Of a stretch of DNA of 64,000 nucleotides, positions 1 through 64,000 are shown piece by piece (position 1 is the stretch's first letter; each line of letters opens with the position of its first letter). The DNA lies in the IMG/VR virus record IMGVR_UViG_3300027823_000001, positions 36,096-100,095 of that record; one strand, 5' to 3'. A program made the position numbers and the translations under genes. Under the pieces are notes generated by a model. The model saw only the letters and a program-made list of their open reading frames with translations. It made no database searches and was not told where the DNA came from. This stretch comes from a virus.

Positions 1-72
1 GATCTCAGGCTGCCGCCCGAAGCAGGGGAGCCTCTCGACTGGCAGATCACCGCGCTCGGCTTGAGGAAGTGA
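1..72 (+). CDS. C-terminal end of an unknown protein (partial)
   Basis: The window opens inside an open frame that ends with TGA at 70-72. It gives 23 residues, ending ITALGLRK. The stop overlaps the GTG start of the next gene (GTGA), the usual coupling in this genome, so this is very probably the tail of a real gene. Too little is visible to assign a function. Confidence 0.6.
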   Translation, partial: DLRLPPEAGEPLDWQITALGLRK

Positions 73-251
73 CCACCACCACGCAGCAGAAGGCGGTGCA
101 CAGCAGGTTCTTTGCGATGCTGCCGCCCGTGGCAGCGCATCTACGCACGAAGCAGCTGCTTCGTGCTGACGTGACCCCGCAAGAGATCCGCGATGCCAGT
201 GATGAGGCACTCGCCGCGCGCATGCGAGAGAAGCGAGAGAAGCGTGGCTGA
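69..251 (+). CDS. Small hypothetical protein, 60 aa
   Basis: A GTG start overlaps the previous stop by four bases, and the stop overlaps the GTG start of the methyltransferase gene. The protein begins MTTTTQQ, is rich in Arg, Lys and Ala and ends in a basic helix (ARMREKREKRG). There is no signal peptide and no Cys motif. Tight coupling on both sides supports it as a real gene. I do not recognise the family; a small basic phage protein that binds nucleic acid is one possibility but nothing proves it. Confidence 0.55.
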   Translation: MTTTTQQKAVHSRFFAMLPPVAAHLRTKQLLRADVTPQEIRDASDEALAARMREKREKRG

Positions 252-1149
252 TCGATGGTGGCCTGAGACAATCAAGCGCGAGCCCGTCTATTCTGACGAT
301 GCTGTCGTCTTGTTCTACTGCGACGCGCGCGAGATCATGCAGGCGATGCCTGACCGATCAGTGGACCACACGATCACCGATCCTCCCTACGAGGAAGCCT
401 CACACACCTACGGCAAGCTGCGGGATGCGAAGGGGCGCATCACTCTGTCGAAGCTCTCCTTCGCGAGGATTGAAGAGACGCTCGGTCGCGAGTTCTCAGC
501 AAAGCATCTCGTGCGCACCACGCGCGAGTGGCTGCTTTCGTTCTGTGAGACGGAGGCTGTCGGCGAATGGAAGCGCGCGCTCGAAAAGTGGGGCGCAGGC
601 TGGTCACGCGCGCAGTGGTGGGAGAAGCCTGATGGCGCGCCGCAGATCACAGGCCACAAGCCGGGCGTCCCGGGCGAGGCCATTGCTACCGCGTGGTGCA
701 GCCCTGGTACCATGAGCACCTGGAACGGTGGCGGAATGCGAGGCTTTCACTCAGTGCCTGTGCGCGAGAGCGAGGGCCGCCTGCACGAAACGCAGAAGCC
801 CATCGCGCTCTACGTGAAGCTGCTCGAACTCTTCACTCGCCGAGGTCAGATCATCTTCGATCCGTTCGCAGGTGCGGCGACGATGGGCAAGGCCTGCAAG
901 CTGAGGGGCCGACGTGCGATCCTGGTCGAGCGCGGACCTCACTCAGGCATTGGTGCCGAAGCCAAGAACGACGAGTTCATACACAGGGTGATCAACCGAC
1001 TCTCGGTCACGAACGAGCAGCCATCGCTCTTCTCTGAGGCGACACTGATCTCGTCTCCGACCGAGCGCACTCCACGCGTCAAGACGGATGCCTTCGTTGT
1101 CGACGGCGTCCGTCTCACTCGCAAGCGCAAGCCTAGAGCGATGGTCTAA
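244..1149 (+). CDS. DNA methyltransferase, beta class (N6-adenine or N4-cytosine)
   Basis: This protein should transfer a methyl group from S-adenosylmethionine to an exocyclic amino group of DNA. From the GTG start at 244 it is 301 aa. Catalytic motif IV, DPPY, is at residues 46-49; the SAM-binding motif I, FDPFAGAATMGKA, is near residue 205; a typical TQKP stretch lies just before it. Motif IV before motif I is the beta-class order. The frame extends upstream to an ATG at 193, but GTG at 244 (GTGGCTGA, overlapping the previous stop) fits the coupling pattern better. No restriction endonuclease is adjacent, so it is probably an orphan enzyme protecting phage DNA from host restriction. The target sequence cannot be read from the protein. 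Confidence 0.88.
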   Translation: MADRWWPETIKREPVYSDDAVVLFYCDAREIMQAMPDRSVDHTITDPPYEEASHTYGKLRDAKGRITLSKLSFARIEETLGREFSAKHLVRTTREWLLSFCETEAVGEWKRALEKWGAGWSRAQWWEKPDGAPQITGHKPGVPGEAIATAWCSPGTMSTWNGGGMRGFHSVPVRESEGRLHETQKPIALYVKLLELFTRRGQIIFDPFAGAATMGKACKLRGRRAILVERGPHSGIGAEAKNDEFIHRVINRLSVTNEQPSLFSEATLISSPTERTPRVKTDAFVVDGVRLTRKRKPRAMV

Positions 1150-1159
1150 TCTGCGCGCC
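1147..1159 (+). promoter_or_regulatory. Possible -10 element giving a leaderless start
   Basis: TAATCT at 1147-1152 lies seven bases before the ATG at 1160, across the end of the methyltransferase gene (its TAA stop is inside the hexamer). There is no Shine-Dalgarno sequence before this ATG. If transcription starts 6-8 bases after the hexamer, the mRNA would begin at or next to the start codon. This is inference from spacing only. Confidence 0.3.
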
Positions 1160-1630
1160 ATGCCTGACGACACCACACGCCGCTACGACTCCCGCACCAT
1201 GCCCTTCTCGCTCGGAGGCGCCGGAGATCACACCGCAGGCGCGCTCAAGCCTGAAGGCCCTGACGCGCTCTACCTCGTGCCGATCGAGGCGCCGGACATC
1301 AAGGGACTGCCATGGGATCGGCGCACCTACGACGCGTGGACCACGGTAGCGTTTCGGGTGCTCGCGCGCGCATGGATCGTGGATATGTTCATCGCGAACC
1401 CTTGGATGTACCTGTGGCGCATCCGCGAGCGCTCGACGCAAGCGCGTCTCTCGACGCTGCGACTCACCGAACCGATCCTGCTAGTCGTGGTGACTCGCCG
1501 CTCTGATGGTCGGGAGTTCGAGACCTCGATCTCTTGGACAGCGCGAGAGCGCGATGACGCTGCGCTCGCGCAGCGCAAGCTAGATGACGCGCGCACCGTG
1601 CTCGAAACGTTGCACGCCCAGAACCCATGA
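1160..1630 (+). CDS. Hypothetical protein, 156 aa
   Basis: The ATG at 1160 was chosen because the upstream part of the frame overlaps the methyltransferase coding sequence. The protein begins MPDDTTRRYDSRT. Its middle part is rich in Trp and hydrophobic residues (AFRVLARAWIVDMFIANPW) but is interrupted by Arg, so it is not a clear membrane helix; the C-terminal third looks alpha-helical and charged. I do not recognise the family. It lies between the methyltransferase and the deoxyribosyltransferase-like gene. Confidence 0.6.
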   Translation: MPDDTTRRYDSRTMPFSLGGAGDHTAGALKPEGPDALYLVPIEAPDIKGLPWDRRTYDAWTTVAFRVLARAWIVDMFIANPWMYLWRIRERSTQARLSTLRLTEPILLVVVTRRSDGREFETSISWTARERDDAALAQRKLDDARTVLETLHAQNP

Positions 1631-1640
1631 GAGGCTCCAC

Positions 1641-2144
1641 ATGAACATCTACATTGCAGGCCGTGGTGATACCCTAGGCATCAAGCGCTACCGCGCGCTG
1701 CAAGCACTCGTGCTTCAAGCTGGTCACTTCATCACACACGACTGGACCGTGGCCATCGAGCGTGCGGGCGAGAGCGACAGGGACCTCACGCTGGAGCAGC
1801 GACGCCCGTATGCGGACACAGATGCGGAGGGGGTGCTGCACGCCGACGTGCTCGTCTACCAAGCTCCGCACGAGAAGAGCGAAGGCGCTGCGTACGAGAT
1901 GGGAGCGCACCACATGAAGCGCGACTTGATCCTCTCGCTGGTTCCGAGCTTTCCCATTCTGCGCGCCTTGCTGCCTATCGCGTCCATCTGCGTGGGCGCT
2001 GCGGACTGTCTATTCGCCTCGCGCTGTGATCATCATGTCGAGACGAACGACGAAGTGATCGCGCTGCTCGTAGAGATCGCAAAGCAGGATCAGGCTGGCG
2101 CCGTGCTGACTGCACACGCGCTCGGCATGGTCTCGAAGCACTGA
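1641..2144 (+). CDS. Nucleoside 2-deoxyribosyltransferase-like protein
   Basis: A 167-aa protein with the N-terminus MNIYIAGRG, typical of the nucleoside 2-deoxyribosyltransferase / DUF4406 fold, where this strand and loop bind the nucleotide. ADVLVYQAP (residues ~73-81) and the EGAAYEMGAHH segment soon after match the second conserved strand and the catalytic-glutamate region of the fold. The family exchanges bases on deoxynucleosides or cleaves nucleotides. Here it is near dCTP deaminase and ThyX, which suggests a role in deoxynucleotide salvage. GAGAGG upstream is a fair ribosome-binding site. The frame runs upstream, but this ATG fits the fold's N-terminus exactly. Fold assignment is fairly sure; the exact reaction is not. 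Confidence 0.7.
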   Translation: MNIYIAGRGDTLGIKRYRALQALVLQAGHFITHDWTVAIERAGESDRDLTLEQRRPYADTDAEGVLHADVLVYQAPHEKSEGAAYEMGAHHMKRDLILSLVPSFPILRALLPIASICVGAADCLFASRCDHHVETNDEVIALLVEIAKQDQAGAVLTAHALGMVSKH

Positions 2145-2146
2145 GG

Positions 2147-2165
2147 ACATCGGGTATAGGGAAGG
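2147..2165 (+). promoter_or_regulatory. Recurrent phage promoter-like motif, copy 1
   Basis: ACATCGGGTATAGG lies directly in front of the GTG start at 2166, with only five bases between the TATAGG hexamer and the start codon. The same core, CATCG[G/T]GTA, recurs before genes at 5955, 9863, 12592, 13438 and 15200. I see no conserved -35 hexamer at the usual distance. The position suggests a leaderless or nearly leaderless transcript. Confidence 0.5.
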
Positions 2166-2402
2166 GTGACTGACTATCAATGCGTGCTCGCCGATGACGT
2201 GTGGCATGCGACTCAAGAGCAAGCCGTGGCGCCGCCTCTCAACAGGGGCGGTGCCTACACCATCTGCGCTGTGTGGACGCCGTTCAAGGCAGGCTACGAG
2301 CGACGCAGGCCTACGTGCCCCGAGTGCTTGCACGCCGTCGAGAAGGACGAGGCGCGGCGCGCCAAGCCGACCGCCGTACGCCGTCCCAGGGTGATGCCGT
2401 GA
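2166..2402 (+). CDS. Hypothetical small protein with CPEC motif, 78 aa
   Basis: The start is GTG at 2166, just after the promoter-like motif, and the stop overlaps the GTG of the next gene. The protein begins MTDYQCVLADDVWHA and ends in a basic tail rich in Arg and Pro. One Cys pair (CPEC, about residue 50) plus further single Cys residues could bind a metal. I do not recognise it. GAAGGG is directly next to the start, too close to act as a normal ribosome-binding site. Confidence 0.5.
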   Translation: MTDYQCVLADDVWHATQEQAVAPPLNRGGAYTICAVWTPFKAGYERRRPTCPECLHAVEKDEARRAKPTAVRRPRVMP

Positions 2403-2701
2403 AACGACCTCCTGTCATAGGCGAGAGCGGCTACTCGAACGAGCACTACTGGTACGAGGAGGCACCGCGCTGCGGCCTCGGCGCTGTCAACGAACTCACA
2501 GGTCAGGGCGTAGGCTTGTGCAGGCATCCGAAAGAGCCCGGACTGCCGTGGTGCAACAGACACACCTTTCTCTTTGAGAAGCAGATGCGAGCATCGGGGT
2601 ACACAAGCGACAACGCGCGAGCGGCCCTTCCTGCGATGGGCTTCAACGCGAAAGCCATAGAGACGTTCGTGGCGCGCTACGAGCGCGAGGAGAAGACATG
2701 A
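2399..2701 (+). CDS. Hypothetical protein, 100 aa
   Basis: The GTG start at 2399 overlaps the previous stop. The frame is open further upstream, but that part overlaps the previous gene. The sequence contains several Cys and His residues (PRCGLG, GLCRHPKEPGLPWCNRH), spaced like a small zinc-binding or treble-clef-like segment, followed by a helical C-terminus. No known family is recognised. It is coupled to the next gene, whose ATG overlaps its stop region. Confidence 0.55.
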   Translation: MKRPPVIGESGYSNEHYWYEEAPRCGLGAVNELTGQGVGLCRHPKEPGLPWCNRHTFLFEKQMRASGYTSDNARAALPAMGFNAKAIETFVARYEREEKT

Positions 2702-3000
2702 AAAGCGGATCACCGAAGAAGCGCAAAGCCAACATGAAGCCCGGTGCAACGAAACCTCGGCGCGAGACGCAAGCGTACGCGCAGCGGATGCAGGCCAACG
2801 CTGCGCTGCTCTTGCGTGTGGTCGCGTACCTCGTGCAGCACTCTGCGGAAGTCGCAGAGCAGTTCGCTCGCAACGGCGATGCTCGCATCCCACTCGCCGC
2901 GTTCGACTCCGACGTGGACGTGGGTATGGTGGTCGAGAACGACGAGCTGATCATCGCGCCCGCGCCGTTGCCTCCTTCAACTGCGGAGACGACGCCATGA
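2698..3000 (+). CDS. Hypothetical basic protein, 100 aa
   Basis: The ATG at 2698 overlaps the preceding stop (ATGA), and the stop overlaps the ATG of the dCTP deaminase gene. The first 35 residues are strongly basic (MKSGSPKKRKANMKPG), followed by a helical stretch (ALLLRVVAYLVQHSAEVAEQF) and an acidic, Pro-rich tail. There is no signal peptide. Function unknown; co-translation with the nucleotide-metabolism genes is likely. Confidence 0.55.
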   Translation: MKSGSPKKRKANMKPGATKPRRETQAYAQRMQANAALLLRVVAYLVQHSAEVAEQFARNGDARIPLAAFDSDVDVGMVVENDELIIAPAPLPPSTAETTP

Positions 3001-3797
3001 TGACCGACGGCGAGATCGTGAGGGCACTCGAATCAGGCGAGATCAGCATCTCACCACTCGGCTCGCGCGCCGAGCAGATCCAGCCTTGCAGCGTGGACCT
3101 GCGCCTCTCGCGTGAGGTGATGCGCTACAGAGACGCATCGACCTATCTCACGAGCGTACCCAACATTCGACTTGGGAATGCGCAGCAGAATGAGATGGAA
3201 GAAGTGAACGTGGGGGCGCGCCCGTACTTCACGTTGGAGCCTGGTAGCTTCGCACTGGGTGTGACGATGGAAAGGGTCAAGCTACCGCCTCACATCCTCG
3301 GGCGCGTAGAAGGGCGCAGCTCGATCGGGCGCGTAGGTTTGTTCGTGCACATCACTGCCGGCTTCATCGATCCCGGCTTCGACGGGCGGATCACGCTGGA
3401 GTTCTACAACGGCGCTCGTAGGCCGATCGAGATCCCCTTCGGTTTCCGTGTGTGCCAGCTGGCGCTCCAGCGCCTCTCAGAGCCCTGCGAGCGCCCGTAC
3501 GGGCAGGAACGTGGGTCGAAGTACGTGGGGGCCTCCAGCGACGGCGTACAGCCCGCGCGCCGCGAAGCGCCGACGCCCGAGCCCCGCACGGTAGGCGAGG
3601 TCGCACGCGCGACGACGAATCCTCCCGAGCGGATTCCTGTGCAGTGCCACGCGTGCCCGTACATAGGCGCGACGTACCGCTACGACTTCAGTAGCGGCAA
3701 GGCTGGTTACGCCTGCGCGAGCTGCGATGCAGTCATCCCACCTGAGACCGAGTACATCCCCAAGCAAGTAGTGAAGAGGACACGATGGATACGATGA
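2997..3797 (+). CDS. dcd: dCTP deaminase, possibly bifunctional with dUTPase, with C-terminal zinc ribbon
   Basis: A 266-aa protein. The trimeric dUTPase/Dcd core is plain: GRSSIGRVGLFVH at residues 106-118, ITAGFIDPGF at 119-128 and ITLEF at 132-136, with the conserved Glu at 135. The reaction is dCTP to dUTP, or dCTP to dUMP in bifunctional members; TAGFIDPGF resembles the bifunctional type of Mycobacterium more than the TAHRIDPGW of E. coli, but this is only a suggestion. After the core (ending about residue 175) there is an extension of about 90 residues with two Cys pairs, C217-x2-C220 and C240-x2-C243, a likely zinc ribbon not found in the usual ~190-aa enzyme. The product feeds ThyX, encoded 1 kb downstream. 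Confidence 0.9.
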   Translation: MMTDGEIVRALESGEISISPLGSRAEQIQPCSVDLRLSREVMRYRDASTYLTSVPNIRLGNAQQNEMEEVNVGARPYFTLEPGSFALGVTMERVKLPPHILGRVEGRSSIGRVGLFVHITAGFIDPGFDGRITLEFYNGARRPIEIPFGFRVCQLALQRLSEPCERPYGQERGSKYVGASSDGVQPARREAPTPEPRTVGEVARATTNPPERIPVQCHACPYIGATYRYDFSSGKAGYACASCDAVIPPETEYIPKQVVKRTRWIR

Positions 3798-4102
3798 ACG
3801 ACGAGCAGTTGACCATGCGCCAGGTGAAAGCGGAGGCGGACAAGCGCATCCGCGACGCCTTTCAAGAGAAGCACCCTCACTACACACCGCCTCCCGATGC
3901 GAAGCCGTTGCAGTGGGCGCGCTGGGCGATCGCGAACTACAGGATGCACACCGAGATCGGCTTCAAGGCGCGCTTCCCTGCACAGGAGGCGGTGCTGACT
4001 GAAGAGCTGACCGTAGCAGAGCTGGCGCACAACGAGCGCAGGGTCTACGCGAAACTGCATCACATGACCTACCCGCACATTCCACGCGCGTGGGCAGCGT
4101 GA
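3785..4102 (+). CDS. Hypothetical protein, 105 aa
   Basis: The ATG at 3785 lies inside the end of dcd (13-base overlap), and a second in-frame ATG is at 3794; GAGGA upstream suits either. The protein is charged and helical, rich in Lys, Glu and Ala, with a Trp pair (QWARWAIANYRMH). No signal or Cys motif. Unknown family. Its stop overlaps the GTG start of the next gene. Confidence 0.55.
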   Translation: MDTMNDEQLTMRQVKAEADKRIRDAFQEKHPHYTPPPDAKPLQWARWAIANYRMHTEIGFKARFPAQEAVLTEELTVAELAHNERRVYAKLHHMTYPHIPRAWAA

Positions 4103-4323
4103 AGTTGCCGTCGTACGCCTCGCTCTCGTTCTCAGCGAGCGCAGCGGAGCTTCCACACGTCACGCGAGATCCAGGGCTACGCACGCCGCGTGGAACGATG
4201 GTGCAACCCTCAAGCACTCAGTTCCGCATCGGACCTCTCGCGCTCACGCTCGTATGGGGGAACGATCACGCCGCACATCCGCTTCAGCACGAAACCGTCG
4301 CGGGCTACGACGAAGAAGTCTGA
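4099..4323 (+). CDS. Hypothetical protein, 74 aa
   Basis: The GTG start at 4099 overlaps the previous TGA (GTGA), and the next gene begins one base after its stop. The sequence is not obviously helical and has no recognisable motif. It is accepted mainly because it fills the gap between two coupled genes in the right frame; the competing frame in this stretch (the upstream extension of the SLOG gene) is also open, so this is a weak call. Confidence 0.4.
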   Translation: MKLPSYASLSFSASAAELPHVTRDPGLRTPRGTMVQPSSTQFRIGPLALTLVWGNDHAAHPLQHETVAGYDEEV

Positions 4324-4324
4324 A

Positions 4325-4750
4325 GTGATCGTCGGGTTCACAGGCACACGCGTAGGCATGACCGACGCGCAGAAGGGAGCGATCGAGAGCTTCCTTCGCG
4401 CGTGGTACGTCTTGGCGTTCGTCCACGGCGACTGCATCGGTAGTGACGATCAAGCAGACGAGATCGCTGTGAAGCTAGGTCTCGCTCGTGTGCTCCGGCC
4501 ATGCACGATCGAAGCGCTACGAGCACACGGCGAACGCCGAGGTGGGCACGTCCTGAAGGTTTACGCACCCGAGGCGCCGTTGCTGCGCAACGATCGAATC
4601 GTTCGAGACACGCACATCCTGATCGCCGCACCGAACGGACCCGAACAGCAGCGATCTGGGACGTGGTACACGATCCGCCGCGCACGCGATGCGAAGCGCC
4701 ACCTTGTGATCATCTTCCCGAGCGGGCAGGTGAGGCACGAGGGCAACTGA
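4325..4750 (+). CDS. SLOG-fold (DUF2493/YspA-like) nucleotide-binding protein
   Basis: From the GTG at 4325 the protein is 141 aa and starts MIVGFTGTRVGMT, the first strand and glycine loop of the SLOG Rossmann-like fold. It continues with FVHGDCIGSDDQADEIA, the usual GxxxGaD helix start, and later RNDRIVRDTHILIAAP and the RSGTWYTIRRAR segment, typical of the family. Members bind nucleotides or nucleotide-derived molecules; in phages the exact role is mostly unknown. An upstream ATG at 4190 is in frame but would overlap the previous gene fully. The gene sits directly before thyX. Confidence 0.7.
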   Translation: MIVGFTGTRVGMTDAQKGAIESFLRAWYVLAFVHGDCIGSDDQADEIAVKLGLARVLRPCTIEALRAHGERRGGHVLKVYAPEAPLLRNDRIVRDTHILIAAPNGPEQQRSGTWYTIRRARDAKRHLVIIFPSGQVRHEGN

Positions 4751-4761
4751 GGAGGACTGAG

Positions 4762-5655
4762 ATGGAAGTCGTACTGCTAACTTTTGGGATGTACTACGCA
4801 CGCGTGCTCGCCGACTCGATCGCGCACGGCGTGCGACTCACGACGCTGGAGGTGTGCTTCCCGCGCTTCATTCTCGCTGAGTTCAACACGCATCGCGTGT
4901 TCTCTCGCAACAGCGCGTCGAGCCGAGCCATCCCGGTTGCCACACGCATCGCGCAGGTGCGGAACAACCCCTTCGTGCCCGAAGCGTTCGGCGTGAACAA
5001 GAGTGGGATGCAAGCGAGCACAACGCACGGCGGTTGTGTAGGCACCGTGACGCGCTGGCTATGGATCCTCGCCGCTCGCATCTGCTGCGTGATCGCGTGG
5101 TGCCTGATGAAGCTCGACATTCACAAGCAGCATGCCAACCGGGTGATCGAGCTGTGGGCTTGGCACACCGTGGTGGTGAGCGCGACCGAATGGGAGAACT
5201 TCCTCAACCTCCGCACGCACAAGGCCGCGCAGCCTGAGATCCAGATCGTCGCGAAGCTCATTCGCGATGCACTCGCAGCCTCGACGCCTCGCAAGCTGCA
5301 CGACGGCGACTGGCATCTGCCATACGCGACAAACGATGACCACGACGGCCGCTTGATAGCGGACAACATCCTCACGTCGGTCGTGCGCAGTGCTGCGGTC
5401 TCGTTCGAGAGGCAGAACGCACCGCGTAGCTCCGAGGCGGTCAAGAAGCGCCACGACGACATGATGCGTCTCGCGCACTGGTCACCGTTCGAGCACGCGG
5501 CATGCGTCGCGACCGATGCAGAGCTGCGCAAGTACGCACTCTACACGTACACGGGCGAGCCTGCGTTCATCGGCAACTTCCGCGCGCCATGGCTCCAGTA
5601 CCGCAAGACGTTCGAGAACGAGAGCGTTTGGCAGGGAGGAAAAGAAGATGTCTAA
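4762..5655 (+). CDS. thyX: Flavin-dependent thymidylate synthase
   Basis: ThyX makes dTMP from dUMP using methylene-tetrahydrofolate, FAD and NADPH. The 297-aa protein starts at an ATG with a good GGAGGA ribosome-binding site. The signature region is FNTHRVFSRNSASSRAIP (residues 41-58), a THR...S...SSRAIP form common in phage ThyX in place of the classical RHRxxS. SFERQNAPRSSEAVKKRHDD and the C-terminal FIGNFRAPWLQYRKTFEN resemble other phage ThyX ends. It is slightly longer than cellular ThyX (about 220-250 aa). With dcd upstream it completes a dCTP-to-dTMP route. Confidence 0.9.
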   Translation: MEVVLLTFGMYYARVLADSIAHGVRLTTLEVCFPRFILAEFNTHRVFSRNSASSRAIPVATRIAQVRNNPFVPEAFGVNKSGMQASTTHGGCVGTVTRWLWILAARICCVIAWCLMKLDIHKQHANRVIELWAWHTVVVSATEWENFLNLRTHKAAQPEIQIVAKLIRDALAASTPRKLHDGDWHLPYATNDDHDGRLIADNILTSVVRSAAVSFERQNAPRSSEAVKKRHDDMMRLAHWSPFEHAACVATDAELRKYALYTYTGEPAFIGNFRAPWLQYRKTFENESVWQGGKEDV

Positions 5656-5890
5656 CAAGGTCGATCACCCCTCGCACTACGGCGGCGCCGCGAACCCCTA
5701 CGAGGCGATCAAGGTCATCCGCGTATGGCTCGGACCCACCGCCGCTCAAGGCTTCACGCTCGGCAACGCGATCAAGTACATCTCCCGCGCCGGCAAGAAG
5801 AGGGGGGAGAGCACGCTCGACGATCTCAAGAAGGCACGCTGGTACCTGGACAACGAGATCGCAGCCATCGAAGCACAGGAGAAGCCGTGA
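5648..5890 (+). CDS. DUF3310 family phage protein
   Basis: An 80-aa protein, ATG at 5648 with GGAGGAAAAG upstream, overlapping the end of thyX by eight bases. It shows the DUF3310 pattern: VDHPSHYGG at the N-terminus, GFTLGNAIKYISRAGKK in the middle and DDLKKARWYLDNEI at the end. This small helical family is common in phages and often lies beside nucleotide-metabolism genes; its biochemical role is not established. Family assignment is sure, function is not. Confidence 0.85.
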   Translation: MSNKVDHPSHYGGAANPYEAIKVIRVWLGPTAAQGFTLGNAIKYISRAGKKRGESTLDDLKKARWYLDNEIAAIEAQEKP

Positions 5891-5934
5891 TGCTGTGGTG
5901 GACATTCTTCGCAGGCTTGAAGCTCGCCTAACAC

Positions 5935-5954
5935 ACATCGTGTAGAGAACGAGC
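5935..5954 (+). promoter_or_regulatory. Recurrent phage promoter-like motif, copy 2
   Basis: ACATCGTGTAGAG at 5935-5947, with the hexamer TAGAGA at 5943-5948 and exactly six bases to the ATG at 5955. Compare the copy before 15200, which has the same hexamer and the same six-base spacing. No clear ribosome-binding site is present, so the mRNA may start at the ATG. TTGAAG at 5917-5922 could be a -35 but at a long spacing (20 bases). Confidence 0.55.
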
Positions 5955-7184
5955 ATGGTCAAAAACAAGCGCGGCTCGATGGCGTTCAGTGCCGAGTTCC
6001 TCAAGAGCACCGCCATCTCCGGCACCAGCGTCATGCACATAGTCACAGACGATCCCTACCAAGAGAAGCCCATGACCAACCCCAACACCACGAAGATCAA
6101 GAACTTGGTGGTGAAGACGATCATGAGGGATGACCTCCTACGACTCCTGAGAGGGCACAGCATCGAGCAGACCACGAGAGAAGGCATGGTGGACACAGAG
6201 GTACGCTTGGGCCTAGTGCCGCTGAGCGCGATGGAGCGCCGCACAATATGTGATGCACTTACTAGAGATGTACTAGGGGAGTACCAACACGGCTACTGCA
6301 TCTCAGGATGGAAGCCGAGCGAAGTCGTACCAGGCACGAGCGAGTGGTTGTCGCAGATCGCAGCCAACGCAGACCGCATCAGGATCCAGGTGACCGACGT
6401 AGGAGGGACCACGCGAACCGTGATGCTCGCGGACGCCAGCCCCGAGGACGCGCAAGCGAGTGTGTCGCACTGGCTCAAGGAAGGCATCACGCCTGCATGG
6501 GAGGCGTACCAGGACGCTGCGGCGATCATCGCGGACTACGAGCGCAGCCGCTCTCTACCAGGCGTGTCCGCGCGAGTGAGGCCGCCGAGCTACAGGACGG
6601 TCGACGTCGATCAGTGCTCGCCGTGTGAGCTGGACGAGGTGGGCGCCCACTTCGGCCTCCCGCGCCGCAACGTCGCGCTTGGCGGCTTGTTCGATCAACT
6701 CTCGTTGGAGAGCGACGATGCGTACCGTCGGCGGCTATCCGCATCACACCAGCGAGTGGACGACCACTTCGACCTCCCGTGTCGCACCGTCGCGCTGCCG
6801 GTCAACGACCCGCAAGCGGATGCAAAGCTCCACAGCAGCTCCGGCGTCGAGACTGAGATCGACGTGCGCGACTGCATAGGCTCCGACCTGGACCAGCCCG
6901 CTAAGATGGCGCCTGTGAGCGCGGCGATCCCCCTGAAGGTCAACACCACCACACCAGCGAAGAAGCTCGACTTCATCTTGTGGGTGATGCAGTGGTCGGA
7001 AAAGGCTGGCTCGGCTTGGTACGCAGGCCGCGATATCACGGCGATGGTGACGCGCTACCGAGAGGGCAAGCTCGGCGACTACGGGCGGACACCTGGTGAA
7101 AGCACAGCGTTGGACAAGATGGTCTCGTCTGCAAAGCAGAAGGCGAGTACGATCGCGCACCTGCTTCCGCCATACCCCGGATGA
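5955..7184 (+). CDS. Hypothetical protein with internal repeat, 409 aa
   Basis: The ATG at 5955 lies six bases after the promoter-like hexamer. The protein is soluble-looking. Residues ~230-290 hold two related segments: GAHFGLPRRNVALGG and, about 45 residues later, DDHFDLPCRTVALPV. Between them is ESDDAYRRRL. The block CELDEVGAHFGLPRR...ESDDAYRRRL resembles the LDxxGxxxGLxR...ESDxxYRxRL signature seen near the start of baseplate J-like proteins, although the rest does not look like a baseplate protein and the gene is far from the tail cluster. The N-terminal 120 residues and the C-terminus (YGRTPGESTALDKM) are unrecognised. Confidence 0.6.
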   Translation: MVKNKRGSMAFSAEFLKSTAISGTSVMHIVTDDPYQEKPMTNPNTTKIKNLVVKTIMRDDLLRLLRGHSIEQTTREGMVDTEVRLGLVPLSAMERRTICDALTRDVLGEYQHGYCISGWKPSEVVPGTSEWLSQIAANADRIRIQVTDVGGTTRTVMLADASPEDAQASVSHWLKEGITPAWEAYQDAAAIIADYERSRSLPGVSARVRPPSYRTVDVDQCSPCELDEVGAHFGLPRRNVALGGLFDQLSLESDDAYRRRLSASHQRVDDHFDLPCRTVALPVNDPQADAKLHSSSGVETEIDVRDCIGSDLDQPAKMAPVSAAIPLKVNTTTPAKKLDFILWVMQWSEKAGSAWYAGRDITAMVTRYREGKLGDYGRTPGESTALDKMVSSAKQKASTIAHLLPPYPG

Positions 7185-7187
7185 ACA

Positions 7188-7562
7188 ATGCCCACGCACA
7201 CGATCGACCTCCTTCGCTGCGCCTCGCACATCTCCCGCACGACGTGGCTCACGCTCACGCACGGTGGTCGCGTGACCGAGGGTACGTGCACCATCGTCTC
7301 GACTGACGCCGCTCACGGGTCACTGCTCGTGCAAGTGGACCACGACGGCCAGCTATTCGTGTTCACGGCGCCGGCAGTTGCAGTCGAGCTGATCGACCCT
7401 CCGACGAGGCCGATCCCCAAGCCTGCGACCACGCGTCCCGCGCCTCCCGCGTGTGACACCTGCGGCGCTGCCCTCCCCGCATCGGGTAGCTGCATCAATG
7501 CGTCGTGCTCCACAGCCCCCGGGACGCCCGCAGCGCCCTCGGACGGGTACGACAACGACTGA
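7188..7562 (+). CDS. Hypothetical protein with C-terminal zinc-finger-like Cys cluster
   Basis: A 124-aa protein starting three bases after the previous stop. The first 65 residues look like a small beta-barrel (TLTHGGRVTEGTCTIVS, GSLLVQVDHDGQLFVF). A Pro-rich linker follows, then CDTCGAALPASGSCINASC, four Cys in a CxxC...CxxxxC arrangement that probably binds zinc. Role unknown; nucleic-acid or protein binding is possible. Confidence 0.55.
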   Translation: MPTHTIDLLRCASHISRTTWLTLTHGGRVTEGTCTIVSTDAAHGSLLVQVDHDGQLFVFTAPAVAVELIDPPTRPIPKPATTRPAPPACDTCGAALPASGSCINASCSTAPGTPAAPSDGYDND

Positions 7563-7601
7563 GACCCCCACGGCGCCACAGGGCGCGACTGAGAGCCCGC
7601 C

Positions 7602-8120
7602 ATGGACGACGACAGCAAGCCCGCGACCGAAGGCGCCAGCCCCGCGCACGGACCCGTACCGAACACGGTCTGCCACACCTGCGAGTTCTACGCAGGCGCG
7701 ATGGACGCGCTGGCCTACGACCCGCGCACGCAGTTCCGCAACGGCACCTGTCTCTGCATCGACGCGGAGGTCCTGGGCCCGCACTACGGCTTCTCGATCT
7801 GCGCGGACAAGCACGTCCACCTGAAGCTCGGGATGGAGGTAGAGATCGGCACCGTCTCTGCCATCACCGTCGCGGCGTACGCACTCGCGCTCTCCTACGA
7901 CCGCGAAGGATGGGTCGCAGGCTTCGTGCCTGGCACCGAGCAAGCCAAGAGCGCGCTGCGCGATTGCATCGCTGTGCTCCGCACACGCACGCCCAACACC
8001 GACTTTGCAGACTGGCTGGCGAAGCACTCGGCTCGCGACCTCTCGCGATGGATCAAAGAGATCTGCAAGGCCGTCGCACGCGTCGAGGATGGTAAGTTCG
8101 AGCTGTCCACCATCGAGTGA
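7602..8120 (+). CDS. Hypothetical protein, 172 aa
   Basis: The ATG at 7602 follows a 39-base gap. The N-terminal part has CHTCEFYAGAMDAL and later NGTCLCIDAE and FSICADKH, five Cys that suggest a metal site in the first 80 residues. The C-terminal half is helical (SARDLSRWIKEICKAVARVE). No family recognised. Confidence 0.55.
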   Translation: MDDDSKPATEGASPAHGPVPNTVCHTCEFYAGAMDALAYDPRTQFRNGTCLCIDAEVLGPHYGFSICADKHVHLKLGMEVEIGTVSAITVAAYALALSYDREGWVAGFVPGTEQAKSALRDCIAVLRTRTPNTDFADWLAKHSARDLSRWIKEICKAVARVEDGKFELSTIE

Positions 8121-8160
8121 TCCTCGGCACCACCGCGACTCCAGACCATAGAGGATCACC

Positions 8161-8610
8161 ATGACCACCACCATCACCGATCTGCTAGTCCGACTCCGGG
8201 ACGAGGACGACCTCGACGGGTGTAGTGACGCCATCGACTATCTGGTCGCGTACGACGGCACGCTCGGGCAGGCGTGGGAGGACTGCCCCCGCGGCGACTG
8301 GCTGCTCTGGCTCGCACTCCGGGTCGGTGTCCCCGACGCGGCCTACACAGCAGCGTCCGAGGTCTTCGCGCGCGTGGCCTACGCGGCCACCTACGAGGCC
8401 GAGGCCGAGGTCGAGGCTGAGGAGGAGATACTGGGCGCGACCGAATCCGAGACGCTGCGCGCGTTTCTGCGTGCGAGCGCCATCGCAGTGCGCCGGCACA
8501 TCACAGCCGAGATGGTCGTCGATGCGCTGGACGCTCACGCCGACACTGTGGCGGCCTTCGATGCCGTGGTGGGGTCGGTCGTCGCAGGGTGCAAGCGGTC
8601 TACTACCTGA
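8161..8610 (+). CDS. Hypothetical acidic protein, 149 aa
   Basis: The ATG at 8161 is preceded by TAGAGG and six bases, which could be either a ribosome-binding site (GAGG) or the same hexamer/start spacing seen at leaderless genes. The protein is acidic and helical, with the line CPRGDWLLWLALRVGV near residue 40, a pattern seen in many small actinobacterial and myxobacterial proteins of unknown function, and an Ala/Glu-rich helix (EAEAEVEAEEE). No catalytic motif. Confidence 0.55.
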   Translation: MTTTITDLLVRLRDEDDLDGCSDAIDYLVAYDGTLGQAWEDCPRGDWLLWLALRVGVPDAAYTAASEVFARVAYAATYEAEAEVEAEEEILGATESETLRAFLRASAIAVRRHITAEMVVDALDAHADTVAAFDAVVGSVVAGCKRSTT

Positions 8611-8615
8611 GCCTG

Positions 8616-8621
8616 TACAAT
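8616..8621 (+). promoter_or_regulatory. Possible -10 hexamer before the lipoprotein hydrolase gene
   Basis: TACAAT at 8616-8621 matches the bacterial -10 box at four of six positions. It lies in the 63-base gap between the stop at 8610 and the ATG at 8674. No convincing -35 is found 16-18 bases upstream. With the terminator at 9744 it would make the following gene a stand-alone transcription unit. Confidence 0.3.
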
Positions 8622-8673
8622 CCTCCTTCGGCACAATGCCGCCTCGCCAACCATCACAAACAAACGGAGTCCA

Positions 8674-9723
8674 ATGCTAATGCGTCTCACGATCCTTTCT
8701 CTGCTGATCCTCGGCCTTCCTGCCTGCTCTCCTGCCGATGATCCTACTGCCAGTGCGGAGGGTGCTCTGAGCATCTCCAACGGCCTTGTCCGCCAAAGCA
8801 TCGACATGTGGACGACCGAGGGAGTGATCCACACTTCGGCTGTCTATGCTGTCGGCGCGCGCCTTCGCCCTACCCGGCGAGTGATCCTGTTGGTGCCCGG
8901 CACGCTGGCCAATGGCGGCGGATACTACGATATTGATCGCGGTGGTGGATTCAACGCCGCCGAGATCTTGGCGCGAAACGGGTTCATCGTGGGCATCGTG
9001 GATCTGCCCGGCAGTGGGCTGAGCTACCGCCCCGCCAACGGTGCGGACGCAACCGCTGAGCGCGGCGGCCGTGCCGTTGCTCGCGCGGCCCTGGCCTACC
9101 GGATTCGCTTCCGCGTGCCGACCGTGGACGTCTACGGCGAGACCGGCGTGGGGGGCAACATCGCGCTGCTGATGGCGCGAGAGGACTACGTGCGCGCGGT
9201 GGTGATCACCGCGCCGGCCTACGTGCAGTTCGGCCCGGCGACGGCGCCTACTCTGTTCGATCCAGGCTTCTACGGGTTCCTCGACTCCATCCCCGACGGC
9301 TATCTGCCGCAAGACCCAGCCTTCGTTGGGTTCTTCTTGAGCACAGCAGACCCGTCCATTGTCGCCGAGGCAGTCCCTGCCATCGTCGGCCCTGCGCCCA
9401 TGACCCTGGGTGTGGGGCCCTACTTCGATCTTCGTGACCATGGGGCCCTGGGCCCATCAGGAGCCATGCTGCGCCTGGAGACCCCCGTCGTCGACGCCGC
9501 ACCTGCGCGGGCTGACGCACTCATCATCGGGAGTGATCCCGATGTTGTGGGTGACCCCGCGGGCACCATCGAGATGGTAGACGCCTACGGCACTACCGGA
9601 GGCGGAGACGCGGATGCGCTGGTCATCCCCGGAGCATCACACATCATGCGCTTCGACACCCTGGCGGACGGGCCCACTAGCCTGTTCTGGTCAGCGGTGC
9701 TGAGCTACCTCGCCGCGCACTGA
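8674..9723 (+). CDS. Lipoprotein with alpha/beta-hydrolase fold, probably degenerate nucleophile
   Basis: A 349-aa predicted lipoprotein. The signal peptide MLMRLTILSLLILGLPAC ends in an LPAC lipobox with Cys 18. The mature part has alpha/beta-hydrolase landmarks: the oxyanion strand VILLVPGTLANGGGYYD, the elbow region VYGETGVGGNIALLMA and a late PGASHIMRFD carrying the usual catalytic His. The nucleophile position in GxSxGG is not Ser; it reads G-E-T-G-V-G-G, so the protein may be inactive or use a shifted Thr. ATGs at 8674 and 8680 are both possible (GGAG at 8666). It has its own possible promoter and a strong terminator, so it looks like an independently expressed moron gene acting at the host envelope. 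Confidence 0.75.
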   Translation: MLMRLTILSLLILGLPACSPADDPTASAEGALSISNGLVRQSIDMWTTEGVIHTSAVYAVGARLRPTRRVILLVPGTLANGGGYYDIDRGGGFNAAEILARNGFIVGIVDLPGSGLSYRPANGADATAERGGRAVARAALAYRIRFRVPTVDVYGETGVGGNIALLMAREDYVRAVVITAPAYVQFGPATAPTLFDPGFYGFLDSIPDGYLPQDPAFVGFFLSTADPSIVAEAVPAIVGPAPMTLGVGPYFDLRDHGALGPSGAMLRLETPVVDAAPARADALIIGSDPDVVGDPAGTIEMVDAYGTTGGGDADALVIPGASHIMRFDTLADGPTSLFWSAVLSYLAAH

Positions 9724-9743
9724 TCAGATTCACCACTGGCCGA

Positions 9744-9779
9744 GAAAGACCGTTTCGCAAGAGACGGTCTTTCTTTTGC
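9744..9779 (+). terminator. Rho-independent terminator
   Basis: GAAAGACCGT pairs with ACGGTCTTTC around a short TTC/GCAA/GAG apex, followed by TTTT. The stem is near-perfect with a GNRA-type loop. It closes the lipoprotein hydrolase unit 20 bases after its stop. Confidence 0.85.
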
Positions 9780-9799
9780 CCTCAAGTCACGCGAAGCAC

Positions 9800-9813
9800 A
9801 CATCGGGTATGGC
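9800..9813 (+). promoter_or_regulatory. Recurrent phage promoter-like motif, copy 3
   Basis: ACATCGGGTATGG directly follows the terminator at 9744-9779, as a promoter restarting transcription would. The hexamer TATGGC is at 9808-9813. Here the likely start codon (9863) is about 50 bases downstream and has its own AGGAG, so this transcript would have a normal leader. Confidence 0.5.
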
Positions 9814-9862
9814 TTCAGCTGGAACCGTGAGACAAACAACAACCGACGACAGGAGATGCACA

Positions 9863-10171
9863 ATGGGTGACAAGAAAGCCGCGCACGCGCTTTTCATGCC
9901 GCGCGCCATGAAGGCTGGAGCGGTTCACCCGCTCGTAGCTACCAACGAGCTGCTCGTAGCTACCAACGAGCAGCTACGGAAGGACCTGTACGAGGCGCTC
10001 AACCAGCGCGACGTGTGGATGACGAAGGCCGTCGATGCGCAGAAGCAAAAGACCGTGCTGAACGACGCGCTGATACTCAAGGCACACACGTTGGAAATGC
10101 AGCGCGACGAAGCACGCGATGTGATCGTCAAGTTCGCAGCGGCGTCGCTCAACAAGGACTCGGTGCTCTGA
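9863..10171 (+). CDS. Hypothetical coiled-coil protein, 102 aa
   Basis: ATG at 9863 with AGGAG seven bases upstream; an in-frame GTG exists at 9827. The protein opens MGDKKAAHALFMPRAMK, then has a duplicated seven-residue unit (LVATNEL, LVATNEQ) and a long charged helix that should form a coiled coil (QLRKDLYEALNQRDVWMTKA). The phrase FMPRA also occurs at the end of the giant helicase protein (SFVMPRALYFGGR). Function unknown. Confidence 0.6.
   Translation: MGDKKAAHALFMPRAMKAGAVHPLVATNELLVATNEQLRKDLYEALNQRDVWMTKAVDAQKQKTVLNDALILKAHTLEMQRDEARDVIVKFAAASLNKDSVL
9931..9972 (+). repeat. Tandem 21-bp repeat, each unit a small inverted repeat
   Basis: GCTCGTAGCTACCAACGAGC occurs twice, at 9931-9950 and 9952-9971, one period being 21 bases. 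Each unit contains GCTCGT...ACGAGC and can fold as a hairpin. It is in frame in the coiled-coil gene and duplicates seven residues. Confidence 0.85.
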
Positions 10172-10599
10172 TGGTCCGCAAGCCCAGAGGTCACTCATCC
10201 ACTGCATCGAACTCTTTCAACGAAGCCGAGATCGGCGCGCTGAACTCACTCCTCAACGTGCTCACGCGCGGAGGCGATGGAAAGCTGATCCTACGCTCAC
10301 CGCCCATGGCTTCGCTACACCGCAAGTTCCGCCGCATGCATCACAACCTTCTCGTTACCAAGGCGATCGACGACAAGACCAGCAAGGAGCGGGCAGCGGG
10401 CAGCGCGTGCACTTGCCAAGACCAGATGGCAGCGCGCTTCGATTTTAACCCGACAGGGCACTACGTCTCGTGCTCGCACTGGGGCACGACGCTACCCAAT
10501 ACCGCATCGTTCCCTTTGGGCAGCGCCGAGCCGACGTGCATCACAGCTGGAGGCGAAGACCCCTCAGCAGCTCCGGCGCAAGAGAGCGGTGATGAATGA
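10171..10599 (+). CDS. Hypothetical protein, 142 aa
   Basis: The ATG at 10171 overlaps the previous stop by one base. The N-terminal half is basic and helical (PRGHSSTASNSFNEAE, RKFRRMHHNLL); the C-terminal half has CTCQDQ and a YVSCSHWGTTLPNT segment, giving three Cys and several His that may bind metal. No family recognised. Confidence 0.5.
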   Translation: MVRKPRGHSSTASNSFNEAEIGALNSLLNVLTRGGDGKLILRSPPMASLHRKFRRMHHNLLVTKAIDDKTSKERAAGSACTCQDQMAARFDFNPTGHYVSCSHWGTTLPNTASFPLGSAEPTCITAGGEDPSAAPAQESGDE

Positions 10600-10970
10600 C
10601 CGAGCGAAAGCCTGGACCGGGCCAGCTAGGTCTGTTCGGACATCCGGCACCTCCCGATCCTGTCGAGCGTCGCAAGGTCGAGCACAAGAAGCGCGATGAG
10701 GTGCTCGATGCGTTGGGGCAGACTCGCGCGGCCCTCATACGCAAGGCGGGCGAGATCGCGCTTCGCATCGCACACAGGAAGGGCAACGTGACTAGCGTCG
10801 AGGTGTTCGACGAGCTGAAGCGCGAAGGCCTAGGCCCCATGCTCACGCTGTACGACCCTCGCTGGATCGGTGCGGTCTTCCGATCGGGTAACGGCTGGCG
10901 CAAGCAGGGCTACAGTACCGATGGCTCGCACGGGCGCCCTGTGTCCGTGTGGGAGCGAGGACAACGATGA
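10596..10970 (+). CDS. Hypothetical winged-helix-like protein, 124 aa
   Basis: The ATG overlaps the previous stop (ATGA). After a Pro/Gly-rich start the protein has a helical segment, then NVTSVEVFDELKREG and YDPRWIGAVFRSGNGW, ending in a GYSTDGSHGRPVSVW strand pair. Helix-turn-helix followed by a two-strand wing is a reasonable reading, similar to small phage proteins often found near replication genes. This is a pattern judgement only. Confidence 0.5.
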   Translation: MTERKPGPGQLGLFGHPAPPDPVERRKVEHKKRDEVLDALGQTRAALIRKAGEIALRIAHRKGNVTSVEVFDELKREGLGPMLTLYDPRWIGAVFRSGNGWRKQGYSTDGSHGRPVSVWERGQR

Positions 10971-11722
10971 GACCGAAGGGCCCCACACCGCAGCCGTGCT
11001 GCCCGCGTTGCGAGGAGATCGCACGGGCGCACGGTTGGACACCTGCATCGGGTATTACTGTCGAAGCGTACATGCGTGCGCACGACTTGGAGGATCACGA
11101 GATGGACGACACGACAGACGAAGCGAAGGTCGCGCGAGCACAGCTGGTAGCGAAGCTCAACGAGCAGCGGCTGATGACCAGAGAGCAAGCGATGGACAAG
11201 GCGCTCGAACTCTTGGGCGGCGGTGATGGCGCACTCATGGTGGCCGTCCTCGACGCAGACGAAGGACACAGCGGCGAAGGTTGGTACGGCTGGCGCGAAG
11301 GCGGCGAGGGCGCCGTGCTGCTGGAGGAGATGACTGCCGAGGACAGACGGGCACTGATGGCGAAGCAAGCTCTCGACTCGATGGGGCTGACCTCTGAAGA
11401 AGTCGAGCTGAACGCCGAGTTCACCAGCGCGTCCGATCCGTCGGACGCGCGCTGGCAGATCATCACCATCCGCACGCCGCGCGTACACAACCTCAAGGAT
11501 CGTAAGCTGCACGGCGCCGATGCCCAGTGGATGGCGATGAGCTTCTTCGTCTCGTCTACGATCGGCGTGCTGGAGATGCTTCAGCTGTCACTGCCTCTTG
11601 CGGTGACCAGTGCGCTTCACACCGAGGCCGTGATCAGCGGCCTGAGCATGACCCAGATCACCGTGGCTGCGATCGACGAACGCCGTCGGGAGCAGGCCGC
11701 GAAGAAGAAAGAGCAGCACTGA
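10967..11722 (+). CDS. Hypothetical protein with N-terminal Cys cluster, 251 aa
   Basis: The ATG at 10967 overlaps the previous stop (ATGA). The first 30 residues contain CCPRCEEIARAHGW, a possible zinc knuckle. A second start, ATG at 11101 (MDDTTDEAKV), has a strong GGAGG ten bases upstream, and a copy of the promoter-like CATCGGGTA motif lies inside the reading frame at 11046-11054. A shorter product of 207 aa may therefore also be made, or the first 44 codons may be a separate fused element. The C-terminal part has a hydrophobic stretch (AMSFFVSSTIGVLEMLQLSLPLAV) that could be a membrane segment or a buried helix. Function unknown. Confidence 0.55.
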   Translation: MRPKGPTPQPCCPRCEEIARAHGWTPASGITVEAYMRAHDLEDHEMDDTTDEAKVARAQLVAKLNEQRLMTREQAMDKALELLGGGDGALMVAVLDADEGHSGEGWYGWREGGEGAVLLEEMTAEDRRALMAKQALDSMGLTSEEVELNAEFTSASDPSDARWQIITIRTPRVHNLKDRKLHGADAQWMAMSFFVSSTIGVLEMLQLSLPLAVTSALHTEAVISGLSMTQITVAAIDERRREQAAKKKEQH

Positions 11723-12066
11723 TGGGACACGCGAGAATCAACAACGAGTCGAAGGTCAAGCCTCTGGGGCGCAACGTCCTGCTGCGTGTCCACGCGCGCC
11801 CCGACAAGACCGCCAGCGGGATCATCCTCGCCGAGCGTCGTGGGCGCGCGGAGATGGGTGAAGTGCTCGCGGTGGGTGCGGAGGTGCAGTCAGTCACTCC
11901 GGGCGAGTTGGCGAACTTCGATCCCTACACCCTCAAGCTCGTCATCACGCCCGCAGGTCCTGATACGACGAATAGCGTGAGCGCGAGCGCAGGTGACCTC
12001 GCCATCGTGCACGAGGATTCGCTGCGCTACGTGATGACGACGTCCGTGGATCGGGGGTCGCGATGA
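11722..12066 (+). CDS. GroES-like co-chaperonin (Cpn10)
   Basis: A 114-aa protein with the Cpn10 pattern: VKPLGRNVLLRVHARPD at residues 12-28, the mobile loop DKTASGIIL at 28-36 (the segment that docks on GroEL), and AEMGEVLAVG at 43-52. Cellular GroES is about 97 aa and ends near the last barrel strand; here GDLAIVHEDSLRYVM matches the final strands, plus a short tail. No GroEL partner is seen in the window, so it would cap the host GroEL, as T4 gp31 does to fold the major capsid protein. It is coupled to the previous gene by ATGA. Confidence 0.85.
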   Translation: MGHARINNESKVKPLGRNVLLRVHARPDKTASGIILAERRGRAEMGEVLAVGAEVQSVTPGELANFDPYTLKLVITPAGPDTTNSVSASAGDLAIVHEDSLRYVMTTSVDRGSR

Positions 12067-12155
12067 CGTTCTTCGACTTCGCCTGGCGCATGCTCGTGAT
12101 GGGCTCCGCCTTCCTGATCGCCGGTGTCGCGTTACTGTGGATCTGGCTCTCGTGA
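12063..12155 (+). CDS. Small single-pass membrane protein, 30 aa
   Basis: The ATG overlaps the stop of the co-chaperonin gene (ATGA). The peptide MTFFDFAWRMLVMGSAFLIA and the following ten residues are nearly all hydrophobic, a single membrane helix with an aromatic end (LLWIWLS). A terminator follows 27 bases later, so it is the last gene of this operon. Role unknown; small phage membrane peptides are often toxins, holin-like or inhibitors, but nothing here decides. Confidence 0.5.
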   Translation: MTFFDFAWRMLVMGSAFLIAGVALLWIWLS

Positions 12156-12181
12156 AGAAGCCCGCGTGAGTGCCAGACAGG

Positions 12182-12225
12182 AAGCCCCCGAGGGTTCACG
12201 CTCTCGGGGGCTTTCATCTCTTTTG
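12182..12225 (+). terminator. Rho-independent terminator
   Basis: AAGCCCCCGAG pairs with CTCGGGGGCTT, an 11-bp GC-rich stem with a ten-base loop, followed by TTCATCTCTTTT. It ends the operon that contains the co-chaperonin. Confidence 0.85.
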
Positions 12226-12251
12226 GGTCTTGACGGATGCAAAGCACCAAC

Positions 12252-12280
12252 ACATCCTCTCCGCTGTAAAAGGAGGATGT
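12252..12280 (+). promoter_or_regulatory. Hairpin that covers the ribosome-binding site
   Basis: ACATCCTC at 12252-12259 is the exact reverse complement of GAGGATGT at 12273-12280, which contains the Shine-Dalgarno sequence of the gene starting at 12285. In the folded state the ribosome-binding site would be paired. This could act as a translational switch or thermosensor. The stem is short (8 bp), so the effect is uncertain. Confidence 0.45.
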
Positions 12281-12284
12281 CATC

Positions 12285-12470
12285 ATGTCCACGACTCACG
12301 AACTCTCTGTGCTTGGTGCCGCTGTCCTGGTGACGGTGAGCGAACGCGACGAACTCTTCACCGCGAAGGTGAACGGCATGCCTGAGGTGCAGGCCGTCGC
12401 GACAACGCGAGAGGGCGTGCTGCGCAAGATCGCGCATCAGCTCACCTACGCGGTCGATCAAGCCGCCTGA
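12285..12470 (+). CDS. Hypothetical small protein, 61 aa
   Basis: ATG at 12285 with a strong AGGAGG. The protein (MSTTHELSVLGAAVLVTVSE...) looks like a small alpha/beta domain: two strands, then VQAVATTREGVLRKIAHQL. This resembles a HicB-like or DUF-type partial fold but lacks a clear signature. It stands alone between a terminator and a hairpin and has its own folded leader. Confidence 0.55.
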   Translation: MSTTHELSVLGAAVLVTVSERDELFTAKVNGMPEVQAVATTREGVLRKIAHQLTYAVDQAA

Positions 12471-12527
12471 AGAACCTGCACCGTGACGCCGTGGAGGCTT
12501 GCGACCCCCACAGCACGTGATGCACTA

Positions 12528-12571
12528 GAGAGCCCCGTCGCCGCGTTGTTACCGCGAGCTGACGGGCTCTC
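12528..12571 (+). terminator. Terminator-like hairpin without a T run
   Basis: GAGAGCCCCGTC and GACGGGCTCTC form a long stem (one bulged C) enclosing a smaller CGCG/CGCG stem. A copy of the promoter-like motif begins directly after it. There is no run of T, so termination would be weak or need Rho; the sharp boundary between hairpin and promoter motif still suggests an operon border. Confidence 0.5.
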
Positions 12572-12591
12572 GCATCGGGTATGTACAGGGC
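12572..12591 (+). promoter_or_regulatory. Recurrent phage promoter-like motif, copy 4
   Basis: GCATCGGGTATGTA: the hexamer TATGTA at 12580-12585 is followed by exactly six bases and the ATG at 12592, the same geometry as the copies at 5935 and 15180. It follows the hairpin at 12528-12571 without a gap. Confidence 0.5.
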
Positions 12592-12663
12592 ATGAAACTC
12601 AGCAGCGCGATCCAGGCCTTCGTGATCGAAGTGCACAACGTGAACGAGGTGCCTCGTGGCTGA
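12592..12663 (+). CDS. Micro-protein, 23 aa
   Basis: The ATG is six bases after the promoter-like hexamer. It reads MKLSSAIQAFVIEVHNVNEV and ends PRG, and its stop overlaps the GTG start of the next gene (GTGGCTGA). It may be a real micro-protein or a leader peptide that couples translation into the next gene. The coupling geometry is the same as for longer genes here. Confidence 0.4.
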   Translation: MKLSSAIQAFVIEVHNVNEVPRG

Positions 12664-12862
12664 TGACTGGCACAGACTCTCGCCCGCAGACACGCGCACG
12701 ATGCTAGCGAACAAAGGCGTGCGTCGTATCCGCGACCACGACATGACTCGCCAGATCCTGAACTGGAGATGTTGCCGACACTGCGGACTGCTGGGTTTGA
12801 AGAACGAAGCAACGCGACAAGCGCTGCGCGCCAAGTGCATCACCTACGAGGATGCGAAATGA
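12656..12862 (+). CDS. Hypothetical protein with CCRHCG motif, 68 aa
   Basis: The GTG at 12656 overlaps the end of the 23-aa reading frame. The protein has WRCCRHCGLLGLKNE, a CxxC pair of zinc-knuckle type with further basic residues around it. Its stop overlaps the ATG of the next gene. It could bind nucleic acid; family unknown. Confidence 0.5.
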   Translation: MADDWHRLSPADTRTMLANKGVRRIRDHDMTRQILNWRCCRHCGLLGLKNEATRQALRAKCITYEDAK

Positions 12863-13401
12863 AACGAGCCGAACGACTGCGCCTCGACACCGCGCGCCAC
12901 GCAAACATCACAGGTTGGTTCGCGCGCCACGCCCTCGTGCGCAAACTGGAAGTGGACGGCGTGGTGACGAGCGCGCGCTTCCAACGCATCCGAACGCAGC
13001 CGCCCGACTTCTTCGGACGGTGGGATAGCGCCTACTGGTTCGAGGTCGTGATGCTCCAGAATGGCAGGCTGCTCGTGCATGGGGACTTTGAGATGGTGAT
13101 GTTCGCGCAGCACCATTGCTCCAACCTCAACGGCGCCGTCAACTGGCTCGGGCAGTCCGGGCTCGGCGATCCCTACGTCTACGAGAAGGCGAACATGGGC
13201 ATGCACATGAGGATGCTCGCTCACGATCGCGTGGACGTGGCGCATGCGGCACTGCGCACTGCGCGCGCTCTCTTGTTCGCCAACCAGTGCCCAGTGCTGA
13301 ACCCTCTGCACATGGAGCCGTGCTGCTTCATGGCAGGGCACCCGGCCGATTGCGTCGTGCGCACAGACGATAGGCTCGGGACGCCTGGTCAGGGCGCCTG
13401 A
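12859..13401 (+). CDS. Hypothetical protein, 180 aa
   Basis: The ATG overlaps the previous stop (ATGA). The protein has a compact alpha/beta middle with many aromatic and His residues: DSAYWFEVVMLQNGRLLVHG, then FEMVMFAQHH and the C-terminal PLHMEPCCFMAGHPADC. It reads like a small conserved phage domain, perhaps metal-binding, but I do not recognise it. Confidence 0.55.
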   Translation: MKRAERLRLDTARHANITGWFARHALVRKLEVDGVVTSARFQRIRTQPPDFFGRWDSAYWFEVVMLQNGRLLVHGDFEMVMFAQHHCSNLNGAVNWLGQSGLGDPYVYEKANMGMHMRMLAHDRVDVAHAALRTARALLFANQCPVLNPLHMEPCCFMAGHPADCVVRTDDRLGTPGQGA

Positions 13402-13405
13402 CCAC

Positions 13406-13419
13406 GCATCGTGTATAGT
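13406..13419 (+). promoter_or_regulatory. Recurrent phage promoter-like motif, copy 5
   Basis: GCATCGTGTATAGT: the hexamer TATAGT at 13414-13419 is the closest of all copies to a consensus -10. It lies four bases after the previous stop. An ATG is directly attached at 13420, but the likely start is 13438, which has a GGAGG ribosome-binding site; the leader would be short. Confidence 0.55.
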
Positions 13420-13437
13420 ATGGTGGAGGTTCCGACC

Positions 13438-13974
13438 ATGACTCGCATCGCACTCACCCTCGCACTTCTCACGCTGGCCTGCTGCGGCGAGCGCATCGTC
13501 TACGTCTACCCTGACACCAGCGCAGAGGACGCAGGCCCAACGGCGGACGCAGGCGCCCCTCAGCGCGACGCGGAGGTCGCGCCCGACGCCGAGGGTGTGG
13601 ATGCCCCTCGTGGCACCTGTGAGCCCGACAGGACGCCCGGCACGGTGAGCCACAGTGACTGCCGCTCGGTGAGCGGTCGCACGATCTGCGACGCGGTCAG
13701 CGAACAGTGCGTGTCAGAGCCCGTGGACTTCTGCGGCGCATGCGCGAGCAACGCGGACTGCGCCAACTTCGACTTGACCGCGCGCTGCACGTTCATCGAA
13801 GGCGGTGGGCGCTCCAACAACGACTCGGCGTGCCTCTCACCGTGCACCGTCGCAGCGGACTGCGACTTCTTGCGCCGCGACTGGATCAACGTCGCATGCA
13901 TGCCGCTCGGCGCAGGGTCGTTCTGCTTGCCGGACTTTGGCCACTGCCGCGACCATTCAGGCTCGCGCCGCTGA
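13438..13974 (+). CDS. Cys-rich lipoprotein
   Basis: A 178-aa protein with the N-terminal signal MTRIALTLALLTLACCGE, a lipoprotein-type leader (cleavage before Cys 15 or 16; the lipobox is slightly off consensus). An Asp/Ala-rich spacer follows (DTSAEDAGPTADAGAP), then about twelve Cys in pairs such as CGACASNADC and CLSPCTVAADC, which suggests a disulphide-rich surface domain. This architecture (lipobox, acidic Pro/Ala spacer, Cys pairs) is frequent in myxobacterial surface lipoproteins and unusual in phages. It probably alters the host surface, for example to exclude other phages. Its stop overlaps the next start. Confidence 0.7.
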   Translation: MTRIALTLALLTLACCGERIVYVYPDTSAEDAGPTADAGAPQRDAEVAPDAEGVDAPRGTCEPDRTPGTVSHSDCRSVSGRTICDAVSEQCVSEPVDFCGACASNADCANFDLTARCTFIEGGGRSNNDSACLSPCTVAADCDFLRRDWINVACMPLGAGSFCLPDFGHCRDHSGSRR

Positions 13975-14813
13975 TGCTGAGTGATGAGGAGTTCGCCGTG
14001 CGCATGAGGGTGCTGCGCGGCGATGCACCACTCAAGCGCACGGCACCGTGGCAGCAGCTGATGGACATCTCGATCGCGAACGTGCGCGACATGATCTACA
14101 CGCCTGGCATCGCAGACAACGAAGGTAACGTCGAGCCCTTGCAATGCGTGAGCTTCGGCGAAGCAACGGCGGACACTGGTGCCGGCGCGCTGATCAGGCC
14201 TTTCGTGGTCAGCTCGACGCGCGCGGATTACGGTGCGAAGCGCTCGATGGTCGAGAAGACGGTGCGCTCTGATGGTGAAGAGCTGACGAGCTGGCTTGTG
14301 CAACAGCCAGGCGCCGATCAGTTCCTCTCGGTCGAGTTCTGCACATCACTCTACGAGAACACGGTGAGGCTGCTGCTCAAGAGCGTCTTGACACCACATC
14401 GTGCAATCCAATACTGGCAAGACGCCTTCGATGCAGGACTGCTGCGCCAAGGCATGCACCCGCGGTGGCGTCACCTGGCAGAGCCTCGCGCTTACGGCTG
14501 GCAGGTGACAACCATCGAGTGTCCAAAGGGTGAAGACCGCGCGGTCTTCACGCTGCGCAAAGAAGCCGTTTGGATCGATCACGATGGCAAGCTCGCAACA
14601 CCGTGGGGCGCGGTCGACAGTGCCTACACCGATCCGATGGTGATCTCAGGTAGCAGTCTCGAACGCCTGATCGAGAAGTACAGTGACGCCATGGAGATGG
14701 TGGACAGCAGGACGTGCATTGAAGGATTGCAGATGCCCTCTTACGATCGGGCCCGTGTTGCGAGTATCCTCGCGGCGCAGACCGTGCTCGTGGAGGTACC
14801 GCTTGCCCCGTGA
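13974..14813 (+). CDS. Hypothetical protein, 279 aa
   Basis: The ATG at 13974 overlaps the previous stop by one base. The upstream part of the same frame is a shadow of the lipoprotein gene. The protein is soluble-looking: MLSDEEFAVRMRVLRGD, a central segment with SVEFCTSLYENTVRLLLKSV, and a C-terminus with MVISGSSLERLIEKYSD. No motif lets me assign a function. Confidence 0.55.
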   Translation: MLSDEEFAVRMRVLRGDAPLKRTAPWQQLMDISIANVRDMIYTPGIADNEGNVEPLQCVSFGEATADTGAGALIRPFVVSSTRADYGAKRSMVEKTVRSDGEELTSWLVQQPGADQFLSVEFCTSLYENTVRLLLKSVLTPHRAIQYWQDAFDAGLLRQGMHPRWRHLAEPRAYGWQVTTIECPKGEDRAVFTLRKEAVWIDHDGKLATPWGAVDSAYTDPMVISGSSLERLIEKYSDAMEMVDSRTCIEGLQMPSYDRARVASILAAQTVLVEVPLAP

Positions 14814-15360
14814 ACGACCGAAGACCTACGGAGAGGAGCTACGCCGCTGGCCTCCTGAGATGCTCTCCAGCGGAGAGCTGAAGCAGCTCGCCGATGAACG
14901 TGCGTGGGAGCGCACGCACCCGCAAGAGGTCGCCGCGCTCGACGCGCTACTCGGCGAGCGCGTGGTGCTCGTTGCAAAGCAGGAGGGCCTCTATGCGACG
15001 TGGGCAGAGGAACTACCGCCACGCGAGCGCCGCATCCCCGGAGTGACTGGGATCCTCATCCCGACGCACCTACGCGCAGGGCTCGCGTTCGTGGTCCAGG
15101 CAAGGCTCGGCTCACGGCTGCTGGGAGTCGATGCAGTTGGAGAGCCGTGGCTCTTGCGTCGCGAGTGGCTGCGAGTCTCACATCGTGTAGAGAGTGCGCA
15201 TGGTACTGAAGAAGGGCCGAACAGTACGAGTAGGACCGCCGATCAGCAACGCGACGCGAGAGGCGCTAGCGCGAGCGACAGCTGCACAGCCCGAGCCCCC
15301 GAAGCAGCGCCGCGACATCCTGGTTTCGTCGAACGTCACCCCCGACCAATGCTCCGATGA
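14803..15360 (+). CDS. Hypothetical protein, 185 aa, overlapping the next gene
   Basis: The likely start is TTG at 14803, preceded by GGAGGT with good spacing. It gives MPRERPKTYGEELRRWPPEM and a helical, charged protein. About the last 55 residues (from HRVESAHG) are low-complexity and lie over the promoter-like motif at 15180 and the first 160 bases of the next gene in another frame. Either the two genes truly overlap or this one originally ended nearer 15180. Function unknown. Confidence 0.45.
   Translation: MPRERPKTYGEELRRWPPEMLSSGELKQLADERAWERTHPQEVAALDALLGERVVLVAKQEGLYATWAEELPPRERRIPGVTGILIPTHLRAGLAFVVQARLGSRLLGVDAVGEPWLLRREWLRVSHRVESAHGTEEGPNSTSRTADQQRDARGASASDSCTARAPEAAPRHPGFVERHPRPMLR
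15180..15199 (+). promoter_or_regulatory. Recurrent phage promoter-like motif, copy 6
   Basis: ACATCGTGTAGAG at 15180-15192, hexamer TAGAGA at 15188-15193, six bases, then the ATG at 15200. Sequence and spacing are the same as in the copy at 5935. It lies inside the reading frame of the preceding gene. Confidence 0.55.
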
Positions 15361-16018
15361 CCAGCTCGCGCGCCGCCTACGCCTGAAGCGCGGTGAGCTG
15401 GTCGCAGCGGAAGGCAACGAGCACGACATCGCGTCGATCACTGCGACGATGCGCGAGATCAACGGGTTCCTGTGCGGACGCATGCGCACCGATCACCCGT
15501 GGCACAGGACTCCGAACGCATTACTGAACGCACTACACGGCATCACGCGTGGCGCAGGGCGCAGCGTGCAGGGCTTCTTTGGATCGCTCGCAAAGCCTCA
15601 GCAAATAGTGTCATCGGGGTGTATCCGGGTCGACGAGATCGGCTACACGACAGGCCCGATGGCGCTCTCGGAGCACGAGGTCGGTTGGTTCAACGGAGGC
15701 ACGTTGATCCTCGCGTGGGATGTGTTTGAGCACCGCAACGCGATCCGCCAACTGCGCGCGGTGGACGTTGATGGCTACGGCGTGCAAGGCCTCATACTCG
15801 ATCGAGTGCTTCGCGTCCCCATCACCTCGGACTACCGCTTTCAGACTGAGTACCCTACACGATCAGCAGTGGATGCAGAGCGCCATGCGCTGCGCATCTT
15901 CTCGCGAGTCAGCAACGCACCTCAAGATCAACACACCGTGTGGGGCCCTGCGGGCGGTGCAGCGATCGATCTGATCGCCGAGCTGAACGCAGTGCACGGC
16001 TTCACCGCGTACGTCTGA
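15200..16018 (+). CDS. Hypothetical protein before the terminase, 272 aa
   Basis: The ATG at 15200 was preferred over the in-frame GTG at 15194 because of the fixed six-base spacing from the promoter-like hexamer. The protein has a basic start (MVLKKGRTVRVGPP), a helical region (DDQLARRLRLKRGELVAAEG) and a C-terminal domain with NGGTLILAWDVFEHRNAIRQ. It is directly upstream of the large terminase gene, the usual place of a small terminase subunit. The basic N-terminus and helices would allow that, but I see no clear helix-turn-helix signature, so it is only a candidate. Confidence 0.5.
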   Translation: MVLKKGRTVRVGPPISNATREALARATAAQPEPPKQRRDILVSSNVTPDQCSDDQLARRLRLKRGELVAAEGNEHDIASITATMREINGFLCGRMRTDHPWHRTPNALLNALHGITRGAGRSVQGFFGSLAKPQQIVSSGCIRVDEIGYTTGPMALSEHEVGWFNGGTLILAWDVFEHRNAIRQLRAVDVDGYGVQGLILDRVLRVPITSDYRFQTEYPTRSAVDAERHALRIFSRVSNAPQDQHTVWGPAGGAAIDLIAELNAVHGFTAYV

Positions 16019-16068
16019 AAGCAGAGCGCTGTTGCGCGTTCCGGCAAGTGCGCGCACTCTGATGGTGA

Positions 16069-17790
16069 ATGCACTCCTTCCCTGCGACGGCTTCTCGCAA
16101 GGGTACGACGCGATCGGTACCAGCTGCGAAAGCCACCGTCACCGCGTCGCACCTTGGTCATGATCCAACGTGGGGACCGCTGTACGCGAACATGCTCGCG
16201 CAGTCGCTGTGTCTGTTCGCGAGAGACATACTCGGACTGACCATCGCCGAGTTCATGCTGGAGTGGGAGGACATGGTCCACTCTCACGATCGGATCGCGA
16301 CGCTCGCTGCTCGTGACCACGGCAAGAGCACTTGGTGGACCTACGCCTACCCGATCTGGCGCGCCGTGTTCGAGCCAGGCGCTGAGGTTTACATCTTCGG
16401 CAAGACGCAGGAGAGCGCGCAGGAGTACATTGACATCATCCTCTATGGGAAGGGCAACCTCCGAGGCATGGTGGACATCGCGTCGCTCTCGGACTTGGTG
16501 CCGACGCGCGAGCAGACGATGCGAGACCCGCGTCTGCGCCTGAACAAGAGCGACGTGCGCTTTCACAATGGCTCGCGCATCCGCGCCGTGTCGTGGGGCA
16601 AGAGCACGCGTGGTCGCCACCCGAAGTACGTAGTGTGCGACGACGTACTCTCCGATGAGGACATGTGGTCGGAGACGACGCGCAAAAAGAACATCGAGTA
16701 CTTCAAGGGCGCGATCACGAACATGCCGCCGCCCAACGGTCAGCTGATCGTGGTGGGCACGCCCTTCCATGCAGCGGACCTATACAACTGGCTGCGTATC
16801 AACAAGCGCTACACGTTCAAGAAGTTCCCGGGCATCGTGCGAGAGGGGGGCACTGAGCGCGCTCTCTTCCCAGGGCGATGGTCTCTGAAGCTGCTCTACA
16901 TGAAGCGGGAGGAGATCGGCTCTGTCGCGTTCGCGCGAGAGATCCTGTGCGAGCCCATCACAGACGACCTCTCGATCTTCCCCTCGCACCTGTTCCCGCC
17001 GCTGCACGATGCAGGCATGCGACTGCGCCCCAAGCGCAGCGTGATCAAGCAACTGGGCTGGCAGGTCTACATGGGCGTGGACCTCGCGCTCTCTGCGAGC
17101 GTCGGCGCCGACTTCACCGTGATCTTCGTGATCGCCAAAGATCACGATGGTCAGCGCTACATTCTGGACATCGTACGCACCAAGGGGCTCGCGTTTCGCA
17201 AGCAGCTCGAACTGATCGAACGCGTCGCCAAGCGATACGACCCGAACCTGATCTTCATTGAGGCCAACCTCTTCCAACGCATCTACAGCGACGAGATGCG
17301 CCGCACGACCGACCTCCCGGTCAAGCCGTTCATCACGCACGCGCACAACAAGAACCCACTCGACAAGGGCATTCCCTCGCTGCGCATCCTGCTGGAGAAC
17401 GAGAAGTACACGATCCCGTACGACACCAAGGATGCTTACACCGTCGAGAACATCGTAACGTGGGAGAGCGAGGCGAGCCAGTTCGGCTTCGTCGATGGGA
17501 AGCTACAGGGGATCGGCGAACACGACGATACGGTGATGGCGTGGTGGCTCGCTGAAGAAGCCTGCAAGGCCGGCGGCTTCACGTTCGCGATGGGTGACGA
17601 CGAGGAGACGGGCGAGGGAGGCGACATCGTTGGTGACGACTCTCCTGGCGGCGCTGAGGAAGATGCACACTGGAAGCGCGAGATGGGGCTCACTGATGAG
17701 GGTGACGAGAAGGAGGACGCGGCTGAAGACGATCGCTTCGAGGACTACGACGATCCGTTCGGCATCGGACCACCGAAGCGCCCTTCGTGA
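16069..17790 (+). CDS. terL: Terminase large subunit
   Basis: The packaging motor and nuclease that translocates DNA into the prohead and cuts it. The 573-aa protein carries a Walker A-like motif ARDHGKST (R82-T88), Walker B YVVCDDVL (D191, D192), coupling motif VVGTPFH (residues 228-234) and the RNase H-like nuclease triad: GVDLA (D338), FIEANLF (E398) and EHDDTVMAWW (D486, D487). The C-terminal 60 residues are strongly acidic, possibly for contact with the portal. The ATG at 16069 has no strong ribosome-binding site. Confidence 0.95.
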   Translation: MHSFPATASRKGTTRSVPAAKATVTASHLGHDPTWGPLYANMLAQSLCLFARDILGLTIAEFMLEWEDMVHSHDRIATLAARDHGKSTWWTYAYPIWRAVFEPGAEVYIFGKTQESAQEYIDIILYGKGNLRGMVDIASLSDLVPTREQTMRDPRLRLNKSDVRFHNGSRIRAVSWGKSTRGRHPKYVVCDDVLSDEDMWSETTRKKNIEYFKGAITNMPPPNGQLIVVGTPFHAADLYNWLRINKRYTFKKFPGIVREGGTERALFPGRWSLKLLYMKREEIGSVAFAREILCEPITDDLSIFPSHLFPPLHDAGMRLRPKRSVIKQLGWQVYMGVDLALSASVGADFTVIFVIAKDHDGQRYILDIVRTKGLAFRKQLELIERVAKRYDPNLIFIEANLFQRIYSDEMRRTTDLPVKPFITHAHNKNPLDKGIPSLRILLENEKYTIPYDTKDAYTVENIVTWESEASQFGFVDGKLQGIGEHDDTVMAWWLAEEACKAGGFTFAMGDDEETGEGGDIVGDDSPGGAEEDAHWKREMGLTDEGDEKEDAAEDDRFEDYDDPFGIGPPKRPS

Positions 17791-17825
17791 CGATGCCACA
17801 CGCGCACGCTACGCTGCGCGCACTA

Positions 17826-17846
17826 CGCAGGTGGGGTCCACCTGCG
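17826..17846 (+). promoter_or_regulatory. Perfect hairpin in the leader of the next gene
   Basis: CGCAGGTGG, a three-base loop, then CCACCTGCG: a perfect 9-bp stem in the 78-base gap after terL. No T run follows, so it is probably not a simple terminator; it could protect the 5' end of the downstream mRNA or mark a processing site. GCTACGCTGC just upstream (17808-17817) also occurs before the small gene at 45218. Confidence 0.45.
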
Positions 17847-17868
17847 CAACTGAAAGGAACGGACCATC

Positions 17869-18294
17869 ATGGGTATTCGCACTCTCTACTCGGACATCTA
17901 TCTCAACACGCAGAACGGCAAGACCGACGTACCGTACGCGAGCAAGCTCGAACTCGTGCGCGCGATCATGCTGCACGCGGCCGAGGCGTACTCGGGACGC
18001 TTCACCGGAACGGGCGCAGCGCTGGAGGTCGTGACCCCCTTCGCTCCGGGCTTCGTGATCCTCTTCAATCGCACGGCGCCATGCTTGGTGGTGAAGATGC
18101 CTGGCATGGCTGCGGCTGCGTCGATGAAGCTCAACGGCACGCCCGCGCTGACGTACACGGGCACCAACATGGTCACACTCGGCGTGGTGGCTGGTCCGCT
18201 GGGCTTCACGGTCGGCACGGATGCCGACCTCAACACGGCCGCCGAAGTGGTCGAGTGGGTGGCGCTCGGCTTCCGTGATCAGGCCTCTCTCTGA
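17869..18294 (+). CDS. Probable virion structural protein, 141 aa
   Basis: ATG with AAAGGAA upstream. The sequence is mostly beta-strand with small residues (GRFTGTGAALEVVTPFAPGF, ALTYTGTNMVTLGVVAGPLG) and no charge clusters, typical of phage decoration or neck proteins. It lies between terL and the first large injected-protein candidate and has its own leader hairpin. The related region 43064-43462 encodes a protein of similar type. Exact role unknown. Confidence 0.6.
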   Translation: MGIRTLYSDIYLNTQNGKTDVPYASKLELVRAIMLHAAEAYSGRFTGTGAALEVVTPFAPGFVILFNRTAPCLVVKMPGMAAAASMKLNGTPALTYTGTNMVTLGVVAGPLGFTVGTDADLNTAAEVVEWVALGFRDQASL

Positions 18295-18322
18295 TCGCGT
18301 GAACAGGCTCTGACGCGCGACA

Positions 18323-18336
18323 CCATCGCGTAGAGG
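18323..18336 (+). promoter_or_regulatory. Variant of the recurrent promoter-like motif
   Basis: CCATCGCGTAGAGG matches the CATCG[G/T]GTA core except for one base. It is in the gap after the stop at 18294, followed within ten bases by the hairpin at 18346-18372, so the transcript would begin almost at the hairpin. Confidence 0.4.
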
Positions 18337-18345
18337 AGCGGGATA

Positions 18346-18372
18346 CCCTGGCAGGTGGAGCCCCTGCCAGGG
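18346..18372 (+). promoter_or_regulatory. Perfect 10-bp hairpin at the expected 5' end of the large-protein operon
   Basis: CCCTGGCAGG, a seven-base loop TGGAGCC, then CCTGCCAGGG. There is no T run. A second, weaker stem (GCATCC...GGATGC) follows before the ATG at 18423. As the promoter-like motif ends just upstream, it may be a 5' stabiliser or regulatory leader for the long operon of capsid-internal proteins. Confidence 0.5.
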
Positions 18373-18422
18373 TCGCATCCTCGTGTGGGCGGGACGCGGA
18401 TGCACTACTCTTGAGGTGAACG

Positions 18423-21179
18423 ATGCCTGAACGCGCGAACCCGTCTCTGCAACTCCCTGGCTACAGTGCTGGGGGCGACATCCCTGGCCAGGCGAAGCAC
18501 GCAGCTACGCGAGCCGCACAGGGACGCGGCGAGATGGGCGCCGAGCAAGCCGAGGCGAACCGTCTCTTTCGCACGCACGAAGCAGACGAGTACACCGCGC
18601 CGCTCGCGCGCCGAGCACGCACCCCGGAAGATGTGACCGCAGGGCTTGGACTCGATCTAGTGACCGAGCGACGCGTTCAGCAGATCGTGACCGAGCAGCG
18701 CGCCGACTTCAGCAAGAAGGGCGCGACTCAGCGATCGTTCCTCGCAGCGAATGGGCTGGTCGAGACGCTACGCCGCATTGACGTGCCTGCTGATACGCGG
18801 ATGGAGATCACCAAGCGAGCGCGCGCGTTCTGGCAGAACACGCAGCCCACGGACTACTCGAAGGAGCCGACAGTGCGCGCACGACAAGGGACGCAGATGC
18901 GAAGTAACGCGAAGGTACACAAGAGCGGTGTGCGCTACGTGCGCCCGTTGTCGAAGGCCCTGCCCAACAAGAAGCCCGCCTTCGCGCCACCCGCCCCCGT
19001 GCCAGGCGGCGGTGCTGCGAAGCCTCCGCCGTTGCCCTCACCCGCTCCTGCGATGGCCGCACCCGCCTCCGCTGCGAACGTGCGACAGCCTCCCTCTGGC
19101 TATGCGCCGATCCCGAACAGCAAGATCGGCGGCTACAGGATGAAGGCCGCGAAGGGCTGGACGTACTGGTACCCAGGGGCAGGCCTCACGAGCACGCCGC
19201 ATCCGGCCGACGCCGGCAAGGCTCGCGCACAGCGTGCCGCAGGTGAGTCAGCTGCCCCTGTGAAGGCAGGCAAGGGCGCCAAGCCGCCGAAGCCAGCCGC
19301 TGGGCCTCCTGGCGCGCCCGCTGCACCTACGCAGGCTGGTGCCGGGCCTCCGGCCCCCGCAGGACCTCCCGCAGCTCCTGGGGGCGCCCCGAAGCCTCCT
19401 GCTGCACCGCCACACCCCGCAGGCGCCGCACCTCCGCAGGCTGGTGCAGCTCCTCCGCAGGCTGGTGCAGCTCCTGGACCTTCGGGCGGAGCGCCGCAGG
19501 CAGCAGGGGCGCCGCAGGCAACAGGTCCGTCGAAGGCGAACGCGCAAGCGCAGGTCACCAAGGATCACACGGGCGAGAAGCGGCAGTTCCATCCGGAGGT
19601 GCAGGCGCACACGCCTGCTGGCAAAGAGAACGATCAACAGCATCACGCTGACGAGTTCCAGCGCCATCGCGCCGAGAGGGCGGCGGCGATGCGCGGCGGC
19701 GATCAAGAGAAGGCGAAGGCGCACACGTTTGCGATGAACTTCCACGCGGACAAGCACAACCGCTTGCGAGCTGCATCGCAAGGCAAAGACTACAAGCCGA
19801 AGGGCACCTACCCAGGGGCGGACGCTGGCGAGGACGGCATGGGTGGTGGTGCCGATACCGTCGCTGCGTCGTACGACCGCGCAGGCAAGCCGGGCAAGGA
19901 CGGCAAGTCGAGCAGCGCAGCCGATCCTCGTGAGCGCTTCGTGCCCGAGAGCAAGAGCGTCAGTCAGATGCGCGAGACGTTGGGCAAGGCAGTCAACATC
20001 ATGGCGGACCTCTCGCAGGCACACGATCACCTGTCGGCACTCAAGGCGAAGCGCTTGGAGGCGAAGCGCAGCGGGCATCCGCTCGCGCGACGCATGATCT
20101 CGCAGATCGATGCAGAGGTGGCTGCGACCAAACACGACATCGTGCAGCTAGAAGACGCACACGGGCACGCCATGAAGGAAGTGCTCGCGCATCAGTCGCT
20201 GCTGCGCAACGAGCGCATCCGTGCAAACCCGATCTTCCGGGCGTTCATGAATGCGATGCAGTCGCTCTCAGGACTCTCGGACAAGATCGGCGCGAAGCTC
20301 GGCGAGAAGGCAGGGCAAGCGCTGGAAGGCGCAAAGGGTGCCGTCGAAGACTTCAAGAACCGAGGCGCCAAGGCAGAGCAAGACGCAGCGCGCGGTCAGC
20401 TCGATTCGTCGCTCGCGGCTGCCGGCGAAGGGGACGATCCCGAGAACGGTGAGGTGAAGCCGCTCGGCGTGACCAAGGACGACATCGCGGCGCAGTACGG
20501 CGACCCCGAAGCAGAAGAGCAAGGGCAGGCACGCACCGCGGAAGCGATGGACGTGCTGAAGAAGCTCGGACAGGCGCAGGGCGATGAGCCGCAAGATGCA
20601 AGCGCAGATGACGTGGAATCGATACCCGACGACGAAGCTGCCGCGGCTGGTGGAGACGACGCAGGCGGCGAGAGCGAAGCCGACGGTGCGATCAAAGACA
20701 TCTTCGGCATGCGGGACCAGCGCGAGCAGCAAGGCGCCGCGAACAAGCAGCGCGCCGAGGAGAGTGCGGGCTTCGATCGCGAACTCGCATCGGCGCGCAA
20801 CAAGCGTGACGCGATCGAGCAGAAGGCCGCGGCGCAGGCTGACCATTTCGAGCAGCGCAACAAGGGTCGCAGCGAGAAGAGCGTGATGCGTGAGTCGCTC
20901 GGCGGCGGCGACGAAGACACGCAGGTCGCATCGGGCGTGCGCAAGAAGCAGGCGCCTTCAACGCGAGAGCAGAGCACCGTCTCCGTCACAGGTGCGAAGC
21001 GCAAGCAAGCCGTCGCCGTCGAGAAGAGCATGCGACTCGTGAAGAGCGCGCAGTGGCAAGCGGTGATGCGTCTCGCGCCCAAGCTTGATAACACGCTGCG
21101 CAAGAGCACGCGCTACGTCGCACCGCTCGCCCACGTCGCGCGTGCACCCATGACGTTCCTCGATCTCTACGGAGGCTGA
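18423..21179 (+). CDS. Large Pro/Ala/Gly-rich virion protein with shared aromatic motif, 918 aa
   Basis: ATG with TGAGGTGAACG upstream. Residues ~1-220 are helical and charged. Residues ~226-250 hold the motif NSKIGGYRMKAAKGWTYWYP, close to IPGGKRGGYRKRKGAGWDYWYP in the protein from 27772. Residues ~270-385 are an almost pure Pro/Ala/Gly linker with tandem PPQAGAA units. The remainder is helical and coiled-coil-like with Gln/Glu/Lys, followed by an acidic region (DDEAAAAGGDDAGGESEADG). RYVRPLSKA and TRYVAPLAHV echo the MRYIIPELAKA start of the 27772 protein. No enzyme domain is seen. Position between terL and portal and the shared motif suggest a capsid-internal, perhaps injected, protein. 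Confidence 0.6.
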   Translation: MPERANPSLQLPGYSAGGDIPGQAKHAATRAAQGRGEMGAEQAEANRLFRTHEADEYTAPLARRARTPEDVTAGLGLDLVTERRVQQIVTEQRADFSKKGATQRSFLAANGLVETLRRIDVPADTRMEITKRARAFWQNTQPTDYSKEPTVRARQGTQMRSNAKVHKSGVRYVRPLSKALPNKKPAFAPPAPVPGGGAAKPPPLPSPAPAMAAPASAANVRQPPSGYAPIPNSKIGGYRMKAAKGWTYWYPGAGLTSTPHPADAGKARAQRAAGESAAPVKAGKGAKPPKPAAGPPGAPAAPTQAGAGPPAPAGPPAAPGGAPKPPAAPPHPAGAAPPQAGAAPPQAGAAPGPSGGAPQAAGAPQATGPSKANAQAQVTKDHTGEKRQFHPEVQAHTPAGKENDQQHHADEFQRHRAERAAAMRGGDQEKAKAHTFAMNFHADKHNRLRAASQGKDYKPKGTYPGADAGEDGMGGGADTVAASYDRAGKPGKDGKSSSAADPRERFVPESKSVSQMRETLGKAVNIMADLSQAHDHLSALKAKRLEAKRSGHPLARRMISQIDAEVAATKHDIVQLEDAHGHAMKEVLAHQSLLRNERIRANPIFRAFMNAMQSLSGLSDKIGAKLGEKAGQALEGAKGAVEDFKNRGAKAEQDAARGQLDSSLAAAGEGDDPENGEVKPLGVTKDDIAAQYGDPEAEEQGQARTAEAMDVLKKLGQAQGDEPQDASADDVESIPDDEAAAAGGDDAGGESEADGAIKDIFGMRDQREQQGAANKQRAEESAGFDRELASARNKRDAIEQKAAAQADHFEQRNKGRSEKSVMRESLGGGDEDTQVASGVRKKQAPSTREQSTVSVTGAKRKQAVAVEKSMRLVKSAQWQAVMRLAPKLDNTLRKSTRYVAPLAHVARAPMTFLDLYGG
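19431..19472 (+). repeat. Tandem 21-bp repeat in the Pro/Ala/Gly linker
   Basis: CCTCCGCAGGCTGGTGCAGC occurs at 19431-19450 and again at 19452-19471, in frame, encoding PPQAGAA twice. Related degenerate units surround it. Such repeats let the linker grow or shrink by replication slippage. Confidence 0.85.
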
Positions 21180-21184
21180 TCGCG

Positions 21185-21619
21185 ATGGCTCGCAAGCACA
21201 CGCTCAAGCTCGCAGCTCACGTCGAGATCGAACGTGGGCTTCGCAGCATCTACGGCAAGAGCAAAGCCTTCGGCGGCAGCGGTGCAGGTGCTACTCCGGC
21301 ACCCTACGATCCGATCCCCGACTACCAGGACATCTGGTATCAGCCCGACGGCGATCCTCGCAAAGAAGATGAGACAGCGGCGCGCCTGAATCGGCGCAAG
21401 GCAGTGAGCGTCGCGAACAAGGGCAAGTACGGCTTCCATGGCACTGCCGACGCGAACGACACTCCCATCCTCCGCTACGATGCAGAGGACTATCCGCAGA
21501 ACGAGATCCAGCGCGCGCCGAGCCCCAACCGACGGCGTGAAGTCATCGTGACGCCGAACAAGTACCCTCAGACGCTCAAGACAGGCCCGATCAAGCACTC
21601 GATCCCCAAGGGGAAGTGA
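21185..21619 (+). CDS. Hypothetical protein, 144 aa
   Basis: The ATG at 21185 begins five bases after the previous stop. The protein is basic and has many Pro, Tyr and Asp residues in its middle (YDPIPDYQDIWYQPDGDPRK), so it is probably extended rather than globular. The C-terminal third reads EVIVTPNKYPQTLKTGPIKH. It sits in the operon of capsid-internal candidates; no family recognised. Confidence 0.5.
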   Translation: MARKHTLKLAAHVEIERGLRSIYGKSKAFGGSGAGATPAPYDPIPDYQDIWYQPDGDPRKEDETAARLNRRKAVSVANKGKYGFHGTADANDTPILRYDAEDYPQNEIQRAPSPNRRREVIVTPNKYPQTLKTGPIKHSIPKGK

Positions 21620-21645
21620 CATGCCCGTGGTAGGATGGTGACCGC

Positions 21646-23733
21646 ATGGATCTCAACGACATCCCGACGCTCGAACTCGACGTAGAAGAGCCCCTCGACA
21701 AGGGCGATGCGCGTGGTGGGAAATACTACCGTCGCATCCCCAAGGCAGGGGGAGGCTACCGCTACTTCTACACGAAGGCAGCGTACGAGAAAGAGCACGG
21801 GCCCAGCGCACATCTGCATGGGCCCGAGGTGCAACAGCACCGCTTCGATGCTCACGTCGCCACGCCGCACTGGCCCGAGGGCGGAACAAGTCAGCTCGAC
21901 GGCGCTCGGTTCCTCTCCGAGGCCACGCACGCGATGAAAATCAAGGACTACAAGAAGACGAACGAACTCGCCGCGCGCGTGACGCAGCTGCTCGCGCACG
22001 GGGCGCCTGATGGTGTGGTGGACGACGAGAAGTCGTTGCGCAGTGCGTGGCGCAAGCTCAATCCCGGTAGCACGAAGGACGATCTGAACGAGGCCATCGA
22101 TCTCGCCCGCGGCATCCACAAGGGGCAGCGCTTCGTCGTCAGCTCCGATCTGTTCTTCAAGGCCGCAGGTCACAAGTACATCTCGCGCAAGCCGGACGGC
22201 AAGGGCGGCTGGGTCTACAGCTACGCGGACGATGGCGAGCAGATCAAGATCGCAAGCAAGAGGGCGCCATTCGACATCAAGACCCGCGACGGCACCGAGA
22301 GCCGCGAGGGCGTGCACGCTGGCGACTACGCACTGCATCGCGAGAAGGGCTACGGTGGGATGCGGTATCACGTGACTCACAAGCCTTCTGGGATGTCCGT
22401 GGACAGCTCGTTCCATCGCGGTGAGGGTGAAGCCCTACTGCACCATTTCGCGGACCACGGTGGGGGGATCGGCGCAGACATCTCGAACGAAGACCAGCGC
22501 AAGATCACTGCGGCGAAGGTCAGCTTCAAGCACGACTTCGACCACAGGGATGCAAGCAAGCATCGGCGCGCGCCCAAGCTGGAAGCGGGCGAGGCTGTGA
22601 AGTCGATGAGAGGAGAGCGCATGACGAACCTGTCGAAGGGCGCAGGCCACAAGTACACGTCGAAGAAGGCCGATGGACGCGGAGGCTACACGTACATCTA
22701 CGCGCACCCCGAGAGCGGTGAGCAAGTACGGGTGAACACCCACGACGCGCGCGTCAGCAACGACGGGCCTACCACCTTCGCGCATCACCACGTCGATCAG
22801 AAGATCGGGACTGCCGGCGCGCAGATCACCGGGTCAGAGGCGGAGCCTCGACTCCGCGTGGGAGGTGCCGCCGGCACGAGCGATCCACACATTCACTCGA
22901 TGCTCATCGACGCTGCGAAGGACCATCACAAGAGGGCCCTCGCGCAGAGCGCGAAGCGAGCAGCCAAGCAGGGCATGTTCACAACGAAGAAGTCGATGCA
23001 ACACGAAGGAGAGACTGAGATGATGGAGAGCACCCCCCACCTGCGAGCGCAGGTGAAGATGGTCATCGAGCAGATGGATCCGCTGGCGAAGGGCATCTAC
23101 GCCTTCGAGGGCGGCATGAACCAAGCGCCCAAGATCCCCGACGAGTATCTGCTCGCCTACCTCGATGCGTTCATCGAGGAGGCGTTTGAGCACGAGCGCC
23201 GCGAGAAGGGTCACGACGAGAACGCTGTAGTGGTCGGCATCTCGCAGCCTGAGGTCGGCAGTGCAAACGGTGGCATCGGCGGAGACTCCGCCGACTACTG
23301 GGCGCAGTGGGTGTTAAACGAACTCATCACGTACTGCGGCAAGAACGCGAACCTCATGCGCGCCGTCGAGAAGGCGCACGCGAACAAGGACTTCGTGGCG
23401 TCACGGCTGCGCGCGATGGGCCTCGTGAAGCCGTCGATGAACGGTGGCGAGGTCAACGGCGACTTCATGGAGGGCTACCAGTACAGCGAGCAGCAGACCG
23501 CCGCGGGGATCGGCAAGTCGGTCGGCTACGATCGCGGTGCGTTCTCGACCAGCGATGAGTTGCACAAGGCGCTCGAACGCACGCAGAGCATCCGCGCCGA
23601 GGAAGAGGCGACGGTCAAGCTGGAAGACGACGGGATCAACCCGATCGAGATGCTAGCCAACGTCCACCGCGCGCGCTTCAACCTCATGGAGGATGTCTTC
23701 GGGATCGATCTCGGCATGAAGGCGAAGCGCTGA
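21646..23733 (+). CDS. Large virion protein with three HKY-type aromatic motifs, 695 aa
   Basis: ATG at 21646, with a possible -10 hexamer TAGGAT nine bases upstream. The 695-aa protein has three copies of the motif family shared with its neighbours: KYYRRIPKAGGGYRYFY near residue 26, GHKYISRKPDGKGGWVYSY near 175 and GHKYTSKKADGRGGYTYIY near 335. Between them are charged helical segments and a His-rich stretch (HHVDQKIGTAGAQ). The C-terminal 200 residues look helical with a possible compact domain (DYWAQWVLNELITYCGKN). No catalytic motif is evident. It lies directly before the portal gene. It is probably packaged in the capsid; this is inferred from context and shared motifs. Confidence 0.6.
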   Translation: MDLNDIPTLELDVEEPLDKGDARGGKYYRRIPKAGGGYRYFYTKAAYEKEHGPSAHLHGPEVQQHRFDAHVATPHWPEGGTSQLDGARFLSEATHAMKIKDYKKTNELAARVTQLLAHGAPDGVVDDEKSLRSAWRKLNPGSTKDDLNEAIDLARGIHKGQRFVVSSDLFFKAAGHKYISRKPDGKGGWVYSYADDGEQIKIASKRAPFDIKTRDGTESREGVHAGDYALHREKGYGGMRYHVTHKPSGMSVDSSFHRGEGEALLHHFADHGGGIGADISNEDQRKITAAKVSFKHDFDHRDASKHRRAPKLEAGEAVKSMRGERMTNLSKGAGHKYTSKKADGRGGYTYIYAHPESGEQVRVNTHDARVSNDGPTTFAHHHVDQKIGTAGAQITGSEAEPRLRVGGAAGTSDPHIHSMLIDAAKDHHKRALAQSAKRAAKQGMFTTKKSMQHEGETEMMESTPHLRAQVKMVIEQMDPLAKGIYAFEGGMNQAPKIPDEYLLAYLDAFIEEAFEHERREKGHDENAVVVGISQPEVGSANGGIGGDSADYWAQWVLNELITYCGKNANLMRAVEKAHANKDFVASRLRAMGLVKPSMNGGEVNGDFMEGYQYSEQQTAAGIGKSVGYDRGAFSTSDELHKALERTQSIRAEEEATVKLEDDGINPIEMLANVHRARFNLMEDVFGIDLGMKAKR

Positions 23734-23747
23734 AGCGCGAGAGGCTG

Positions 23748-23759
23748 TAGGCTCCGCAC
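23748..23759 (+). promoter_or_regulatory. Possible -10 element before the portal gene
   Basis: TAGGCT at 23748-23753 is followed by exactly six bases and the ATG at 23760, the same spacing as at 5955, 12592 and 15200, but without the CATCG part. No good ribosome-binding site is at the usual place. Inference from spacing only. Confidence 0.3.
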
Positions 23760-25547
23760 ATGGGATTCTTCGACGACATCCGTTCCGGCATCGGTGGCGC
23801 CTTCCGCAACCTCGGCGACTCGCTGGGAGGCGGAGGCTCTGACGTGTCTGCCGAGGACATGCAGAAGGCCATGGCAGGCGCAGGGCTCGCCGCAGACGGA
23901 TCTGGCGGCATGCCCGAGCCGACTGACGAGAAGCCACGCGCTCTCTTCCACGACCCTTACAGCGTCGTCGACTGGGGCGGATGGCGCGAGCGTCCATCGT
24001 CTCTGACGTACGAGACGCTGCGTCAGATGACGCTGAAGAACACCGTGATCGCTGCGCTGATCACGCTGCGCTGCAATCAGGTCGCGCAGTTCGCACGCCC
24101 GCAGCAAGGGAAGTACGATCGCGGCTATCGCGTGATCAAGCGAGACAGGCGCGACCGCTGGAAGAGCATGACGCCCGTCGAGCAGAAGCGGGCGAACGCG
24201 ATCGAGCGGATGATCGAGACCACTGGCATTCTCGGCGACGACGAGCGCGCAGCGGACCGCGACAGCTTCGCGCTTTTCTGCAAGAAGGCCGTGCGCGACA
24301 TCCTCACTTACGACCAGTGGTGCTTCGAGAAGCAGCGCGACCGTCGTGGGATGGTCTCACGCTTCATCGCACTGCCGAGTGAGACGCTGCGCCCCGCAGT
24401 GGCGGATACCGAGCACCTCAGCGCGGAAGACCTGCACTCACGCGTGGCCTACGTGCAGGTCTACGAAGACTCTGTGATCGCCGAGTTCTCTCCCGAGGAT
24501 CTTGCGTGGTGCATCATGAACCCGCGCAGCGATCTGCGCGTGAACGGCTTCGGCTTCTCGCCTGTCGAACAGCTAATGCATCTGGTGACCGCGTGGTTGT
24601 TCGGGTTCGAATACAACCAGCGCTTCTTCTCGCAGGGCTCGGCGATCAAAGGCATCCTGAACATCAAGGGCGCCATTCCCGATCGGCAGCTCCGCGCGTT
24701 CCGACGCATGTGGTACTCCCAGGTGACCGGCGTCACGAACGCGTGGCGCACTCCCATCTTGAACTCCGAAGACATCCAGTGGCAGTCGCTGCATTCGACG
24801 AACCGTGAGATGGAGTTCAGCTCGTGGATGGACTGGCTGACCAAGCTCACATGCGCGGTGTACGGAGCCGATCCCGTCGAGATCAACTTCCAGTTCGGCA
24901 ACACGGGGCAGTCGCATTCCATGAACGAGGGTAAGCAGGAATCGAAGCTCACCGAGTCGAAGGACAAGGGACTGCGCCCGCTGATGGACCACATCACGGA
25001 GAACCTGAATCGTCATCTCGTGTGGGAGATCGAGGAAGACTTCGAGTTCGCGTACGTGGGCCTCGACTCCGGCGATGAGGAGAAGGAGCGTGAAGCGCGT
25101 ATCAAGGAAGTGGGCGCCTACCGCATGGTCGATGAGGTGCGCGCGGATGACGAGCTACCTCCGCTCGCGGACGGCATGGGCCAGTGCGTGAACAATCCGA
25201 CGTGGCTCCAGTTCTCGCAGGCGAAGCAGCAAGAGAAGCAGGCGGCTGATCAGCAGGCCGCTGCCGCCGCAGGTATGGATCCTGGGGCAGCCGCGCCACC
25301 TGGAGGGTCTGCCGGCGGACCGGACGGGTTCGAGGGCACAGACGACGACGATGGCGCGCCAGAGCCGCCTGATGAGGAAGAGCTGCAAGCGGGTGACGTG
25401 GACGACGAGATGCCCCCTGAGGCACAGCTCGAACGTGCCATGCGCAACGTGCGCGATGTGGATCGCCTGCTGAAGAGCGTGTCTCGCCGCAAGTCGCGAG
25501 GTAGGATGCTGATCGAAGTCGATCTGGACGAAGGAGACCTGCGATGA
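23760..25547 (+). CDS. Portal protein
   Basis: The dodecameric channel through which DNA enters and leaves the capsid. The 595-aa protein shows the phage portal (HK97/SPP1-like) course: RALFHDPYSVVDWGG, then DILTYDQWCFEKQRD, the clip and stem region with NPRSDLRVNGFGFSPVEQ (a strongly conserved portal phrase), QRFFSQGSAIKGIL, and GNTGQSHSMNEGKQE near the C-terminal crown. The last 110 residues are an acidic, Pro/Ala-rich tail. It lies between large capsid-internal protein candidates rather than directly next to the terminase, which is unusual but not rare. Confidence 0.92.
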   Translation: MGFFDDIRSGIGGAFRNLGDSLGGGGSDVSAEDMQKAMAGAGLAADGSGGMPEPTDEKPRALFHDPYSVVDWGGWRERPSSLTYETLRQMTLKNTVIAALITLRCNQVAQFARPQQGKYDRGYRVIKRDRRDRWKSMTPVEQKRANAIERMIETTGILGDDERAADRDSFALFCKKAVRDILTYDQWCFEKQRDRRGMVSRFIALPSETLRPAVADTEHLSAEDLHSRVAYVQVYEDSVIAEFSPEDLAWCIMNPRSDLRVNGFGFSPVEQLMHLVTAWLFGFEYNQRFFSQGSAIKGILNIKGAIPDRQLRAFRRMWYSQVTGVTNAWRTPILNSEDIQWQSLHSTNREMEFSSWMDWLTKLTCAVYGADPVEINFQFGNTGQSHSMNEGKQESKLTESKDKGLRPLMDHITENLNRHLVWEIEEDFEFAYVGLDSGDEEKEREARIKEVGAYRMVDEVRADDELPPLADGMGQCVNNPTWLQFSQAKQQEKQAADQQAAAAAGMDPGAAAPPGGSAGGPDGFEGTDDDDGAPEPPDEEELQAGDVDDEMPPEAQLERAMRNVRDVDRLLKSVSRRKSRGRMLIEVDLDEGDLR

Positions 25548-25957
25548 GCTTGCGTACGAAGGTAGACATTCAGGTCGCCGTCGGGTTCGACAACGACCTG
25601 GACGACACGGGGTTCGAGCGCGCACTCACCGAACTGCTCGACACCACCGAGCGCTTGGTGACGCAGACGATCTCGCTGGCCGCAGCCGAGACCGACTACG
25701 AGGTCAGCTTCGCCGACGTGGCCGAAGCGCGACTGATCTACATCGAGGCCGACGGTGCGTTGACGTACCGCATCGGCTTCAACGGATCGGAGCGCGCACT
25801 GGTGCCGATGGCCCCTACCGCGAGTACGCAGCTCTCGACGCTCAAGGCGTACTCGCTTGCGACCGAGGTCGCCGCGCCGCCCCTCTACCTCACCAACCCG
25901 AGCAGTACCGACGCCCGCAAGGTGAAGGTATGTATCGTCGGCGACCTCACGACGTGA
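25544..25957 (+). CDS. Probable virion structural protein, 137 aa
   Basis: The ATG overlaps the portal stop (ATGA). The protein begins MSLRTKVDIQVAVGFDNDLD and is beta-rich: SFADVAEARLIYIEADGALT, YRIGFNGSERALVPM, KVKVCIVGDLTT. It looks like a small jelly-roll or head-spike/decoration protein. No enzyme motif. Coupling to the portal suggests equal timing rather than a portal-binding role. Confidence 0.55.
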   Translation: MSLRTKVDIQVAVGFDNDLDDTGFERALTELLDTTERLVTQTISLAAAETDYEVSFADVAEARLIYIEADGALTYRIGFNGSERALVPMAPTASTQLSTLKAYSLATEVAAPPLYLTNPSSTDARKVKVCIVGDLTT

Positions 25958-25960
25958 TCG

Positions 25961-27775
25961 GTGAACGAACCCAACGAGCACAAGCCTGGATGTGAGCCAG
26001 GGTGCGAGCACGATCACTCAGCGGGTCGTGCGCGGGTACGCATCGACGCGCCTGAAGGCACTGACCCGCTGTTGCTCGCGCAGGTCGTGCTTGGTCGGCA
26101 GTGGTTGGTGAAGGCGGAGCGCCGAGAGAGCGACAACCCGTTCGAGGTGCACAAGCCGCTTGGTGAGATGTACGATCTCGCCGTTGGTGAGTACCGCGCG
26201 CAGTACACGCGCATGCTCGCGCGCATCGATCGTTACGTCGCGCGGCACACGACGTTGACCAAGGCGACGCGCCAGCGCGCGCTGTTCACGGTGACACAGC
26301 TTCAGGAGCTGGCGCAGATCATCCGCGACCACCACACGGCGATCGCAATCGGCTTCTTCGGTGAGACGAGCGTGCCTCCCGCTGAAGTGCAGCGACTCGT
26401 TGCGATGAACATTCTCCCCAAGGCTGCGCTTGGGATCATCGACGACGCGTTCGCGTACGGGCAGCTGCTCGCAGCTATCAACGCGCAAGTGGAGCGCGGC
26501 GTCACGCGCATCCCCGAGATGACTCTGACCAACATCAAGAAACGCTTGAAGTCACGCCCGCTGCCACTCACCACAGGTGAGGAGATGGCGCGTGAGTGGG
26601 CACGTCAGAGCGCAGCCACGCACGTTCGCGGGCTCGGCAACCGCGTCGCTCACGACTTCGAGACAACGGCGATCGAAGCAGACCGCGCGTTGCAGCAACG
26701 GATGCAGAACGCAATACGAGAGACGCTCGACGCGAACATCGAGCGCGCCGAGACGTGGCGCAAGCTCAAGAGCGACCTCGGACACAAGACCGACGACTGG
26801 GCTCGCGACTTCGGGCGGATCGCCGCGACTGAGAAGACGCGAGCGATGCAGGAGGGGCAGGTGCAAGCGCTGGTCAAGCGCGAAGGCGACCCGAAGCACG
26901 TGCTCGTCGCGAAGATCCCGACGCCCGCTGCGTGTGACCACTGCGTGCGCCTGCATCTCACATCAGGCGTAGGCTCACGCCCCCGCGTCTTCCGGCTCGC
27001 TGACTTGCAGTCGAACGGCTCGAACGTAGGGCGCAAAGCGCGTGAGTGGAAAGCCGTTGTCGGGCCCACGCATCCGTGGTGCGAGTGCGCGTTGGTGCAT
27101 GTACCGGAGGGCTGGGGCTTCGACTCGACAGGCAACCTCGTACCCAAGCGCGCGCGCAAGTCGTGGACGCTGGACCACGATCTGAGCAAGGCGCTCTCCT
27201 ACGGTGACTCGGTGCCCGAAGCGCTCACGGTGCGCGTCGGCGATCCTGAACGCCTCGCGGTGATCGATGATGTGATCGCGCGGACACCGAAGACACTGTT
27301 CACGCGCAAGACGGGCGTCACGCTCATCACCACCGATCACCCGACGCAGAACTCACACCTCGACGATCACGACTTCGCGTACTGGACAGGTAACGAGATC
27401 CGCTTGATGCAAAACCTCCCGCTGGAGAAGCTGAGGGCAGTGCTCGAACACGAGATCGGGCACACGCCGAACGTCTATCTGTTCCACAGGTTCGGCAGCA
27501 TCGCGAAGGTGCGCGCGTGGCACGAGCATCTCTTCAAGATCGGCAACGAAGAGGGTCACGTCAGCGACTATGCATCGAAGCTCGCGATCGAGTGCGCTGC
27601 TGAGGTCACGAGGATGTACCTCTACGACCGCGCAAACCTCATGTTGAACTTCCCGCGGCAGTTCACGTGGGTCCATCGCTACTACAAGCCGCTCATCCGA
27701 CGCGTCTCGCAGCGCACGATGCCGAACCCCGCAGCGACGCAGCTACTACCCAAGCAAGCGAGGCTCGACCAATGA
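25961..27775 (+). CDS. MuF-type head protein fused to a zincin metallopeptidase
   Basis: GTG start three bases after the previous stop. The 604-aa protein has a helical N-terminus, then a MuF-type domain with ACDHCVRLH (C325, C328) and PTHPWCECAL (H371, C374, C376), the conserved Cys/His set of Mu gpF-like head proteins. Downstream, RAVLEHEIGHTPN (HEIGH at 497-501) is a zinc-metallopeptidase helix, with a possible third ligand in LAIECAAEVTRMY. MuF proteins fused to C-terminal effector domains are known from polyvalent proteins of phages and may be injected with the DNA. The protease target is unknown. Confidence 0.8.
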   Translation: MNEPNEHKPGCEPGCEHDHSAGRARVRIDAPEGTDPLLLAQVVLGRQWLVKAERRESDNPFEVHKPLGEMYDLAVGEYRAQYTRMLARIDRYVARHTTLTKATRQRALFTVTQLQELAQIIRDHHTAIAIGFFGETSVPPAEVQRLVAMNILPKAALGIIDDAFAYGQLLAAINAQVERGVTRIPEMTLTNIKKRLKSRPLPLTTGEEMAREWARQSAATHVRGLGNRVAHDFETTAIEADRALQQRMQNAIRETLDANIERAETWRKLKSDLGHKTDDWARDFGRIAATEKTRAMQEGQVQALVKREGDPKHVLVAKIPTPAACDHCVRLHLTSGVGSRPRVFRLADLQSNGSNVGRKAREWKAVVGPTHPWCECALVHVPEGWGFDSTGNLVPKRARKSWTLDHDLSKALSYGDSVPEALTVRVGDPERLAVIDDVIARTPKTLFTRKTGVTLITTDHPTQNSHLDDHDFAYWTGNEIRLMQNLPLEKLRAVLEHEIGHTPNVYLFHRFGSIAKVRAWHEHLFKIGNEEGHVSDYASKLAIECAAEVTRMYLYDRANLMLNFPRQFTWVHRYYKPLIRRVSQRTMPNPAATQLLPKQARLDQ

Positions 27776-30700
27776 GGTACATCATTCCTGAGCTGGCCAA
27801 AGCAGCTCGCAAGCTGCACGGGCGCTGCGAAGTGCACGGCATGCAGATCAGCATCGAGAACGCGAAGGGCTCGACGCGACACTGGTACGACGAGCACGAC
27901 AACGAGACGGGCTCGACGCTCATGTCCAACGACTACGGCTACATCCGCGGCACGCTCGGCATCGATGCCAATCACGTCGATGCCTACGTCGGTCCGTACC
28001 CTGAGAGTACGACCGTCTTCATCGTGACTCAGATGCGGAAGCCCGACTTCTCGGAGGTCGATGAACAGAAAGTCATGCTCGGCTTCCACAGCGCGAAGAA
28101 GGCGAAGGCCGCATACCTCGCGCACTACGACGACGCGCGCTTCTTCGGCAGCATGAAGGCGATGAACGTTCAAGCGTTCAAGCGGAAGGTGTTCGACAGG
28201 AACAACCACGGCGGCCTCGTGAAGGCCGTCTCCCACAAGTACACCTCCAAGAAGGCTGACGGTAAGGGAGGCTGGACCTACGAGTACGCTCCAGGCTCGC
28301 GCGAGCACGTGAGCGCTGCAATGGACGCGATCGAGGCGAAGCACGGCGTGTCGTTGAGCGTGGGCCATCATCAAGGCGATGTGCTGACGCTCTCCAAGGT
28401 CGTCGTTCCGAAAGAGCTGCGCAGTACAGGCATCGGATCGAAGGTCATGCAGGAGCTGCACGAGTACGCCGACAAGCACGGCAAGACTGTCGCGCTCACA
28501 CCATCGTCAGACTTCGGAGGCAGCAAGGCGCGCCTTCGCGAGTTCTACAAGAGGCACGGTTACGTGGACAACAAGGGACGCAACAAAGACTTCGCGATCA
28601 GCGACGCGATGTATCGACCTCTCGCGAAAGCACGCATGACCATCGGCGCGCTCGCGTTGTTCTCCAAAGCCAACATGCCTCCCGGTAGTGGCTGGACCGC
28701 GATCCCCGGAGGCAAACGCGGCGGCTACCGCAAGCGCAAAGGTGCAGGCTGGGACTACTGGTATCCCGATGGCCACACCCACGAGGCCTCGCCGCCGAAG
28801 TACAGCGATGCCGACTTCAGCAACGGCGCGTTCGACAAGGATGCGACGCACTGGAAGTGGAAGCAGACCAACGGCGAGCTGAAGGCGTGGACCGCAGGGG
28901 GCATCGACCCTCAGTCACACGCCCCCGTGAAGACAGGCGGGCGCTTCGCGAAGCTCTACCAGATCCACGTTGCAGAAGACCCGAAGCACCCTGGCTTCGC
29001 GGTGCTTAAGGACGTGACGACGGGCGAGCTGACCATGATGCAGCACAACCGCATCTACCCCGTCGAGTATGGTCTGCCGAGCAAGCGGGTCCAGGCGCCT
29101 CCAGAGGGCCCCAAGGCGCCGTGGGTGCCTGGTACGTCAGGCGCAACCGTGAGGCCGTCCAGCGGGCGCGCAGCGGCCGGCAAGAGGGCTCCTGTGTTCG
29201 AGGGCTCGCGGGCGAACGAAGGAACTGGCCTGCACGCGATCGAGACCGGCGTCTATCCGATGGCATCGATCGAGCGCTGGGAGATGCAGGAGGACGGCAC
29301 CAAGAAGAAGATCAAGCTGGAAGCGATCGGCGTGCCCGACCACGGCAAGAACCTGCTGGTGAAAGAGTTCGAGCCGTTGATCGCAGGCACGGCCAAAACC
29401 ATCGCGAAGAAGTACGCACTTCAGATGCAGTACGAACGTGGCACCCGCGGGCAACACTCGACGAACGTCACGCTCGCAGAGCTTCAGCGCGCAGGTATCG
29501 AAGGCATGCTGGACGCGATCGAGCGCTACGACGCGAAGGGACCGTTCGCTTCGCACGCGAGGCAGTTCGTGACCGATCACATCAGACTCGCAGCTGCGCG
29601 CGAACGACTCGGCGGTGTGACTCTGCCTATGCGGCACCAGCGCAACCTCGGGCGGTACATCGCAGCACGCGCACAAGCGTCGAAGGACCTCGGTGTGGAT
29701 GACCCGTCACCCGATCAGGTGGCGCCGTACTTCAGGCTGCTCAAGAGGCACCTGCATCCTCAGCTCTCAGGCGCGCAGGCCAACGAAGCGGTGCCTGCGT
29801 CCGCCTACAAGATCGCAGCCGCGCACGAGGGTACGCCTGGAGCCGTGAAGCGCTCGACGGGTGAGCGCACTGGCGATCAGCCCGCACACGTTCAGCGGGA
29901 CACGATCACGCATCCCGGCAAGCTCGAATGGACCCACCTCTACGACTCGTTCCTCAAGGGGCAGTCGAGCGCGAGCGAGCTGTTCGATGAGGACAAGTTC
30001 GCGCTGCCTGGTCTCGGCATGGGTCTCGGTTACTCACCAGAGGAGCGCGTCGCGATCCGTCAGTCCGTGCAGGTCGCGCTCGACTCGCTCGCGGACTTCT
30101 CGTTCGCCTCGCCGGGTCGAACGAAGGTCACCTACAAGGGCGATGCGGGAGAGATGCTGACGCTGCGTCTCGGGCTGCGCGGCGACGACGAGATGAGCGT
30201 CGCGCAGATCGCGAGCCAAGTGCCCATCTTCGCGAACGGTAAGCAGCTCGGGCAGCGTGCGGCCGAAGGCGCCGTTGCTGAGATGCTTGAACACGCAGTG
30301 GAGCACGCGCGCGAAGCAACCATCGGTCGCGACGCGAAGGTGTTGATGGAGCGCGCAGAAGAGCGCCTCGTTGCGCCTGTCGAGGTTCCCCACGGACCGA
30401 CGTGGCACGAAGTCGTGCGCAAGCGCGCCGATGCGGTGACGCCTCAGCAGGTCGCGGAGTACCGCGGCGCAGAGAAGGCACGCCTCGGTGACTTGCTCTC
30501 GCGTTCGCAAGAGCGCGCAGACCAAGCGCGCGAGAGCGACAAGGCCATGCACGCGCTGTCACTGCGTGGCGCGCAGGAAGCCATGCGCCGCATCGAGCGC
30601 ATGGGCGAGGACGAGATCCGACTCAAGATCGCGCAGCGCCCTTCGCCCGAGACGGCGGAGATGCGGCGGCTCATGACGCAGAGCGTGGCAGTGGACATGC

Positions 30701-31002
30701 CCGCGCCGCGAGGTCGCGAGTACGGACACGCGATGATGACCATGACCGACCTCGGCACGGGCGCGCAGCGCAACGTCAGAGTGCGAACGCTGCGCGACCT
30801 CCGGCACGCAGAGGACCGCGAGTTGGAGAAGTCGGAGCGCGCGAAGTCAGATGCTACGCTCACCACCGGCATGCTCCACGAAGCTATCAACTTCCCCCGC
30901 ACCATGAGGCTGCTCGTAGCCCCTGATGCACAGCTTGCGTCCGCGCCCACGATCGCGCGCCGCACCGTGGAACTTCTCTCAGGGCTCGGAGACGTGCGAT
31001 GA
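27772..31002 (+). CDS. Polyvalent protein: pyrophosphatase-like, GNAT and sigma-70 regions 2-3-4
   Basis: The ATG overlaps the previous stop; 1076 aa. Domains in order: (1) residues ~25-145, a pyrophosphatase-like (InPase) domain of polyvalent proteins, with YGYIRGTLGIDANHVDAYVG (55-74) and KVMLGFHSAKKAKAAYLAHY; (2) 154-175, HKYTSKKADGKGGWTYEYA; (3) ~175-285, GNAT acetyltransferase with ELRSTGIGSKVM and LREFYKRHGYV (255-265); (4) 312-334, GGYRKRKGAGWDYWYPDG; (5) ~524-612, sigma-70 region 2: LLVKEFEPLIAGTAKTIAKK, then LAELQRAGIEGMLDAIERYD and FASHARQFVTDHIRLAAARE; (6) ~613-655, region 3-like VTLPMRHQRNLGRYI...GVDDPSPDQVA; (7) ~764-845, region 4-like VALDSLADF...EMLTLRLGLRGDDEMSVAQI. The sigma regions are well spaced and in order. 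Probably packaged and injected. Confidence 0.72.
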   Translation: MRYIIPELAKAARKLHGRCEVHGMQISIENAKGSTRHWYDEHDNETGSTLMSNDYGYIRGTLGIDANHVDAYVGPYPESTTVFIVTQMRKPDFSEVDEQKVMLGFHSAKKAKAAYLAHYDDARFFGSMKAMNVQAFKRKVFDRNNHGGLVKAVSHKYTSKKADGKGGWTYEYAPGSREHVSAAMDAIEAKHGVSLSVGHHQGDVLTLSKVVVPKELRSTGIGSKVMQELHEYADKHGKTVALTPSSDFGGSKARLREFYKRHGYVDNKGRNKDFAISDAMYRPLAKARMTIGALALFSKANMPPGSGWTAIPGGKRGGYRKRKGAGWDYWYPDGHTHEASPPKYSDADFSNGAFDKDATHWKWKQTNGELKAWTAGGIDPQSHAPVKTGGRFAKLYQIHVAEDPKHPGFAVLKDVTTGELTMMQHNRIYPVEYGLPSKRVQAPPEGPKAPWVPGTSGATVRPSSGRAAAGKRAPVFEGSRANEGTGLHAIETGVYPMASIERWEMQEDGTKKKIKLEAIGVPDHGKNLLVKEFEPLIAGTAKTIAKKYALQMQYERGTRGQHSTNVTLAELQRAGIEGMLDAIERYDAKGPFASHARQFVTDHIRLAAARERLGGVTLPMRHQRNLGRYIAARAQASKDLGVDDPSPDQVAPYFRLLKRHLHPQLSGAQANEAVPASAYKIAAAHEGTPGAVKRSTGERTGDQPAHVQRDTITHPGKLEWTHLYDSFLKGQSSASELFDEDKFALPGLGMGLGYSPEERVAIRQSVQVALDSLADFSFASPGRTKVTYKGDAGEMLTLRLGLRGDDEMSVAQIASQVPIFANGKQLGQRAAEGAVAEMLEHAVEHAREATIGRDAKVLMERAEERLVAPVEVPHGPTWHEVVRKRADAVTPQQVAEYRGAEKARLGDLLSRSQERADQARESDKAMHALSLRGAQEAMRRIERMGEDEIRLKIAQRPSPETAEMRRLMTQSVAVDMPAPRGREYGHAMMTMTDLGTGAQRNVRVRTLRDLRHAEDRELEKSERAKSDATLTTGMLHEAINFPRTMRLLVAPDAQLASAPTIARRTVELLSGLGDVR

Positions 31003-31319
31003 ACGCAGCAGACGCAGCGAAGCGCATCTATCATGTGGCGCGGCTCGACGATGAGGGTGACGCTACGTTCGCGTTCAACCTCCGCCGTCGCGACGGCGGA
31101 GGCATCGGCCTCTCGAACATCAAGACGCCGTTGAGCGACACGGAGCGCACCGCGCTCTTCTCGCACTTCGGCGTGAAGCTCAAAGTGCGCACGGGCGGCA
31201 CCTCGGGTGATCTCACTTGGGAAGGCGTTGTCGATCGCGAGCCTGGCACCGACGCTCACTTTCTGGCGGCAGCGCACTCGCTGCCCGATCCCTTCTGCCT
31301 CGTCTCCTCGGAGGACTGA
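30999..31319 (+). CDS. Hypothetical protein, 106 aa
   Basis: The ATG overlaps the previous stop (ATGA). The protein starts MNAADAAKRIYHVARLDDEG and contains FNLRRRDGGGIGLSNIKTPL and FGVKLKVRTGGTSGDLTWEG. It looks like a small alpha/beta domain. It lies between the two largest proteins of the cluster. No family recognised. Confidence 0.5.
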   Translation: MNAADAAKRIYHVARLDDEGDATFAFNLRRRDGGGIGLSNIKTPLSDTERTALFSHFGVKLKVRTGGTSGDLTWEGVVDREPGTDAHFLAAAHSLPDPFCLVSSED

Positions 31320-31324
31320 CCGCG

Positions 31325-34300
31325 ATGAAGTACGTGATTCCCACTCGGCGACTCGGCGTCACCGAAGACGTGCTTGAGAAGGCCCACGCTCAGGGCTTCA
31401 ATCGGGCCACGGGCGGCAGCTCCGGCGCGCACAAGTACATCAAGAGGGAGTTCCTTGGCTTCCTCAACGGTCGGGTGCGCTACCGCTACTGGTACGCGGA
31501 CGACGTGCAGCGCGAGCGAGGGTCGAAGGCGGTCGAAGGCACCGCCGAGAGCGTCACGACTTCGCATCACGAGCATGAACTGCTCGGCAACATCCACAAG
31601 CTCTTCAAGAACCTCGCGAAGAATCGAGTGAAGGCGAGCGAGGTTACGGAGGAGTCTCTCTCTCGTGCGCTCGGTTGGGATGGCGCGAAGGTGCATCTGC
31701 ATCCTGACTTCCTGCGCAAGTACCACGCGCCGTTCGTGGCGAAAGAAAAAGAAGACGCGGACGCGGAGCCTGATCGCTTCGCGCTCGCGCGTGTCTACCG
31801 CGCGTTCCAGATGATCCCCGAGCCGATGCGCGCGCTGATCGGGGACGATCAGCTCATGAACCTCGTGATCACGACGCGCAGTGATCCTGATGAGGTCGAG
31901 CTGGCTCGCGATCGAGGATGGGACGAACCTCCCGCAGGCTGGTCGAGCGGCACGAAGGGTGAAGTGCATCTGCTCGGCGATGGCGAGCCTGGCTTCGGTG
32001 AAGGCCGTGGCTTCACTGCCGCACCCGTCGGCCGCCCACGCTTCGGTTCACGCTTCACCTGGACCGAAGAAGTGGTGTGGCATGAACTCGGGCATCAGCT
32101 ACACGACAAGCTGATCGGCGAGAAGAGCCCCATCTGGGACGAGTGGAAGGCCCTCTCGCTCAAAGACCCTCAGCGCATCTCCGACTACGCGTTCACCAAC
32201 GAGAAGGAGGACTGGGCCGAATCCGTTGCGTGCATGATCTCGCGACCGAAGCAGATGGCGAGGCAGTGCCCCGCTCGCTACGAGTTCTTCCGCAAGCACG
32301 GCCTCATTCCCGGACCAGCACTCAATCGGATGCTCAAGGTGCCCGAAGAGGAGGGGCGCTGGTGGGACCTGAAGGACACGCCGAAGGCTGCGAAGATCAT
32401 CGGCGAGCAACGCGAGGCAGATGGTCAGCCGAGCTACGTCGGCGCGTACCGCAGCGAGAAGGATCAGTTCTACACCGTGCACTACAAGGGGCGCGCGGTG
32501 TTCTTCCGCCTCGGACCTCCCGACAAGGAAACGGAGATGCAGGGCTGGGATGAGATCCCGCCGACGATCGATCCTGAGACGCAGCTGCCTGTCTACGACA
32601 CGCAGGTCGCAAACCGCTTCCGCGCGCAGGACATCTACAAAGAGATCTACGACGATCGCGGGAACGCGCTGACGCCGCAGCAAGCGCTGCTTTTCCTTCG
32701 CCAAGACGACGAAGACTTCAACGCGAAGATCCCCGACGACCACATGTCGTGGGAGCCGTCCGAGATGGACACGCATCTCGGACGTGTGCTCTTCTCCAAG
32801 CTCGGTGAGAATCGAGGCGAGCAGTCGAAGGAGCGCGAGCGCGTCGCCAAGCTGCGCGCCAAGGGCTCCGATCCCGGAGAGGAGCGCCACGCTTGGGCAC
32901 CGCTGGCGATGTCGCAGTCGGAGTTCGAGGCACTCACTCCCACGTTCAAGTTCAACGAGATCCGCAAGGCCGCAGAGCAGCCGCTGCTCAAGCGTGCGTA
33001 CGACCGCAAACTCAAGCGCCCCGTCACGGTCACTGCGCACAACCCCATCACAGGCAAGGTGGAGCCTGTTCGTTCGGCGACGATCTACGAGACGCAGAAT
33101 CCCGATGGAACCAAGACCAAGATCACGGTGAACGAGTCAGAGCCCTTCGTGCCCAGCGGCACGATGCTCGTGCCCGTGACTGCTACGCGCCGCGAGACCT
33201 CCGGTGTGGAGACGGTGGAGCAGCACTGGGTGAAGTACCGTATCCAGCCCGACGGCAAGCTCACGCCCGAAGAGAAGCCGTGGGAGTGGCAGCCCAAGAA
33301 GAACGGGCGCGGCATGAAGAAGGTCGCGACGGGTACGTGGCCAGAGATGCGATGGGATCGCTTGGAGCCCGCAAAGCTCGCGCGCGATCTCGGGACCACG
33401 GCGGAGATGCTGCTGCATCGCAATGGCAAGGTGGAGTCGGGACAGATACTCGATCCCATGCTCGCGAAGCTGATCAATCCGCTCGGTGAGCGCATCCGAT
33501 CCGAAGGCGATCTCGTGCGCCTCATGCGCGAGGCTGCGAAGGGGCAGGCCAGCACTTGGGTCACCGTGCAGACGGGCACGGATAAGCATCCGAGCTACGC
33601 GCACATGAAGCTCACGTTCGACGGCGGTGGTAACCCACTACTCGCGGGTGAGTATTGGAATCGCATCCTCGGCGTCGAGCAAGCGCGCGTCGATTCGCTG
33701 CTCGATGCGAAGAACCTCTTGAGCGTCGAAGGTGTGCAAGAGGTCATGCCGTTCTTCCACAGCTTCGTACCGAGCGCGCTCGTGAAGTACAAAGATCCGA
33801 CGGCCGAGCGCTGGGTCTACGGTGAGATCGTCGAGGTGAAGGACGCGGGCCGCGATGAGCCTGCGACGTACCGCGTGCAGCCGCTGAAGGGTCAAGGTAC
33901 TGGCCTCACCAAGATGGCTCGTGTGACCACGAAGGACATGGAATCCGCATCGAGCGCTGTCGATCGTGATGACGTGTCTCGCATTCGTCGCGACGTGCAG
34001 CCGATGAAGAACCATCTGCTGCTCTACGGAGACAACCTGCGCTTCGACCAGGACGGCTCGCTGCGCGGCGGCACGGTGCGTCTCAAGCTGCCCAGTGACG
34101 GCACCATCACACCTGATGAGATCCGCCGCTTCCCTGCGGTGCGCTCCGACGAAAACGGTATCTACGTCGATCTGCGGGACATCAACTCTCTACGTGAAGA
34201 GTTCGGCGGCTTCGTGATGGACACGCACGTCCAGACACTGCTCGACGATCTGATGAAGACCGAGAAGCGCAACGCAGAGCGCGCCATGACGAAGGACGTG

Positions 34301-37300
34301 GTGACCACATCACAGATCACGTCGGCTGACGGCGGCGTGAACACTGACGGTCTTCTGAAAGGCCTTCGGCACACGCTCTCGAACGGCGCGCGCTTCAAGC
34401 TCGGCTCGCATCAAGAGGAGTTCCTCAGGGTGTGTGCTCGTGCTGAGGGGCGCACGATGGCTGCTCACTTCATGGGCACAGGCAAGACGATCGCCTCGCT
34501 TGCCGCCATCAAGATGATGAAGAACGCGAAGAAGCCCGACGGCACACCCATCGCAGGCTCTCCGCGCAAGCGCGTCGCGATCGTGGTGCCGCTCAATACA
34601 GCGGTGCAGTGGCAGGTGCAGACTCAGCAGTTCACCGAGAGCGGAGCCACGCTCATCGGCTCCGGCACGCTCGCAGGGGCTGTGCAGGCCTTCTCGCCGA
34701 AGAACTGGCCGCCGCGCAAAGCGGGTGAGGCTGAGGATGTCTACATGGGCCGCGTGAAGCACGCGCGCGACGTGTGGGCAGCCAAGACCGCGGGAGCGTG
34801 GATCCCGGAGAACACGCCGTCTGACGATGTGGTGATCATCCCCTTCGAGTATTTCCGAGACAACGAAGCGGACCTGCGCGCGCACGGTGGCTTCGACGGC
34901 ATCATCATCGACGAAGCGCACGCGATCGCTCGGACCAACGAGCTGTCTCGCGCGGTCGAGCGCTGGAACCCGGGCATGAACATGCTGCTCATGCTCACGG
35001 GCACGCCGATCACGAATCGCCTGAACACCATCCCTCGCTACTTCGACATCCTCACGAACGGCAAGAGCCCTTTCGGTACAGAGGCGGAGTTCTCGCAGCG
35101 CTACCTTCAGCCTAGCGCTGTCATGCTAGCGAACGGCTCGAAGAACCCTCCGAGGACGGATCTCAATCCGCAGCGCGCCGCCGAGCTGGCTTCCTACCTC
35201 TCGACGCGCATGCACATCGCGCTCACTGAGGATGTGAAGGGCAAAACGATGCCCGCGGTGCTGCTCGATGAAAATCAGCCCGCGCACATGGTGGGGATGC
35301 AGGAGAAGGTCTACCGCCTCGCGATGGCGGCCATGAGCGAGACTGAGATGCTTGCCTTGGAAGAGGCTGGCGCACTCGGTACGGATGAGGCTGCCGCGTT
35401 CTCAGGTGGCACGCGCCGCAAGGTGAACGTCGCGCGCTCCTTTGCCAACTCGCCGGGCTACAAGCCTCCTGACCAGCGTGAGTTCGTGACCTTCGTCGAG
35501 AAGGTGGCGAAGAAGAAGGGCAAGACAGGTAAGACCGAGGTCGAGGAGACAGAACGCGTCTTCATGTTGCCGGACTACAAGCGCTGCGTAGGGAAGCCCC
35601 CTCACGGCTTCGGCGGCAAGTGGCCGAGCATGCGTGATGTGGAGAAGGGGCGCATCTCCGACGGTGAATACGAGGTGCTCTCGTTCTACGCGACCACCAT
35701 CCTCGGTGTGGACTACGAGAAGACCCTTGCAGGATCCGAGATCAGCAAAGAGCTGCTCAAAGACATCAAGAAGGGTACGGTGCACGGCGCATCGTGGGGA
35801 AAGATCTCGAACCCCGACTACGGTCCCGAGGGCGCCATCTCGCGTGGCTACCTCGACCTCGACGGCAACCTGAAGCCGATGATCGCGGAGTGGGGAGACG
35901 AGAAGTTCGCGGTGCCCATCGGCACCAAGTTCATCCGCGACCCGTCCAAGAAGGCGTCGGGCCTCTACTACCATCAGGACGACTGGGACTTCACGGGGGC
36001 GTTCTCGGACACAGTGGAGGGCACTGACGACGCTGACGACGATGAGAGCGTCGAGGAAGCGGACGGCGAGAAAAAGAAGAAGGGGCTTCAACAGCAGAAG
36101 GCGAAGAACTCCTCGCTGTCCATTCAGCTCTCTCCGCTTCGGCGCCGCGAGCGCGCTGCGTTCGATGTCTCAATGACGGCGAACAGCGCGAAGGCGGACG
36201 AGCTTGAACGCTACATGACCGAGCGCATGAACCCTGTGACGGGCGGCGACCCCGACTCGCAGTTCATCTTGTTCGGCAACAGGATCGGATCCTCGTGCCG
36301 CGCGATGGAATCGAAGCTGCGCACGCTCGGCATGATGGACATCAACGAAGCGCTCGGACACGAGAAGACCGGCTACTCGTCTGCGGACGACAAGAAGCGA
36401 CATCCGAAGTCGGGCTACTTCGTCACCTACTTCGGCAAGGGTGCGACGCTCGGTGATCGCGACATCAACTCTGAGATCTTCCGCAAGCAAAAGGACGACA
36501 CGGGTCGCGACACGGACACGAGCATGTTCGTGCATCGCACCATGACCGGATCGATCGGACGCCCTCCCGCAGTCGGTACCTTCAGCGAGGGCTGGTCACG
36601 CGCGGAGCGCTCGCGCATCTCCAAGCTGTTCGCAGGTCCGAACGGCGACGGCGGGATCGAAGTCCCGCTGAGGGTGACCGCCCGCATCGTCGGAGACGAG
36701 ACGCGCCCTGCGTTCGTCTACGAAAGCGATCTGAGCGCTGCGGATCGCAAAGCAGTGCAGGAGCTGGAAGCGAAGCGCAATCAAGCACGGTTCGAGGACA
36801 AGACTGCGTTCGAGACGCAGCTCAATGCCATCTTCAGCAAGTACCTGACTGACCGCGCGCCGCTGTCGGATCACCAGATGTGTGTGTTCAACAGCTGCAA
36901 GGTGATGGTCGCCAGCGACGCAGCGCAGGTCGGCCTTAACTGGGGCAATGCGGGCGAGGTCGTCATGTACGACTCGCTGCACTCTCCGATGCAGGAGTGG
37001 CAGCGCATCACGCGCGCAGCCCGGATGCTGGACGCCATCATCCCGGACAACGCGCGCGCCGTGTTCGACAAGCTCGGAGAGCACATCCGCACGTTGGAGC
37101 AGGCGGGCTCGTTCGCGGAGTACGCGAACATGGAGAGCGCTCTCCTAGTTACGCACGAGGCGTGGAACATGCTCGATGAATCCGAGCGTGCACAGGCGCA
37201 AGCCGCGGGCTTCAAGTTCGATCAGGCGACTGAGATGTACTTCGCACAGCGCGCGTTCGCCAAGATCGCGGAGATGCGACCGAAGGTGCGCGACCAGCTG

Positions 37301-38086
37301 CGGCAGCTCGGCCGCGAACTCGAACCCGTCGAGCGCTTGAACCCAGTCACGGAAGAAGTGGAAGTGATCCAGCGCCGCATCAAGGCGGCAGAGATCACGA
37401 GCGCTGACGTGATGAACGAGATCCTTGAGAAGCATCTCACGCCGTTCGAGAAAGAGATCCTCAAGAGCCGCAAGTACCTCGTGAACGTCAAGCGGCTCAC
37501 GACCTCCGTGAACATGCCTGCGTTCAAGACGATCAAGGTACCTGATGGTGAAGGCTTCAAGAAGATCCGAGTGCCCACGGGTGAGATCGTCACTGAGGTG
37601 CCGTGCAAGGCAGAGCTGTCGCCGCTGACGCAGGGCCGCGCCAAGCAGGTGCCCTACGAGTTCTTCATGAAGACGGTGCAGGACGGGGTACCCGCCCAAA
37701 CGGCGTACGACTTCCTTCCCGTCCTACCGCACTCGCTCGCATCGTTCTCGCAGCTGCCGACCGCTCCGCCGCGAGAGCGCAAGCCTGCCGCACAGTCGCC
37801 AGCAGCCCCCGTCGTTCCGCCCAAGCCCGGCAAGATCGTCGAGGCATCGGCGCCGAGCGCTTGGAAGCTCAAGCAGGCAGCGATGGGCGCGCGTTACGAA
37901 GACCAGCGCGCCAAGCGCGCCGCCAAGCTCGCAGTGCAGAAGGTGAAGAACGACGAGCTGTATCAGCAGCGTCTCGCCAAGCAGCGCAAGGAAGCATCGA
38001 AAAAGGCTGCTGCGACGCGTGCCGCAAAGAAGGGGGTCGCGAAGAGCTTCGTGATGCCTCGCGCGCTTTACTTCGGAGGTCGCTGA
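31325..38086 (+). CDS. Giant polyvalent protein: zincin metallopeptidase and SNF2-like helicase, 2253 aa
   Basis: The ATG at 31325 begins MKYVIPTRRLG. Residues 36-60 hold a variant of the shared motif (AHKYIKREFLGF...RYRYWYADD). A zincin domain follows: VVWHELGHQLHDKL (HELGH at 253-257) and EDWAESVACMISRPKQM with the third-ligand Glu. A long middle part (~350-1020) is unassigned. The SNF2/superfamily-2 helicase starts near residue 1025 (LGSHQEEFLRVCARAEGRTM): Walker A MGTGKT (1050-1055), IIIDEAH (DEAH from 1196), LTGTPITNRL, and the second lobe with VMVASDAAQVGLNWGNAGEV (~1860) and QRITRAAR (1893-1900). A Lys/Ala-rich tail ends KSFVMPRALYFGGR. Such helicase-protease proteins in phages are thought to be injected and remodel DNA or remove host proteins. 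Confidence 0.85.
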   Translation: MKYVIPTRRLGVTEDVLEKAHAQGFNRATGGSSGAHKYIKREFLGFLNGRVRYRYWYADDVQRERGSKAVEGTAESVTTSHHEHELLGNIHKLFKNLAKNRVKASEVTEESLSRALGWDGAKVHLHPDFLRKYHAPFVAKEKEDADAEPDRFALARVYRAFQMIPEPMRALIGDDQLMNLVITTRSDPDEVELARDRGWDEPPAGWSSGTKGEVHLLGDGEPGFGEGRGFTAAPVGRPRFGSRFTWTEEVVWHELGHQLHDKLIGEKSPIWDEWKALSLKDPQRISDYAFTNEKEDWAESVACMISRPKQMARQCPARYEFFRKHGLIPGPALNRMLKVPEEEGRWWDLKDTPKAAKIIGEQREADGQPSYVGAYRSEKDQFYTVHYKGRAVFFRLGPPDKETEMQGWDEIPPTIDPETQLPVYDTQVANRFRAQDIYKEIYDDRGNALTPQQALLFLRQDDEDFNAKIPDDHMSWEPSEMDTHLGRVLFSKLGENRGEQSKERERVAKLRAKGSDPGEERHAWAPLAMSQSEFEALTPTFKFNEIRKAAEQPLLKRAYDRKLKRPVTVTAHNPITGKVEPVRSATIYETQNPDGTKTKITVNESEPFVPSGTMLVPVTATRRETSGVETVEQHWVKYRIQPDGKLTPEEKPWEWQPKKNGRGMKKVATGTWPEMRWDRLEPAKLARDLGTTAEMLLHRNGKVESGQILDPMLAKLINPLGERIRSEGDLVRLMREAAKGQASTWVTVQTGTDKHPSYAHMKLTFDGGGNPLLAGEYWNRILGVEQARVDSLLDAKNLLSVEGVQEVMPFFHSFVPSALVKYKDPTAERWVYGEIVEVKDAGRDEPATYRVQPLKGQGTGLTKMARVTTKDMESASSAVDRDDVSRIRRDVQPMKNHLLLYGDNLRFDQDGSLRGGTVRLKLPSDGTITPDEIRRFPAVRSDENGIYVDLRDINSLREEFGGFVMDTHVQTLLDDLMKTEKRNAERAMTKDVVTTSQITSADGGVNTDGLLKGLRHTLSNGARFKLGSHQEEFLRVCARAEGRTMAAHFMGTGKTIASLAAIKMMKNAKKPDGTPIAGSPRKRVAIVVPLNTAVQWQVQTQQFTESGATLIGSGTLAGAVQAFSPKNWPPRKAGEAEDVYMGRVKHARDVWAAKTAGAWIPENTPSDDVVIIPFEYFRDNEADLRAHGGFDGIIIDEAHAIARTNELSRAVERWNPGMNMLLMLTGTPITNRLNTIPRYFDILTNGKSPFGTEAEFSQRYLQPSAVMLANGSKNPPRTDLNPQRAAELASYLSTRMHIALTEDVKGKTMPAVLLDENQPAHMVGMQEKVYRLAMAAMSETEMLALEEAGALGTDEAAAFSGGTRRKVNVARSFANSPGYKPPDQREFVTFVEKVAKKKGKTGKTEVEETERVFMLPDYKRCVGKPPHGFGGKWPSMRDVEKGRISDGEYEVLSFYATTILGVDYEKTLAGSEISKELLKDIKKGTVHGASWGKISNPDYGPEGAISRGYLDLDGNLKPMIAEWGDEKFAVPIGTKFIRDPSKKASGLYYHQDDWDFTGAFSDTVEGTDDADDDESVEEADGEKKKKGLQQQKAKNSSLSIQLSPLRRRERAAFDVSMTANSAKADELERYMTERMNPVTGGDPDSQFILFGNRIGSSCRAMESKLRTLGMMDINEALGHEKTGYSSADDKKRHPKSGYFVTYFGKGATLGDRDINSEIFRKQKDDTGRDTDTSMFVHRTMTGSIGRPPAVGTFSEGWSRAERSRISKLFAGPNGDGGIEVPLRVTARIVGDETRPAFVYESDLSAADRKAVQELEAKRNQARFEDKTAFETQLNAIFSKYLTDRAPLSDHQMCVFNSCKVMVASDAAQVGLNWGNAGEVVMYDSLHSPMQEWQRITRAARMLDAIIPDNARAVFDKLGEHIRTLEQAGSFAEYANMESALLVTHEAWNMLDESERAQAQAAGFKFDQATEMYFAQRAFAKIAEMRPKVRDQLRQLGRELEPVERLNPVTEEVEVIQRRIKAAEITSADVMNEILEKHLTPFEKEILKSRKYLVNVKRLTTSVNMPAFKTIKVPDGEGFKKIRVPTGEIVTEVPCKAELSPLTQGRAKQVPYEFFMKTVQDGVPAQTAYDFLPVLPHSLASFSQLPTAPPRERKPAAQSPAAPVVPPKPGKIVEASAPSAWKLKQAAMGARYEDQRAKRAAKLAVQKVKNDELYQQRLAKQRKEASKKAAATRAAKKGVAKSFVMPRALYFGGR

Positions 38087-38379
38087 TGGGTAACCGCTAC
38101 ACGGATGTCTTTCGCGCAACAGGGCTCGACGAAGAGGTGATCGCCAACGGCGTGAAGCTCGACTACTTCATGAACCTGCCCAACGCGAGCGCGGCGATTG
38201 AAGCGCTTGATATCGTCACGAACCCTGCGGCTGTGATCCTGCTGGGCAAGCGACACACTGAGTCGGAGATCAACAAGCTCAAGAAAGCGACGTACCGTGC
38301 GTGCATCGCACACGGCGTCGCGATGCCCACGCGAGCGCTCATCGAAGCTCGCATGCTTGGGATCGTGTTACCGCAGTGA
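38086..38379 (+). CDS. Hypothetical protein, 97 aa
   Basis: The ATG overlaps the stop of the giant gene by one base. The protein begins MGNRYTDVFRATGLDEEVIA and is all-helical (NASAAIEALDIVTNPAAVIL, ESEINKLKKATYRACIAHG). It has no catalytic or metal motif. Perhaps a small partner or chaperone of the giant protein; this is only from position. Confidence 0.5.
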   Translation: MGNRYTDVFRATGLDEEVIANGVKLDYFMNLPNASAAIEALDIVTNPAAVILLGKRHTESEINKLKKATYRACIAHGVAMPTRALIEARMLGIVLPQ

Positions 38380-38618
38380 GCACATCGGATCTCGCCTGCC
38401 CGCACTGCGCGGTGCCGCTCTTCCGTGCGACGCAGGATGGCTCTCGCGTCAAAGCGCGAACGAGCATCTTGGTGCTGCACAAGAGCGGAGGCGTCGAGAT
38501 CAACTGTCCATCGTGCTCACAGGGAGTGCTGGTACCCCTTGTCCCATCACCTGGTCCTGCGATGTTGAAGAAGGCCTCGCCGCAGTTCACGCCGAAGCTG
38601 GTGGTGCGGCGTACTTGA
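38376..38618 (+). CDS. Zinc-ribbon protein, 80 aa (Com-like)
   Basis: The GTG at 38376 overlaps the previous stop (GTGA). LACPHCAVPLF near the N-terminus and INCPSCSQG about 35 residues later form two CPxC knuckles of a zinc ribbon, like the small Com-type or rubredoxin-fold zinc proteins of phages (Mu Com is a translational activator). Its RNA/DNA target is unknown. It is the last gene before the terminator at 38679. Confidence 0.6.
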   Translation: MSTSDLACPHCAVPLFRATQDGSRVKARTSILVLHKSGGVEINCPSCSQGVLVPLVPSPGPAMLKKASPQFTPKLVVRRT

Positions 38619-38658
38619 CGGTGCGGATGATCATCAGTCATAACTCCGACGTGGCCTA

Positions 38659-38711
38659 GCTCACTCGGTGAGCAGCAGAGGCGCGGACCTGAAAGGGCTC
38701 CGCGCCTTTTT
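38659..38711 (+). terminator. Rho-independent terminator with an extra upstream hairpin
   Basis: AGGCGCGGA at 38679-38687 pairs with TCCGCGCCT at 38699-38707, followed by TTTTCG. A separate perfect stem GCTCAC-TCG-GTGAGC lies just upstream at 38659-38673. It divides the long injected-protein operon from the capsid operon. The protease reading frame is open through it, but the real start (38734) lies after it. Confidence 0.88.
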
Positions 38712-38733
38712 CGTTTCGGAGCAGCAAAAAACG

Positions 38734-39582
38734 ATGGACGGTCTGATCGAAGTGTTCCCTACGCCTCTCTCGCCCACCGGGCGCGGGAACGCGTGGCGCT
38801 TCGAGTTCGACGTAGAGGTCTTCGCCAAGAGCGAAGCGAACGTCCCGACCGAACGGCGCATCGGTGGCATCTGTTCGACTGACCATCTGGATCGCCAAGA
38901 CGAGACCATCATGCAGGAAGGGATGGACTTCAAGCCGTTCCTGCATGACGGGTGGTTCAACGACAACCACGACTCTGCGACCGATGCAATCGTCGGCTAC
39001 CCGATCTCAGCAGAGTACCTCTCGCTCGGCATGCGCAAGGGCTGGCGCGTCGAGGGCTACATGCTCGACGGTCATCCGCGCGCTGACTCGCTCTGGATGC
39101 TCGCGAAGGCGCTTCAGCAAACGAACCGCAAGCTGGGCTTCAGCGTCGAGGGCGGTGTCACCGCTCGCGATCCGAAGAACCCGAAGATCATCCGCAAGGC
39201 AATCGTGCGCGAGGTCGCGATCACGCGGTGCCCCGTCAACACGAGCACGGCGCTGCACATCCTCGCGAAGTCGCTCTCTGCGGGCAGCGCAATGCCTGTA
39301 CCGACCTCGCCTGTGACTGGTGATGGCGCAGGTCGGGTGATCACGCGCCGCAGCGTCGAGGCGAACGCCAACGGCTCAACGAGCCCCGCGATCGAGCGCA
39401 TCAAGCGCCGCAAGAAGCGCCTCTCGGAGATCGAGCAGCATGTGCTCGACAAGGCGCTGCACAACGAGCCCATCAACAGGCTCGAAACGGCAACGCTGCT
39501 TCAGCTGATGGCCCCTGGTCTGACGCTGAGGCAAGCAGAAGGCATCGCCGACTTCCACTTCAAGGGCGTCGCGAGGAAATGA
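38734..39582 (+). CDS. Prohead maturation protease
   Basis: A serine protease that cuts scaffold and capsid proteins during head maturation. The ATG at 38734 has GGAGCAG upstream and is the first start after the terminator. The 282-aa protein has the HK97/herpes-protease-like course: GICSTDHLDRQDETI, GWFNDNHDSATDAIVGYP with the candidate catalytic His 79, QTNRKLGFSVEGGV with the candidate Ser 137, and REVAITRCPVNTST near the end of the fold. The C-terminal 80 residues (RIKRRKKRLSEIEQHVLDK) look like an added helical delivery region. It is followed by the scaffold and capsid genes in the normal order. Confidence 0.88.
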   Translation: MDGLIEVFPTPLSPTGRGNAWRFEFDVEVFAKSEANVPTERRIGGICSTDHLDRQDETIMQEGMDFKPFLHDGWFNDNHDSATDAIVGYPISAEYLSLGMRKGWRVEGYMLDGHPRADSLWMLAKALQQTNRKLGFSVEGGVTARDPKNPKIIRKAIVREVAITRCPVNTSTALHILAKSLSAGSAMPVPTSPVTGDGAGRVITRRSVEANANGSTSPAIERIKRRKKRLSEIEQHVLDKALHNEPINRLETATLLQLMAPGLTLRQAEGIADFHFKGVARK

Positions 39583-39601
39583 CTGTGAAGGAGATCAAGC
39601 G

Positions 39602-40615
39602 ATGAACGACAACGAGCAGACCACCACGATCGATGCCCTCGATGCGAGTCTCGACGACCTGTTGAAGGCGGCGCGGCACATCACGGGCGAGGCTCTCAAC
39701 AAGGGCGATGGCGTGCAGATCGACAACTCGGGAACCTTCGGATCCGACGGCAAGCAGGGAGGCGGGCAGGGCTCGACTTCGGACGCGGGCAAGGTCGAAG
39801 ACCTCATGATCGGCAAGCTCTCGGCGGGCGGCTTCAACGCCGCGCAGATCGGGCAGATCGTTGGCATGATGAAGGACGCGAGCGGCGGCGGATCGTTCTT
39901 CTCGCACACGCGCCCCTCGCCCAGCGGCAAGGGCGACGAGATGTCCGGCAAGGCGCGCAAGCCCAAGATGCCTCCCTTCGCAGCCTCGGCCGACGACGAC
40001 TTCGAGGAAGAGGAAGAGGAAGAGGACGACGATGCGGGCGGGCCTGCGTTCGGCAAGTCCGACTCCTTCCGAGACCAGTTCCGCGCCGATCCCGACATCG
40101 GCGATGTCGTGGACGTGTCGCCGTTCATGGAGACGCTCACCGCCCGCACCACCGATGCCCTCGACTCTCTGGCGAAGTCGCTTCGCAAGAGCAACCGTCA
40201 GCGCGATGGTCAGTTCGCCAAGCTCGCCGAGACCACCGTAGGCCTCGGACGGTTGGTGAAGAGCCAGCAGTCGGTGATCAAGGAGCTGGGCGCGCGTCTC
40301 GGCATCGTCGAGCGTCAGCCCGCGGCGCCGACGCGTGGCGCCACCACCGAAGCGCAGGCGCAGGCGCTCAACAAGTCGATGCCCAACGAGGTCGGTGGTG
40401 CAGGCACCTCGCTCCGCAAGAGCGAGGTCGCGTCCGTGCTGACCTACATGAACTGCGAGAAGAGCATGAAGTCGATCGCCGGCCGCAACATCGCGACCGA
40501 GATCGTCCCCCTCGTCGAGAGCAGCGCGGAAGTGCCTGCCGCCATCCTGGCGGAGGTGCACAGCTTCCTTCGTCGCAACCCCGGTGAGGCGACCGCCGCC
40601 AAGACCTACGCCTGA
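39602..40615 (+). CDS. Probable capsid scaffolding protein
   Basis: ATG with a strong GAAGGAG. The 337-aa protein lies exactly between protease and major capsid genes. It is low in aromatics and has an acidic run (DDDFEEEEEEEDDD, ~135-148), a helical coiled-coil region (SLAKSLRKSNRQRDGQF...RLVKSQQSVIKELGARL) and a helical C-terminus (SFLRRNPGEATAAKTYA) that may contact the capsid protein. These are normal scaffold features. No sequence family is recognised, so the call rests on position and composition. Confidence 0.65.
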   Translation: MNDNEQTTTIDALDASLDDLLKAARHITGEALNKGDGVQIDNSGTFGSDGKQGGGQGSTSDAGKVEDLMIGKLSAGGFNAAQIGQIVGMMKDASGGGSFFSHTRPSPSGKGDEMSGKARKPKMPPFAASADDDFEEEEEEEDDDAGGPAFGKSDSFRDQFRADPDIGDVVDVSPFMETLTARTTDALDSLAKSLRKSNRQRDGQFAKLAETTVGLGRLVKSQQSVIKELGARLGIVERQPAAPTRGATTEAQAQALNKSMPNEVGGAGTSLRKSEVASVLTYMNCEKSMKSIAGRNIATEIVPLVESSAEVPAAILAEVHSFLRRNPGEATAAKTYA

Positions 40616-40668
40616 TCGCCCACGCGTTCTGGTAACTGACTGAAACAGAAGAAGAGGAGATACAGACC

Positions 40669-42075
40669 ATGAACTCTTTCGTAGGCGCGCGGGACTACCG
40701 CGATTTCAACGGCCACGGCATCGCCAACCCGGAGGAGATCGCAAACCTCCGCAAGGCGCTGTTCGCAGGCGCGGATGTGAGCGATCCAGGCGTGAGCGCT
40801 GGGCAAGGATTCCCTCTCCGTACGGAGAGCTTGGAAGCCACGCTCAAGAACCTCACGTTCGAGATGGACGAGATCAAGATGTTCAAGAGCATCCCCAAGG
40901 TGCCTGCGAGCAACACCGTCGAGGAGTTCAACCGACTTCTCGCCTACTCGCGCGGTGGCGCGCGGCAGTTCGACCTCGGCTGGATGAGCGAGGGTGATCT
41001 ACCTGAGGAGGAGGACTCGACCTACCAGCGCGTGACGGTGCTGATCAAGTTCCTCGGCATCGTCGGTCGCGTGACTCACGTCGCGACCGTCATCCGTCCC
41101 GCGCATGGCAACGTGGTCGCCATGGAGACGATGAACAAGACCATGATGCTACTCCAGCAGCTGGAGAACGCGGTCTTCTTCGGCGACAGCAGCATGCTGC
41201 CCGAGCAGTTCGATGGGCTCTACAAGCTCATCGGCGACGGCGCTCCCGACAACGTGATCGACCTTCGTGGTGGCGCGCTGTCCGAGGATCTCCTGAACGA
41301 CATGTTGCTGCGCATCCGCGACAACTTCGGTGTCGCGACCGACGCGTACTTCAATACGGGGCCGTTCGCCGACGTAGCGAAGCAGGTCTACGACCGCCAA
41401 CGCTTCTCCGTGTCGCCGGAGCCCGGCGTGCTCGGCGCGACTGTCAAGGCCTTCCAGGGTCAGCACGGACGCGTGAACTTGCACGACTCCGTGTTCATCA
41501 CCCCTGGCGGCGCCAGCGTCGCGGCAGGCCTCGGCGTTGCGTCGAAGCGGCCTCTCGCGCCGTCCATCAGCTCGGGTCCGACCGCGGGCGCCGACGTGCT
41601 CTCTGAGTTCGCCACTGCGGACGCGGGCACCTACATCTACCAGATCGTCGCAGGCGGACGGTACGGGCGCAGCACGCCCGTCACCTCGTCGGGCGTCGCG
41701 GTGGTCGCGGGTGACGGCGTGTCCATCACCGTCGCGGACGGCGGGCAGGGGACCTCGTACTACGAGGTCTACCGCACGCGCCCCGGTCAGCCGGTCTCCG
41801 ATGCGAAGCTCGCGTTCCGCGTGCCTCGCACGGGCGCCACTCAGGTCATCGTCGACCGCAACGGCGACCTGCCCGGCACCTCGAAGGGCTTCGTTCTGAT
41901 GCAGAATCAGCGGAGCTTCGCGTGGTCGCAGCTGCTGCCCATGACCCGCATCCCCCTCGCGGTGATCGACACCTCGATCCGCTGGGCGCAGGTCATCTAC
42001 GGAGCGATCAAAATGTATACGCCCGCAAAGAACGTGGTCGTGAAGAACATCGGTCGCCTGCCTGGCTCGGTCTGA
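40669..42075 (+). CDS. Major capsid protein with inserted Ig-like domain
   Basis: ATG with GAGGAGATAC upstream. The 468-aa protein begins with a helical N-arm (~1-60), then an E-loop and P-domain course typical of HK97-fold capsid proteins (MFKSIPKVPASNTVEEFNRL, RVTHVATVIRPAHGN, NAVFFGDSSML). Residues ~313-404 look like a fibronectin/Ig-like insertion (GTYIYQIVAGGRYGRSTPVT, YYEVYRTRPGQPVSD), after which the A-domain resumes (SFAWSQLLPMTRIPLAVID). Directly after it come two strong hairpins, as expected for the most highly expressed gene. A host or phage co-chaperonin may help it fold (see 11722). Confidence 0.88.
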   Translation: MNSFVGARDYRDFNGHGIANPEEIANLRKALFAGADVSDPGVSAGQGFPLRTESLEATLKNLTFEMDEIKMFKSIPKVPASNTVEEFNRLLAYSRGGARQFDLGWMSEGDLPEEEDSTYQRVTVLIKFLGIVGRVTHVATVIRPAHGNVVAMETMNKTMMLLQQLENAVFFGDSSMLPEQFDGLYKLIGDGAPDNVIDLRGGALSEDLLNDMLLRIRDNFGVATDAYFNTGPFADVAKQVYDRQRFSVSPEPGVLGATVKAFQGQHGRVNLHDSVFITPGGASVAAGLGVASKRPLAPSISSGPTAGADVLSEFATADAGTYIYQIVAGGRYGRSTPVTSSGVAVVAGDGVSITVADGGQGTSYYEVYRTRPGQPVSDAKLAFRVPRTGATQVIVDRNGDLPGTSKGFVLMQNQRSFAWSQLLPMTRIPLAVIDTSIRWAQVIYGAIKMYTPAKNVVVKNIGRLPGSV

Positions 42076-42078
42076 TCT

Positions 42079-42127
42079 CTGCGAGCGTGCGTAGGTAGCT
42101 AACCCCACTACTCGCGCACGCTCGCAG
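42079..42127 (+). terminator. Terminator-like hairpin after the capsid gene
   Basis: CTGCGAGCGTGCG and CGCACGCTCGCAG form a perfect 13-bp stem with a 23-base loop, starting four bases after the capsid stop. Only a weak T tract follows (GGGGTCTTCCCTTC). It probably works as a partial terminator or mRNA stabiliser that raises capsid over downstream expression. Confidence 0.7.
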
Positions 42128-42157
42128 GGGTCTTCCCTTCACCTCGGAGAAGAAGAG

Positions 42158-42484
42158 ATGGTAACGATTGCGAACACGAAGAACAGGCAGCGGGCTCGGC
42201 TTCGGCCTGGTCGGCGCGTCTCGTACCTGCCCACCGCGGGACAGGCGACCACCTACGGTGCAGGGCCCTACGCGGGCACCATCGCGGAGGTCAACGACAC
42301 CGGCACGGTGAATCTCACCGTCATGTTCCCCGCGCCTGCGGCGGGCTACGGCACGCTGGACGCCACGTTCGGCGCACCCGAACTCGCAGCTCTGGTCGAT
42401 GGTTCCTCATCGCGCCGCCTTCAGGGTGTCGTGATCGGCGGACTCGCGGGCCAGTGCGTGCTGATCGGACCCGCGGCGGCCTGA
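42158..42484 (+). CDS. Probable small capsid/decoration protein, 108 aa
   Basis: ATG with GGAGAAGAAGAG. A small beta-rich protein, Gly/Ala/Thr-rich, with a basic start (TKNRQRARLRPGRRVSYL) and strands such as GTVNLTVMFPAP and GVVIGGLAGQCVLIGPAAA. It lies between two hairpins right after the major capsid gene, the usual place for a decoration (minor capsid) protein. Family not recognised. Confidence 0.6.
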   Translation: MVTIANTKNRQRARLRPGRRVSYLPTAGQATTYGAGPYAGTIAEVNDTGTVNLTVMFPAPAAGYGTLDATFGAPELAALVDGSSSRRLQGVVIGGLAGQCVLIGPAAA

Positions 42485-42506
42485 CCGCAGCGGATGACGT
42501 ACGCTG

Positions 42507-42540
42507 ACGGGCGGGCGGATGATCCGCTCGCCCGTTTGTG
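42507..42540 (+). terminator. Rho-independent terminator
   Basis: ACGGGCGgGCGGAT pairs with ATCCGCtCGCCCGT around a one-base apex, followed by TTTGTGT. It closes the capsid unit after the decoration-like gene. Confidence 0.8.
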
Positions 42541-42561
42541 TATCTGGTTCATGAGGAGACG

Positions 42562-43014
42562 ATGATGCGACTGACACACGATCAACTGAGGAACATGGAT
42601 CTCAACCTACGCAGCGGCGCGAAGGTGAGGATCGATGCCGATGGCTGCATCGACGCCGAGAGCGAGATCGATCAGCAGTTCTGTCTCGCGACGGGATGGA
42701 AGGAGACGAGCGCTCCGCGTGCGCCGCGCGCCATGCGCGGCCTCGACACTGCGGCGCCGAACGGTCCACTCTGGCCGGGCGGACCGAGCAAGGAGGACGT
42801 GCTCGACCTGCGGCGCTACGCGACCGAGACCGCGGGCAAGCTCGCCGAGGCAGATCAGGTGATCGCGGATTTGCGCGCCGACAACGAGCTGCTCAGGGAG
42901 AGCATCGACGCGCAGACCACCGAGACGGCCGCCAGCGAGCCCAAGGGCGCCGCGGAAGGCGAAGGTGAGACGGGGAAGCCCTCGCGCAAGCCGAAGGCTC
43001 CCAAGCCCGCCTGA
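42562..43014 (+). CDS. Hypothetical head-region protein, 150 aa
   Basis: Two adjacent ATGs (42562, 42565) follow GAGGAGACG. The protein has a small N-terminal domain (RLTHDQLRNMDLNLRSGAK), a helical coiled-coil (TETAGKLAEADQVIADLRAD) and a Lys/Pro-rich tail (GKPSRKPKAPKPA). It resembles assembly or connector accessory proteins but no family is recognised. Confidence 0.55.
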   Translation: MMRLTHDQLRNMDLNLRSGAKVRIDADGCIDAESEIDQQFCLATGWKETSAPRAPRAMRGLDTAAPNGPLWPGGPSKEDVLDLRRYATETAGKLAEADQVIADLRADNELLRESIDAQTTETAASEPKGAAEGEGETGKPSRKPKAPKPA

Positions 43015-43063
43015 GCCCTGCTGATGACGAACTGGGCGCAGTGCCGCCTGTGGAGAGACAACC

Positions 43064-43462
43064 ATGAGTGCATTCGGTGACGATCAACTGGACTACTTCG
43101 GCGCGGACCTCGGAGTCACGCGCGCGCTGTCAGCTGTGGCAGCGAACATGGTCTCCACGGGCGGCGCCTCCGACGCAGGCGGCGCCCTGCCTCCGGGCAA
43201 GTACCTGATTCAGATCACGCCTCCGGGAGGAACGGATCAGGTGTTCCTTGCCGCCATCCCGTTCGCGAAGGGAGATGTGTCGTGGGCTGCCTTGACGGCA
43301 GCGGCGCCGCGCATGCCTCTCGTGCGTGGCTGGATCGAGCTGCACGTTCGCAAAGCTCACAACGATCGCATCATCGCGCGCTGCACAGGATCGGCGACTG
43401 CGACGGTCTACGTGACGCTCATCTCCCGAGTGCCGCAGAAGCTGCCCCCCGCAACTCCCTGA
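43064..43462 (+). CDS. Probable virion structural protein, 132 aa
   Basis: ATG with GGAGAG. Beta-rich and Ala/Gly-rich (GGALPPGKYLIQITPPGGTD, TGSATATVYVTLISRVPQ), reading like a small jelly-roll decoration or head-fibre protein. It is similar in type to the proteins from 17869 and 25544, which suggests several small beta proteins on the virion. Function inferred from position only. Confidence 0.55.
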   Translation: MSAFGDDQLDYFGADLGVTRALSAVAANMVSTGGASDAGGALPPGKYLIQITPPGGTDQVFLAAIPFAKGDVSWAALTAAAPRMPLVRGWIELHVRKAHNDRIIARCTGSATATVYVTLISRVPQKLPPATP

Positions 43463-43523
43463 TCTACACTCTGGAGACCGCATGATCAGCGCAACCTTTC
43501 CTACTCATGGAGAAGTACGAACG

Positions 43524-44114
43524 ATGGAGAACAGCAGCATCGCAGTATGGGTATCGGGGGCGATAGGGCTGCTGCTCGCGGTCGTCTTGGGCATTCGAGA
43601 GGTCTTCAAGCAGCGCCATGATCGCGCGCTCGAAAAGCAGAAGACCGACGCCGTGCAAGGCACGAAGCAGTTCGACGCAACGAGCGACTTCGCGCAGCGC
43701 ATGCTCGGCCGCATCTCCAAGTTGGAGGAGCGTGAGCTGGAAGACCGACGCGAGCACATGCTCCGCGAGGACACGCTGCGCTCGCGCCTCGATGCAGTCG
43801 AGCGCGAGGCTGAAGGTTGCCAGCGCCAGTACGCCGTGCTCAGCGAACAGCATCGCGCACTGCTCGGCGAAGTTGGCGAGCTGAGCACCGAGAACGACGC
43901 GCTGCGCAACGAGCTTCGCATCCTACGTGGCCACAACCTCGCGCTGAACCAAGAGCTTCAGCTCATCTACAAACAGCTGGGCTTGAAACGTTCGTCACCA
44001 TCGCTGCCCGCTATCGGCTCAACCGTCGTGCATCACGACAAGCGCCCGACACTTCAGATGCCTGCGGTGGTCGAGGAAGTCTCGATCGCGGTCAGCAGGA
44101 AGCGGGGGGAGTGA
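43524..44114 (+). CDS. Membrane-anchored coiled-coil protein, 196 aa
   Basis: ATG at 43524 with GGAGAAG upstream; an earlier in-frame ATG at 43482 also has GGAG and would add 14 residues. After seven residues comes one membrane helix (VWVSGAIGLLLAVVLGI), then a long coiled coil (QRMLGRISKLEERELEDRRE, and further heptads to residue ~150) and a Pro/Ser-rich tail. This layout resembles inner-membrane spanin-like or antiholin-like proteins, but its place among head genes is odd, so it could instead be a virion or assembly factor. Confidence 0.6.
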   Translation: MENSSIAVWVSGAIGLLLAVVLGIREVFKQRHDRALEKQKTDAVQGTKQFDATSDFAQRMLGRISKLEERELEDRREHMLREDTLRSRLDAVEREAEGCQRQYAVLSEQHRALLGEVGELSTENDALRNELRILRGHNLALNQELQLIYKQLGLKRSSPSLPAIGSTVVHHDKRPTLQMPAVVEEVSIAVSRKRGE

Positions 44115-45190
44115 TGCCCGCGATCGACGTAGGCTCCAAGGCACTTGGGCGCGTGATTCGGATCAACGTGACCGACGACGACATCGACTCTGTGATCGAG
44201 ATGGGCTTTGACCGTCTCGTGATCGAGCGCTCGACGAACCTCGGAGTCTCCTACACAGAGATCACGATCCCCGCGGACAGGCCTGTGCTCGCGCTTGGTA
44301 AGATCACCTACTCATGGGTCGACCGCGCAGGCGCTCCGGCATACCTCTACCGGACGAGGTACCTGGACACGCGCAGGCTCGCGAACGGCGAGACGTTCGA
44401 CGAAGCGTCGAGTGACCCGAGCGATCCGATCGAAGGCCTCGGGCTCGCCACGCAGTGTTTGTTGACCGTGGAGCAGCTGAAGAGCCGCTACATGTTCGGC
44501 GTGGACCTCCGCGACGACCAAGGGAACGTGCTCGATGACCGTACGTTCCAGTTCTACATCATGAGTGCAGTCGAGTGGTTCGAGCACCAGCTGGACATCA
44601 AGCTCTTGGAGACGACGTTCATCGAGAAGCAGGACTACTCGGTCAACGACTACCAGGCCTACAACTACCTCCAGCTCGACAACTACCCTGTGATCTCCAT
44701 CGAGGAGTTCAACGTCCAGTACCCATCGGGGCAGACGGTGATCAGCTATCCCGAGGAGTGGCTGCGCCTCGACAGAGAGCATGGCCACCTGCGCGTGTTG
44801 CCGACCGCAGGCACGCTCTCAGAGATGCTGATCGGACAGGGAGGCTCATACCTGCCTGCGATCTACAACGGGCTGCAAAACCTGCCCCACCTGTTCGAGA
44901 TCCGCTACACCGCAGGATTCGAGGACTGCCGTGTACCTGCGAACATCCTCGACTTGATCGGCATGTTCGCAGCGCTCGGTCCATTCAACATCTTCGGTGA
45001 CTTGATCGCAGGCGCGGGCATCGCGAACGTGTCGCTTTCGATCGATGGACTCTCGCAGTCCGTTGGTACTACAAGCAGCGCGACCAACGCAGGCTATGGC
45101 TCGCGCATCATCCAGTACCAGAAGCAGATCAAGGAGCAGATCCCGCTCCTGCGCCACTACTATAAGGGGATTCGGATGGCTGTTGTGTAG
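44114..45190 (+). CDS. Probable head-tail connector protein, 358 aa
   Basis: The ATG at 44114 overlaps the previous stop; the upstream extension of the frame is a shadow. The protein has strand-rich parts (RLVIERSTNLGVSYTEITIP, PAYLYRTRYLDTRRLANG) and a helical C-terminus (GSRIIQYQKQIKEQIPLL). It comes first in the neck cluster, where head-tail adaptor proteins are found; the strand pattern with EEWLRLDREHGHLRVLPTAG resembles phage connector/adaptor proteins of large myoviruses. Family name not certain. Confidence 0.6.
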   Translation: MPAIDVGSKALGRVIRINVTDDDIDSVIEMGFDRLVIERSTNLGVSYTEITIPADRPVLALGKITYSWVDRAGAPAYLYRTRYLDTRRLANGETFDEASSDPSDPIEGLGLATQCLLTVEQLKSRYMFGVDLRDDQGNVLDDRTFQFYIMSAVEWFEHQLDIKLLETTFIEKQDYSVNDYQAYNYLQLDNYPVISIEEFNVQYPSGQTVISYPEEWLRLDREHGHLRVLPTAGTLSEMLIGQGGSYLPAIYNGLQNLPHLFEIRYTAGFEDCRVPANILDLIGMFAALGPFNIFGDLIAGAGIANVSLSIDGLSQSVGTTSSATNAGYGSRIIQYQKQIKEQIPLLRHYYKGIRMAVV

Positions 45191-45217
45191 TCTTCTTGTG
45201 CTACGCTGCTCGTCGTC

Positions 45218-45301
45218 ATGGACATCGCCGAGAAGTACGGCATCTCGATCGCAACCGTCTCGCAGATCATCCGACGCGTGACGTGGAAGCACGTCGCATG
45301 A
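45218..45301 (+). CDS. Minimal helix-turn-helix peptide, 27 aa
   Basis: MDIAEKYGISIATVSQIIRR followed by VTWKHVA. EKYGISIATVSQIIR is a text-book helix-turn-helix (helix, Gly turn, recognition helix), and the ending TWKHV is typical of the HTH tail of phage HNH/homing endonucleases. It overlaps the ATG of the next gene (ATGA). TACGCT ten bases before the ATG could be a -10. It is either a micro-regulator or the remnant of a lost homing endonuclease. Confidence 0.45.
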   Translation: MDIAEKYGISIATVSQIIRRVTWKHVA

Positions 45302-46221
45302 GCACGCCGAAGCCGAAAGGACCGACTCCGATTGTCGTGAAGAGCGACGGCGCTTTCGCGCGCGCGCTCAACCTCCCAGCAACGAGCGTCTCTCCCGATC
45401 CGTACGCGCCCAACGCCGCAGGCGTCTCGCAGCGCCAAGGCGGCGATGTCAACACGCGCAAGACGCGCGCGCAGTTCCGGCAGATCGAGTTTCAGCGCGC
45501 CATTCTCCAGCACGGCTACTACCTGATCTGGACCAAGGCGATGATCTGCCCGTGTATCAACCCCGTTACAGGGCAGGCCGCGATCAACTGCCTCGACTGC
45601 GACAGCTCAGGTTTCTACTACAGCGATCCGATCGAGACTCGTGGCATCATGTCCAACATGGAGCGCAACGCGAAGCAGTTCGAGAAGTTCGGCGCGTGGG
45701 TCGAAGGCACCTCGAACCTCACGGTAGAGCCGCAGTACCGCATGGGTCACCGTGACCGCGTGGAGATGCGCGACTCGGTGATGGTGCACTCAGAACTCAT
45801 GTCGAAGGGAGAGCGCCGCGGGCTCCGGGCCAAGCTGCCTGACAACTGCGACTCGCTGCGGTACCGCATCGCGCGCATGACGGCGCTGCTCTGGAAGCCT
45901 GAGGGTGGCAGCGCGACGAAGCTGACAGAGGGCTTCCACTACACGGTCAACGCTGACGGCTGGATCGAGTGGACGGCGACGGGAAACGAACTCGTTGAAG
46001 ACGACGAGACCCTCACCACCATCTACGAGTACCATCCCATCTACCTTGTGGTGTCACATCCCCACGCAACGCGTGAAGGCACGATCGAAACGAAGGTCCG
46101 GCAGCAAGAGGTCTTCGCGCTACCTGTGCAGATGTTGGTGAAGCTCGACTACCTCTCTGATGTGAACACCCCGCTTCCGAGCATGTGCGAAGCGACGATG
46201 CGCAGCCGCGTGGGCAACTGA
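45298..46221 (+). CDS. Probable neck/tail-completion protein with zinc-binding Cys, 307 aa
   Basis: The ATG overlaps the stop of the short HTH frame. The protein contains CPCINPVTGQAAINCLDCD (four Cys, CxC and CxxC), likely a zinc site, followed by GFYYSDPIETRGIM. The remaining part is alpha/beta with a beta-rich C-terminus (PIYLVVSHPHATREGTIETK). It is located in the neck cluster between connector and tail-completion genes. Similar Cys-containing neck proteins occur in large myoviruses, but I cannot name the family. Confidence 0.55.
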   Translation: MSTPKPKGPTPIVVKSDGAFARALNLPATSVSPDPYAPNAAGVSQRQGGDVNTRKTRAQFRQIEFQRAILQHGYYLIWTKAMICPCINPVTGQAAINCLDCDSSGFYYSDPIETRGIMSNMERNAKQFEKFGAWVEGTSNLTVEPQYRMGHRDRVEMRDSVMVHSELMSKGERRGLRAKLPDNCDSLRYRIARMTALLWKPEGGSATKLTEGFHYTVNADGWIEWTATGNELVEDDETLTTIYEYHPIYLVVSHPHATREGTIETKVRQQEVFALPVQMLVKLDYLSDVNTPLPSMCEATMRSRVGN

Positions 46222-47006
46222 TGGGCGTCGTGCGCATCGACTTGACGAAGCTGAAGGAAGCGGTGCTGGCCATCGCTCCGCAGCCAGGCGACACCAATCG
46301 TCTGCTGCATGGCATCGGCGCCGTAGTACAACAGCGCTGGATCTCGATCGCGCAGCAGTCGCTGCGCACGACAGCACGCGACTACGTGGCTGGCATCCAG
46401 CCTGTAGAGGTGAAGAACCGCGTCGCCACCATCGCGCTTGTCGGGACCGTTCCGAACATGGTCGAGCACGGTGTGAGCGCGTTCGATCTTCGCACCACGC
46501 TGCTCGGTACGGGCGCCAAGAATGCCAAGACGGCCAAGGACGGCAGTCGCTACAACACCGTCCCTTTCGGGCACGGGACCCCTGGCAGCAGCGGGCGCAA
46601 CGTCGGTCGGCCGATGCCTCAGTCCATCCACACCATCGCGCGCAAGCTCTCTCCTACGCTCACGCGTCCTGAGGGAGGTGCAACGCGATGGGGAGATCGG
46701 CTGCGCCTCGGAATGCCGATGTCGAGCGCGGCACGCGCCATCCTTCAGACGAAGGAAAAATCCTGGCACTGGGGCTCGACGTACCTCGGAATGGTGCGTC
46801 AGCAGAAGACCTACGCGAAGGCCACGCAGAGCAGCTACACGACGTTCCGCCGCATCTCTTCCAAGGTGTCGAGCGGAGAGAACCACTGGATGCATCCTGG
46901 TATTCGAGCGCGCGAGCTGGCCCCGAGAGTGCAGCGTGAGATAGGCCCCATCGTCAAGTCGCTACTTGGAGCGACGACAGCACCGAGAGGATCGCGAGCC
47001 CGATGA
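46221..47006 (+). CDS. Tail completion/HK97 gp10-like neck protein
   Basis: The ATG overlaps the previous stop. The 261-aa protein has the course of HK97 gp10-like proteins: IGAVVQQRWISIAQQSLRTT, YVAGIQPVEVKN, the strand VATIALVGTVPNMVEHG, and a C-terminal ENHWMHPGIRARELAPRVQR (the typical 'hPG..ar' phrase). Members join head and tail. A Gly/Ser/Arg-rich middle insert (~95-150) is extra. Confidence 0.7.
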   Translation: MGVVRIDLTKLKEAVLAIAPQPGDTNRLLHGIGAVVQQRWISIAQQSLRTTARDYVAGIQPVEVKNRVATIALVGTVPNMVEHGVSAFDLRTTLLGTGAKNAKTAKDGSRYNTVPFGHGTPGSSGRNVGRPMPQSIHTIARKLSPTLTRPEGGATRWGDRLRLGMPMSSAARAILQTKEKSWHWGSTYLGMVRQQKTYAKATQSSYTTFRRISSKVSSGENHWMHPGIRARELAPRVQREIGPIVKSLLGATTAPRGSRAR

Positions 47007-47785
47007 GCGACCTGACGAAGAAGAAGCGAGCGGCGAAGAACCTCGGCGGCGAGATCGGGATCGACATGACGGTCCCCACGTTGGGGGCCGCGCGCGCCAA
47101 CGTCATCAACATCGAGCGCTTGATCGTCGAGCTGCTGCGCACGGAAGTCGAGCGCTTTCGAGCAGACCCCGAGATGCTGCGCATGTTCTTCAGGCACATG
47201 TTCGATCCGCTGATCGGGGAAGTCGAGCGTGAAGAGTTCGTCACCAACTTCGGCCGGATCCCGCCCGAGGTCGTGCTCGGCTATCCGCGCACGAGCACCA
47301 CGATGCCGTGCTTCGCAGTGATCCTTCAGGAGGACTCCGAAGCAGATGGCTTCATCGGAGACTTCGGCGGCGAGACCGAAGACGAGGAGTCGATCGGGAC
47401 CGACGACTACAAGGAGTACAGCGCCGTGCTGTGCAACAACACGTTCGGCATCTACGTCTACGCGAATCATCCTGACGTGTGCCTCTACCTCTACTACTTC
47501 GTCAAGATGGTAGTGTTCGGCGCGAAGCCGCTGTTCGTCTCGAACGGGATGCTCGATGTCTCCATCTCGGGCGGCGAAGTCTCTCCCGACGAGTCGTACA
47601 TGCCCGATAACATGTTCATGCGGACGTTGACCGTGAGCGGACAGTCGATGTTCACTGTCCCATCGTTCGCTCGCACCAACAGGCGCCAGCTCCGGCTCCT
47701 TGGGCTGTACCGAGACGACGTGGTAGTAGATGGGGTGCAGGGCGGCATCACGCCTGAGAGGTTCGACGATGAAGACGAAGCGTGA
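47003..47785 (+). CDS. Probable tail terminator/neck protein, 260 aa
   Basis: The ATG overlaps the previous stop (ATGA). A short basic start is followed by a helical region and RTSTTMPCFAVILQEDSEAD, then beta strands and YLYYFVKMVVFGAKPLFVSN. It stands directly before the sheath genes, where tail terminator proteins usually lie. ARTNRRQLRLLGLYRDDVVV at the C-terminus is a helical/strand end. The function is inferred from position. Confidence 0.6.
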   Translation: MSDLTKKKRAAKNLGGEIGIDMTVPTLGAARANVINIERLIVELLRTEVERFRADPEMLRMFFRHMFDPLIGEVEREEFVTNFGRIPPEVVLGYPRTSTTMPCFAVILQEDSEADGFIGDFGGETEDEESIGTDDYKEYSAVLCNNTFGIYVYANHPDVCLYLYYFVKMVVFGAKPLFVSNGMLDVSISGGEVSPDESYMPDNMFMRTLTVSGQSMFTVPSFARTNRRQLRLLGLYRDDVVVDGVQGGITPERFDDEDEA

Positions 47786-48041
47786 AGACGAGAAGAGCGA
47801 AGCGGAACCGACCCGCGAGCCTACCCGTACCATCATGACTCCCGCAGTCGTGCCACCCAGCGCTCCCGCCGAACCGGCAGAGCCGCAGATCACCGTCGGC
47901 AAGTTCGTGCGCGCGCTACGAGAAAAGGATCTCGCAGGCGCGTATGTGCATGTCGAAAAGCTCCGCAAGCCCATCCGCAAGATGGGCGCTTCGGAGTGGA
48001 AAAAGGACTACGACGCGTGGCTGCTTGAGCCACGCGGTTGA
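47769..48041 (+). CDS. Hypothetical small protein, 90 aa
   Basis: The ATG at 47769 lies 16 bases inside the previous gene, preceded by AGAGG. The first half is charged and Pro-rich (MKTKREDEKSEAEPTREPTR); the second half is a small helical domain (VGKFVRALREKDLAGAYVHV, GASEWKKDYDAWLLEPRG). It could be a tail chaperone or adaptor. Unknown. Confidence 0.5.
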   Translation: MKTKREDEKSEAEPTREPTRTIMTPAVVPPSAPAEPAEPQITVGKFVRALREKDLAGAYVHVEKLRKPIRKMGASEWKKDYDAWLLEPRG

Positions 48042-48058
48042 TGGAGGACTGACGCACC

Positions 48059-50335
48059 ATGGCATCTGCGATCTTTTTTGGCGGGCGTCGGATCAACATC
48101 CCCGGCGTCTATTCCAAGCTGGACACCAGCGGGCTCTCGACGGTCTCACCGTCCGCAGTCGGCATCGTCGCACTGATCGGCGAAGCCGAAGGCGGCAAGC
48201 CGCTCTCGGCGGCTCCCGAGGATAGCGATCACACTCGCAGCGACTCGTTGCTCGAACGCTACCGCGCAGGCTCACCGCTCCGCACTGCGGGGAAGTTCGC
48301 GTTCGAGCCTGCGAACGACGACGCGGTCCCTGGCGGCGCACAGCGCCTGGTTTGCGTGAAAGTGAACCCTGCGGTTCAGAGCACCGTCACGCTGCAAGAT
48401 GCACTCGGTGACGATGCGGTCGTGATCACGTCGAAGGATTACGGTCTGTTCACGGCGCAGATCAACATCGACCTGGAAGCCGGCACCACGCTCGGGCAGA
48501 AGCTCACGGTCACGTTCGAGGATACGGTCGAGACGTTCGATGACGTGGGGGGCGATGAGAAGCTCTCGCTGCTCTACACGCCAGGCTCTGGCGGCTACAC
48601 CGGAACCACGGCGGGCTTCGGAACCGCGAGCTTCGCCGCGAACGGCGTCAAGACCAACATCGGGCTCACGACCGAGCGCACGGCAGAGATGAGCGCGACG
48701 CTCGCGCTGACCTACGTGTCGAGCAACGCAGGCGACACGACGCAGGAGATCACGGTGTACGGCCGCGATGGTGCAGGCCTCGCGGTGAAGGAGACCGTGG
48801 CGCTCACCGGCACGACACCTGTCGCAGGGACGCAGCTCTTCTCGTCTGCGTTCGGAGCGCGCAAGAGCGCTGCCACGCTGGGCACCGTCACGATCGCCGA
48901 CACGGCGCCCACGACCGTCTTCACGCTGACCAGCGCGCAGTCCACGCGCGGGCTGCTCGTGCTCACGAACGCGTCCATCGTGCCCGCGTCGAGTTCGATC
49001 GCGATCGACACGGGAGCGGCGACCACCTACGGCATGATCGTCACGACCGATGCGGCGGGCGCCGAGGTGCTGCAAGCGCTCGACTTCACGGTCGCCACGC
49101 CGATCACGATCACGGGCGCAGGCAAGCGGGTCACGTACATCGCGCTCGGTGACGTGGCTGCGGCGCGCACCGTGACGCTCACCGCGCGCCTCACCACGCT
49201 CGCCTACGCGTCGTTCTCTACGATCCAAAGGATCACCGATGCGCTGAACGCGCTCGATGGCCTGACGGCAACCGCGGCCGTGTCGAACCCGACGACGTTC
49301 CTCGCCGCAGACATGGACCGCGCAGCCGTCGTCAGCATCCAAGCCGTCGATGGCGACTTCTTCGCGAACCTCGCGGACATCATCAGCGTGCTCGACCAAG
49401 GCTCGCAGCTCGTGAGCGCCGCGCGTCCCGCGTTCCCCGACGGCAACCTGACGCCCGCGAACCTTGTGTCGCCGGTGTATCTCGAAGGCGGTGACGAGGG
49501 CACGACCACGATCACGCAGTGGCAGGAGGCCTTCCGCCTCCTGCGCGAGCGACGCGTCACCACGATCGTCCCGCTCACTCGCGATTCGGCCGTCCATGCG
49601 CTGCTCAACCAACACCTGCGCTTGCGCGCAGGTGCGCTGCGCTCCGAGGCCAACGGCATCATCGGCCTCGCGAAGGCGGACGGTACGGGTGAGACCCGCG
49701 CGAACATCAAGTCTCAGATCATCGCGGTGCAGACGCGATCGATCTCGGCAGTCGCGCAGGAAGTGAAGCGCAACGATCCCGACACGGGTGAAGCGACGTG
49801 GTTCTCGCCCATCTACCACGCGGCCATCGTGGCAGGCGCACAGGCGGGCTCGCCCGTCGCCGAGCCGCTCACGCACAAGCGGCCCTTCGTGCTCGACATC
49901 CGCAACGATACGTCGTGGTCCGTGACCGACGACTCAGAGGAGATGATCGAGGCAGGTCTCATGTTCGCCGAGAAGCGCGAGAACGAGGGTATCCGCTGGG
50001 TGCGCTCGGTCACCACGCACATCGCCGACGACAACCCGATCTTCTCCGAACTCAGCAGCAACGAATCGGCGGATCAGTTCGCCTTTCAGTTCCGCGCCGC
50101 GCTGGAGCCTCGCATCGGTCGCCGCGGGCTCGGGTCTTCGGCGGGCGCGATCAAGGGCATGGCGAGCGACGCTGCGGCGCGCTTGGTGGACGACGAGATT
50201 ATCGTCGCGTGGCGCGCTCTCTCGGTCGAACAGATCGGCGACACGTTCCCTGTCAGCATCGAGGTGGCTCCTGTCGAGCCTACCAACTTTATCCCCGTAA
50301 CGATTCATCTGACTCGCTTCCGCGCCACGGCGTGA
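48059..50335 (+). CDS. Tail sheath protein
   Basis: The contractile sheath subunit. ATG with GGAGGACTG upstream; 758 aa. The N-terminus RRINIPGVYSKLD is the typical sheath start (IPGVYS). There is a long Thr/Ala/Gly-rich middle (~120-430) which must be one or more added beta domains, and a C-terminal core with VTTHIADDNPIFSELSSNES, and RRGLGSSAGAIKGMASD. The final strand VEPTNFIPVTIHLTRF matches the last strand that holds neighbouring sheath subunits together. It is longer than the usual 400-500 aa because of the middle insertions. Confidence 0.9.
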   Translation: MASAIFFGGRRINIPGVYSKLDTSGLSTVSPSAVGIVALIGEAEGGKPLSAAPEDSDHTRSDSLLERYRAGSPLRTAGKFAFEPANDDAVPGGAQRLVCVKVNPAVQSTVTLQDALGDDAVVITSKDYGLFTAQINIDLEAGTTLGQKLTVTFEDTVETFDDVGGDEKLSLLYTPGSGGYTGTTAGFGTASFAANGVKTNIGLTTERTAEMSATLALTYVSSNAGDTTQEITVYGRDGAGLAVKETVALTGTTPVAGTQLFSSAFGARKSAATLGTVTIADTAPTTVFTLTSAQSTRGLLVLTNASIVPASSSIAIDTGAATTYGMIVTTDAAGAEVLQALDFTVATPITITGAGKRVTYIALGDVAAARTVTLTARLTTLAYASFSTIQRITDALNALDGLTATAAVSNPTTFLAADMDRAAVVSIQAVDGDFFANLADIISVLDQGSQLVSAARPAFPDGNLTPANLVSPVYLEGGDEGTTTITQWQEAFRLLRERRVTTIVPLTRDSAVHALLNQHLRLRAGALRSEANGIIGLAKADGTGETRANIKSQIIAVQTRSISAVAQEVKRNDPDTGEATWFSPIYHAAIVAGAQAGSPVAEPLTHKRPFVLDIRNDTSWSVTDDSEEMIEAGLMFAEKRENEGIRWVRSVTTHIADDNPIFSELSSNESADQFAFQFRAALEPRIGRRGLGSSAGAIKGMASDAAARLVDDEIIVAWRALSVEQIGDTFPVSIEVAPVEPTNFIPVTIHLTRFRATA

Positions 50336-50357
50336 GCGCAGGACGTAGGAGGCACCG

Positions 50358-50792
50358 ATGGCTGGTAGAGGCTTGGTTCTGAGTGGCGCGCGTGCGGTCT
50401 TCTTGATCAACGGCGTCAAGGTGATGTACGCGACGAACGTGTCGCTGTCCGAGGAGATCCAGCAGGATCCCGTGGACGTGCTCGACCAGTTCGAAACGGC
50501 GGAGTTCGTACCCACGGGCTACCGCTGCACACTCTCCGCGCAGATGGTCCGGGTGATCACCAACCCGATCAAGCTGCGCGACGGCGTTCGGCTCTTCCCC
50601 CGCGTCGAGGACATCCTCTCAGCACAGGAGATGACCGCGACGCTCATGGACCGCGTGACTGACACCGTGCTCGCCAACGTCGAGCGCGTGAAGGCGCAGC
50701 GCTACTCGCTCGCCGTGCCCGCACGAGGCATTGTCATGTCCGATGTGGACTTCGTCTGCATCCGCATCCGCGATGAGAGCGAGATCACCTGA
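50358..50792 (+). CDS. Tail tube protein
   Basis: ATG with AGGAGGCACCG. The 144-aa protein directly follows the sheath. ARAVFLINGVKVMYATNVSL, GYRCTLSAQMVRVI and YSLAVPARGIVMSDVDFVCI describe the beta-barrel of Mu/T4-type tube proteins. It forms hexamer rings stacked inside the sheath. A strong terminator follows, keeping this highly expressed pair apart from the chaperone and tape-measure genes. Confidence 0.85.
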   Translation: MAGRGLVLSGARAVFLINGVKVMYATNVSLSEEIQQDPVDVLDQFETAEFVPTGYRCTLSAQMVRVITNPIKLRDGVRLFPRVEDILSAQEMTATLMDRVTDTVLANVERVKAQRYSLAVPARGIVMSDVDFVCIRIRDESEIT

Positions 50793-50813
50793 TACCACTA
50801 CGGGCAGTGATGG

Positions 50814-50850
50814 AAGGCTCGATGCTGAGAGGTGTCGAGCCTTTTGTTTT
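50814..50850 (+). terminator. Rho-independent terminator
   Basis: AAGGCTCGA pairs with TCGAGCCTT around a 12-base loop, then TTTGTTTT. It ends the sheath-tube unit. TATGCT at 50856-50861 may be a new -10 for the next gene. Confidence 0.85.
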
Positions 50851-50876
50851 CAGGCTATGCTCGCCGCGGAGGTTCC

Positions 50877-51452
50877 ATGACGACGAAGAAGCAGAACACC
50901 GCAGCGATCCCCAAGGCCGATGACGACGAAGCGGACGCGCAGCTGCCGCCCGTGACGACGATCAAGCTCGACTGCACCGATGGTCGCGGCATCCACTACG
51001 AGGGCTGGTTCACCTTCAAGGTGCCGAACATGAAAGACACGATGGAGATCGGTCGGCGCAAGTCGCTGCTACTCCCCATCTCCATCGTGAACGACGTGAA
51101 CGCCGCCATGCTCGCGGAGATGATCGCGTACCTGGACGTGACGCTTCAGAAAGGCGACGACGGCGCGCGCATCCCGAAGTGGTGGAAGCCTCTCGACTTC
51201 TACGACGAGACGCCCATCGTGGCCCTCTACGCGGAGGCAACGGCTTACGCCAAGACCTTTCGCGGCGAGGCGCGTCCCAACGATCGAGCAGATGAGGAAG
51301 CTCCTGCGGAGCGACACGAAGACGCTGGTGGAAGCGATGTGGATGGAGACATTCAACCTCCCATCGAACGACGAACGATTCACCGAACTGACTCTGCACG
51401 AAGCACTTCGGCAGGTAGTGCTGGTCGAGGCATTCAAAGCGGAGAGGGCTGA
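50877..51452 (+). CDS. Tail assembly chaperone, upstream frame
   Basis: ATG at 50877 with GGAGG. The unshifted product is 191 aa. The first ~130 residues (PPVTTIKLDCTDGRGIHYEG, MKDTMEIGRRKSLLLPISIV, WWKPLDFYDETPIVALYAEA) are the chaperone domain; from residue ~135 the frame becomes low-complexity (HEDAGGSDVDGDIQPPIERR). It lies between tube and tape measure genes, as all tail-assembly chaperone pairs do. The next frame overlaps and would be added by a +1 frameshift at 51276-51279. Confidence 0.8.
   Translation: MTTKKQNTAAIPKADDDEADAQLPPVTTIKLDCTDGRGIHYEGWFTFKVPNMKDTMEIGRRKSLLLPISIVNDVNAAMLAEMIAYLDVTLQKGDDGARIPKWWKPLDFYDETPIVALYAEATAYAKTFRGEARPNDRADEEAPAERHEDAGGSDVDGDIQPPIERRTIHRTDSARSTSAGSAGRGIQSGEG
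51276..51279 (+). other. Probable programmed +1 frameshift site CCCA
   Basis: In the chaperone frame the codon is CCC (51276-51278) followed by A. Moving one base forward lets the Pro tRNA re-pair on CCA, and reading continues ACG ATC GAG CAG (TIEQM...) in the downstream frame. The join then reads FRGEARP-TIEQMRKLLRS, with no stop. There is no run of G or A/T slippery heptamer suited to -1 or -2. Phage PSA of Listeria is the known case of +1 slippage on CCC in structural genes. Confidence 0.55.
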
Positions 51453-51648
51453 TCGCATCAAGCGCGCACGCGAAGATGCAGCAGGTCTCGATCGCGCGCC
51501 CGAGGTGACTCAGGTGCGGGGCGAGGACGCTGAAGCGGTGGGCGGTCCGCGGCTCACTGGCGACGCCGAGTTCGATTCGATCGAGCTGATGGAGACAGAT
51601 CCACTTCGTGATCTGCCTCGCGTCAGAGTGACAGTGAAGCGAGGCTGA
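51292..51648 (+). CDS. Tail assembly chaperone, downstream part made by frameshift
   Basis: The frame is open from well before 51276 to the stop at 51648. The first ATG is at 51292 but has no ribosome-binding site. It adds ~122 residues to the chaperone: a helical domain (TLVEAMWMETFNLPSNDERF, HEALRQVVLVEAFKAERADR) and an acidic C-terminus. Position, relative length and frame are as for the gpG-gpGT pair of lambda or their myovirus counterparts. It ends two bases before the tape measure gene. Confidence 0.75.
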   Translation: MRKLLRSDTKTLVEAMWMETFNLPSNDERFTELTLHEALRQVVLVEAFKAERADRIKRAREDAAGLDRAPEVTQVRGEDAEAVGGPRLTGDAEFDSIELMETDPLRDLPRVRVTVKRG

Positions 51649-51650
51649 CG

Positions 51651-53552
51651 ATGCCTGAGACACGCCACCGCACAGTTCTTGAGGTCGGAGTAGACGATCG
51701 CAATCTTCGGCAGCTCGCGCCGACGATGGAGCGAGCGCTCAACCCGAAGGTCGCGGAGGCGTTCGAGAAGAGCATGGAGCGCACGACTGCTGCGCTCGGT
51801 AAGATGATCGAGCAGCAGACGAGGTTTGGTCGGCTGCTCGAAGATCAAGCGAAGCGCTCATCGCAGCGCAGCCGCGATGACGAACGAAGGCTGCGCAGTG
51901 CCGTCCGCTCCGGCACTGCGCAGGGGACGCTCGGCGCACACGCGCTGATGCGAGGAAACCAGATCGCAGGACAGATGCCCTACCAAGAGGGCTTTTTGAC
52001 TCAGATGCTGTCGGGCATCCCGATCCTGGGTCCTGCGTTCGGCGGTGCGGTCGGCGGCGCGCAGAGCTTCTACCAGAGCTTTGCGGCGCAGCAGATCGGC
52101 AGGGCCCGCGCCTTCGGCGCTACGGGCCTTGGCGGGCGCGCCTACGGCGCAGGAGGCCACGGACTAACCAGCGCAGGGATCGGGCTCGGCTACGGCCCCT
52201 CGGAGCTTCCAGGGCTCCTGGGAGGCTTCGCGCAGTCCAGCGGCATGCGCGGCTACGGACTTGGGAGCGCGGCCACGCGCGCGCTTCAGATGCAGGCGCT
52301 CGGCGGTATCGACATGGGTGCATCGGGAGCGCTCGGCAACGCGATGCTAACTGGTACCACGGGCAGCGGTACCAGCACTGCCGAGGATGGCGTCGGAGAC
52401 ATGCTCACAGAGGCCGTAGCCGCTGGGATCTCTGGCGGGATCCGCGAAGGTCGCATCGGCGAGATGCTTCAACAGATCAGCTCGGGTGTGACGCAGCTAC
52501 GCACACGCGGTGTCATGGTCAACGTTGGCGAGACCATCGCGCTCATGCGCGGGCTCAGCAACATGGGCGGCGCATTCGGTGGAGAGGCTGGCGTGGCAGC
52601 CGCTTCGTCGATCACACAAGGCTTCTCAGGCGCTCCCGATCGCGAAGGTGTGCTCTCCGCGCTCGCGATCCGGAACAGGATGTCGTCGAGCGGAGAGGAC
52701 TACGAGACGGCCTCGCGTTCCATCGAGTCGAATCCTGTCGAAGCCTTTCGATCCGTCATGGGCTCGCTCTCTCGCTTCCGAGGCACGCGTGGGTTCGAGA
52801 CGATGCTGCGCTCCAGTATGAGCGCTATGGGTGTCTCGCTCTCCCGCGAGCAAGCGCACCAGCTCGCCGGCATGAATGACTCCGACCTCGCAGGTATGAG
52901 CGGTGGGACATCCGATGCTGGCGGTATCGTAGAGGGCTATCTGGCGAGCAACCGCGAGGCCTCGGCTGGCGTGATGGGCACGGCGAGCACCGAAGCAGGC
53001 TACGAGGCGCGGCGTGCTGGGATCGGCGCGGGCATGGGCGGCACCGTCACGGCGTACCGCGATCTCGAACTGAGCATGATCACCGCGATGCAGCCGATGG
53101 TGCAGAGCTTCGCGTCAGGCGTGCTGCGGGAGGTGAGTGGCCTCTTCAGCGCGTTCCAAGAGGGTGGCGTTGGAGGGCTGTTCGAGGCTGCCATGACGCG
53201 AGTCATCGAGGGCTTGCGCACGCTGGGCGAAGATGTGCTCCCCGAGCTGGTCGCGATACCTGGGCTACCTGACGACACTAGCGGGACCGACATGGCCCTC
53301 GATGCAGCCGATGCTGTCGGCTGGGCTCTCAACGAAGGCGCGGCTTCCGTGCTCGACGCCGTAGGCGCCGAGGGCTCTGTCTCGCGCAGCATGCACAGCA
53401 TGGGAGAAGCCCACCTGCGGAGCGGAGCTACGCGCCGAGGCGGCGCAGCGTCCACTGACTCTGCAACCATCGACACGCCTGGCGGCGCCGTGCGCGTTGA
53501 GACGACAACCACAGTCACTCCGGTTGTGGATGACTTCGAGTCAGCACGGTGA
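51651..53552 (+). CDS. Tape measure protein
   Basis: This protein fixes tail length and interacts with the chaperones encoded upstream. ATG at 51651. The 633-aa protein starts with helices (LRQLAPTMERALNPKVAEAF, KMIEQQTRFGRLLEDQAKRS), then a long Gly/Ala/Met/Ser-rich middle with hydrophobic segments (SGIPILGPAFGGAVGGAQSF), and helices again. This is normal for tape measures, but it is short for a myovirus, so the tail may be short or the tape measure incomplete. Confidence 0.82.
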   Translation: MPETRHRTVLEVGVDDRNLRQLAPTMERALNPKVAEAFEKSMERTTAALGKMIEQQTRFGRLLEDQAKRSSQRSRDDERRLRSAVRSGTAQGTLGAHALMRGNQIAGQMPYQEGFLTQMLSGIPILGPAFGGAVGGAQSFYQSFAAQQIGRARAFGATGLGGRAYGAGGHGLTSAGIGLGYGPSELPGLLGGFAQSSGMRGYGLGSAATRALQMQALGGIDMGASGALGNAMLTGTTGSGTSTAEDGVGDMLTEAVAAGISGGIREGRIGEMLQQISSGVTQLRTRGVMVNVGETIALMRGLSNMGGAFGGEAGVAAASSITQGFSGAPDREGVLSALAIRNRMSSSGEDYETASRSIESNPVEAFRSVMGSLSRFRGTRGFETMLRSSMSAMGVSLSREQAHQLAGMNDSDLAGMSGGTSDAGGIVEGYLASNREASAGVMGTASTEAGYEARRAGIGAGMGGTVTAYRDLELSMITAMQPMVQSFASGVLREVSGLFSAFQEGGVGGLFEAAMTRVIEGLRTLGEDVLPELVAIPGLPDDTSGTDMALDAADAVGWALNEGAASVLDAVGAEGSVSRSMHSMGEAHLRSGATRRGGAASTDSATIDTPGGAVRVETTTTVTPVVDDFESAR

Positions 53553-53555
53553 AGC

Positions 53556-55487
53556 ATGGCGATGAGACCTCTCAACGGCGCAGGACCTTTCAACGAGCAG
53601 ACGCGAATCCTCGCATCGTTTCATTCCGACGAAGGCTTCGATGGTGTGGTCGGCGAAGGTCTCCGTGGCTTCGGGTACGTTGTCGGCGCTAGCACGAGCA
53701 AGCACTTCGGCAGGGCCTCAGGCAACTGGACGCTGAACATCAAGACGGCGCCTGGACAGCCACCGCTTCTGTCCCAGTACCCGGACCCGGAAGACGTGTG
53801 GGTGCGAGTCCAGATGAGGGTCAACGGGCAGGTGTACGACCTGATGATCGGGCTGATTGACTCGATCGTCGAAGACACCGTGCGCAATCCCGACGGCTCG
53901 CAGCCACACACCTACACCGTCTCAGGCAGCGACTTCGGTAAGTGCTTTGAGAAGCTCGAACTCTTCACCAACTTCTGGGCTACTGGAGGTCCGCCGATTC
54001 CGCAGTTCGTAGGATACTCAGCCATCGCCGCAGATCTCGCACTGCCGATCGGCTCGCCGCACGAAGTGGTGCGTGGGCTCATCGAGATGTGGCTTGGTAA
54101 CGCAGGCGCCGCCGAGAAGCAGTGGATGCTCCCTTCGTCGCTGCGCGGCGGACCGACAGGTGCGCGCTACATCTTCGACTGGCTCCACATGGGCAACATC
54201 TCGGACGCGCTGCGAGGCAACTTAGCGAACGATCCGACGCTGCTCTCTCCCGATCCGTTGATGGGTCGCACGCTGTGGGATGTACTTCAAGAGTACAGCC
54301 ACAACCTGCTCAACGAACTGTGGCTCGACCTCGGCACGGACCCCGATCTCAATCACAGCGACGAACGTCTCGATGCGCTCCGCCCGACAGTCTACATGCG
54401 CGAGCGCCCGTTCCCCACGATCAAGAGCACGCGCCGATGGGACTCGCTGCACACGATCGAGCTGGGCCCGAGCGACGTGAAGCGGCGACGCATCGTCTCT
54501 GGTGATGGCGGTGCATCGCGGTTCAACTGGTGGGAGCTGATCCCGAGTGGTGCGAGCGCGAACGCGAACGACTTGCAGGCATTTATGCACAACGGTAACG
54601 GTGAACCCGGAGGCATGCCGATCTACAACCTGGACTCGATGCGCAAGCATGGCGTGCGTCGGTACGCGCAGCAGTCGAAGTACCTCGTGCTGCCCTCCGC
54701 TGAGGAGGGTCCGAGCTTCATCCAGTACGCGATCCGCTGGGTGCGCATCGTGCACGACTGGTACTCCGTTGCGCCGTACCAGTACACAGGGACCATCGTC
54801 ACGGCGCGCGCTCGCCCCGATGCGCGGCTTGGGATGAAGCTCCGCGAGACGCGCGCCGACGGATCGATCTGGGTCTATTACATCGAAGGCGTGGATCAGC
54901 ACTACTCGTACCCTGGCGATGGCGAGACCACGCTGACCGTCACTCGCGGGCAGCTGGAGAGCGCGCGCTTTCTCGATCGGGTCTACGCGTACTACCGAGG
55001 TGCGGACCTCTCGACGCTCTCAGGCGCCGAGGTGGCCGCTTCGGTACCAGCCACGGAGCCCGTTGCTGGCGGTACGACGCCCGACACGGCTCCCGCGCCG
55101 TCCGTAGACCCCGACGTAGCCATCCCTCCCGAGGATGCCCTCACAGCGCCGTCTGAGACGGCTCCAGGGGTTGAGGCGGTCGTGCTGGACGAAGACACGC
55201 CCGCGGCGCGCGCTGGTGTGCATGCGGTGCGAGCTGAGACCGGCACGGCGGACGCCTCGATGGTCACCGCTCCTGAGACGGTCGAGGACACGGACCTCAC
55301 CATGGCTGAACTCCACAACGGAGACGAGATCGCCGTGGACACGCTGCTGATCGATCCGCGCGACAGACTCACATCGCCAGGCCGTTCGACGGGCGACAAC
55401 CCCGCAGTGGATCCTGCCTCGCTGATAGGCTCTGGACCAGTAGAGCCCTCGGTGCCGACGACGCGCGGCGGAGCGAGGCGCGCATGA
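53556..55487 (+). CDS. Baseplate hub protein (gpD/gp44-like)
   Basis: ATG three bases after the tape measure stop. The 643-aa protein has an early SGNWTLNIKTAPGQPPLLSQ and DVWVRVQMRVNGQVYDLMIG strands, then HTYTVSGSDFGKCFEKLELF, the 'v.G.Dy' phrase of hub proteins, and a central WDVLQEYSHNLLNELWLDLG. The C-terminal 130 residues are a Pro/Thr/Ala/Asp-rich tail without structure. It should form the trimeric hub on which the spike sits. Confidence 0.8.
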   Translation: MAMRPLNGAGPFNEQTRILASFHSDEGFDGVVGEGLRGFGYVVGASTSKHFGRASGNWTLNIKTAPGQPPLLSQYPDPEDVWVRVQMRVNGQVYDLMIGLIDSIVEDTVRNPDGSQPHTYTVSGSDFGKCFEKLELFTNFWATGGPPIPQFVGYSAIAADLALPIGSPHEVVRGLIEMWLGNAGAAEKQWMLPSSLRGGPTGARYIFDWLHMGNISDALRGNLANDPTLLSPDPLMGRTLWDVLQEYSHNLLNELWLDLGTDPDLNHSDERLDALRPTVYMRERPFPTIKSTRRWDSLHTIELGPSDVKRRRIVSGDGGASRFNWWELIPSGASANANDLQAFMHNGNGEPGGMPIYNLDSMRKHGVRRYAQQSKYLVLPSAEEGPSFIQYAIRWVRIVHDWYSVAPYQYTGTIVTARARPDARLGMKLRETRADGSIWVYYIEGVDQHYSYPGDGETTLTVTRGQLESARFLDRVYAYYRGADLSTLSGAEVAASVPATEPVAGGTTPDTAPAPSVDPDVAIPPEDALTAPSETAPGVEAVVLDEDTPAARAGVHAVRAETGTADASMVTAPETVEDTDLTMAELHNGDEIAVDTLLIDPRDRLTSPGRSTGDNPAVDPASLIGSGPVEPSVPTTRGGARRA

Positions 55488-56491
55488 GCCGCAACCGCGC
55501 CATGACCACGCGCACAGGCGCAGTGATCCAGTCAGGGCTCGACGCGCGCCCGAAGGGCACCGTGCCCCTCATGCGGATGCCTACGATGGTTCCGTACCGC
55601 GCGATCGTGCTCAACACGTACACGACCGACGACGACGAGAACCGAGGCGGTGTAGCAGTCGAGTGCGATGTGTTTCTCGTACGCGCGTGCTTCAGGCTCG
55701 CACGCGTTCCGGTGAAGCAGATCAACCACGGGCGCAACAACTCGTGGCTGCCGTGGGTCCCGAGGCCCAGCACGAGGGTCATCTCCACTGGTGACGGTGT
55801 GAACTTCACCACGCGTTCAGCACGTGGCACGCCGCAAGGGGACGCGTCGGTACCGTCGGACCTCGATGGTGATCTCGTCATCGTTGAGTTCATGGAGGCG
55901 GATCCCGATCGCCCGCTCATCACTGGCGCGCTCTCTCACGATCAGAACCTGCGTCGTGTGATCGGCTCGGCTTCAGATGCGGACGCGTCGCTGGGCTGGA
56001 AGGACGGCGACTACCGCGCGGGCTCACCTCGCCGCAACGAGCTGTACATCGGCCACTATGGCAGCGAGCTGCGCATCAACGGGCGCGGCGACGTGCTGCT
56101 CTCGACGGTCGATGCGTTCGAGGATCCGATCGAGGAAGACCCCTCACCCGCAGTTGGAGAGATCAGGGTGCGAGTGAAAGACTCGCGCCGCTGCACGATC
56201 GAGATGGACGGTACCGACGTGTTCGAGATCTTCAAGGACGGCGCGCAGGTACGGGTCGATCTCGGTGAGGGCGCAGCGCAGCGGCTGGTTCTCGGTGATG
56301 ACTTCAGAACATTTCTGAACGCTGAACTGGTGGCGAAGCTGAACAACCTGATCACGCTCTTCAACGCGCATCTTCACTCGGGTGGCACCATCTCTGGCAA
56401 CACGGGTGTGCCATCAGCGACCGATCCAGACAGCGTGTCGCAGATGAGTACGGATCTGCTCTCCGACCTCGCCAAGACGAAGAAGTCCTGA
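55484..56491 (+). CDS. Baseplate spike/assembly protein V-like
   Basis: The ATG overlaps the hub stop (ATGA). The 335-aa protein has an OB-like region, DLDGDLVIVEFMEADPDRPL followed by ITGAL, which is the conserved GDxVlVaFleGDpdrPxxxG of gpV/gp45 spike proteins. A repetitive strand region follows (SELRINGRGDVLLSTVDAFE, RRCTIEMDGTDVFEIFKDGA), then a C-terminus with FNAHLHSGGTISGNTGVP, a His-containing spike tip common in phages. It pierces the outer membrane. Confidence 0.85.
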   Translation: MSRNRAMTTRTGAVIQSGLDARPKGTVPLMRMPTMVPYRAIVLNTYTTDDDENRGGVAVECDVFLVRACFRLARVPVKQINHGRNNSWLPWVPRPSTRVISTGDGVNFTTRSARGTPQGDASVPSDLDGDLVIVEFMEADPDRPLITGALSHDQNLRRVIGSASDADASLGWKDGDYRAGSPRRNELYIGHYGSELRINGRGDVLLSTVDAFEDPIEEDPSPAVGEIRVRVKDSRRCTIEMDGTDVFEIFKDGAQVRVDLGEGAAQRLVLGDDFRTFLNAELVAKLNNLITLFNAHLHSGGTISGNTGVPSATDPDSVSQMSTDLLSDLAKTKKS

Positions 56492-56517
56492 TCTTGGGCG
56501 CAAGGGTGCGGTGCGGG

Positions 56518-56533
56518 TATATACTCGGCGACG
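56518..56533 (+). promoter_or_regulatory. Promoter-like sequence before the baseplate fusion gene
   Basis: GCGGGTATATACT contains TATACT at 56520-56525, a good -10 (five of six), eight bases before the ATG at 56534. The preceding GGGTATA matches the right half of the recurrent CATCGGGTATA motif, without CATC. The gap 56492-56533 has no clear ribosome-binding site. It may start a leaderless or nearly leaderless transcript inside the tail operon. Confidence 0.45.
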
Positions 56534-58324
56534 ATGCCTCCCGGCGATAACTCGTTCACGGTAGGGCGCGCAGATCCAGCTGCGACGCCTACTGCGCTGT
56601 CCGATATCGAGTTCGGCTTCCGGCAGGGTTACGTGTTCGAGGTGATCGATCTGTCCGAGCCTCAGCGCGCGGTCTCCACGTTCGTCTTGCCCATCGCGCC
56701 TCGCGTGTACCGCATCTCGGAACCGAACGCCGCCACGCTCACGCCGACGCAAGGCAACACGGTCATCGCCGAAGAGTACGGCGCGATCATCCGCGAGATC
56801 GAACTAGAAGGCACGTTCGGTATCAGGGACAAGCGCGCGACTGGGTTCGATGGCGTGCAAGCAGGCGGACGCGCAGTCTCCGGCAACGAGCACTTTCGCC
56901 TCTTCCGCAATCTGTTCCGCGGCTACTACGAAGCGAAGCAAGATCCCGTGCGCGGGCCCATCACGCAGATGCGCTTCCACTCGCTGCGCGAGGACGATCA
57001 CTGGATCGTAGTGCCTCGCACCTTCGACACGCCGCGCGATGCAAAAAACCTGCGTGTGCACTACGACTACCGCACCACACTCGCTGCGATCGGTGTGGTG
57101 GACGACGTGCTCGCTCCGCGCACGGTCTCGGACGATACCAACGCGTTCACCGATGCGCTGCGCGACATCTCGCAGGGGCTCAACGACGCGCGCGGCTTCT
57201 TCGCGGACGCGAACGCGTTCTTGACGCGCGATGTGCAGCGCGGCGTGTTCGGCAACCTGCAAGCCGTCTTACTCAACGCAGGCTCGGTGATCAACGCAGT
57301 CTCGAACTTCCTGCGCACGGGTGTTGGCTTCATCAACATCCCTTTTCAGTTCGCCGTGAACGTGTGCACACAAATCGAACAGCTCGCGGATGACCTCGAC
57401 GAGACGGTGCAGTCTCCGCTCGACGCGACGGCGCAAGCGGCGCGCAACATGCGCAAGATGGAGTCGAGTTTCAACCGCATCCTCGCGTGGCCCGATCGCT
57501 TCGAGTCGAACTGGAACAACCGAGTGCGCGCGATCGAGAACGCATTCGCAGGCGAGCGACGCCTCACGCAGCGCGATGTGCTCGACGGTACAGCAGGGGC
57601 CACGGGCGGCACGCGGACTCGCGTTGCCTACGGCTCCGAGGGGCAGGCAGGGCTCGACTTCGGGCGCTACACGGCGGTCATCAGCGTGCCTGTCGGGCGA
57701 ACAGATACCATCTCGGGTTTCGCAGGGCGCTACGGCGTGCCTCCCGAACTGATCATCGTGATCAACGATCTCGCTGCGCCGTACATCACAGAGGCTGGCG
57801 GCGCAGGTACGCTCGGCCCTGGTGACGAGATCCTCATCCCCGTTGCAGATGCAGGTACGAATCCGAGCGGTGCAGTCGTAGGCTCCGGCTACTTGCCGGC
57901 AGATGTGATCCTCTACGGCCGCGACCTCGCGATCGACATGGAAGTCTTCAACGCAGAGGGCATCTTCGATCTCGCGGTGGACTCTTCGCACGGAGGCACG
58001 GATGCCTCGCTGGTGGCGGGCATCCCGTCAGTGGTGCAAGGCACGTTGATCACCGTGGAGACCGAGCGCGGCACGACGGTCTACATGCCTGACATCGGCG
58101 TTCGTCGATCGGTCGGCAAGAAGGGGACGTTGAGCAACGTCGTGCTCGCTGCGCTCAACTTCCGCGAGGCCATCCTCGCCGATCCCCGCATCGAGGGCAT
58201 CGACGCCTCCGAAGTGGTACTGGATGGTGACGTGCTCTCTCAGGACATCACCGCGCGCCTTCGATCGAGACGAACTTCCGTGTCTCTCGTGCGTCCCATT
58301 GGCCGCGCCGCTGGAGGATCCTGA
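56534..58324 (+). CDS. Composite baseplate protein: N-terminal domain, LysM, gp25/gpW-like wedge domain
   Basis: 596 aa. Residues 1-370 begin with a beta-rich domain (YVFEVIDLSEPQRAVSTFVL, GAIIREIELEGTFGIRDKRA, like DNA-circulation/gpN-type tail proteins) followed by helices (GLNDARGFFADANAFLTRDV). Residues ~381-438 are a LysM-like domain (VPVGRTDTISGFAGRYGVPP, LGPGDEILIPV). Residues ~455-590 match the gp25/gpW baseplate wedge fold: YGRDLAIDMEVFNAEGIFDL, NVVLAALNFREAILADPRIE. In most myoviruses these are three separate genes; here they are one chain. LysM may bind peptidoglycan or, in baseplates, connect hub to wedge. Confidence 0.75.
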   Translation: MPPGDNSFTVGRADPAATPTALSDIEFGFRQGYVFEVIDLSEPQRAVSTFVLPIAPRVYRISEPNAATLTPTQGNTVIAEEYGAIIREIELEGTFGIRDKRATGFDGVQAGGRAVSGNEHFRLFRNLFRGYYEAKQDPVRGPITQMRFHSLREDDHWIVVPRTFDTPRDAKNLRVHYDYRTTLAAIGVVDDVLAPRTVSDDTNAFTDALRDISQGLNDARGFFADANAFLTRDVQRGVFGNLQAVLLNAGSVINAVSNFLRTGVGFINIPFQFAVNVCTQIEQLADDLDETVQSPLDATAQAARNMRKMESSFNRILAWPDRFESNWNNRVRAIENAFAGERRLTQRDVLDGTAGATGGTRTRVAYGSEGQAGLDFGRYTAVISVPVGRTDTISGFAGRYGVPPELIIVINDLAAPYITEAGGAGTLGPGDEILIPVADAGTNPSGAVVGSGYLPADVILYGRDLAIDMEVFNAEGIFDLAVDSSHGGTDASLVAGIPSVVQGTLITVETERGTTVYMPDIGVRRSVGKKGTLSNVVLAALNFREAILADPRIEGIDASEVVLDGDVLSQDITARLRSRRTSVSLVRPIGRAAGGS

Positions 58325-59724
58325 TGCCTATCTTTCGCGCTCGTAACCGCATCGAGGTGCTGCGCGACATGGTGGGTCGTGTCGTCGCGCGCTCGACGCT
58401 GACCGGGCTGACACGCAACAGCGCCGTGTACCATGTGCTCGCGTCGGCGGCAGACGAGATCGCGGAGGCGTACTTTCAGATCGCGCGGATGCGCGAGCTG
58501 TTCTCTATCGATCGGGCCACAGGCTCGGACCTCGACGAGCGCGCGCGCGAGATCCAACCGGGCACCGTGACGCGCCGTTCAGCGGGCTACGCCACGACCA
58601 CGGTCGTCTACTCGCGACCTGGCATCGTCGGCGCCATCTCGATCCCCGCGGGCTCCATCGTAGGCGCTGCTGACGCGTCGGGCGTGATCCGCTACCGCGC
58701 CACGGCGGCAGGATCGATCCTGAATGGCGCCAGCACGAGCGCGCCCATCCCCGTCACAGCAGCAGAGGCAGGCACGCGCGGCAACGTGGACGCGGGATCG
58801 ATCCTCCGACTGCTGACGCGCATTCAAGGCGTCACAGCGGTCACGAATCCGTCGGCCGTCGGCAACGGGACCGACCGCGAGAGCGATGCCGACTTCCGCG
58901 CGCGGCTCAAGGTCTTCGTGCGTTCGCTCGCGCGTGGCACCGTCGCTGCGCTGCAAGCGAATGCGAAGGTCGCGCGCCTCACCGATGGCTCGCGCGTCAT
59001 CTTCGCGAGTGTCTACGAAGACCCACTCACCAACGGCTACGTGCAGCTCTACATCGACGATGGGACTGGTGGTACGGACACCTACGACTCCAGCTTCGTC
59101 AGCTCTTACGATGTGCTGCTCGCAGCTGCGCTTGGTGGTGAGCGCCGAGTCTTCACCGCAGCCAAGCCCATCCGCGACGACGGTTCGTTCACACTGGAAG
59201 TGAACACCGTGCTTCAGGTGCGCGGCACGGACTACGTGCTCAATCCTGCGACAGGGCAGGTGACCTTCACGACAGGTAGTTACCCGGCAGGGCTCACGAT
59301 CAGTGACAACGTTCGCGCGCACTACCGATCGTACACACGACTCGTGCGCGAGACGCAGCGCATCATGGATGGTGATCCGCTCTCCCCACTCACCTATCCC
59401 GGCATCCGGGCGGCGGGAGTGCTGGTGCGCGTGCTGCCGCCTCAGACACTGCCTCAGACCCTGGCCGCAGGCATCGCGGTAGATGACGGCTTCGACGTGC
59501 TCACGGTCGCGCAGCAGGTCGTCACGGCGATCCAGAACTACATCAACGGCCTCAACATCGGCGAGGATGTGATCGTCGCGCAGATCATCGAAGTGAGCAT
59601 GGCTGTGCAAGGCATGCACGACTTCTACATCACGTCTCTCTCTGGTTCTTCGCCGCCCGTCAACCAAGTGCTGCTTGAGAGTCAGGTCGCGCGCATCGCA
59701 GCTGGCGACATTTCGCTCATCTGA
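58324..59724 (+). CDS. Baseplate J-like protein
   Basis: The ATG overlaps the previous stop with GGAGGATCC upstream. The 466-aa protein carries the J signature: GSDLDERAREIQPGTVTRRS, SIPAGSIVGAADASGVIRY, PVTAAEAGTRGNVDAGSIL, GTDRESDADFRARLKVFVRS. It is a main wedge subunit that controls contraction. The C-terminal part (VVTAIQNYINGLNIGEDVI, IIEVSMAVQGMHDFYITSL) is typical of the family end. Confidence 0.92.
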   Translation: MPIFRARNRIEVLRDMVGRVVARSTLTGLTRNSAVYHVLASAADEIAEAYFQIARMRELFSIDRATGSDLDERAREIQPGTVTRRSAGYATTTVVYSRPGIVGAISIPAGSIVGAADASGVIRYRATAAGSILNGASTSAPIPVTAAEAGTRGNVDAGSILRLLTRIQGVTAVTNPSAVGNGTDRESDADFRARLKVFVRSLARGTVAALQANAKVARLTDGSRVIFASVYEDPLTNGYVQLYIDDGTGGTDTYDSSFVSSYDVLLAAALGGERRVFTAAKPIRDDGSFTLEVNTVLQVRGTDYVLNPATGQVTFTTGSYPAGLTISDNVRAHYRSYTRLVRETQRIMDGDPLSPLTYPGIRAAGVLVRVLPPQTLPQTLAAGIAVDDGFDVLTVAQQVVTAIQNYINGLNIGEDVIVAQIIEVSMAVQGMHDFYITSLSGSSPPVNQVLLESQVARIAAGDISLI

Positions 59725-59738
59725 AGGTAGGTCTGGTC

Positions 59739-61757
59739 ATGAGTGCTTCGATCCGCTTCAACAGCTCTTCTGGCCCGCTTCAGATTGCGGCGGGCGCAGT
59801 CGCGCTCGCGAACTTCAACGACACGGCGGTCTTGGGCTGGCACTGGGAGCTGCTCGACAAGCCGACCAGCAGCGCCTCGGTGATCTCGTCTGCGTTTGCG
59901 TCAGCTCCGAGTTTCACTGCCGACACACCGGGAAGCTACCGCGTGCGGCTGCGCACCTACGTCGATGCGGCTCGCACCGTGCTCGACGCGACCGATATCC
60001 AGATCACATTCATCAGATTTCCATCGCCGTTCGTGTGGCGTAAGCCCGCCGCTGGTGAGACCACGGAAGCGGACCCCTCGCGAGGCTGGGCAACTGCGCG
60101 AGACGAGTTTACGAACGATGTACAGACTTACCTGCAAGGCGGTCTGCAAACGGCGTTCGATCAAATAGGCACCATCGAGCTTGGCGGCGGGAGTCTCGTA
60201 GTCACGCAGGCCGCCTCTCCTGTCTTCACCTTCGATGGCGCAACGGGTCGCGCGCGCATTCCGAACGGCACGCTGGCGGCGCCCGCACTCTCGTTCTCCG
60301 GCGATGGGAGCAGCGGCATCTACTCCGCGGGTGGACTCGGCAAGTGGAGTCTTGTTGCGAACAACGTGACGATGATCGACTTCGGCTCTGGAGCCATCAG
60401 CTTCGGCGCACGCACGTATCAGCACGACGGCGCCGTAGGCACGCCAGGTATCTCGTTCACTGCCGATCCGGATACCGGCATCTACCGGATCACGGCTGAC
60501 TCGCTCGGCATCTCAACTGGTGGAGTGCTGCGGCTCGGAGTGTCCACGACAGGGTTCGACTCGACGGTGTTCATTCGAGGCGTGGATGGTACCGCAGCAA
60601 GCCCTGGCTTCACCTTCGTCGCGGAGCAAACCACAGGCATGTTCCGCGCAGGCACCGCGCTAGGCCTTGCGACTGCGGGCGCCGAGCGCGTTCGCTTCGT
60701 CGCAGGCACGAGCACGCTGGTCGGTCACTGGGTGCCTTCGGCGGATCTGACGTGGGACCTCGGCACCGCAGCCTCGTTCCGCTGGAACAACCTCTACGTC
60801 GGCGCAATCACGGCGACGACAGTCACGGCGACGACGTACGTCGGTCTGCCCGCCGCCCCCGGCGGAGTGCCCACGTCCCGCACGATCACCGCAGGGACCG
60901 GGCTCACCGGAGGCGGCGATCTCACCGCAGACCGCACCTTGACTGTAGATATCGCGGGGACAAGCCCACTGCCGATCGGGACCGCAGATCCAGGCGCGTC
61001 AGGCAAGGTCTCTGATCGAGACCACGTGCACGCGCACGGCTCGCAGACGGGACCGACGAATCACGCGCTCGCGACGAAGTCAGCGCACGGTTTCCTCGAC
61101 TCCGCCGATTACGACCGCGTGATCGGCCGGGCGCAGAACCAAGAGATTGTTTTCCGCGAAGAGTTCGAGGCCGGTGTGCCTGTCGGTTGGACTGGCACAG
61201 TCACGGGCGCGGGGGCTACCGTCGCGCTCGTAGTGGGTGGATCCACCTACGGATCGTTACTGCGCCTCTATGTCGGGACTACAGCGACCGGTACCGCGCA
61301 GCTCGACCGGTCGCTGAATCACTTCTACACGAACCGGTTCTCCCGGTTCGCGTGGGAGGTCAAGGGCTTTGTTTCGGGGCTCTCTACCGGCGCCGAGGAG
61401 TACGATCTGTTCATGTGCTACTCCGGCATCAACGGTGTGTCACTCAGTTACGACCGCAATACCTCGCTCTACTGGCAGACTACGAGGTGGGCGGCAGGGG
61501 TGCCGACGCACACGGTGACCACCGTACTGGCTGACACTGCGATGCACTCATTTGGGTGGGTGTGGACCTCGGCGGCCGGAGGGACCGTGACTCTATCGAT
61601 CGACGGCGTGGCGGTCGGAGTGGCGTACACAGGAGTCACCTTCGCCGCCGTCGCCCTAACGGCGGCGCGTATGGTGAAGAGCGCCGGCAGCGTGCCGCCG
61701 TTTGCCTACCTGGACTTCACTGAGGCGGTTGGCACGCTCGCGACCCCGAGGAGCTGA
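59739..61757 (+). CDS. Tail fibre protein
   Basis: ATG with AAGGTAGG. 672 aa. The N-terminus is an Ig/PKD-like domain (AVLGWHWELLDKPTSSASVI, PGSYRVRLRTYVDAARTVLD). The middle has repeats common in fibres: GDGSSGIYSAGG (~188), DPDTGIYRITADSLGIS (~243), EQTTGMFRAGTALGLA (~297), and GTGLTGGGDLTADRTLT (~384). DHVHAHGSQTGPTNHA near 428 contains an HxH motif like the iron-binding knitting region of T4 fibres. The C-terminal 200 residues are a jelly-roll domain (REEFEAGVPVGWTG, FMCYSGINGVSLSYDRNT), probably the receptor or sugar-binding tip. Confidence 0.85.
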   Translation: MSASIRFNSSSGPLQIAAGAVALANFNDTAVLGWHWELLDKPTSSASVISSAFASAPSFTADTPGSYRVRLRTYVDAARTVLDATDIQITFIRFPSPFVWRKPAAGETTEADPSRGWATARDEFTNDVQTYLQGGLQTAFDQIGTIELGGGSLVVTQAASPVFTFDGATGRARIPNGTLAAPALSFSGDGSSGIYSAGGLGKWSLVANNVTMIDFGSGAISFGARTYQHDGAVGTPGISFTADPDTGIYRITADSLGISTGGVLRLGVSTTGFDSTVFIRGVDGTAASPGFTFVAEQTTGMFRAGTALGLATAGAERVRFVAGTSTLVGHWVPSADLTWDLGTAASFRWNNLYVGAITATTVTATTYVGLPAAPGGVPTSRTITAGTGLTGGGDLTADRTLTVDIAGTSPLPIGTADPGASGKVSDRDHVHAHGSQTGPTNHALATKSAHGFLDSADYDRVIGRAQNQEIVFREEFEAGVPVGWTGTVTGAGATVALVVGGSTYGSLLRLYVGTTATGTAQLDRSLNHFYTNRFSRFAWEVKGFVSGLSTGAEEYDLFMCYSGINGVSLSYDRNTSLYWQTTRWAAGVPTHTVTTVLADTAMHSFGWVWTSAAGGTVTLSIDGVAVGVAYTGVTFAAVALTAARMVKSAGSVPPFAYLDFTEAVGTLATPRS

Positions 61758-61758
61758 T

Positions 61759-62019
61759 ATGGAGTACCAGATCGTGATCGACGAGATCGTGGGCAGCAAA
61801 ATGCAGGTGAGCGTGATCGAGCACTCAGCAGCGAGCGTCCGATGCATTGAAACCTTTATGATGTCGTTCACCAAGGGCGATCCCAAGGCGGACCTGCTCG
61901 CCGCGGTGAAGGTCCTCGCGCTCGCGTCGATAGCCGCGGACACCGGCGAGGTCAGACCAGGCGACCACGGTGACGAGCGAGACCTTGTGGGAGGGGTATT
62001 CACGCTCAAGGTGGGGTGA
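61759..62019 (+). CDS. Hypothetical protein, 86 aa
   Basis: ATG at 61759, overlapping the end of the fibre gene region with GAGGAG upstream. A small alpha/beta protein (MEYQIVIDEIVGSKMQVSVI, DPKADLLAAVKVLALASIA). It lies directly behind the fibre gene, where fibre-assembly chaperones often are. Unknown family. Confidence 0.5.
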   Translation: MEYQIVIDEIVGSKMQVSVIEHSAASVRCIETFMMSFTKGDPKADLLAAVKVLALASIAADTGEVRPGDHGDERDLVGGVFTLKVG

Positions 62020-62091
62020 CACCGTGCCCGCTACTCAACTGGTGCGCGACCATCCGTTACGGTAGAGTCCACCGCTAACACGGAGACGACG

Positions 62092-62367
62092 ATGAAGAGA
62101 CTCAAGACCGCAGCCAAGCCCAAGAGCGAGACCGAAGAGATCGACCTCGATCCAAACATCGCAACGCAGATTGCGCTCAGCGCAACCCGTCTCGAAAGCG
62201 CGCAGAACGCCGTCCAAGCGCGCAGCAGTGAGCTGAACCATCTACTGCTCCAAGCGCAGAACCACTATGCGGAGAACGGCAAGTACGAGGTGACCGCGAT
62301 CGATCCCAACAAGGGTAAGGTGCAGCGCAAACCCCGCACGACCGGAGGCGATCAGCCCACCGGCTGA
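62092..62367 (+). CDS. Hypothetical coiled-coil protein, 91 aa
   Basis: ATG with CGGAGACG. Basic and acidic ends flank a helical heptad region (IATQIALSATRLESAQNAVQ). TAGAGT at 62063-62068 upstream may be a -10. A tail accessory or chaperone role is possible; no family recognised. Confidence 0.5.
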   Translation: MKRLKTAAKPKSETEEIDLDPNIATQIALSATRLESAQNAVQARSSELNHLLLQAQNHYAENGKYEVTAIDPNKGKVQRKPRTTGGDQPTG

Positions 62368-62377
62368 TCGGTGATCA

Positions 62378-62866
62378 ATGCCCGTGTTCGGTTGGGGTGT
62401 AGGCGACTGGGGCGGCATCGACAGCAACCCGTGGGGAGGTGTCGGCGATGCCGCCGTTGTACCGCCCGCGATCGATGCTGTGATCTCGCCGCAGGGCACA
62501 TCACCGAACGGCGGGCAACTCCTCGACGTGCTTGGCGGCGACGTGATCCAGATCATCGGGATCGGCTACGAAGACCCGATCCTGATCGAGGTACTCAGCG
62601 GCGCATCTGGCGGTCCGTACACAGTCGAAGGCACCTGCTTCACGTTCGATGCGCGCTACGACATCACCACCACGCGAGTCTTCACGGGCACGCCCGCTTT
62701 GCCCGCAGGCAAGTACCACCTACGCATCACCAACACCACGAGTGTCGTCGTGCTGGAAGATGCGATCGACTACCAGCCGTTCTCTGACGAGCTGAAGGTC
62801 CTTCGCGTGCGCGGCGGGCTTGCGCGTCCGTGGGCCAGCGGGCGTCGCGTCTTGGGAGGTGCCTGA
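62378..62866 (+). CDS. Probable tail protein with IPT/Ig-like domain, 162 aa
   Basis: ATG at 62378. After a Gly/Trp-rich start (MPVFGWGVGDWGGIDSNPWG) comes an Ig/IPT-like domain: VISPQGTSPNGGQLLDVLGG, VIQIIGIGYEDPILIEVLSG, YHLRITNTTSVVVLEDAI. This is the course of TIG/IPT domains in fibres. Its stop overlaps the next start. Confidence 0.6.
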   Translation: MPVFGWGVGDWGGIDSNPWGGVGDAAVVPPAIDAVISPQGTSPNGGQLLDVLGGDVIQIIGIGYEDPILIEVLSGASGGPYTVEGTCFTFDARYDITTTRVFTGTPALPAGKYHLRITNTTSVVVLEDAIDYQPFSDELKVLRVRGGLARPWASGRRVLGGA

Positions 62867-63870
62867 TGGCCCGCAGCGGACTGTGGAAGGCGCTGATCGA
62901 CGCCATCGAGGGTCAGGCTGATGCTCTCAGCGGACAGTCCGTGACCGAGCTGACGACGCTTCTCGCGGAAGATGAGACAGCGTTGATCAACGTTTCGAGC
63001 ACGGTGCGCTTCGGCGCGAACACCGACGACGCAACGATCAGCATCTTGCTCATCGGCGGCGAGATCGTGCTCGCGACAGGTCGCACGCTCACCACGTTCA
63101 CCACGCTCTCTCGCGGGCAGCAGACGACGACCGTCCGCACGCATCCGGCCGGCACGCTAGTCTACGACCTCTCGCGGAACCGCACCGCGCTCGACCTACT
63201 GCGCCGAGGCTTCTTCGTCGGCACGGCGCGCCTGGAAGACCTCGACGTGATCGGGCGCAACCTTGGGCTGCACAAGTGCCCTGGACTCGACGAAGAGACT
63301 TGGCGCGCGCTGATCCAGGTGATGGCGTATCTGCCGAACCAACCGATCGATGCGTTCCGTCGAGTGCTCGATGTCTTTCCTGGGATCGGGAACTACGAGA
63401 TCGTAGAAGAGTTGATTACCGATCCTTCGGTGGTCCTCATCAACGTGTCGATCCCCACCGCGTCCGATCTGAAGGGTAAGTTCTTTCTGAACGGCGGAGA
63501 GCCTCAGCTCGCCAACGGCGGAGGGACCGAGGTGACCACGGACTATCCGATCAACCAAGTGCTCGGCGTCTACGACGATGACGACGACACGCGGCGCGGC
63601 AACCGTGAGGGGCGCACGAACTACGCGACGACGAACACCTTCGGAGGCTCCACCATCACGCTGGACACGACTGTCGGCGCAGCCGATCCTCTCATCGTGG
63701 ACTACGGCGCGTTCACGGCGCACTACCTCGCAGCAGACGAGACAGAGCGCTACGCTGCCGATGGTGAGTTCTACCCGTACCTCTCGGACCCTTCCGCCAT
63801 CGTGCGCTGCTTGCTCGATCAAGTGCGCGCTGCTGGTGTCCGCGTGGTCGTGACCGCTACTCTCGTCTAG
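62866..63870 (+). CDS. Probable tail/baseplate protein, 334 aa
   Basis: The ATG overlaps the previous stop. The middle part reads ARLEDLDVIGRNLGLHKCPG followed by LDEETWRALIQVMAYLPNQP and IDAFRRVLDVFPG. This resembles the 'lDrlgrnlgvpR.pg..d..yR..l...ay....T..aie.vl....G' region of J-like or fibre-attachment proteins. Beta-rich ends (VVLINVSIPTASDLKGKFFL). It may be a second wedge or a fibre connector. Confidence 0.6.
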   Translation: MARSGLWKALIDAIEGQADALSGQSVTELTTLLAEDETALINVSSTVRFGANTDDATISILLIGGEIVLATGRTLTTFTTLSRGQQTTTVRTHPAGTLVYDLSRNRTALDLLRRGFFVGTARLEDLDVIGRNLGLHKCPGLDEETWRALIQVMAYLPNQPIDAFRRVLDVFPGIGNYEIVEELITDPSVVLINVSIPTASDLKGKFFLNGGEPQLANGGGTEVTTDYPINQVLGVYDDDDDTRRGNREGRTNYATTNTFGGSTITLDTTVGAADPLIVDYGAFTAHYLAADETERYAADGEFYPYLSDPSAIVRCLLDQVRAAGVRVVVTATLV

Positions 63871-63879
63871 GAGAACAAG

Positions 63880-64000
63880 ATGCGCATCGTTCGTTGGGCC
63901 TCAAGTGAGCGCGTTGATCTTCCCGATCTCACCGCGATGTCGTTTCTCGCTCTTGGTGAGTTCCGCCGTTCGATACGTGCGCTGGTGACTGGCGAAGCGG
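63880..64000 (+). CDS. Start of an unknown protein (partial)
   Basis: ATG at 63880 with TAGGAG upstream (overlapping the previous stop codon). It reads MRIVRWASSERVDLPDLTAM and 20 further residues, then runs off the window. Too little is visible to assign a function; by position another tail protein. Confidence 0.55.
   Translation, partial: MRIVRWASSERVDLPDLTAMSFLALGEFRRSIRALVTGEA

Follow-up and report, generated by a model that had tools for sequence, protein, structure and literature searches.

Between the tail tube gene and the putative tape measure gene of this phage lie two open reading frames that overlap in different phases, and the question is whether ribosomes pass from one to the other and, if so, at which codon. 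The window that we analysed, a stretch of 64,000 nucleotides, belongs to a virus record of 100,095 bases, and its tail module, encoded on the plus strand, runs in the order sheath, tube, frame A, frame B and putative tape measure. The sheath gene (48059–50335) encodes a protein of 758 aa that matches PHROG 279, tail sheath (E 1e-47), and has homologues in 11 viral contigs and 161 phage records. Directly after it, as in all relatives, comes the gene for the 144-aa tail tube protein (50358–50792; PHROG 985, virion structural protein, E 1.8e-6). The 633-aa product of 51651–53552, which is without a PHROG or Pfam match, is designated the putative tape measure from its position alone, after the two frames, where relatives have homologues at the same place. 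This module is best explained as that of a contractile-tailed phage whose two frames encode tail assembly chaperones (TACs) resembling the gpG/gpGT pair of lambda. The 758 aa of the window sheath also compare with a PHROG profile of 489 positions, and phage relatives align to no more than about 71% of the protein, in two pieces; together, these observations suggest that the sheath carries a large inserted domain.

Frame A extends from 50877 to 51452. Frame B, open over 51142–51648, is offset from it by +1 (equally, by −2) and shares about 310 nt with it. A preliminary description of this DNA had reported two frames so arranged and had proposed that they are joined by a +1 shift. We collected relatives of frame A, of the sheath and tube, and of the fused proteins from viral contigs and one MAG contig, and in every relative with both parts frame B was found at +1 to frame A, which argues against chance or a sequencing error as the source of the offset and supports the direction proposed earlier. 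A single contig could, of course, carry an indel from sequencing or assembly that splits one gene, although no tool result favoured this explanation. The relatives already refute it and leave it a negligible probability, since the identical +1 split is shared by dozens of isolate genomes and independent contigs. The same check applied to Myrna and Pupper returned −1, indicating that a +1 outcome is not built into the method. A scan of a genome collection yielded a single distant TAC homologue, L039 (JAHFDS010000046.1), whose locus has TTT-CGC and the +1 phase; the contig is binned as a Myxococcales MAG, which may point to the host group.

Several lines of evidence agree with the earlier identification of the pair as a TAC, namely PHROG matches, synteny, the conserved +1 phase and structural matches. 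The 191-aa product of frame A matches PHROG 1038 and PHROG 25000 (tail assembly chaperone), and 11 of 13 fused relatives match these same TAC families; TAC searches of PDB and Pfam gave no match, and a tblastn search with the window N-domain gave none to any phage record. In lambda, two overlapping chaperone frames likewise precede the tape measure gene, and the long form, gpGT, is made by frameshifting (PMC5009743). The lambda shift is −1, however, and the likeness noted here is one of arrangement. We folded the N-domain (residues 1–128) and the C-domain separately with AlphaFold2 from plain table-11 translations. The N-domain was predicted as a beta-hairpin with three helices (pLDDT 86), the last of which stops at residue 127. 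Of the named entries that Foldseek matched to this model, the TAC of Bacillus phage JL ranks first (E 1e-4). The C-domain model was partly confident (pLDDT 77), with confidence confined to about the first 70 residues, and a structural search with it gave no significant match.

Where, then, might the frames be joined? The preliminary description had placed a +1 slip on the Pro codon of CCC-A at 51276–51279. Our comparison points instead to TTT-C at 51258–51261, 18 nt upstream of CCC-A, where the 0-frame codons are ACC UUU CGC. A TTT-Y stands at the junction in all relatives, that is, in 26 distinct homologous loci and in 20 annotated isolates (SPO1, LysYB1, vB_EalM-132, K, A511, Twort, EfaM_A2, SAC12B, BSP10, Maine, Adastra, Goe26, DELF3, Touem01, PHB04, Dolphis, ST4, fHe-Yen8-01, phiT5282EW and HF2), every one of which has TTT-CGN with the +1 phase. 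Whereas the flanking codons change (window, ACC TTT CGC; L002, CGA TTT CGC; L004, AGG TTT CTC; L006, CGA TTT CAC; L013, ACG TTT TTC), the base after TTT is C or T throughout, which is what re-pairing to UUY would need. The junction codon is TTT in 30 of 30 loci, as against 75 TTT to 129 TTC among the other Phe codons of the same ORFs (Fisher 2.5e-12, not corrected for the tree), and in nine close GC-rich relatives it is TTT in all nine, as against 3 TTT to 49 TTC elsewhere (Fisher 1.3e-8, also uncorrected for relatedness). A much shorter overlap, about 16 nt around TTT-CGN, is seen in K, A511, Twort, Maine and EfaM_A2.

The sequence that follows the junction behaves as +1-frame coding sequence. 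When the +1 frame is read from the junction TTT, the proteins of the relatives align from the next residue onward; the Phe at the join is invariant, and the extension, conserved from just after TTTC, carries the motif W....[FY].LP..[DH], the LP of which is also invariant. Ten pairs of sequences were compared over the 18 nt after TTTY; counted by +1-frame codon position, 25 of their differences are at the third position, 10 at the first and 9 at the second. The window and L002 differ at four positions between TTTC and CCCA; three of these are +1-frame third positions and none is a 0-frame third position. This pattern indicates that the +1 frame is already being translated upstream of CCC-A. The comparison among relatives demonstrates, at the level of sequence, the +1 phase, the conservation of UUU-Y and selection in the +1 frame right after it.

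These results leave little room for a slip at CCC-A. Re-pairing of CCC to CCA is possible, both frames are open at 51276–51279, and SPP1 and Listeria phages provide documented cases of +1 slippage at CCC-U. However, the stretch from TTTC to CCCA already evolves in the +1 frame, judging from the four differences noted above, and CCC-A is conserved in no relative, being replaced by TCC-A in L002, GCC-G in L004 and GAG-C in L006, whereas UUU-Y is present in all. Nor is it the single possible junction, as had been claimed, since in-frame CCC-A occurs three times in the overlap (also at 51213–51216 and in the later codons CCT CCC ATC). CCC is a common codon in the phage (15.3 per 1000), and in the window there is no stop codon after CCC-A and no unusual structure downstream of the junction. 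The precedent invoked for it, Listeria phage PSA, was misplaced, because PSA has its +1 sites in the genes for the capsid and the major tail protein and not in the TAC (PMC5009743). We regard a slip on CCC-A, which predicts the Lys-C junction peptide TFRGEARPTIEQMRK, as very improbable.

The same +1 frame would be reached by a −2 slip near the same place, since the phase is identical, and phage Mu uses a −2 slip in its TAC (PMC3498833). From UUU, however, no conserved re-pairing is available in that direction, the bases before TTT being variable (ACC, CGA, AGG, ACG, TAC, TGG), while UUU to UUY for +1 is available in every case. A −2 slip therefore seems extremely unlikely.

We consider it very likely, from these comparisons, that the locus encodes a gpG/gpGT-type TAC pair in which a +1 slip of peptidyl-tRNA-Phe from UUU to UUC yields the fusion. 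Most ribosomes would stay in the 0 frame and produce the short form (50877–51452), in which the N-domain is followed by a 63-residue 0-frame tail. In some ribosomes, peptidyl-tRNA-Phe on UUU (51258–51260) would re-pair with the overlapping UUC (51259–51261), after which decoding would continue with GCG GCG in the +1 frame. The 128-aa C-terminal extension (51262–51648) would be reached by shifted ribosomes only. The predicted 256-residue fusion reads AYAKTF followed by AARRVPTIEQMRKLL across the junction (AYAKTF-AARRVPTIEQM), so that the last predicted helix of the N-domain would end just ahead of the shift Phe, and the fusion would bring in a second, mainly helical domain. That the slip takes place at all, how efficient it is, how the P-site tRNA re-pairs and what both proteins do in tail assembly are inferences. 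The Lys-C junction peptide predicted for the UUU-C shift is TFAARRVPTIEQMRK. A slow A-site codon was considered as a stimulator and rejected: CGC is the commonest Arg codon in the phage (44 per 1000), so slow decoding is not evident, and relatives carry CTC, CAC or TTC at this position. Downstream RNA had folding energies equal to those of dinucleotide shuffles in nearly all loci, and no phage tRNA genes were found within the window.

An SD-like GGAGG at 51233–51237 lies 20 nt ahead of the shift codon. Its offset from TTT is exactly −25 in 23 of the 26 loci; it is −28 in L039 and −26 in L006, the latter having kept GGAGG in spite of a change in the residues encoded there. Only 26 of 227 comparable Glu codons elsewhere lie within GGAGG. 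In a 22-sequence codon alignment of the N-domain, the T of TTT and two bases of GGAGG are the three best conserved wobble positions among 119 codon columns. Judged by these comparisons, GGAGG is under nucleotide-level constraint.

A further rival explanation is that there is no frameshift and that the +1 frame has a start of its own, either ATG at 51292 or an ACG/ATG codon 11 nt before TTT served by GGAGG. ATG 51292 is present in the window and has an equivalent in L002, and GGAGG stands 9 nt ahead of the A[C/T]G codon in the +1 frame. In many relatives, however, the stretch from the shift site to the conserved motif contains no ATG, GTG or TTG (L012, L013, L023, L025, L030, L034, L036, L039, PHB04 and Touem01). 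The codon at −11 is ACG in 19 of 26 loci with no enrichment of ATG, no start codon is conserved after GGAGG, and the invariant TTT would be left unexplained. We think that independent initiation is very improbable.

Our hypothesis for GGAGG is that the +1 slip at UUU-Y is tuned in this phage family by an internal SD-like sequence at a fixed 20 nt, a proposal that we make tentatively and to which we would give somewhat less than an even chance. Stimulatory sequences of this type lie about 3 nt from the shift site in prfB (+1) and about 10 nt in dnaX (−1). A spacing of 20 nt fits neither, so that +1 frameshifting would here involve a cis-acting element of a new type; the strict placement of GGAGG raises the question of the way in which an internal SD could influence a +1 slip.

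The kind of frameshift proposed here is already known, from the annotation of SPO1, a proposal for HF1-group haloviruses and the PA-X motif; what is new is the site in this phage family and the strictly placed GGAGG 20 nt upstream. SPO1 gp10.2-gp11.1 and the HF1-group haloviruses (PMC7230728) are closer precedents than PSA for a +1 shift in a TAC. The SPO1 gp10.2-gp11.1 and Adastra records are annotated as a +1 product, and the Maine record as a frameshift product. The TACs of SPO1 and other Herelleviridae (K, A511, Twort and others) resemble that of the window in their place between tube and tape measure, the +1 phase, UUU-CGN and a related LP motif in the C-domain, but they differ in having short overlaps, often UCC as the E-site codon and, in those inspected, no GGAGG at −25. 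In the open-licence literature we found no text that names UUU-CGN in Herelleviridae TACs, although earlier reports may exist. For the HF1-group haloviruses, TTT-CGC has been proposed as the +1 TAC site (PMC7230728), and the HF2 sequence has TTT-CGN with the +1 phase; the host is archaeal, however, and the likeness noted here is in the shift site. The Phabquatrovirus TACs of PHB04, Touem01, Dolphis and ST4 have [UCC/UCU]-UUU-CGN at the +1 junction, with the frames annotated as separate hypothetical genes. The same +1 tetranucleotide, UUU-CGN, serves influenza A PA-X (PMC3498833) and amalgaviruses (as cited in PMC7230728), in which the shift works alike but on eukaryotic ribosomes and in unrelated proteins.

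These comparisons, by which the site was placed on comparative evidence and not guessed from one genome, suggest that a +1 shift at UUU-CGN is the common rule for the TACs of Herelleviridae, the PHB04 group, HF1-group haloviruses and the window's family. In many records from these groups the second frame has been left as a separate gene. In Touem01 and PHB04 (L015, L016; TTT at 7568, 7572), AAGGAGG lies 5 nt ahead of UUU, nearer to the prfB arrangement. In phages K, A511, SAC12B and DELF3, the +1 TAC extension (L058:20478-21074, L059:3447-4124, L065:1149-1547 and L072:1122-1592) has been named RNA polymerase or, in K, A511 and SAC12B, its beta subunit, which, given its position and frame, looks like a misannotation.
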